From the IMG/VR virus record IMGVR_UViG_3300032607_001543, positions 1-23,554 of that record: a stretch of DNA of 23,554 bases; one strand, given 5' to 3'. The notes under the pieces were generated by a model, which was not told where the DNA came from, did no database searches, and saw nothing but the letters and a program-made list of their open reading frames with translations. The stretch is from a virus. How positions within the stretch are numbered: position 1 is the first letter of the stretch; each line of letters begins with the position of its first letter. The position numbers were made by a program, and so were the translations under genes. Positions 1 through 23,554 of the stretch are shown here, piece by piece.

Positions 1-84
1 GTAAGCGAACTTGTCAACATAGCCGGGACATTCCAAGTAGGTACACATTATGGTTTTAACTTTACTTCCAGCGCAGAACTATAA
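1..84 (+). CDS. C-terminal end of a tail-fibre-like protein (partial)
   Basis: Frame 1 is open from the window edge and stops with TAA at 82-84, giving the last 27 residues of a protein that ends FNFTSSAEL. The next gene ends FHWTASAEL, so the two share a C-terminal signature and are probably paralogous tail-fibre or receptor-binding proteins in tandem. The stop codon lies inside TATAAAAC (80-87), and the following gene's stop lies inside TATAAATA in the same way. The start and most of the protein lie outside the window, so the function is inferred from the neighbour. Confidence 0.7.
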   Translation, partial: VSELVNIAGTFQVGTHYGFNFTSSAEL

Positions 85-107
85 AACAAAAGGGGTAATT
101 CCCCTTT
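80..107 (+). promoter_or_regulatory. Late-promoter-like box followed by a 5'-leader hairpin
   Basis: TATAAAAC at 80-87 differs by two bases from the T4-type late box TATAAATA and overlaps the stop codon of the upstream gene. It is followed by a perfect 7-bp stem-loop (89-95 pairs with 101-107, loop TAATT). The ribosome binding site AAAGGA (115-120) and the ATG at 129 come next. There is no T-run, so this is more likely a leader hairpin or mRNA-stability element than a terminator. The same box-hairpin-RBS order recurs at 1225-1276. Confidence 0.5.
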
Positions 108-128
108 ACATCATAAAGGAATAATAAA

Positions 129-1229
129 ATGAGTATAGCAAGATCAAACAGTTTGGGTCGATTGACCACAACAGTGAGTAATATAGGTCAGTTGGCCGGA
201 ATGCGCAACCGGATTATTAACGGAGACACGAGAATTAACCAACGCGGTATTGGTAGCGTTTCGATTGCGGACTACATTATTGACCGTTGGCGTACGGGGG
301 ACCAGACGGGGGCTTCGGTATCAGGGAAAATAACAAGTAATCAAGTTACCGATGCTCCCGCAGGATTCGCTAGTTCCATGCTTTTTACGGTGACGTCACA
401 GTATGCGCCTGCGGCTGTTGATGCGTTTAACGTGCAACAACGTATCGAAGGCAGCAATATCGTTGACTTAGCGTACGGAACCGCAGGGGCATTAACAATA
501 ACACTTTCAAATTATATAAAAGGCTCAGTACCTGGGGTGTATGCCGTTCAACTTTTTAATACGCTATCAACACGTAGCTTTATAGGCACGGTCAATGTAA
601 CTGCGTCTTGGACTAGGGTATCAATAACCGTTACGGGAGATTCTGCAGCTGCCTTTACTACATCATCTGGAATTGGTCTGATTGTTAACTTTGATCTAGG
701 CTCTGGATCGAATTTTGTAAATACCAGTGGATCATGGCTAGCAGGAAACTTTATCACTACTTCAGGCGCAGTTAAATTCTGTAACCAAGTTGCAGGCTCC
801 ACTCTGAATATCACAGGCGTCCAATTAGAACTTGGTTCAGTTGCAACTCCATTTGAACAGCGTCCTTATGGTTTGGAATTGAGTTTGTGCCAGCGGTATT
901 TTGAAAAAAGTTATGATATAACCACACCCCCGGGTACAGCAAATGTGCAAGTAGGTGCTGTGGCATTTTTTCCAAAAGCCGCTACTTTCTGTGAAGGAAA
1001 TTCTGCAATAGCTTATCGTGTTAGTAAGCGGACGGGTGCAACAGTTACAATCTATAGCGTAGCCGGAAACATAGGAAAATATTCGATTCAGAGTTCCGGT
1101 CTCGAAGTGGTCGCAGGTGCGGTGGGTATTTATTCAGGTCCAGGGCACTTTCAGCTATATAATACTGCCGGCACATGGACTGCCAGTGCAGAGACTATAT
1201 TTCATTGGACTGCTTCAGCCGAGCTATAA
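129..1229 (+). CDS. Phage tail-fibre / receptor-binding protein
   Basis: A 366-residue virion protein, probably a distal tail fibre that binds the host surface. The N-terminal part contains MRNRIINGD (about residues 25-33), followed by an INQRG and a DRW motif. The middle is a Ser/Thr/Gly-rich beta-sandwich-like region with an IEG-(S)N-IVDL segment. Around residues 230-255 it has [21 protein letters not shown] and then LCQRYF. These are signatures of a widespread phage fibre family in which GVQLE-G-ATPFE-RP-G-EL-LCQRY is diagnostic. The start is supported by AAAGGA 9-14 bases upstream. The C-terminus resembles that of the preceding gene. GC content looks higher than its neighbours (about 45% by a rough hand count on six lines, against about 36% for cyoB), which fits exchange of host-range genes. 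The family call is strong; the receptor is unknown. Confidence 0.85.
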
Positions 1230-1254
1230 ATAACAAAGAGGGTGAAATTCCCTC
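1225..1254 (+). promoter_or_regulatory. T4-type late promoter plus leader hairpin
   Basis: A perfect TATAAATA at 1225-1232 overlaps the TAA stop (1227-1229) of the tail-fibre gene. If used as a gp55-type -10 element, transcription would begin near 1239, close to the start of a 5-bp GAGGG/CCCTC stem (1238-1242 with 1250-1254, loop TGAAATT). RBS AAAGGAAA (1262-1269) and the ATG at 1274 follow. The arrangement copies that at 80-129. Confidence 0.6.
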
Positions 1255-1273
1255 ATACTATAAAGGAAACAAC

Positions 1274-1636
1274 ATGTACAAACTTACCAATTTTAATTCT
1301 ATTCAACGTTTATTAGATGGTGCAAGCATTCCAATGGATGCAGCCAATTCAGATTACGCAGCATACCTGTTATGGCTAGAAGAAGGTAATACTCCAGAAC
1401 CAGCTGATGCGCTAATTGTACCAACACCAAATGAGTTAATCATTGCGCAAATTTCTGAAATGGAAGCTACTGATATGACCAATCGCGGGTCACGTGAATT
1501 AATGCTGCGTATTATGGAAAAAGAAGGTGAAGACAAAGGTATGACCATTGAGCAGCTAATTGCAGCAGTGCCATTCTATCGTATCTTAAAAGCACGCGAC
1601 GTTGAAATTTCTGCATTACGTGCACAATTAGTATGA
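1274..1636 (+). CDS. Tail-fibre assembly / fibre-tip-like protein
   Basis: A 120-residue protein placed directly after the tail fibre. The signature [19 protein letters not shown] (residues 25-43) is characteristic of small phage proteins encoded next to fibre genes, many annotated as tail-fibre assembly or fibre-associated. The C-terminal half is charged and helical. The reading frame is open further upstream, inside the fibre gene, but the ATG at 1274 is preferred because AAAGGAAA lies 5-12 bases before it and the late box at 1225 would start transcription just upstream. It overlaps the next gene by ATGA, so translation is probably coupled. A role as fibre chaperone or tip is inferred from position and motif. 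Confidence 0.65.
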
Positions 1637-1971
1637 TATTAGCGGCTGTTATTATTTGGCTACTGGCACTTCCAATTCTAGAAGTATGTTTTATTCTAGT
1701 AATGAAAATGAAAGATGCTGATATAACTGGTCCGCTGTATGTTCCTGCATACGCATTCTATCTGTGTGCATATGCATGGGATATCATCTGTAATTTGTTT
1801 GTAGTACCTGTGATATTCATGGAATTTCCTCATGAATTCACTGTATCAGCTAGACTACAACGATTGATAGATAGTGGGTCAGGGTGGCGCCGTAACTTGG
1901 CATTATGGTTCGCAGTTAAATTGTTAAATCCGTTCAGCAATCCTCCACACATCCGCGTTACAGCAAAATAA
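1633..1971 (+). CDS. Small membrane protein of a tail-fibre module
   Basis: A 112-residue protein with a hydrophobic N-terminal segment (about residues 3-24), a second one (about 36-63) and a basic, amphipathic C-terminal region containing [18 protein letters not shown] and LNPF. I recognise the style (a GxGWR motif followed by LNPF) from small phage membrane proteins of unknown function. The ATG overlaps the previous stop as ATGA and there is no separate RBS, so it is probably translated by coupling. It ends the fibre operon, since a terminator follows immediately. Holin is a possible role but nothing specific shows it. Confidence 0.6.
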
Positions 1972-1975
1972 ATCC

Positions 1976-2000
1976 AGGCCCATGTAACTGTGGGCTTTTT
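1976..2000 (+). terminator. Rho-independent terminator of the fibre operon
   Basis: GCCCA (1978-1982) pairs with TGGGC (1991-1995), extended by a T-G wobble inside and weak pairs outside, and is followed by five T residues (1996-2000). It begins a few bases after the stop at 1971, which fits the end of the fibre operon. Confidence 0.75.
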
Positions 2001-2039
2001 CACGACTGATATGAAATAATTTCTGATTACAACACACTG

Positions 2040-2047
2040 TATAAATA
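2040..2047 (+). promoter_or_regulatory. T4-type late promoter box
   Basis: TATAAATA at 2040-2047 matches the T4 late consensus exactly. It lies in the gap after the terminator and 17 bases before the ATG at 2065. It would drive the structural block 2065-5584 with a leader of about 12 bases. Confidence 0.65.
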
Positions 2048-2064
2048 TATAAAATAGGTATATT

Positions 2065-2493
2065 ATGGAAATTATCGAAATTAAAACACTTGTAGACATT
2101 ACAAACACAAAAGTTATACGCTCAAATCAGGGTACTCAGCAGGAACTGGATCAAAATAGAAACTTCATCACACTGGCACAGTGTATTGAGTTACGCTCCG
2201 TGGTGTTCTATGACACTGGATCAATCGTCAACTCACAAGATATAAAATCTTTGGGATTTGGTTCATCATACAAAGGCAAACAAACTGTATGGACATTTAG
2301 ATTCAGTCCAGACCGACCTGGTGCATATGAAGATGAACATGGCAATATGATAGGTACACTGTTAAACGACATAAATGAAATACCAGTGATAAAAAATCTC
2401 TCTGAAACGATAAATATTGATAAGGCAATATTCGATCTACAGGATCCAGCCTACAAAAATACAGTTATTAAAGTACTCAAAGATGCCATCTAA
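2065..2493 (+). CDS. Conserved phage protein of unknown function
   Basis: A 142-residue soluble protein beginning MEIIEIKTLVDITNTKV. A second polar segment, GTQQELDQNRNFITLAQ (residues 23-39), follows. I associate this N-terminal pattern with small proteins of uncultured T4-like phages, but no function is known to me. The first half looks mixed alpha/beta and the C-terminus (NIDKAIFDLQDPAYKNTVIK) looks helical. It is first in a block of late-style genes behind an exact late promoter box, so a virion or assembly role is plausible but unproven. The ATG is set by the promoter distance; the SD is weak (TAGGT). Confidence 0.65.
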   Translation: MEIIEIKTLVDITNTKVIRSNQGTQQELDQNRNFITLAQCIELRSVVFYDTGSIVNSQDIKSLGFGSSYKGKQTVWTFRFSPDRPGAYEDEHGNMIGTLLNDINEIPVIKNLSETINIDKAIFDLQDPAYKNTVIKVLKDAI

Positions 2494-2520
2494 GTACACT
2501 CATACATTGGAAAATAAATC

Positions 2521-2763
2521 ATGTCAAGCAAAGCAACTGAAATTGAAAAACAAAATCTGGAAGCACACGTAGAACTATGCGCCCAACGATATAGTACACT
2601 GGAGCAGCGTTTAGGAAGTATTGAAACCAAAGTCAGTACACTGCACGATATTGTGGAAAAAAGCAGTTTAGGCATGACAAAAGTATTAATCGGAACAGCA
2701 GGCACAGTAGTTGCAGCAGTCATTTCCACACTAGTAATTATTTTAACAAAATCGGCGCACTAA
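2521..2763 (+). CDS. Small coiled-coil protein with C-terminal membrane anchor
   Basis: An 80-residue protein. Residues about 5-50 form a charged heptad-like helix (LEAHVELCAQRYSTLEQRL, then IETKVSTLHDIVE). A single hydrophobic span follows (about residues 53-76, VLIGTAGTVVAAVISTLVIILT) before a short basic tail. This layout matches XhlA-like and other small phage membrane proteins near lysis or tail genes. The GGAAAATAA upstream gives a modest RBS. Function is unknown; holin or spanin accessory and host-membrane effector are both possible. Confidence 0.65.
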   Translation: MSSKATEIEKQNLEAHVELCAQRYSTLEQRLGSIETKVSTLHDIVEKSSLGMTKVLIGTAGTVVAAVISTLVIILTKSAH

Positions 2764-2766
2764 ATT

Positions 2767-3237
2767 ATGAGAGCAAGAGAATTTGTCGTAGTAGAAGTAC
2801 TTGGCCTGGCAGCAATGTTGGGCAACAAGCCCGCTGCACCAGGTAGTCAACCTCCCGCTCAAACTCCAAAAAATGTCAACGCTACCGTAACTCCAGTTGG
2901 AACCCAAAGCGGGCAGGCCACTGCAACCCCTGCAAGTGCCAGTGCACAGCAAACTCCAGGCGGAGGTACACAAACTCCGCAAGATGGAGTAAATGCTATT
3001 CCTTCAACAGGCAGTGCTGCAGGTGCAACTCCAGGTGCATTGGCTACCAGTGCATTAGGTACGCCTGCTACTGTACCCGGCACTGCTATTCCTGCACAAA
3101 AGTATCAGCCAGGGCAACAAATTGACTTACCTGGGCTGGGCAAAGTCAAAGTAGGTGCTACTACCAGTCAAGGCACTGAAATTGATGCTACTAATATTCC
3201 CAGCATTGGTTCTAAAATAATTATTCCATCAAGATGA
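2767..3237 (+). CDS. Pro/Thr/Ala-rich phage protein with a capsid-targeting-like N-terminus
   Basis: A 156-residue low-complexity protein. It starts MRAREFVVVE, which resembles the T4 internal-protein capsid targeting sequence in layout (basic residue at position 2, aromatic and aliphatic core, Glu at position 10). Residues about 20-100 are a disordered stretch dominated by Ala, Pro, Thr, Gly and Gln with repeated QTP, ATP and GTP triplets. The last 45 residues (from YQPGQQIDLPGLG) look like a small beta domain that is not low-complexity. It overlaps the next gene by ATGA. No enzymatic motif is visible. A virion or capsid-internal role is an inference from the N-terminus and the neighbours. 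Confidence 0.6.
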   Translation: MRAREFVVVEVLGLAAMLGNKPAAPGSQPPAQTPKNVNATVTPVGTQSGQATATPASASAQQTPGGGTQTPQDGVNAIPSTGSAAGATPGALATSALGTPATVPGTAIPAQKYQPGQQIDLPGLGKVKVGATTSQGTEIDATNIPSIGSKIIIPSR

Positions 3238-3440
3238 AAATACATCAACTACTTTCAGGTATATCTATACCTGTTACCAACGAAGAGCAGAAATTTATGA
3301 ACCTTCACAATAGAGTTAGAATAACAAGTCTTGACGAACATGATCAACGTGTTGCACACAGTTTAGTGCGTAAAGGGTTATATTCAATTGGTAATGACGA
3401 TTGTACATTAACTAAGCAAGTGAATGAAACCAGCCACTGA
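3234..3440 (+). CDS. Small conserved phage protein
   Basis: A 68-residue protein starting MKIHQLLSG and containing NEEQKFMNLHNRVRITSLDE and RVAHSLVRKGLYSI. The C-terminal half resembles a short helix-turn-strand element, but I recognise no domain with known activity. It overlaps the upstream gene by ATGA and the downstream gene by 17 bases, so it belongs to a coupled operon. The gene is supported by these overlaps and its protein-like composition. Function unknown. Confidence 0.6.
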   Translation: MKIHQLLSGISIPVTNEEQKFMNLHNRVRITSLDEHDQRVAHSLVRKGLYSIGNDDCTLTKQVNETSH

Positions 3441-3891
3441 AGAATTGTTCAATAAGATTGTTACAATATCAGCGAATGTTAAAGAAGAACTATACAATGC
3501 AGATATTGTAATCCCTATTAAAAATAATAATGGATCATTAAAAATAGGATCTTACACATTATTAAAGACTTCTACAGGATTCTATGCTATACTTGACAGT
3601 GTGGGTGTAACTATTATTGATCAAATTAATTTACCGCAAACTGCTGCTGTTGTAGCTAATAAATTGGCACTGGGGAAATTTATAGATCGTACCATCATAA
3701 AAAAAGACAGTGACTATGGTTATGCATTATTTGAAGAAACATTGCATAGAAAGGCAGCAGAAAGAACTCACAAACAGGATCCTGACTATTCAGACCTTAG
3801 AATGCTTAAATCTGCTATTTCCAAGCTGAAAAAAGACGGTTTCAAGCGTGATATTCTTAAAAGTTTTGAAAAACTTAGAAAGCCGACATAA
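3424..3891 (+). CDS. Conserved phage protein of unknown function
   Basis: A 155-residue protein. The first 95 residues look like an alpha/beta domain (DIVIPIKNNNGSLKIGSYTLL, then GFYAILDSVG). The last 60 form a charged helical tail with YALFEETLHRKAAERTHKQ and SAISKLKKDGFKRDILKSFE. The tail pattern recurs, in my memory, among small proteins of uncultured T4-like phages. The start inside the previous gene (17-base overlap) fits tight packing. The stop is followed at once by a late box that starts the next transcription unit. Function unknown. Confidence 0.6.
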   Translation: MKPATEELFNKIVTISANVKEELYNADIVIPIKNNNGSLKIGSYTLLKTSTGFYAILDSVGVTIIDQINLPQTAAVVANKLALGKFIDRTIIKKDSDYGYALFEETLHRKAAERTHKQDPDYSDLRMLKSAISKLKKDGFKRDILKSFEKLRKPT

Positions 3892-3894
3892 ATA
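3887..3894 (+). promoter_or_regulatory. T4-type late promoter box
   Basis: CATAAATA at 3887-3894 matches TATAAATA in seven of eight positions and overlaps the stop of the preceding gene. The ATG of the 444-residue prohead-core-like gene lies 27 bases downstream (3921), with CGGAAC as a weak RBS. Confidence 0.6.
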
Positions 3895-3920
3895 ACTATA
3901 ACTACTTTTTCGGAACTCAA

Positions 3921-5255
3921 ATGAAAACAAACGATTTTAATCAAGCAATTACCAGTACTAAACTGAAGGAAAATTTAGAAAAACAATTTGGCACAACAGT
4001 TAATCTAGGTAAGTACAGTCGTGAACAGTTAGAAGACATTCGCAATAAATTGCGTACCCGTGTTTTTCAACAAGAAGGCACTGCCGGCATCAATGACTTG
4101 CTGACTAACGAAACATACCAGAAAGACAAAGCAATGTTGCAATTGCTCAATACAAGGATTAAAGAAATGCTAGGCGAAAATATTAAAAAACTGCGGGACA
4201 AAATGGTTGAACTAAGCGAAGGCAAAAAAGATGCCAAAGCCAAAAAGGACTATGATGGCGATGGTAAGATTGAAACAGGCAAAGAAGAACATGCTGGATC
4301 AGTTGACAAAGCTATTAAAAAAGCCAAAGCTGAAAAAGCCATGGCAGAAGGATTCCCTACAGTAGCAGATGCACAAAAAAAGCACGCTACTGATAAAAAA
4401 CCAAAATCAAAATTTGATTCTAAAAAAATATCTACCGGCACTGTTTATCAACGCAAAGCTGATAAAGAGACAGACGACGAGGATGACACTGTAACAAAGA
4501 AAGTTAAAGAAAGCAACATTGCCGAAGCAAAGCCGGCTAATGGTATGGTTGCTAAAGAAAAAACAGCAGCCAAGAAAGCAAAAATAGGCAAAAGCGGTGA
4601 GAAGGTAGAAAAAGCTGTAGCTAAAGGCGACACTAAAACAGATGCTGCAATGATGAAACTACGAGCTAAAAAAACTGCCAAAAATGAGTCAACTGATTTA
4701 TTCCGCGCAAATGTACGCATGGTAAATGAAGGACTTGGACGTTTTCTAGCAGAAGATGAAGAAGGCAAAGCCAAAGCAATCACTGCTGCAGGCGACATGG
4801 TCAACGATTTCACCAGCTGGATGCAGCGTGTTGGGCAGTATCAAACCAAATCAATGATTGAACTAGCAGATGCTATTAAAGCAGATTTTGGTGCAGAACA
4901 AGCTGAAGCATTCAAGTCTGCAGTTGGTCCAGCATTGTCATCTACACTGGAAGTATTGACTGCACAACGCGAAGCAGTTAGCAATGCAGTTGCAGCATTA
5001 GCAAGTGGTGAGCCAACAGTAGAGCCAATGGGTCAAGAACCAGGACTGGAAGCAGGCATGAACCCAGAAATGGATCCAGGCATGGATCAAGCATCACCCG
5101 ATGAAATGAATTCAGCACCTGAGGATGAATTCTCTGCTAGCGATGCTGGTTCAGGTGCTGGCACATCAGGTCGCGAAATGCGTGAAAGTGCGCCGCAGCG
5201 CCGAGCACGTAAACTAGCAGAATCGCACAGCATCATGGCCAAGTTGTCTAAATGA
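3921..5255 (+). CDS. Probable prohead core / scaffold-like protein with EF-hand-like loop
   Basis: A 444-residue, highly charged and largely helical protein. An N-terminal helical domain (KYSREQLEDIRNKLRTRV at 31-48, MLQLLNTRIKEMLGENIKKL at 72-91) leads into KKDYDGDGKIETGKEE (108-123). There D110, D112 and D114 are spaced like the first half of a calcium loop, but position 12 is Lys. A Lys/Ala-rich repetitive middle (about 125-250) follows, then a helical segment beginning LFRANVRMVNEGLGRFLAEDEEG, and a Met/Pro/Glu-rich acidic tail. I recognise the N-terminal and LAEDEEG regions from cyanophage-type T4-like proteins often grouped with prohead core or scaffold genes. The late promoter box just upstream fits a structural role. 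It overlaps the next gene by ATGA. The specific role is inferred. Confidence 0.55.
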   Translation: MKTNDFNQAITSTKLKENLEKQFGTTVNLGKYSREQLEDIRNKLRTRVFQQEGTAGINDLLTNETYQKDKAMLQLLNTRIKEMLGENIKKLRDKMVELSEGKKDAKAKKDYDGDGKIETGKEEHAGSVDKAIKKAKAEKAMAEGFPTVADAQKKHATDKKPKSKFDSKKISTGTVYQRKADKETDDEDDTVTKKVKESNIAEAKPANGMVAKEKTAAKKAKIGKSGEKVEKAVAKGDTKTDAAMMKLRAKKTAKNESTDLFRANVRMVNEGLGRFLAEDEEGKAKAITAAGDMVNDFTSWMQRVGQYQTKSMIELADAIKADFGAEQAEAFKSAVGPALSSTLEVLTAQREAVSNAVAALASGEPTVEPMGQEPGLEAGMNPEMDPGMDQASPDEMNSAPEDEFSASDAGSGAGTSGREMRESAPQRRARKLAESHSIMAKLSK

Positions 5256-5584
5256 GATTATTTGAAGTAGATCAAGGCAGTGCCAGAGATGTGCTGGCAA
5301 TTCTGCAAGGACAGGCTAACAAAGCAGGGCAACCTGCTACGCTACCGTTTCCTGTAGTAATGAACATGATCAAAGGCTTCGGATTGGGGATTAGCACACC
5401 AGATGGATTAATTGCATTAAAAAATGCAGTTGACCCGGCAGGTGATGTAATTAAAGATGTGTTAGACAACGGTACTATAGTACTCAAGACCAATGCTGAT
5501 AATCCAGATTCTAATCCTGCTGAAAAACCTGCTACTGGTTCCACTATAGATGCAATGGCTTCTCGGAACGCAAAGACACTGTAA
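5252..5584 (+). CDS. Small conserved phage protein, coupled to the prohead-core-like gene
   Basis: A 110-residue protein starting MRLFEVDQGSARDVLAILQ. A second conserved-looking block is LPFPVVMNMIKGFGLGISTPDGL (residues about 31-53), and a likely beta strand follows at DNGTIVLKT. The C-terminal 30 residues are polar and probably disordered. The short MRLFE start resembles that of several virion-associated proteins in uncultured T4-like phages. It is translated by ATGA overlap with the 444-residue protein, which suggests the two are needed together, perhaps in the prohead. No known activity. Confidence 0.6.
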   Translation: MRLFEVDQGSARDVLAILQGQANKAGQPATLPFPVVMNMIKGFGLGISTPDGLIALKNAVDPAGDVIKDVLDNGTIVLKTNADNPDSNPAEKPATGSTIDAMASRNAKTL

Positions 5585-5590
5585 TAAGTG

Positions 5591-5619
5591 TTGACATTTT
5601 AAACTAAAGGCGGTATAAT
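5591..5619 (+). promoter_or_regulatory. Consensus sigma70 promoter upstream of the exonuclease
   Basis: TTGACA at 5591-5596 and TATAAT at 5614-5619, separated by exactly 17 bases, match the bacterial sigma70 consensus in all 12 positions. Transcription should start about six or seven bases after the -10 box, at or next to the ATG at 5625. The mRNA may therefore be leaderless. This suggests early expression by host polymerase within an otherwise late region. Confidence 0.85.
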
Positions 5620-5624
5620 TAAGT

Positions 5625-6344
5625 ATGAAAACATACTTAGCCCCGCCTTTTATTTCCCCTTTTGAATATCAAGGTTGCAAACAGATCAACGATCCTGTTA
5701 CCCGCAAACGACTATATCTAACACCTGATGGCGAGAAACTTCCCAGTGTAACCACAATTTTGTCGGCTACAAAGGACATGACACATTTGAATGAATGGCG
5801 TAAACGTGTAGGCGCAGAACGTGCACAACAAATTACCACAGAGGCCGCAGGAGTCGGAACCAGTATGCACGCTAATCTAGAAAAGTTCCTCTGCGGATTA
5901 GAACGACAACCAGGCAGTAATCCAGTGCATGTAAAAGCAAATGCAATGGCAGATGTGATTATTGAAAATGGACTATCCGGCGTTAACACAGTATGGGCAA
6001 TTGAGCAAAGTCTATATGTGCCCGGGCTCTACTCCGGCACAACCGATTTGGTAGCAGTTTACAAAGATCAGCCTAGTATTTGCGATTTTAAACAGACTAA
6101 TCGTCCGAAAAAACCGGAATATGTTGAAGATTATTACCTTCAACTAGTAGCCTATGCATTGGCACATAATGAAGTATATGGCACTAATATTCGAGAAGGA
6201 CATATCTTCATGTGTAGTAGAGGAGATGATCCTATGAAAGTAGGAGGTGAAGTGTATCAACAATTTGATCTACTTCCGAAGGACTTTGACAAATATCAAG
6301 ATCAGTGGCTCGGAAAAGTTGAAGAGTACTACAAGCTGACCTGA
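5625..6344 (+). CDS. PD-(D/E)XK exonuclease, RecB/MGME1-like
   Basis: A 239-residue nuclease of the PD-(D/E)XK superfamily. The visible motif order is LPSVTTILS (39-47), GTSMH with H82, E127 in an IEQSLY strand, the catalytic D141 in YSGTTDLVA, then D154-F-K156 in ICDFKQTNRPKK, and Q173-x3-Y177 in YYLQLVAYALA. This GxxxH / E / D / DxK / QxxxY pattern is that of RecB-type and MGME1-type exonucleases carried by many T4-like phages. The likely role is degrading host DNA or processing ends for phage recombination and nucleotide recycling. A perfect sigma70 promoter lies so close upstream that the transcript may begin at the start codon. The stop is separated from the tailspike gene by 47 bases. 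All catalytic residues are present. Confidence 0.88.
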   Translation: MKTYLAPPFISPFEYQGCKQINDPVTRKRLYLTPDGEKLPSVTTILSATKDMTHLNEWRKRVGAERAQQITTEAAGVGTSMHANLEKFLCGLERQPGSNPVHVKANAMADVIIENGLSGVNTVWAIEQSLYVPGLYSGTTDLVAVYKDQPSICDFKQTNRPKKPEYVEDYYLQLVAYALAHNEVYGTNIREGHIFMCSRGDDPMKVGGEVYQQFDLLPKDFDKYQDQWLGKVEEYYKLT

Positions 6345-6351
6345 TCAAATA

Positions 6352-6386
6352 GTTCCCGTCTTGGATAAATATTCAATAGAGGGAAC
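6352..6386 (+). promoter_or_regulatory. Late promoter within a hairpin that overlaps the tailspike RBS
   Basis: GATAAATA at 6364-6371 is a seven-of-eight match to the T4 late box, 20 bases before the ATG at 6392. It lies in the loop of a 6-bp inverted repeat, GTTCCC (6352-6357) and GGGAAC (6381-6386). The right arm contains part of the ribosome binding site (AGAGGGA). Read-through RNA from upstream could hide the RBS, while RNA started at the late box would lack the left arm. Confidence 0.5.
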
Positions 6387-6391
6387 ATCAA

Positions 6392-8110
6392 ATGGCGATA
6401 ATTGAATTAGCAAAACTTAGAGTACGACGCGGTCAAGAGAACATTACAGGTGTTCCTAGACTGGATTCAGGAGAAATCGGGTGGGCACAGGATACAGAAC
6501 ACTTATACATCGGTAAGCGCATAGATGAAGGCGCTGTCAACAATGATAATTCCCGAATACTAACAGACAATGACTTAAACAATATTTTCACATTGTTGGG
6601 TGCAGCCAGTACTACTACGCTGGTAGCAGTCTATAATTACAGAGATGGTGTCTTACCAGATACAAAATCAAGACTACTGCAATCCAAATTAGATGATCAA
6701 GTCAACTTGTCTGACTTCGGGGTCACCGCAGGTGCAATTGACAGTGACATCACCCTGCAACTCAAAAATGCTGTAAAAGATTTATTTGGTAACATGGCGC
6801 TGGATGCAGTTGGTAAAAAGGATGTTCGACGCAAATTATCTATTCCAGCAGGTAGCTATATTGTAACAGAATCAGTTGAACTTCCTCCATATACTACTTT
6901 GATAGGTGAAGGTAGCGAACTAACTACTATTAAACTAGTCAATACTCTTACTAATGTCGGCGCAACCATATTCAGTACAGTTGATGCAAAAGGCATCGGA
7001 GCCACCATTAGACTAATAAATCCCGGCAATCCCACTGATTTAAGCACAATTGGCGGGTTAAGCGCAATGAGCACAGGATTGGATCGTGCGCGTAATGTGC
7101 ATATTCAAGGTATGACATTAGAGTATTCTACACTTACTACATTTTCAACCACTACCAGTCTTATTTCTTTTGATAATGTTCTAGATTCTTCCATAGTTGA
7201 TTGTGTATTCAAAACCACTACAACTGGCAGTACTTTTGGAATCGGCGGCGCTGGTATTGGAATAGAAATTAGAGGCACCGGCGGCGGGTTGGGATCTGGC
7301 GATGTCAACTTATGTGAAAACGTGCAAATACTAAATTGTAAGTTTGACGGATTACATCAAGGAGTGTTTAGTACAGGAACTGTGATACACCCTGTTATTC
7401 AACGCAATGTTTTTAGCAATTTATACCAAGGTGTGATATTGGGCGAAAGTGATGCAGCTACAGGCCCTAGTAATGGGCTAATAGATAATAACAGATTTGA
7501 GAATATTGTAAAAGAAGCAATCTATGTTGCTGATAATCCTAATAACATCAGAAGCAATCATTTAAGTTCTAACAATTTTTTTATTCAGTCGGGTAACGGT
7601 ACAGGACTGTCGGACTATACCACTACTATAGAAAATCCTGTTATAGTATTTAATGCACCCGGTAATAAATCTGTCAATGATTATTTTCATAGAAGAACTG
7701 TGGCAAATGATACTCCAGGATCTGCATTTTATTATAATCCTTTGATAAAAGGCAGTACCACTATAGATGATGCATCTACTTACAATAAAGAAGTTTTGGT
7801 AGGAGTCAACGCACCTGTTGCAACATTTGGATTAACAGGCACTGATCAATTGATCACGTTACAATATCAATTGACTAATGCCGGACTCAGCAGAAAAGGT
7901 GTTCTAATAATAAACGTCGCGCCAGATGGTTATTCCAATATTACAGACACTTACAATTATATAGAGTATCCCAGTATAGTAGATGGTGCAATATCATTTA
8001 ATATGTCAATGGACTATGCAGAAAGTAATAATTATGTTATACTAAACTGTAACAACGAGTCAGCGACAATAGGTGTCACTTTAGAATATCAAATCAACAT
8101 AGTGTTATAA
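6392..8110 (+). CDS. Tailspike / tail fibre with right-handed beta-helix (pectate-lyase-like fold)
   Basis: A 572-residue virion protein. Residues 1-60 (LAKLRVRRGQ, LDSGEIGWAQDTEHLYIGK) are the N-terminal module seen in many phage fibres and hyaluronidase-like proteins, probably the attachment domain. VNLSDFGVTAGAIDSD (104-119) and IPAGSYIVTESVELPPYTTLIGEG (151-174) are classic entry motifs of the pectate-lyase-like beta-helix. They are followed by about 300 residues of short Asn/Gly/Ser-rich turns. The C-terminal 120 residues look like a beta-sandwich or trimerisation domain. It probably binds or depolymerises surface glycans; catalytic residues cannot be assigned by eye. The RBS (AGAGGGA) is good and a late box lies upstream. 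The next gene follows after one base. Confidence 0.85.
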   Translation: MAIIELAKLRVRRGQENITGVPRLDSGEIGWAQDTEHLYIGKRIDEGAVNNDNSRILTDNDLNNIFTLLGAASTTTLVAVYNYRDGVLPDTKSRLLQSKLDDQVNLSDFGVTAGAIDSDITLQLKNAVKDLFGNMALDAVGKKDVRRKLSIPAGSYIVTESVELPPYTTLIGEGSELTTIKLVNTLTNVGATIFSTVDAKGIGATIRLINPGNPTDLSTIGGLSAMSTGLDRARNVHIQGMTLEYSTLTTFSTTTSLISFDNVLDSSIVDCVFKTTTTGSTFGIGGAGIGIEIRGTGGGLGSGDVNLCENVQILNCKFDGLHQGVFSTGTVIHPVIQRNVFSNLYQGVILGESDAATGPSNGLIDNNRFENIVKEAIYVADNPNNIRSNHLSSNNFFIQSGNGTGLSDYTTTIENPVIVFNAPGNKSVNDYFHRRTVANDTPGSAFYYNPLIKGSTTIDDASTYNKEVLVGVNAPVATFGLTGTDQLITLQYQLTNAGLSRKGVLIINVAPDGYSNITDTYNYIEYPSIVDGAISFNMSMDYAESNNYVILNCNNESATIGVTLEYQINIVL

Positions 8111-8111
8111 A

Positions 8112-8546
8112 ATGTTCAATCAATCAAATGAAGATCGCTTGACGATCTGGGCGCAGCATCGTGCTCACTTAAATATCTGTGTTAATCCGCTGGAGGAATT
8201 ATGGGAGTTTTGGAAGCATGCTCCTTTTATTCCTTTTAACAATAAAATTAATCCTAATCATCGACTTAGTTGGCCAGGCCCATGGGAGATCATTGTAGAA
8301 AACAAATACGATGATTTTACCAAAGCATTAATGATATCTCATACTCTGTTACTAACAGAAAAATTTCAAAATAATGTTGTTGAAATTAAAATATTGCTAG
8401 ACAACTCTAAATCTAGGCAGTATAATGTAGTGTGTATTGATGATACATGGGCAGTCAACTATGATGATGAAGGCCCAATTTTGATTACGAATTTACCTGA
8501 TGGGTTATGTCTTGAAAATATAATCCCAATGAGCAAACTCGAGTAA
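8112..8546 (+). CDS. Conserved phage protein next to the tailspike
   Basis: A 144-residue acidic protein rich in aromatics, with FWKHAPFIPFNNKINP (residues about 33-48), SWPGPWEIIVENKYDDFTKA (about 53-72) and a C-terminal strand-rich part ending LPDGLCLENIIPMSKLE. I recall the WP-PWEII-EN-YDDF-KALMI pattern as a conserved partner gene in uncultured T4-like phages, but know no function. The ATG is one base after the tailspike stop and lacks a clear RBS, so it is probably coupled to the tailspike. A role in tail or fibre assembly is a positional guess. Confidence 0.65.
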   Translation: MFNQSNEDRLTIWAQHRAHLNICVNPLEELWEFWKHAPFIPFNNKINPNHRLSWPGPWEIIVENKYDDFTKALMISHTLLLTEKFQNNVVEIKILLDNSKSRQYNVVCIDDTWAVNYDDEGPILITNLPDGLCLENIIPMSKLE

Positions 8547-8582
8547 ATACCCGTACCAAACAAAACTAATAAGGTTAACTGA

Positions 8583-10901
8583 ATGATCACTGTAGTTAAA
8601 AGATCCGGAGAACGTGTACCTCTAGATATTTCAAAAATACAACGACAAGTTGCACATGATTGCAACGGCATTGATGGTGTGAGCCCATCGATGATTGAAA
8701 TTAAAGCCCAAATTGAATTCTATGATGGAGTAAGCACAGACACAATTGATACACTGCTGCTAAAAGCAATGGTAAACTTAATTGATGAAACAGAAAATCC
8801 AGAAATTAATAACACTAACTATCAATATGTAGCTGGCCGACAACGAATCAGTATGTTGCGCAAAGAAGTATATGGTACATATTCTCCGCCTCGCTTATAT
8901 GACATTGTAAAAAAGAATGTAGATCTTGGTATGTATACCAATGAATTACTGTCTTGGTATACAGAAGCAGAATGGGATACTATTGATCGTATGATTGATC
9001 ATTCCATGGACGAAAGCTATACCTATGCAGCAATTGAACAGCTAGCACAAAAATACCTAGTACAGAATCGTGCTACTGGCAAAGTGTATGAAACTCCACA
9101 AATTCGTTATGCGGTAGCAGCAGCCACGGCATTCCATGCAGAGTCACCATCCACCAGAATGAAATGGGTTAAAGATTATTATGAGTGTGCCAGCAATGGC
9201 CACTTCAGTTTAGCAACACCTGTACTTGCTGGATTAGGTACACCCACCAAACAGTTCAGTTCATGTGTGTTGATCACTGCAGATGACACTCTTGACAGTA
9301 TCTTTGCTAGCGGCGAGATGATGGGCCGATATGCTGCAAAACGTGCCGGAATTGGCTTTGAAATTGGACGAATTCGCCCGTTAGGTGCTCCAATTCGCGG
9401 TGGTGAGATCAAGCATACGGGTATGATACCCTTTCTTAAAAAATGGTACGGAGATTTGCGTGCAGTATCGCAAGGTGGTATTCGCAATGCATCGTGCACT
9501 GTTACGTATCCTATCTGGCATGCACAGTTCGAAGATTTAATTGTGCTGAAGAACAATCAAGGCACCGACGAAACTCGTGTACGTCAAATGGATTACAGCG
9601 TGGTACTCAGCGCGTTTTTCTGGAGACGTTATAAGAATGGCGGATCAATCACGCTGTTTGATCCATCGCAAGTTCCCGACCTGTACGAAGCATTTTACAG
9701 AAGTGTTGAAGAATTTGAAAGTTTGTATGTCAAGTATGAAGCCGCTACCAATCTCAATAAGAAAACTGTAACAGCAGAATGGTTAATTGGCAGCATTCTA
9801 AAAGAACGCACTGACACTGGTCGCATTTATCTTGTTAATATTGATAATGTGATTAACCAAGGTCCGTTTGATTCTACTACAGATCCAATTTATCAAAGTA
9901 ATTTGTGTAGTGAGATTTTACTTCCTACCAAGCCATTTCAGCGACTTGAAGATACAAAGGGCCGAGTGGCTTTGTGTACCTTGGGAAGTGTAAATTGGGG
10001 TGCATTCCGAAATCCACAAGACATGCGTAAAGCATGTCGTGTGCTGGTACGCAGTCTAAGCAACTTGTTAAGCTATCAAGACTTTTTGAGCATTCAAAGT
10101 AAACTGGCCAACGATGAATTCGAACCGCTGGGTGTTGGTATTACTAATCTTGCATACTGGCACGCAAAGCGCAATCTCAAATATGGTGAAGCTGATTCTC
10201 TGGCACTGGTCAAACAGTGGATGGAACATCAAGCATTTTACTTGACTGAAGCCAGTGTCGAATTGGCCAAAGAACGTGGTCCGTGTACTCGCAGTAAGTA
10301 CACATGGTATGGCAAAGGTGTATTCCCGTGGGAACGTAGAAATAAAAATGTAGACGAGCTGACCAGCTTTACTCCATCGCTGGATTGGGAACCGTTGAGA
10401 GCAAACATGATCAAGTATGGTATTCGTAATGCCACGCTGCTAGCAATAGCTCCAGTGGAATCCAGCAGTGTTGTACTAAACAGTACCAACGGTATAGAAA
10501 TGCCAGTCGAGCTCATCAGTGTTAAAGATAGCAAAGCAGGCGCATTTGTGCAAGTAGTACCAGAATACAAGAAATTGAAGAATCGTTATCAGTTGATGTG
10601 GGATCAAAAGGACTGTATTGGCTATTTGAAAACGGCTTGTGTAGTGGCTGCATTTGCTGATCAGAGCATAAGTACTAATACGTTTTACAATCCAGCACAT
10701 TTTCCAGGTGGTAAGATTCCAGGTACGCTTATTGCTAAAAACTTAATGATGGCTACTCGGTGGGGACTAAAAACTTTCTACTACAGTTTATTGAATAAAA
10801 CTGGATCTAAAGAAGTATTAGCTAATACAACTGCAACAACTGTGGTAGCTGTTATTATCGAAGATGATGATTCGGATGATTGTGCCGCATGTAAATTGTA
10901 A
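8583..10901 (+). CDS. nrdA: Ribonucleotide reductase class Ia, large (alpha) subunit
   Basis: A 772-residue catalytic subunit that reduces ribonucleoside diphosphates to deoxyribonucleotides together with NrdB. An ATP-cone occupies about residues 1-90. The redox-active cysteine C228 sits in QFSSCVL, and the active-site trio N440, C442 and E444 in SNLCSEI. The radical-transfer tyrosine pair Y733-Y734 lies in KTFYYS. The C-terminal redox pair is C767-x2-C770 in CAACKL, which is recharged by glutaredoxin. These match E. coli NrdA residues C225, N437/C439/E441, Y730/Y731 and the C-terminal cysteines. Length is typical. The RBS AAGG lies about 10 bases upstream. It opens a nucleotide-metabolism cluster with a SHMT gene, nrdB and a glutaredoxin gene. 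Confidence 0.97.
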   Translation: MITVVKRSGERVPLDISKIQRQVAHDCNGIDGVSPSMIEIKAQIEFYDGVSTDTIDTLLLKAMVNLIDETENPEINNTNYQYVAGRQRISMLRKEVYGTYSPPRLYDIVKKNVDLGMYTNELLSWYTEAEWDTIDRMIDHSMDESYTYAAIEQLAQKYLVQNRATGKVYETPQIRYAVAAATAFHAESPSTRMKWVKDYYECASNGHFSLATPVLAGLGTPTKQFSSCVLITADDTLDSIFASGEMMGRYAAKRAGIGFEIGRIRPLGAPIRGGEIKHTGMIPFLKKWYGDLRAVSQGGIRNASCTVTYPIWHAQFEDLIVLKNNQGTDETRVRQMDYSVVLSAFFWRRYKNGGSITLFDPSQVPDLYEAFYRSVEEFESLYVKYEAATNLNKKTVTAEWLIGSILKERTDTGRIYLVNIDNVINQGPFDSTTDPIYQSNLCSEILLPTKPFQRLEDTKGRVALCTLGSVNWGAFRNPQDMRKACRVLVRSLSNLLSYQDFLSIQSKLANDEFEPLGVGITNLAYWHAKRNLKYGEADSLALVKQWMEHQAFYLTEASVELAKERGPCTRSKYTWYGKGVFPWERRNKNVDELTSFTPSLDWEPLRANMIKYGIRNATLLAIAPVESSSVVLNSTNGIEMPVELISVKDSKAGAFVQVVPEYKKLKNRYQLMWDQKDCIGYLKTACVVAAFADQSISTNTFYNPAHFPGGKIPGTLIAKNLMMATRWGLKTFYYSLLNKTGSKEVLANTTATTVVAVIIEDDDSDDCAACKL

Positions 10902-10923
10902 TCTGTAAACTATAACATGAATA

Positions 10924-11118
10924 ATGACAAAAACAAGCAAAAAGTTTGCGTGGTGGCCAACTAAAGTAACAAGCAAGCAGACAGTATGGTTAAAATATTA
11001 CTATGAACACAGATTCACGATAGATCCTATTACAGGTAGGCCGCCGCTATCCAGTGTATATTTTAGCTTTACAGAAACTGCAAACGAGCATCTATTAAGA
11101 ACACTAATAAATTTATAA
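10924..11118 (+). CDS. Small conserved phage protein between nrdA and glyA
   Basis: A 64-residue basic protein: MTKTSKKFAWWPTKVTS, then VWLKYYYEHRF, TGRPPLSSVYFSFTETANEH and a short C-terminal helix. The combination of FAW-PT-V, a Y-rich helix, TGRPPL and a YF-TETA strand resembles small proteins I have seen in many T4-like phages; their function is unknown. No clear RBS precedes the ATG. The spacing (22 bases after nrdA, 14 before glyA) fits co-transcription with the nucleotide genes. Confidence 0.65.
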   Translation: MTKTSKKFAWWPTKVTSKQTVWLKYYYEHRFTIDPITGRPPLSSVYFSFTETANEHLLRTLINL

Positions 11119-11132
11119 AGGAAAACACCACT

Positions 11133-12284
11133 GTGATTGACCAAAGAATACACACAGTTTTGCTTGATGAGGGTATCAGGCAAACCAGTACTATTGAATT
11201 AATTGCTAGCGAAAACTTTACCAGTCAATCAGTAATGGATCTTTGCGGAAGTATTTTGACCAACAAGTACGCAGAAGGACTTCCGGGCAAACGTTACTAC
11301 AATGGATGCACACATGTAGATGAAATTGAAAACATCGCCATCGAGTATGCTACTCAATTGTTTAATTGCAATTATGCCAATGTGCAACCTCACTCCGGTG
11401 CCAATGCTAATCTGGCAGTATTTAAAGCGTTTCTAAAGCCAGGTGATGTAATTGTGGGCATGGATCTAGCCAGTGGCGGACATTTGAGCCACGGTGCCGG
11501 CGTTAACATCAGCGGTGCTTGGTTTGAGTCACATGTCTACGGAGTGGACGATAATGGGTTTATTAACTACGAAGCAGTTGCAGCACTAGTACAAGCCAGT
11601 AAACCTGCTATGCTGATTGCCGGAGCTAGTGCGTATAGTCAAAAAATTGATTGGGAATGTTTCCGTGACATTGCAGACTCAGTGGGCGCTATTCTACTTG
11701 CAGATATCAGTCATTACTCGGGATTGATTGCAGGCGGTGAGTATCCTAGTCCATTCCCCCATGCTGATGTAGTTACTACCACCACACACAAAACTCTGCG
11801 TGGTCCGCGAGGCGGTATGATTCTTTGGAACAATGAAGAATACAGCAGGAAGATCAACAGTGCTATTTTCCCAGGCACACAAGGCGGTCCACTCATGCAT
11901 GTTATTGCAGCCAAGGCACAATGTTTCTATGAAGCACTGCAGCCAGATTTTATGTTGTATGCCAAACGTATTCGAATCAATGCACATGCCATGGCACAGA
12001 CATTTTTAGATGCAGGCATCGGTGTAGTAAGTGGCGGAACACAGTGCCACATGTTTACAGTAGACCTCCTTAAAGAACAGCTGAGTGGTAAACAATATGC
12101 CGACTTACTGGAAGCACATGGCATCACTGTGAACAAGAATAGCGTTCCGGGCGAGATTAGAAGTTTTGTAGAAACTTCTGGTGTGCGTATTGGAGTTGCT
12201 GCTGAGACCACCAGAGGGCATGACGAAGCTTGGTTTAAAGAATTGGCCATTAGAATGATTAATATTCTACACGATAAAAAGTAA
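11133..12284 (+). CDS. glyA: Serine hydroxymethyltransferase
   Basis: A 383-residue PLP enzyme that converts serine and tetrahydrofolate to glycine and 5,10-methylene-THF, the one-carbon donor for thymidylate synthesis. Conserved features include E48 with Y55-Y56 in AEGLPGKRYY, NVQPHSGANAN (83-93), D191-x2-H194 (ADISH) and the PLP-binding K220 in TTTTHKTLRGPRGG. It also has FPGTQGGPLMHVIA and an Arg in SGVRIG. The start is a GTG behind AAAGGAAAA. It is about 34 residues shorter than E. coli GlyA, lacking the final helix. The segment following the Arg reads GVAAETTRG where bacterial enzymes usually read GTPA-T-RG. Its position between nrdA and nrdB links it to DNA precursor supply. An active enzyme is likely. 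Confidence 0.93.
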   Translation: MIDQRIHTVLLDEGIRQTSTIELIASENFTSQSVMDLCGSILTNKYAEGLPGKRYYNGCTHVDEIENIAIEYATQLFNCNYANVQPHSGANANLAVFKAFLKPGDVIVGMDLASGGHLSHGAGVNISGAWFESHVYGVDDNGFINYEAVAALVQASKPAMLIAGASAYSQKIDWECFRDIADSVGAILLADISHYSGLIAGGEYPSPFPHADVVTTTTHKTLRGPRGGMILWNNEEYSRKINSAIFPGTQGGPLMHVIAAKAQCFYEALQPDFMLYAKRIRINAHAMAQTFLDAGIGVVSGGTQCHMFTVDLLKEQLSGKQYADLLEAHGITVNKNSVPGEIRSFVETSGVRIGVAAETTRGHDEAWFKELAIRMINILHDKK

Positions 12285-12323
12285 ACAACTTGTCTGTTAG
12301 TCCACAAGAATATCGAGTATAAA

Positions 12324-12353
12324 GACACATAAGATATGAGTAGCTTATGTGTC
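12324..12353 (+). promoter_or_regulatory. 10-bp hairpin in the glyA-nrdB gap
   Basis: GACACATAAG (12324-12333) and CTTATGTGTC (12344-12353) are a perfect 10-bp inverted repeat with a 10-base loop. There is no T-run after it, so a classical terminator is unlikely; an mRNA processing or stability hairpin, or an operator, is more plausible. The remaining 85 bases up to nrdB are AT-rich with an RBS (AAAGGAAG, 12427-12434) and no confident promoter. Confidence 0.6.
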
Positions 12354-12438
12354 AACTTGATAAGGCAATGCTGCTAAATAGATTACAAAAACTGCAAACA
12401 AACAAATATTAAGAATTTATAAAAATAAAGGAAGTAAC

Positions 12439-13530
12439 ATGACAAAGTCGTATGATTTATCTACACCTACAAACTATCTGGATCGTAAAATGTTTCTGGA
12501 TGGAGTAGTAACTGTACAAAGATTTGAAGAGTATCGCCAACCCAAAATTGCAAAGTTTGAAGAAATCCAGCGGGGGTTCTTTTGGGTCCCGGAAGAAATT
12601 AGTCTTACCAAAGACAAAATGGACCATAAAGATGCAAGTGATGCAGTCAAGCATATTTTTACCAGTAATCTGCTTCGACAAACTGCACTGGATTCTATTC
12701 AAGGACGCGCACCTGTACAGATTTTCAGTCCAGTGGTCAGCTTACCCGAGATGGAAGCACTGGTGTCTATTTGGTCAATGTTTGAAACAAACATTCACTC
12801 TAAAAGCTACAGTCACATTATCCGCAATGTGTACGGTGTACCAAAGGATGAATTCAACAAGATCCACGATACTAAAGAAATAGTCGATATGGCTGCTAAT
12901 GTTGGCCGTTACTATGAAGAATTGCATCAGATGAATTGCCGTAAAGAAGTAGGTGAAGTCATCAGTTCACGTGATCATAAAAAAGCAATTTGGATGGCAC
13001 TGCATGCAAGCTATGCACTCGAAGCATTCCGATTCATGGTCAGTTTTGCTACCAGTTTGGCCATGGTAGAGAACAAGATTTACATGGGTAACGGTAATAT
13101 TATCAGTTTGATCCTACAGGATGAGCTGCTGCATGCAGAGTGGACAGCTTGGATTATCAATAACGTGGTTAAAGATGATCCCGAGTTTGCAGATATTGTT
13201 AGTGAATGCAGTGAAGAAGTATATGCTATGTATATGGAAGTTATTGTTGAAGAAAAAGAATGGGCAACTTATTTGTTTAAGAAAGGCGTAGTAATCGGCC
13301 TTAATGCTAAGATCCTACAGGACTTTGTAGATCATACTGCATATGTACGTTTAAAAGATATTGGCATTAAGTATACTGAAGATCACCCTAAGTACAGCCC
13401 AATCCCGTGGTTCAATAAGCATTTAAACATTAGCAAAAAACAACCTGCATTACAAGAAACAGAAAGCACTTCATATGTAATTGGCGCAATGAGTGCAGAT
13501 GTTAATCTAGAAGAGCTACCTGCCTTTTAA
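12439..13530 (+). CDS. nrdB: Ribonucleotide reductase class Ia, small (beta) subunit
   Basis: A 363-residue radical-bearing partner of NrdA. Visible features aligned to recalled E. coli NrdB are the W of FFWVPEE, the metal-ligand Asp of ALDSIQGR, E116, H120, the radical tyrosine Y124 in HSKSYSHII, the LEAFRFMVSF helix with a ligand Glu, and DELLH with a ligand Glu and His. The C-terminal Tyr used in radical transfer is in STSYVIG. One oddity is that the first helix reads E-T-N-I-H instead of the usual E-T-I-H, so one residue is inserted between two iron ligands. The RBS is AAAGGAAG. It forms one cluster with nrdA, glyA and the glutaredoxin gene. The family call is certain; the metal-site geometry needs checking. 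Confidence 0.96.
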   Translation: MTKSYDLSTPTNYLDRKMFLDGVVTVQRFEEYRQPKIAKFEEIQRGFFWVPEEISLTKDKMDHKDASDAVKHIFTSNLLRQTALDSIQGRAPVQIFSPVVSLPEMEALVSIWSMFETNIHSKSYSHIIRNVYGVPKDEFNKIHDTKEIVDMAANVGRYYEELHQMNCRKEVGEVISSRDHKKAIWMALHASYALEAFRFMVSFATSLAMVENKIYMGNGNIISLILQDELLHAEWTAWIINNVVKDDPEFADIVSECSEEVYAMYMEVIVEEKEWATYLFKKGVVIGLNAKILQDFVDHTAYVRLKDIGIKYTEDHPKYSPIPWFNKHLNISKKQPALQETESTSYVIGAMSADVNLEELPAF

Positions 13531-13537
13531 ATATTGA

Positions 13538-13566
13538 TTGACTTCTTATTAAGAGTACGTTATAAT
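13538..13566 (+). promoter_or_regulatory. Sigma70 promoter for the small-protein / glutaredoxin operon
   Basis: TTGACT (13538-13543) and TATAAT (13561-13566) are 17 bases apart, matching consensus in 11 of 12 positions. Transcription should begin near 13573, giving a leader of about 19 bases with RBS AGGAAG before the ATG at 13592. Confidence 0.8.
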
Positions 13567-13591
13567 AAAAAATACACTTAATAGGAAGCTA

Positions 13592-13750
13592 ATGGATAAT
13601 CAAACACTTGTTCAATTAGAGTTACAAATTAAAAAATTGATTCAGCAAAATCTCACGCTAAGTAATCGGATCAATTTTTTAGAACGTGAAAACACTCGCA
13701 GGCGCAGTGATATAAACCAAATTGCGTCTGCCCTTAATAGAAAAGGTTAA
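13592..13750 (+). CDS. Small coiled-coil protein upstream of glutaredoxin
   Basis: A 52-residue protein starting MDNQTLVQLELQIKKLIQQN. It is almost entirely helical, with leucine and isoleucine spaced in heptads (residues about 5-45), followed by an Arg-rich stretch (ERENTRRRSD) and a short tail. The ATG has a good RBS (AGGAAG, 5 bases upstream) and sits at the proper distance from a near-consensus promoter. The glutaredoxin gene starts three bases after its stop with its RBS inside this gene's end. These facts support a real gene despite its size. Probably an oligomerising small protein; function unknown. Confidence 0.65.
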   Translation: MDNQTLVQLELQIKKLIQQNLTLSNRINFLERENTRRRSDINQIASALNRKG

Positions 13751-13752
13751 AG

Positions 13753-13983
13753 ATGAATGCAGTAATATGGAGTAAATCACAGTGCCCGTATTGTGATCAA
13801 GCGAAAGCACTACTCGCAGATCGCGGATATACTATTGAAGAAAAAAAGATAGGCAGTGGATATACCAAAGAGCAATTGTTAGAAGCAGTACCAACAGCCC
13901 GATCAGTTCCTCAAATCTACATTGATAATGAATACGTAGGTGGATACAATGAACTGAAGATGCGATTGTCGGCAGCAGCATGA
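13753..13983 (+). CDS. Glutaredoxin
   Basis: A 76-residue thiol-disulfide oxidoreductase. The active-site motif C11-P-Y-C14 is at the end of the first strand, the cis-proline motif SVPQIYID (P53) follows, and GGYNEL (63-68) is the glutathione-binding turn. The length equals that of short phage and bacterial glutaredoxins. It is likely the electron donor that re-reduces the C-terminal cysteine pair of the phage NrdA encoded about 3 kb upstream, as T4 glutaredoxin (NrdC) does for T4 reductase. It sits second in the operon started by the promoter at 13538 and overlaps the next gene by ATGA. Confidence 0.93.
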   Translation: MNAVIWSKSQCPYCDQAKALLADRGYTIEEKKIGSGYTKEQLLEAVPTARSVPQIYIDNEYVGGYNELKMRLSAAA

Positions 13984-14243
13984 CCAACTCATTTATTGGT
14001 GCCATTGGGCATGGCACAGTGTCGGGCATGGGCTATTACAACCCTCCATCCAATACTATGGATACATTAACAGTAAATGGAACAATGCATATAAATGGTA
14101 TCAATCTAGAAGACTTTATGAAATCAGTGTCCGAAAGATTGCTTATTCTAACTCCTGATCCCGAAAAATTAGAAAAATACGAAGCATTAAAAATTGCGTA
14201 TTCTAACTACAAATTATTAGAAAGCCTGTTGGCTGTTGATTAA
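13980..14243 (+). CDS. Small conserved phage protein
   Basis: An 87-residue protein. The N-terminal half is Gly/Asn/Thr-rich (GAIGHGTVSGMGYYNPPSN, then TLTVNGTMHINGINLEDFMK). The second half is a helical pair, with RLLILTPDPEKLEKYEALKIAY and NYKLLESLL. The L-PDPEKLE-(F/Y)EALK-AY pattern is one I associate with small proteins of T4-like phages encoded in several copies. The ATG overlaps the glutaredoxin stop as ATGA, implying coupling. Function unknown. Confidence 0.65.
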   Translation: MTNSFIGAIGHGTVSGMGYYNPPSNTMDTLTVNGTMHINGINLEDFMKSVSERLLILTPDPEKLEKYEALKIAYSNYKLLESLLAVD

Positions 14244-14268
14244 TATACTTACCAAAGAGAAAATACAA

Positions 14269-14556
14269 ATGCTTATAGATAAAGGCTTTACCAAGAATGA
14301 CATCGTTAGCTTGAAACTGCTGAACGGTGATGAAATTATTGCACGATTTGAAAGCGAAACAGCAACTGAAATTAAAATTGATCGCCCGTTGGCGATTACA
14401 GTAACTGGATCAGGTCTGGGTATGATCCCTTGGATCTTTCTGGGTGACAAGGATGTGATGACACTGCAACGTGCCCATGTATTTGCTATGATTCCTAGTA
14501 AGCGAGATGCTGCAAACCAATACATGGCAGGCACTACTACTATTGCACTAAGCTAA
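14269..14556 (+). CDS. Small phage protein with a possible Sm-like (LSM) fold
   Basis: A 95-residue protein starting MLIDKGFTKNDIVSLKLLNG. The block NDIVSLKLLNGDEIIARFE (about residues 10-28), then EIKIDRPLAITV and a second strand-rich block, resembles the Sm1/Sm2 arrangement of Hfq/LSM proteins (a strand with L-NG-E-I, then a long loop). The ATG at 14269 is preferred because AAAGAGAAAA precedes it; the frame continues upstream to a TTG at 14236 that lacks an RBS and would overlap the previous gene. The fold call is an inference from strand pattern. If right, it could bind RNA or act as a structural ring. It ends 8 bases before the peptidase gene. Confidence 0.6.
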   Translation: MLIDKGFTKNDIVSLKLLNGDEIIARFESETATEIKIDRPLAITVTGSGLGMIPWIFLGDKDVMTLQRAHVFAMIPSKRDAANQYMAGTTTIALS

Positions 14557-14564
14557 GGTCAGCG

Positions 14565-15422
14565 ATGCCATATATTCAATCGGATGATCCCCAAAAAAAT
14601 ACAGGCTTGCCAGGTATCAAAGATGTATATCATAGCGGTAATGTATTTGCGAATTTTGTGCCTATTGCTTTATGGCAAGACCCACAAGGTACTGAAGCTG
14701 CAATAATGAGTGAGATATTAAGTGTACATTTTGCTTCCAACAATGCTATTATTTCATTGGACGAGGAATCTGACCCTGAAAAAGTAACTGCTCAACAAGC
14801 AGTATTAGTCGCAGCAGGGGTTATTTCTCCAGAAGCACTAGCTAAAGGGGAATCACCAATCGTAGGGTCTGCAGATACTGCGCAAGGAGTAGCATCTACT
14901 GGCACGGTAACTACATCGACAGTGGATCTAACACAGTTGACATTCCCGGACAGCTATCAACTGAGCACTAATTATACACTGGGCAGTATGACCAAAGCGC
15001 CAGGGGTAGTTTATAGCCATCCTGTTACTGCCAGTGCAGGATTATCTATTGCAGAAGTAGTGGCTAATCTTCAATATCTAACGAAAAACTGTGTAGAACC
15101 AATAAAAGCACAGTATCCAAAAATGTTTATAACCAACAGCTTTAGACCATCTGGCATTGGTAGTTCCACCAGCCAGCATCCAAAAGGAATGGCATGTGAC
15201 ATGCAAATTGCAAATGCTGAAAAATCAGCTTATTTTCCTGTTGCAACATGGATACGTGATAATATAATATTTGATCAGCTGTTGTTAGAATATAAAACCA
15301 CCGGATCAGGTATGCCATGGATCCATATCAGTTTTAATTCTGCTGGGAATCGAGGCCAGGTGTTGACTTTTATGAATGATAAAAAGTATGCAGTGGGATT
15401 AGTGGACCTTGCAGCAACTTAA
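14565..15422 (+). CDS. Virion-associated peptidase, M15-like (tail or baseplate lysin candidate)
   Basis: A 285-residue protein in two parts. Residues 1-50 contain GLPGIKDVYHSGNVFANFVPIALWQ, resembling the start of baseplate spike or PAAR-like proteins. A Thr/Ser-rich linker follows (about 95-150). The C-terminal domain (about 155-285) carries SxHxxGxAxD as S203-Q-H205-P-K-G-M-A-C-D212. E242 lies in LLLEYK and H254 in PWIHISF. This is the zinc-ligand set (His, Asp, His) of M15-type D-Ala-D-Ala peptidases used by phages to cut peptidoglycan cross-links. The RBS AAGG lies 10 bases upstream. The likely role is local wall digestion at entry or release. No signal peptide is present. Confidence 0.75.
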   Translation: MPYIQSDDPQKNTGLPGIKDVYHSGNVFANFVPIALWQDPQGTEAAIMSEILSVHFASNNAIISLDEESDPEKVTAQQAVLVAAGVISPEALAKGESPIVGSADTAQGVASTGTVTTSTVDLTQLTFPDSYQLSTNYTLGSMTKAPGVVYSHPVTASAGLSIAEVVANLQYLTKNCVEPIKAQYPKMFITNSFRPSGIGSSTSQHPKGMACDMQIANAEKSAYFPVATWIRDNIIFDQLLLEYKTTGSGMPWIHISFNSAGNRGQVLTFMNDKKYAVGLVDLAAT

Positions 15423-15602
15423 ATTCTAATCATAGTAAAATGAATATTATGTCAGTTACTGGTAAATACGTTGTTCAGTAGAGGTAATTTACATAGTTTC
15501 TGATATAGTAAAAGCCTACTTGACCAGTTGACAGCTATCCTATGCTCTGTGGATTCCGTCATTTCTAATCGCATACTGTATAACACTAACTAGGGAACAT
15601 TT

Positions 15603-15758
15603 ATGAAACAAAATAAATTAGTAATCGAAATGTATAAAGCATGCCTGGAGCATGACCAACAGAAAATTAATTCTCTTCGCTTAAAAGAATTTGCAAAAAT
15701 ATTCAAACATCGCGCAGAAGGCAAACCATTTACTACCAAGTGGACTGTTCTTCAGTAG
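15603..15758 (+). CDS. Small basic phage protein
   Basis: A 51-residue protein, MKQNKLVIEMYKACLEHDQQ at its start and then a basic helix with FKHRAEGKPFT and WTVLQ at the end. The RBS AGGGAA (15592-15597) is well placed. I recall the pattern YKAC-EHD, KIFK-RAEGKPFT, W-V from small proteins in other T4-like phages; function unknown. Upstream, 15423-15602 (180 bases) holds no gene I can support. It includes a TTGACA at 15528 without a matching -10 box and a lone TATAAC at 15579. Confidence 0.6.
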   Translation: MKQNKLVIEMYKACLEHDQQKINSLRLKEFAKIFKHRAEGKPFTTKWTVLQ

Positions 15759-15777
15759 ATTACATATGGAATTTTAC

Positions 15778-15806
15778 TTGACAATATAGTTAAATTGTTG
15801 TATAAT
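15778..15806 (+). promoter_or_regulatory. Consensus sigma70 promoter for the outer-membrane protein gene
   Basis: TTGACA (15778-15783) and TATAAT (15801-15806) with a 17-base spacer match the full consensus. Initiation near 15813 gives a leader of about 40 bases with RBS AAAGGAAAA before the ATG at 15853. Confidence 0.87.
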
Positions 15807-15852
15807 TATTCTATAGCAATTGTATATTGTTACTTTAAAAGGAAAACTACAC

Positions 15853-16302
15853 ATGAAAAATATCTTAATAGCATCACTATTTGCTCTAACCACTGTATCT
15901 GTACATGCAACTGAAGTTGGTACCAATGTGGCTCGTGACTACTCGGGCGCGGATCGAAATGCATTTGGTATTACAGTAGGTAAGCAATTAGGTGTAATTA
16001 ATACCACACTTGGTCTGTCTCGTGAATATCGCGGCGCAAATGATTCGACTACGTTAAGTCTAATGGGTGGCTATAACGTTTTTAAGATTTTTGCAGTCAC
16101 ATTGTCAGTTGAAGCTGGTACTGCTTATGTGCGTAATCAATCAAGTGCTAGCGGTTATGCTTTAGTAGGCGGAGTGGGTGCACAACTGCCATTAACAAAA
16201 ACTGTTTCTCTCACAGCAGATATTACACGGCAATACGGACAATCGCGAATTAAAGACTCTAATGGTAATAATATTTCAGTTGGTATGAAATATAATTTCT
16301 AA
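15853..16302 (+). CDS. Outer-membrane beta-barrel-like protein with signal peptide
   Basis: A 149-residue protein. Residues 1-19 (MKNILIASLFALTTVSVHA) are a clear Sec signal peptide with cleavage after AHA-type VHA. The mature part has alternating polar/hydrophobic strands (FGITVGKQLG, TTLGLSREY, TTLSLMGGYNV, YALVGGVGAQL) and ends VGMKYNF with a C-terminal Phe, the recognition signal for BAM-assembled barrels. About eight strands fit. The frame extends upstream to a TTG at 15820, but the ATG is correct because of the RBS and signal peptide. It is driven by a perfect sigma70 promoter and closed by a strong terminator, so it is its own early-type unit just before cyoAB. A role in changing the host envelope or blocking superinfection is a guess. 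Confidence 0.8.
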   Translation: MKNILIASLFALTTVSVHATEVGTNVARDYSGADRNAFGITVGKQLGVINTTLGLSREYRGANDSTTLSLMGGYNVFKIFAVTLSVEAGTAYVRNQSSASGYALVGGVGAQLPLTKTVSLTADITRQYGQSRIKDSNGNNISVGMKYNF

Positions 16303-16315
16303 TAGATTCTACTCA

Positions 16316-16343
16316 AAGAAAAGCACCTTCGGGTGCTTTTCTT
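16316..16343 (+). terminator. Rho-independent terminator with UUCG loop
   Basis: AAGAAAAGCACC (16316-16327) and GGTGCTTTTCTT (16332-16343) form a perfect 12-bp stem closed by TTCG. T-rich bases in and after the right arm make it a strong terminator for the outer-membrane protein gene, and it could also work on the opposite strand. It separates that unit from cyoAB. Confidence 0.92.
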
Positions 16344-16380
16344 GTTTATACTAATTATATACTGCAAGAAATAATTTAAC

Positions 16381-16388
16381 GATAAATA
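16381..16388 (+). promoter_or_regulatory. Late-type promoter box upstream of cyoA
   Basis: GATAAATA at 16381-16388 matches the T4 late box in seven of eight positions and is identical to the box before the tailspike. It lies between the terminator and the cyoA ATG (16427), giving a leader of about 30 bases with RBS GAGG at 16415-16418. No sigma70 pair with good spacing is visible in the gap. Confidence 0.55.
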
Positions 16389-16426
16389 TCCAGTAAGAAT
16401 ATATTACAATTATTGAGGCATTAATT

Positions 16427-17362
16427 ATGTTAAAGAAGTATCGACAAACATGCATGTCTAATCTTTATAAGAAGATAAAATATGTATGTTTGTTACCAAT
16501 GCTGCTATTAGCTGCATGCAACACTGTAGTATTAAACTCGTCTGGTTATATTGCACAACAACAAGGCGATTTAATTATTATTGCAACAGTACTAATGCTA
16601 ATTATAGTAGTACCCGTCATTACATTAATATGTGTATTCGCATGGCGATATCGAAAAAGTAATATTTCAGCAGACTATCAACCAACATGGCACCACTCCA
16701 CTAAATTAGAATTAGTTATTTGGCTTGCTCCGCTGTGCATTATTATCATACTTGGTATTATTACTTGGATCACAACCCATCGGCTTGATCCGTATCGTCC
16801 GTTAGACCATATTAACAAAACTATTGCAGTAACTAAAAATATGGCACCTGTTGAAATTGAAGTAGTAGCACTAGATTGGAAGTGGTTATTCATTTACCCG
16901 AAGCTGGGGGTAGCTACAGTTAATCAAGTAGTAGTACCAGTTGATACACCAATTCATTTTAAGATTACATCCAGTACTGTGATGAATAGTTTCTATGTTC
17001 CTGCATTGGCTGGACAAATATATGCAATGCCGGGCATGCAAACCACATTGAATGCTGTTATTAATCAGTCGGGTATATATAACGGATTTTCCTCTAATTA
17101 TAGCGGTGCAGGATTTTCAAACATGCGCTTTAAATTTTATGGAATTAGTCAAGTGGAATATGAAAAGTGGATATCTGCAACTAAAAGAAATACTAAAATA
17201 CTGGATCAAAAAGAATATCTTAAATTAGTAGTGCCCAGTCAAAAAGATCCTGTGCAATTTTACGGTACTACTGATCCTATGCTTTATTTTAAGATTTTAA
17301 ATAAATGTGTTGCATTAGATTCTGTGTGTGAGCACAGTATGCATCATACAGTTTCTCATTAA
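16427..17362 (+). CDS. cyoA: Cytochrome bo3 ubiquinol oxidase subunit II
   Basis: A 311-residue subunit II of the proton-pumping quinol oxidase that reduces oxygen to water in the inner membrane. It has a lipoprotein signal ending LLAA-C31, two transmembrane helices (about 48-73 and 95-116) and a periplasmic cupredoxin-like domain (about 140-290). That domain carries DWKW (150-153), VMNSFYVP (185-192), GQIYAMPGMQT and NYSGAGFSNM (224-233). These match E. coli CyoA closely (DWKWFFIYP, VMNSFFIP, SYSGPGFSGM). The cysteines and histidine of a CuA centre are absent, as expected for a quinol rather than cytochrome c oxidase. The tail is His-rich (EHSMHHTVSH), as in E. coli. cyoB starts 15 bases later. 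It lies within a phage genome behind a late-type box, with base composition like its neighbours. Family call certain. Confidence 0.96.
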   Translation: MLKKYRQTCMSNLYKKIKYVCLLPMLLLAACNTVVLNSSGYIAQQQGDLIIIATVLMLIIVVPVITLICVFAWRYRKSNISADYQPTWHHSTKLELVIWLAPLCIIIILGIITWITTHRLDPYRPLDHINKTIAVTKNMAPVEIEVVALDWKWLFIYPKLGVATVNQVVVPVDTPIHFKITSSTVMNSFYVPALAGQIYAMPGMQTTLNAVINQSGIYNGFSSNYSGAGFSNMRFKFYGISQVEYEKWISATKRNTKILDQKEYLKLVVPSQKDPVQFYGTTDPMLYFKILNKCVALDSVCEHSMHHTVSH

Positions 17363-17377
17363 TTATTCGGAGATATA

Positions 17378-19378
17378 ATGTTAGAAAATATTGATATTGT
17401 TAAATTATTATTTGGACGATTAACATTGTCTGCTATTCCTTACAATGAACCAATTGTTGTGGGAACATTCATCGGTGCAAGTATTATTGGAATGGCAGTG
17501 CTAGTGTGGATTACCTATTGTAAATTCTGGGGTATTCTTTGGCGTGACTGGATTACCACAGTTGATCATAAACGCATAGGTATTATGTATATCATACTAG
17601 GTATTATAATGCTCATTCGTGGATTTACGGATGTACTACTCATGAGAGCTCAACAAGTGCTATCATTCGGAGATTCACAAGGATTTTTACCACCCCATCA
17701 CTATGATCAAATCTTTACAGCACATGGTGTAATTATGATTTTCTTTGTAGCAATGCCGTTTGTAACTGGACTTATGAATTATGTGATTCCGCTGCAACTG
17801 GGATCACGTGATGTATCATTTCCATTTTTGAATAATATTAGTTTTTGGCTCACTGCTTTTGGATCCATTCTTATTACCCTGTCGTTATTCATTGGAGAAT
17901 TTGCCAAAACAGGATGGTTGGCATATCCACCACTATCAGGAATAATGGCCAGCCCCGATGTTGGAGTAGACTATTATATATGGGCATTACAAATTGCCGG
18001 AGTAGGAACTTTATTGTCTGGAATTAACTTAGTAGCTACTATTATTAAGACTCGTGCTCCGGGCATGACCATGATGAGGATGCCTATTTTTGTTTGGACA
18101 TCATTATGTGCAAACATTTTGATTATTGCGGCATTTCCAGTACTAACTGCAGTACTAGGCATGCTAAGTCTTGACAGATTAGCAGGTACACATTTCTTTA
18201 CTGGAGAACTTGGCGGCGACGCAATGATGTACGTAAACTTAATTTGGATATGGGGGCATCCCGAAGTATATATTTTAATTTTGCCAGCATTTGGTATATA
18301 TTCAGAAATAGTAAGTACCTTCAGCGAAAAAAGATTGTTTGGCTACACCAGCATGGTATATGCTACAGTTGCTATTACACTGTTAGCTTATATGGTATGG
18401 TTGCATCATTTCTTTACCATGGGTGCAGGTGCCAGCGTAAACGCATTCTTTGGTATTACTACCATGATTATTAGTATTCCCACTGGTGCGAAAATATTCA
18501 ACTGGTTATTCACAATGTACAAAGGACGTATTCGATTTGAAGTTCCCATGTTGTGGACTATGGGATTTATGATCACATTTGTAATTGGTGGAATGACTGG
18601 AGTGCTAATGGCAGTACCGGCGGCGGATTTTGTACTGCATAATAGTTTATTCTTAGTTGCACACTTTCATAATGTAATTATCGGTGGTGTAGTTTTTGGC
18701 AGTTTTGCAGGCATCAACTATTGGTTTCCAAAAGCATTTGGTTATTCGTTAGATGCATTTTGGGGTAAAATGAGTTTCTGGTTCTGGACCACTGGATTTG
18801 TATTAGCATTTGCCCCGTTATACGTATTGGGTCTAATGGGAGTAACGCGACGGATGAGCCATTTTGATGATCCGTCATTGCGAATATGGTTTATTATTGC
18901 AGCTATTGGAGCAGTGTTGGTACTGGTAGGAATTATTAGCTTCGGAGTGCAGTTAGTGGTCAGCTATAAACGCAGAGCCAAACTAACAGATACATCAGGT
19001 GATCCGTGGAACGGTAGAACATTGGAGTGGTCAACATCCAGTCCGCCGCCATCTTATAACTTTGCATTTACACCGCGAGTACACGAAATTGATGCATGGC
19101 ATGACATGAAAAGTAATGATTACATTCGACCTACAACGGGATTCCGAGACATACATATGCCGCGTAACACTGCTGCAGGATTTATAATCTCTGCTATAAG
19201 TGCAGTATTAGGATTTGCAATTATTTGGAATATGTGGTTGTTGGCAATTTTAGGGTTGGCTGCAGTAGTGGCAGCAATTGTCTACCATACTTTTAATTTC
19301 AATAGGGATTATTATGTGCCGGCTACAGAAGTAACTGCAATTGAAGATATTCGAACTAACGCAATGTCAAAAACATAA
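17378..19378 (+). CDS. cyoB: Cytochrome bo3 ubiquinol oxidase subunit I
   Basis: A 666-residue heme-copper oxidase subunit I, close to the 663 residues of E. coli CyoB and similar along its whole length. Visible catalytic residues, ten positions beyond E. coli numbering, are: low-spin heme ligands H116 and H431; high-spin heme ligand H429; CuB ligands H294, H343 and H344; the cross-linked Tyr Y298. Proton D-channel residues N134, D145, N152 and E296 and the K-channel residue K372 are present. The quinone-site set is R81, D85, H108 and Q111. Nothing needed for catalysis is missing, so an active, proton-pumping core is expected if the host supplies heme O (CyoE) and subunits III and IV. No cyoC, cyoD or cyoE follows; a terminator does. 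RBS CGGAGA lies nine bases before the ATG. Family call certain. Confidence 0.97.
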
Positions 19379-19404
19379 TTATACTGTGAAATAACTTGCA
19401 ATAT

Positions 19405-19432
19405 GAAAAGCGCTCATGAGCGCTTTTCTTTT
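19405..19432 (+). terminator. Rho-independent terminator of cyoAB
   Basis: GAAAAGCGCT (19405-19414) and AGCGCTTTTC (19419-19428) pair perfectly over 10 bp around a CATG loop and are followed by TTTT. It ends the cyoAB unit 26 bases after the cyoB stop. Its outer arm sequence GAAAAGC/GCTTTTC is shared with the terminator at 16316-16343. Confidence 0.9.
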
Positions 19433-19446
19433 GACTAAAATACTGA

Positions 19447-19475
19447 TTGCTATATTCTGAAAAATATGCTATAAT
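19447..19475 (+). promoter_or_regulatory. Sigma70-type promoter
   Basis: TTGCTA (19447-19452) and TATAAT (19470-19475) are separated by 17 bases; the -10 is perfect and the -35 matches four of six. Initiation near 19482 would give a leader of about 23 bases before the ATG at 19505. Confidence 0.65.
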
Positions 19476-19504
19476 AGTGCATACTAAACTAATTGCGAAC
19501 TATA

Positions 19505-19681
19505 ATGAAAATACGATTCTATCATATGTGGATATATCGATTATATTTTTGGATATGGACTCCTATTCTGCGCAGCCGGCCTATGATGCTAAAGGGAATG
19601 ATCGAGTATCAAATTGAATGGCTTAACAGACGTGAAGATGAAGTTAAACAAGCTAGATCCAAATTTAAGGTGATTAAATGA
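19505..19681 (+). CDS. Small aromatic-rich, probably membrane-associated protein
   Basis: A 58-residue basic protein. Residues about 4-23 are rich in Trp, Tyr, Phe and Ile (FYHMWIYRLYFWIWTPIL) and could insert in or lie on a membrane. The rest is a charged helix (IEYQIEWLNRREDEVKQARS). The frame is open a little further upstream to a TTG at 19493, but the ATG at 19505 fits the predicted leader from the promoter at 19447. No clear SD is seen. It overlaps the next gene by ATGA. Function unknown; the overlap and promoter support expression. Confidence 0.6.
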   Translation: MKIRFYHMWIYRLYFWIWTPILRSRPMMLKGMIEYQIEWLNRREDEVKQARSKFKVIK

Positions 19682-20064
19682 CAATGCATCTCGCAGTAGG
19701 GCTAACTACGACAGGTAAGAAAAAAGGCAAGATCAAGTGGGCTAGTGCAGAGCACAAACGACAGGCAGAGCAATTAAACAAAGATTGGAATGATATCAAA
19801 CAGAAGCACGGCGCACCCGCTGATATTAGTAAAAAAATCAGTGTACTGAAAGCTAAAACATATGTAGCACCAAAGGTTATGCGCCGCACTGACGACGACG
19901 TTAAAATTAACAGTTTGAATTCAAGTTGGGACCCTTGTTTGAAAGCACCCAATAAAATTTACTCGGGGACGAAAATGATTGGTATTGCTCAGATGGCGAA
20001 ATCCAACGCTGTTCCTGTATTCAATAATGATGCTGTAATTGACATTGCTAGAATGCGTCGGTGA
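19678..20064 (+). CDS. Conserved phage protein of unknown function
   Basis: A 128-residue basic protein. It has an N-terminal MHLAVGLTTTGKKKGKIKWAS motif followed by a charged helix (KRQAEQLNKDWNDIKQKH). The C-terminal half contains YSGTKMIGIAQMAKSN and ends VIDIARMRR. I recall both ends (AVGLTTTGKKKGK and Y-G-K-GI-TM-KSNAVPVF) as a recurrent conserved protein in T4-like aquatic phages, without a known function. The lysine-rich N-terminus suggests nucleic-acid contact but this is weak. It is coupled to the previous small gene by ATGA. Confidence 0.7.
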   Translation: MTMHLAVGLTTTGKKKGKIKWASAEHKRQAEQLNKDWNDIKQKHGAPADISKKISVLKAKTYVAPKVMRRTDDDVKINSLNSSWDPCLKAPNKIYSGTKMIGIAQMAKSNAVPVFNNDAVIDIARMRR

Positions 20065-20081
20065 TACCCAGTACCTGTAGC

Positions 20082-20111
20082 TATAATACCCCATTTACTT
20101 TTAACTAAATA
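20082..20111 (+). promoter_or_regulatory. Weak promoter candidates before the large membrane protein gene
   Basis: A perfect TATAAT (20082-20087) lacks a recognisable -35, and a late-like CTAAATA (20105-20111) lies only five bases before the ATG at 20117. Either could serve; neither is convincing alone. No clear RBS precedes the gene. Confidence 0.3.
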
Positions 20112-20116
20112 TTTTA

Positions 20117-21565
20117 ATGAAAACAACTTTAAACGAAAAAATAATCGCCTATCTTGCATTGTTAAGCGGATTAACAATTTCAGCTGTTGCAATATATTAT
20201 TCAGTGTCAGGATTAGTGGCAATATTCGCGGCTGCTACTATTCCCATCATAGTTATGGGTGTAACTCTCGAATTGAGCAAAATTGTGGCATCAGTATGGC
20301 TTAAACAAAATTGGAAGACTGCACCCAAACTAATTAAACTATACCTGTGTATTGCAGTTGCATTATTAATGTTGATTACCTCCATGGGTATTTTTGGATT
20401 CCTTAGTAAAAGTCATTTGGATCAAAATATGCCTACTGCGGAAGCAAGCGCACAGATTGCACTGCTAGATGAAAAGATTCTTACTGAAAAAAATAATATT
20501 GATGCTACTCAAAAAGTTATTTCTCAAATGGATAATGCAGTTGACCAAATCATCGGACGCTCAAATGATGAACGTGGCGCATCACGCTCAGTTGCACTTC
20601 GACGTAATCAGCAAAAAGAACGTGCGATACTAACCAGTAGCATTGCACAATCGCAAAAAATAATTGCAGCATTAAATCAGGAAAAAGCTCCTATCTCTGT
20701 TACGCTACGGCAAGTAGAAGCTGAAGTTGGACCAATCAAGTATATTGCTGCATTCTTTTATGGCGCAACTGATACTGCTATTTTAGAAAAAGCAGTAACA
20801 TGGGTAATTATACTAATCATTGTTGTATTTGACCCACTTGCACTTATTCTACTAATCGCCAGCCAAGTGAGTTTTCAGCAATTCAGAGAACGAAAAATAA
20901 TCGAAGAGGAGCATGCTCGTATTATTCCAGTAGTATTACCAGTCGAACATGCCGTAGTAGAAAGTGAAGTATATGAATCTGAAGCAATTGATAACTCAGT
21001 AGTATCTGATGCAGTGTTTGAACATTCTGCAGTTAAGGAACCTGAATCAATAAATCCAGAACATGTTCAGGATACCAAGTACGATTATGATGACGAATTA
21101 ACCATTCAGCAGTTTGATCAAATTCGAAGTGTAGTTGCTACTGAAAATGAATTCTTTGCTCAAAATGATGCTATTTCATTGTTTGAAGAAGTGTTGCCAG
21201 TCAACCATGCAGAGACTGCAGGGAAGACGCCAAAATACGAAGAAATGATAGAAACTTTTAGCCGATATGATACAGCACCTGCGCCTGTTGTTAGACGCGC
21301 AGAGAGTTTGTTAATGAAGACCAAAGTATTTCCTCGCCCTGAATTAGTGCTATCAACTGAGTATATTCAAAATGAAGAACAGCAAGAAAGCAGCAAGTGG
21401 ACCGATACTACTACCAAATCTATTTCCCATGAGGAATACATGAATATCAGTCAGGACAAGCTGGAAGACTATATTATCGAAGTAGTAAAGCAAGTAAGAT
21501 CAGGACAACTACAAATGAGTGAAGTGCCTGATATATTGCTTGCCGAAATTAAGACACGGATTTGA
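20117..21565 (+). CDS. Multi-span membrane protein with a long coiled coil and acidic tail
   Basis: A 482-residue protein. Two adjacent N-terminal hydrophobic spans (about 9-29 and 31-51) are followed by a third (about 74-97). A charged helical region (about 105-210) contains DEKILTEKNNIDATQKVISQ and SVALRRNQQKERAILTSSIA. A fourth span lies at about 225-255, with the motif VFDPLALILLIAS. The remaining 220 residues are an acidic, probably disordered cytoplasmic tail with a final helix. I recall the N-terminal half (NEKI-AYLAL-SGLTISA, TSMGIFGFLSK, EAEVGPIKYIA) as a conserved membrane protein of marine T4-like phages of unknown role. Possibilities include host membrane remodelling or superinfection immunity. 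The stop is one base before the next ATG. Confidence 0.7.
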   Translation: MKTTLNEKIIAYLALLSGLTISAVAIYYSVSGLVAIFAAATIPIIVMGVTLELSKIVASVWLKQNWKTAPKLIKLYLCIAVALLMLITSMGIFGFLSKSHLDQNMPTAEASAQIALLDEKILTEKNNIDATQKVISQMDNAVDQIIGRSNDERGASRSVALRRNQQKERAILTSSIAQSQKIIAALNQEKAPISVTLRQVEAEVGPIKYIAAFFYGATDTAILEKAVTWVIILIIVVFDPLALILLIASQVSFQQFRERKIIEEEHARIIPVVLPVEHAVVESEVYESEAIDNSVVSDAVFEHSAVKEPESINPEHVQDTKYDYDDELTIQQFDQIRSVVATENEFFAQNDAISLFEEVLPVNHAETAGKTPKYEEMIETFSRYDTAPAPVVRRAESLLMKTKVFPRPELVLSTEYIQNEEQQESSKWTDTTTKSISHEEYMNISQDKLEDYIIEVVKQVRSGQLQMSEVPDILLAEIKTRI

Positions 21566-21566
21566 T

Positions 21567-21965
21567 ATGAATGGTAAAATTACACTAATAACAGCTCCTG
21601 ATTTTTTTGAAAATAACAATAAGAGCATACTGTTTATTCATCTAAGTGATGAAGATCAGGATGCAGTCAGCCGATGGTTAGCACTGCATCCTATTGTTGA
21701 TAATATTAATCTATATGTTTATCACGGAGAACCAAATGTTCCCTGGCTTATGTATGCACTAAGTCGATGCGACTATAAATATGCGGACCTAGATGGATTA
21801 AATTATATTACATCTGCGTTAAGCGGATACATGTTAGGAAAATACGAGTTCTATTATAAAACAGTAGATGTTAATGTGGCTGCAGTATACAGCCACATTA
21901 ACAATAATAAAATTAATCGCATAGAGCATTTTTTGGAGAAAGTTTTTGGTAACGAAACAAACTAA
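21567..21965 (+). CDS. Conserved phage protein overlapping clpX
   Basis: A 132-residue protein starting MNGKITLITAPDFFENNNKS. Strand-helix alternation (ILFIHLSDEDQDAVSRWL, then INLYVYHGEPNVPWLMYALS) suggests a small alpha/beta domain. The C-terminal half contains SALSGYMLGKYE and AAVYSHINNNKINRIEHFLE. I recall this as a conserved protein in T4-like aquatic phages; function unknown. The frame is open upstream, but the ATG at 21567 is preferred because it follows the previous stop by one base. The last 20 bases overlap the clpX start, and a 14-bp hairpin lies inside its 3' end. The pairing with clpX hints at an adaptor role, which is speculative. Confidence 0.7.
   Translation: MNGKITLITAPDFFENNNKSILFIHLSDEDQDAVSRWLALHPIVDNINLYVYHGEPNVPWLMYALSRCDYKYADLDGLNYITSALSGYMLGKYEFYYKTVDVNVAAVYSHINNNKINRIEHFLEKVFGNETN
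21869..21903 (+). promoter_or_regulatory. 14-bp stem-loop inside the 3' end of the gene upstream of clpX
   Basis: TGTTAATGTGGCTG (21869-21882) and CAGCCACATTAACA (21890-21903) are perfectly complementary over 14 bp around a 7-base loop (CAGTATA). It lies within coding sequence, 31 bases before the clpX RBS and 42 before its TTG start. No T-run follows. It may be an RNA processing site, a stability element or a control on clpX translation. Confidence 0.75.
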
Positions 21966-23172
21966 TCACACATGTGGATTCTGTGGAAAAAATAAAGAAA
22001 ATGTTGAAAAAATGATCGCTGGTGATCATTCTGCAATATGTAATGATTGTGTTGAAGTATGTGCATCCATACTCAGTGATGCAAAAGTCAAACAAGTAAA
22101 TATTAATCATCAAACTTTAAACCCATCTGTAATCAAAGATTATCTTGATGAATACGTGATTGGACAAGATAGAGCAAAAATTGCTCTAAGTGTAGCTGTT
22201 AGCCAACACTTTAAACGAATTAATAATCCCAGTAAGACTATCAAATTGGAAAAAACCAATGTGTTGTTATTGGGTCCAACTGGCACTGGAAAAACCATGC
22301 TTGCCCGTAAGATTGCCGAACATTTAGATTTGCCATTTGCTATCTGTGATGCAACTGGTATTACTGAAGCAGGATATGTGGGAGATGATGTGGAAAGTAT
22401 TCTGTCTCGCTTGATTGCTGAAGCAGATGGCGATTTAGAAAAAGCAGCTCATGGTATTGTATACATTGATGAGATAGATAAAATTGCTCGCAAGGGAGAG
22501 AATGTATCAGTTACTCGCGATGTGTCAGGTGAAGGGGTACAGCAGGCATTATTAAAAATGATCGAAGGTAGCATAATGCGTATTCCTTCTACTGGAAAAC
22601 GCAAGCATCCGGGCAGTGACATGCAAGAAATTGATACATCGGGTATATTGTTTATCTGTGGTGGTGCATTTGTAGGACTTGACAAAATTATACAGAAACG
22701 GCTGGAACATCGCAGCATCGGATTTCATGCCACATCAGTTGATAAAGAAGTAACCGAGCACATTTATCGTTCAGTGTCCACTAAGGATATTATTCAGTAC
22801 GGTTTCATTCCGGAATTTGTTGGTCGATTTGGATTGATTACCAATGTGGATGAACTGGATGTTGACAGCTTGGTAAGTGTGCTCAAAGAACCAAAAAATA
22901 GCTTAATCAAACAATATCAGTATATTTTTGAACTGGACGGCATTGAATTAGAATTTAACAATGAATCGCTAGTATACATTGCGGAGCAGGCAAAGGAACT
23001 TAAAACAAATGCTCGTGGATTGAAAAATATTATTGAAGCAGCACTGCTCGAATATCAGTTTAATGCAGTGGATTTAAAGATGCGTGGCCTAACTAAAATC
23101 ATCATTACTAAAGAGTCAATGTGCGGTGGCTCTGCAACATTGGTATTTGATAAAACATTAATTAGCAAATAA
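21946..23172 (+). CDS. clpX: ClpX, AAA+ unfoldase of the ClpXP protease
   Basis: A 408-residue ATP-driven unfoldase (E. coli ClpX has 424). The N-terminal zinc-binding domain has C10-x2-C13 and C32-x2-C35. The AAA+ core shows Walker A GPTGTGKT (110-117), pore-1 loop GYVG (143-146), Walker B IVYIDEID with D175-E176, RKH loop (219-221), FIPEFVGR (287-294) and sensor-2 R357. The ClpP-docking tripeptide I258-G259-F260 is intact, so it could feed substrates to host ClpP. No clpP is in the window. The start is a TTG at 21946 with a strong SD (GGAG, seven bases upstream); the next in-frame ATG would remove half the zinc domain. It overlaps the preceding gene by 20 bases. A role in degrading host or phage regulators is inferred. 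Confidence 0.95.
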   Translation: MVTKQTNHTCGFCGKNKENVEKMIAGDHSAICNDCVEVCASILSDAKVKQVNINHQTLNPSVIKDYLDEYVIGQDRAKIALSVAVSQHFKRINNPSKTIKLEKTNVLLLGPTGTGKTMLARKIAEHLDLPFAICDATGITEAGYVGDDVESILSRLIAEADGDLEKAAHGIVYIDEIDKIARKGENVSVTRDVSGEGVQQALLKMIEGSIMRIPSTGKRKHPGSDMQEIDTSGILFICGGAFVGLDKIIQKRLEHRSIGFHATSVDKEVTEHIYRSVSTKDIIQYGFIPEFVGRFGLITNVDELDVDSLVSVLKEPKNSLIKQYQYIFELDGIELEFNNESLVYIAEQAKELKTNARGLKNIIEAALLEYQFNAVDLKMRGLTKIIITKESMCGGSATLVFDKTLISK

Positions 23173-23176
23173 TATA

Positions 23177-23205
23177 TTGACAGTAATAGCTTTCTATGTT
23201 ATAAT
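23177..23205 (+). promoter_or_regulatory. Consensus sigma70 promoter after clpX
   Basis: TTGACA (23177-23182) and TATAAT (23200-23205) with a 17-base spacer give a full consensus match. Initiation near 23212 would leave a leader of about 26 bases before the ATG at 23238. The -10 lies inside the loop of an inverted repeat (23186-23235). Confidence 0.87.
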
Positions 23206-23235
23206 AGCTGTACACACTTACACATAGAAAGCTAT
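23186..23235. repeat. 13-bp inverted repeat flanking the -10 box
   Basis: ATAGCTTTCTATG (23186-23198) and CATAGAAAGCTAT (23223-23235) are perfect reverse complements separated by 24 bases. The left arm fills most of the spacer between -35 and -10 and the right arm lies in the leader next to the start codon. This is the geometry of a two-site operator or of a leader structure formed only by read-through RNA. Confidence 0.7.
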
Positions 23236-23237
23236 AA

Positions 23238-23554
23238 ATGGTTGCTACAAAATCTATTAAAAGTAGTACACTACCTGGTGTTCTGCATTCCTCCACAGTA
23301 AATCAACAATTTCATAAAAGTAAAAGTCAGTACGTTGATTTGGCAACTCGACTAACTACTTCTATCAGAAATGATGCATTCTGGACGCATTTAATTGATG
23401 CAACAGTGGAAGAATTTAATATCAGATCTCCGCATATTAAAAAATGGTCAGATTTTGAGCTTTGTCTTAGCCAAGCAACTACCCTTGATAAAATTGTAAT
23501 TGATACTACTTTGCAGCGAATTCTTAATATAACACATGTAACTAATATTTTAGA
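23238..23554 (+). CDS. Unrecognised protein, N-terminal part (runs off the window)
   Basis: Open from the ATG at 23238 to the window edge, at least 105 residues. The N-terminus is Ser/Thr/Lys-rich (MVATKSIKSSTLPG), followed by what look like helical segments (VDLATRLTTSIRNDAFWTHL, then VEEFNIRS) and a further helix and strand (FELCLSQATTLDKIVID). I recognise no family. A consensus promoter with a probable operator precedes it. There is no clear RBS beyond GAAAG. Its strong promoter suggests an early-expressed gene. Confidence 0.65.
   Translation, partial: MVATKSIKSSTLPGVLHSSTVNQQFHKSKSQYVDLATRLTTSIRNDAFWTHLIDATVEEFNIRSPHIKKWSDFELCLSQATTLDKIVIDTTLQRILNITHVTNIL

Follow-up and report, generated by a model that had tools for sequence, protein, structure and literature searches.

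The virus record IMGVR_UViG_3300032607_001543, which is analysed here over its whole length of 23,554 bases and is referred to as the window, carries a genuine and intact phage-encoded ClpX at positions 21946-23172, whose predicted function is that of an unfoldase. Most likely, this ClpX serves as the ATP-dependent unfoldase subunit of a Clp protease that is encoded by the phage itself. We infer the pairing with a phage ClpP from the intact ClpX, from the selection acting on its docking tripeptide, from the presence of ClpP, ClpA and ClpS in long related records, and from the clades shared with jumbo phages. The record is incomplete; it covers 23.5 kb of a phage genome that is far larger, and ends 382 bases after the end of clpX.

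In the proposed mechanism, a large (jumbo) phage would produce its own ClpX, which would assemble as a hexamer, grip its substrates via the pore loops and zinc-domain contacts and unfold them, while docking onto the ClpP barrel through the IGF loop. The partner would most likely be a ClpP of the phage itself, whose gene is expected tens of kilobases downstream and thus beyond the fragment, and the same barrel would probably be served by phage ClpA and ClpS as well. The substrates may be proteins of regulation or replication, from either the host or the phage.

ClpX domains and the docking loop

The clpX gene (21946..23172, plus strand, as are all features given for clpX and its product below) encodes 408 amino acids and starts with a TTG codon, which is preceded at a distance of 7 nt by GGAG (21935..21938), a likely ribosome-binding site. 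The start position is kept in relatives, which use GTG, ATG or TTG at the homologous site, and the gene overlaps the preceding 132-aa open reading frame (21567-21965) by 20 bases. Pfam assigns AAA_2 (4.5e-29) and zf-C4_ClpX (PF06689, 3.3e-13) domains. The ClpX equivalog model NF003745 of NCBIfam matches residues 4-396 with 523.5 bits against a cut-off of 359, and TIGR00382 scores 496.4 bits against a cut-off of 370.75. The best solved relatives are ClpX of E. coli and other bacteria with E-values of about 1e-121 to 1e-117, including E. coli ClpX 8e91 with a phmmer E-value of 5e-121, and about half of the residues are identical in matches to ClpXP structures. The AlphaFold2 monomer reaches a mean pLDDT of 72 and finds ClpX chains as its best PDB matches.

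An alignment to 80 bacterial and 82 viral ClpX sequences revealed every motif named in the sequence-only reading, which had described a ClpX with zinc domain, Walker motifs, pore loops and IGF tripeptide. The C4 zinc-binding domain (residues 9-44, 21970..22077) holds Cys 10, 13, 32 and 35 and is followed by Walker A GPTGTGKT (residues 110-117, 22273..22296), the pore-1 loop GYVG (residues 143-146, 22372..22383), Walker B IVYIDEIDK (residues 171-179, 22456..22482), the RKH loop core KRKH (residues 218-221, 22597..22608) and the IGF tripeptide at the tip of the ClpP-docking loop (residues 258-260, 22717..22725). The pore-1 segment reads GYVGDD, with GYVG being the same in all 83 phage ClpX compared, and both the arginine finger (IPEFVGR) and sensor 2 (NARGLK) were found. 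All catalytic and docking motifs are thus shared with the E. coli ClpXP system, whereas the window protein differs from E. coli ClpX by a shorter IGF loop, by KRKH instead of GRKH and by phage-specific zinc-domain residues. Lys218 beside the RKH motif (G227K) is specific to the phages, bacterial ClpX having glycine at this position. The expected divergence of the zinc domain was also borne out, as most relatives replace E. coli Q22 by K, R26 by E and A30 by V; the window ClpX keeps alanine at the third of these positions. Bacterial ClpX in general served as the reference for the zinc-domain and pore-loop comparison.

The ClpP-docking tripeptide is defined as [L/I/V]-G-[F/L] in PMC8745299, which also describes the contacts made by the loop, and the IGF of the window fits this definition. 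Across 67 distinct phage ClpX sequences, Gly259-Phe260 is invariant and is preceded by Ile or Val, in a single case by Met. Most of the neighbouring loop residues belong to the most variable positions of ClpX, many of them at entropy percentiles of 85-100. An invariant Gly-Phe inside a hypervariable loop points strongly to selection on the docking tripeptide, so that the loop can be regarded as functional in evolutionary terms, in line with the initial reading, and judged by its sequence the protein very probably retains docking to some ClpP. VGF is used by about half of the phage ClpX and bacterial ClpX shows [ILVM]GF; the IGF alone cannot discriminate between a phage and a host ClpP. The AlphaFold2 monomer does not strengthen the docking argument, because its confidence in the IGF loop is too low, with a pLDDT below 50 for residues 257-269.

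ClpP, ClpA and ClpS in related phages

The sequence-only reading had described a phage ClpX without ClpP and had built on this absence a stand-alone unfoldase that hijacks the host protease. We found no clpP within the 23,554-base record, so the statement holds for this incomplete fragment; as a trait of the lineage it fails, because the long relatives carry clpP. ClpP (PF00574) scored above the family cut-off in 8 of 49 related records, including all five ClpX-selected ones of at least 164 kb (G008, 322 kb; G016, 208 kb; G030, 355 kb; G041, 229 kb; G042, 164 kb). As the ClpP of G041 and G042 are identical, these five records amount to about four independent cases. The sequence-only reading had itself named a phage clpP elsewhere as the finding that would remove the hijacking argument. 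Such a gene is present in each relative that is long enough, albeit the record of the window phage itself is truncated, and neither the premise of a stand-alone ClpX nor the hijacking argument derived from it is supported. No ClpP was found in the other 41 of the 49 records, all of which are 141 kb or shorter and come without a completeness estimate. Fragmentation is the simplest reason for these ClpP-less records, unproven as it is record by record.

The other components of the system are present in the long relatives as well. All five long ClpX-selected records encode ClpA, and four of the five encode ClpS as well. Of the records selected through ClpP, G069 (141 kb) and G060 (327 kb) likewise hold ClpX, ClpA and ClpS. 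The phage ClpA proteins measure about 756-777 amino acids in G008, G016, G030, G041, G042, G060 and G069, most of which also encode ClpS, and a VGF docking motif was seen in the phage ClpA L255 of record G068.

Ten related records carry clpX and clpP on one contig, which allowed us to take the spacing from their coordinates. In nine of them clpP lies downstream of clpX at a distance of 26-100 kb, namely 26 kb in G008, 54 kb in G069, about 60 kb in G009 and G028, 64 kb in G038, 75 kb in G060, 89 kb in G016 and about 100 kb in G041 and G042. In G030, clpP is found 322 kb upstream in the linear record, and would lie about 30 kb downstream only if the record were circular. Since the window stops 0.4 kb past clpX, clpP is not to be expected in the fragment. 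A lone clpX in such a fragment therefore says nothing on clpP, which corrects the inference from absence, and clpP is most likely present in the window phage's own genome. The uncultivated environmental lineage thereby joins a short list of phages with both halves of ClpXP.

Jumbo phages with a ClpX of their own have been described before, and the window gene adds another case. Seven Clp-family proteins including ClpX, ClpP, ClpA, ClpB and ClpS were reported for Atu_ph07 (PMC6102473), the Sinorhizobium jumbo phage AP-J-162 encodes ClpX (PMC11242549), and ClpP, ClpS, ClpA and ClpX have been discussed across jumbo phages (PMC7824862). The ClpX of Agrobacterium phage Atu_ph07 and Sinorhizobium phage Phosso, both of which also encode ClpP, share the domain plan of the window ClpX and are about 49-50 % identical to it; their clpX genes, however, lie beside topoisomerase and IF-3 genes, whereas that of the window is found in an nrd/grx block. 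Bacillus phage G encodes an adjacent ClpP-ClpX pair (gp257-gp258), its ClpX being 48 % identical to that of the window and placed elsewhere in the tree. Pseudomonas phage PA5oct combines ClpX, ClpS and ClpP in one genome, with ClpP about 10 kb from ClpX; its ClpX is 42 % identical to the window protein and sits on a very long branch.

Some records had to be set aside as phage ClpX comparators, as Acinetobacter phage MD-2021a, which shows the gene order tig-clpP-clpX, and the EC22.5-2, SA 1298 Kay and Listeria LM records are probably mislabelled bacterial contigs. CAKLQH020000005.1 (gene order tig-clpP-clpX), OR845177.1, OR849975.1 and similar entries likewise bear phage labels on bacterial-looking contigs and contaminate searches for phage clpX and cyoB. 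In NC_071039.1, a phage ClpX is labelled ‘porphyrin biosynthesis’ and a phage ClpP ‘head maturation protease’, both being cases of annotation carry-over.

The probable ClpP partner and alternative roles

No experiment on a phage ClpX working with or binding a phage or host ClpP was found in the literature. The Ser-His-Asp triad is kept in all 88 phage ClpP of the lineage, which form one clade (97) that groups with the ClpP of Atu_ph07, Phosso and PA5oct (98). The positions compared between phage and bacterial ClpP, among them F49 and I90, are putative docking-cleft residues of E. coli ClpP. Most of them are common to both groups, which would favour docking of the phage ClpX onto host ClpP, either alone or besides a phage ClpP, in order to redirect proteolysis or to outcompete host ClpX. 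The intact IGF makes such cross-docking sterically plausible as well, given the [ILVM]GF of bacterial ClpX. We nevertheless consider this improbable, because the long-genome relatives encode their own ClpP and would not need that of the host. Moreover, F49 is changed to H in 75 and I90 to Y in 84 of the 88 phage ClpP, which together with the VGF of many phage ClpX fits a co-adapted pair, even if this is a correlation only.

A role of ClpX that does not depend on ClpP has precedents, as host ClpX remodels MuA complexes without protease. The phage protein could accordingly act mainly as a protease-free remodelling chaperone, for example by disassembling nucleoprotein or virion complexes. Jumbo-phage ClpX and ClpA have also been suggested as translocases or assembly aids in a comparative review (PMC7824862). 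A protease-free chaperone has no need of a docking tripeptide, yet Gly-Phe has been kept without exception, and we regard this role as very unlikely.

The phage-encoded ClpXP favoured here can be taken one step further. In this extension, which we offer as a speculation with rather low odds, a widespread jumbo-phage lineage would possess a self-contained ClpX/ClpA/ClpP/ClpS system, whose ClpX-ClpP interface has drifted so that it runs insulated from and parallel to that of the host, and the 132-aa protein encoded next to clpX would be a dedicated ClpX partner. If the phage ClpXP were interface-specific, it would represent a natural orthogonal protease and offer a handle on the remodelling of the host proteome by jumbo phages.

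Phage lineage and neighbourhood of clpX

A scan of viral contigs yielded 186 ClpX relatives confirmed by tblastn, the best 80 of which are 62-77 % identical to the window ClpX, whereas the closest cellular ClpX we detected reach about 53 %. A tree of 89 sequences unites the viral ClpX, including that of the window, in one clade with an SH-aLRT support of 100, to which Phosso and Atu_ph07 are sister (SH-aLRT 95). The window clpX is hence a phage gene, and its lineage is an established one. An origin of the open reading frame from host DNA or from an assembly artefact, as might be suspected from the several GenBank ‘phage’ records with clpX that resemble bacterial contigs, can practically be dismissed in view of these identities, the strong viral clade and the nrdA-nrdB-grx-...-clpX block that the window has in common with dozens of viral contigs.

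The full gene order common to the relatives is nrdA-nrdB-glutaredoxin-...-128-aa-482-aa-132-aa-clpX. The three genes directly 5' of clpX occur in 74-79 of 80 related loci. They encode, all on the plus strand, a 128-aa phage protein (phrog_27048; 19678..20064; syntenic in 76 of 80), a probable membrane or coiled-coil protein of 482 aa (20117..21565; syntenic with clpX in 74 of 80) and the 132-aa protein (21567..21965), which has no assigned function and stands immediately 5' of clpX in 79 of 80. Further upstream, nrdB is present in 40 and nrdA in 22 of the 80 loci, many of which end before reaching the nrd genes. A full-length serine hydroxymethyltransferase gene, glyA, was noted at 11133-12284 between nrdA and nrdB of the window; its only homologue among the 80 loci, in L062, is partial.

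The AlphaFold2 model of the 132-aa protein has a pLDDT of 93. A fold search returned weak nucleoside deoxyribosyltransferase-like and receiver-like matches (best E-value 1.6e-3), the PHROG matches are marginal, and no homologue was found in the GenBank phage collection, so that the protein was not adopted as a ClpX adaptor and is kept as a lead. It was not found in related records without clpX.

The more unusual feature of the window is the pair of quinol oxidase genes located a short way upstream of clpX. Both cyoA (subunit II, 16427-17362) and cyoB (subunit I, 17378-19378) are complete; they exceed the NCBIfam cut-offs for TIGR01433 (CyoA) and TIGR02843 (CyoB), respectively, but stay below those of stricter PRK models. 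COX1 was absent from all 50 related records inspected, and the viral-contig scan for cyoAB returned L262 only, seemingly bacterial DNA beside a prophage, and nothing comparable. The pair has an outer-membrane-like gene on one side and the gene of the 128-aa protein on the other, both flanks being conserved in the lineage. As the flanking genes are only about 190-250 bases apart in L014 and L011, cyoA and cyoB seem to have been inserted into a variable cargo slot, which in the window lies between 15853-16302 and 19678-20064, 2-4 kb upstream of clpX. In other relatives the slot holds RuBisCO-like, TctC receptor, Porin_4, rubrerythrin and class II aldolase domains, with cargo located at 3970-5229 in L010, 5034-6008 in L066, 7444-8727 in L005, 6766-7323 in L054 and 6936-7628 in L007.
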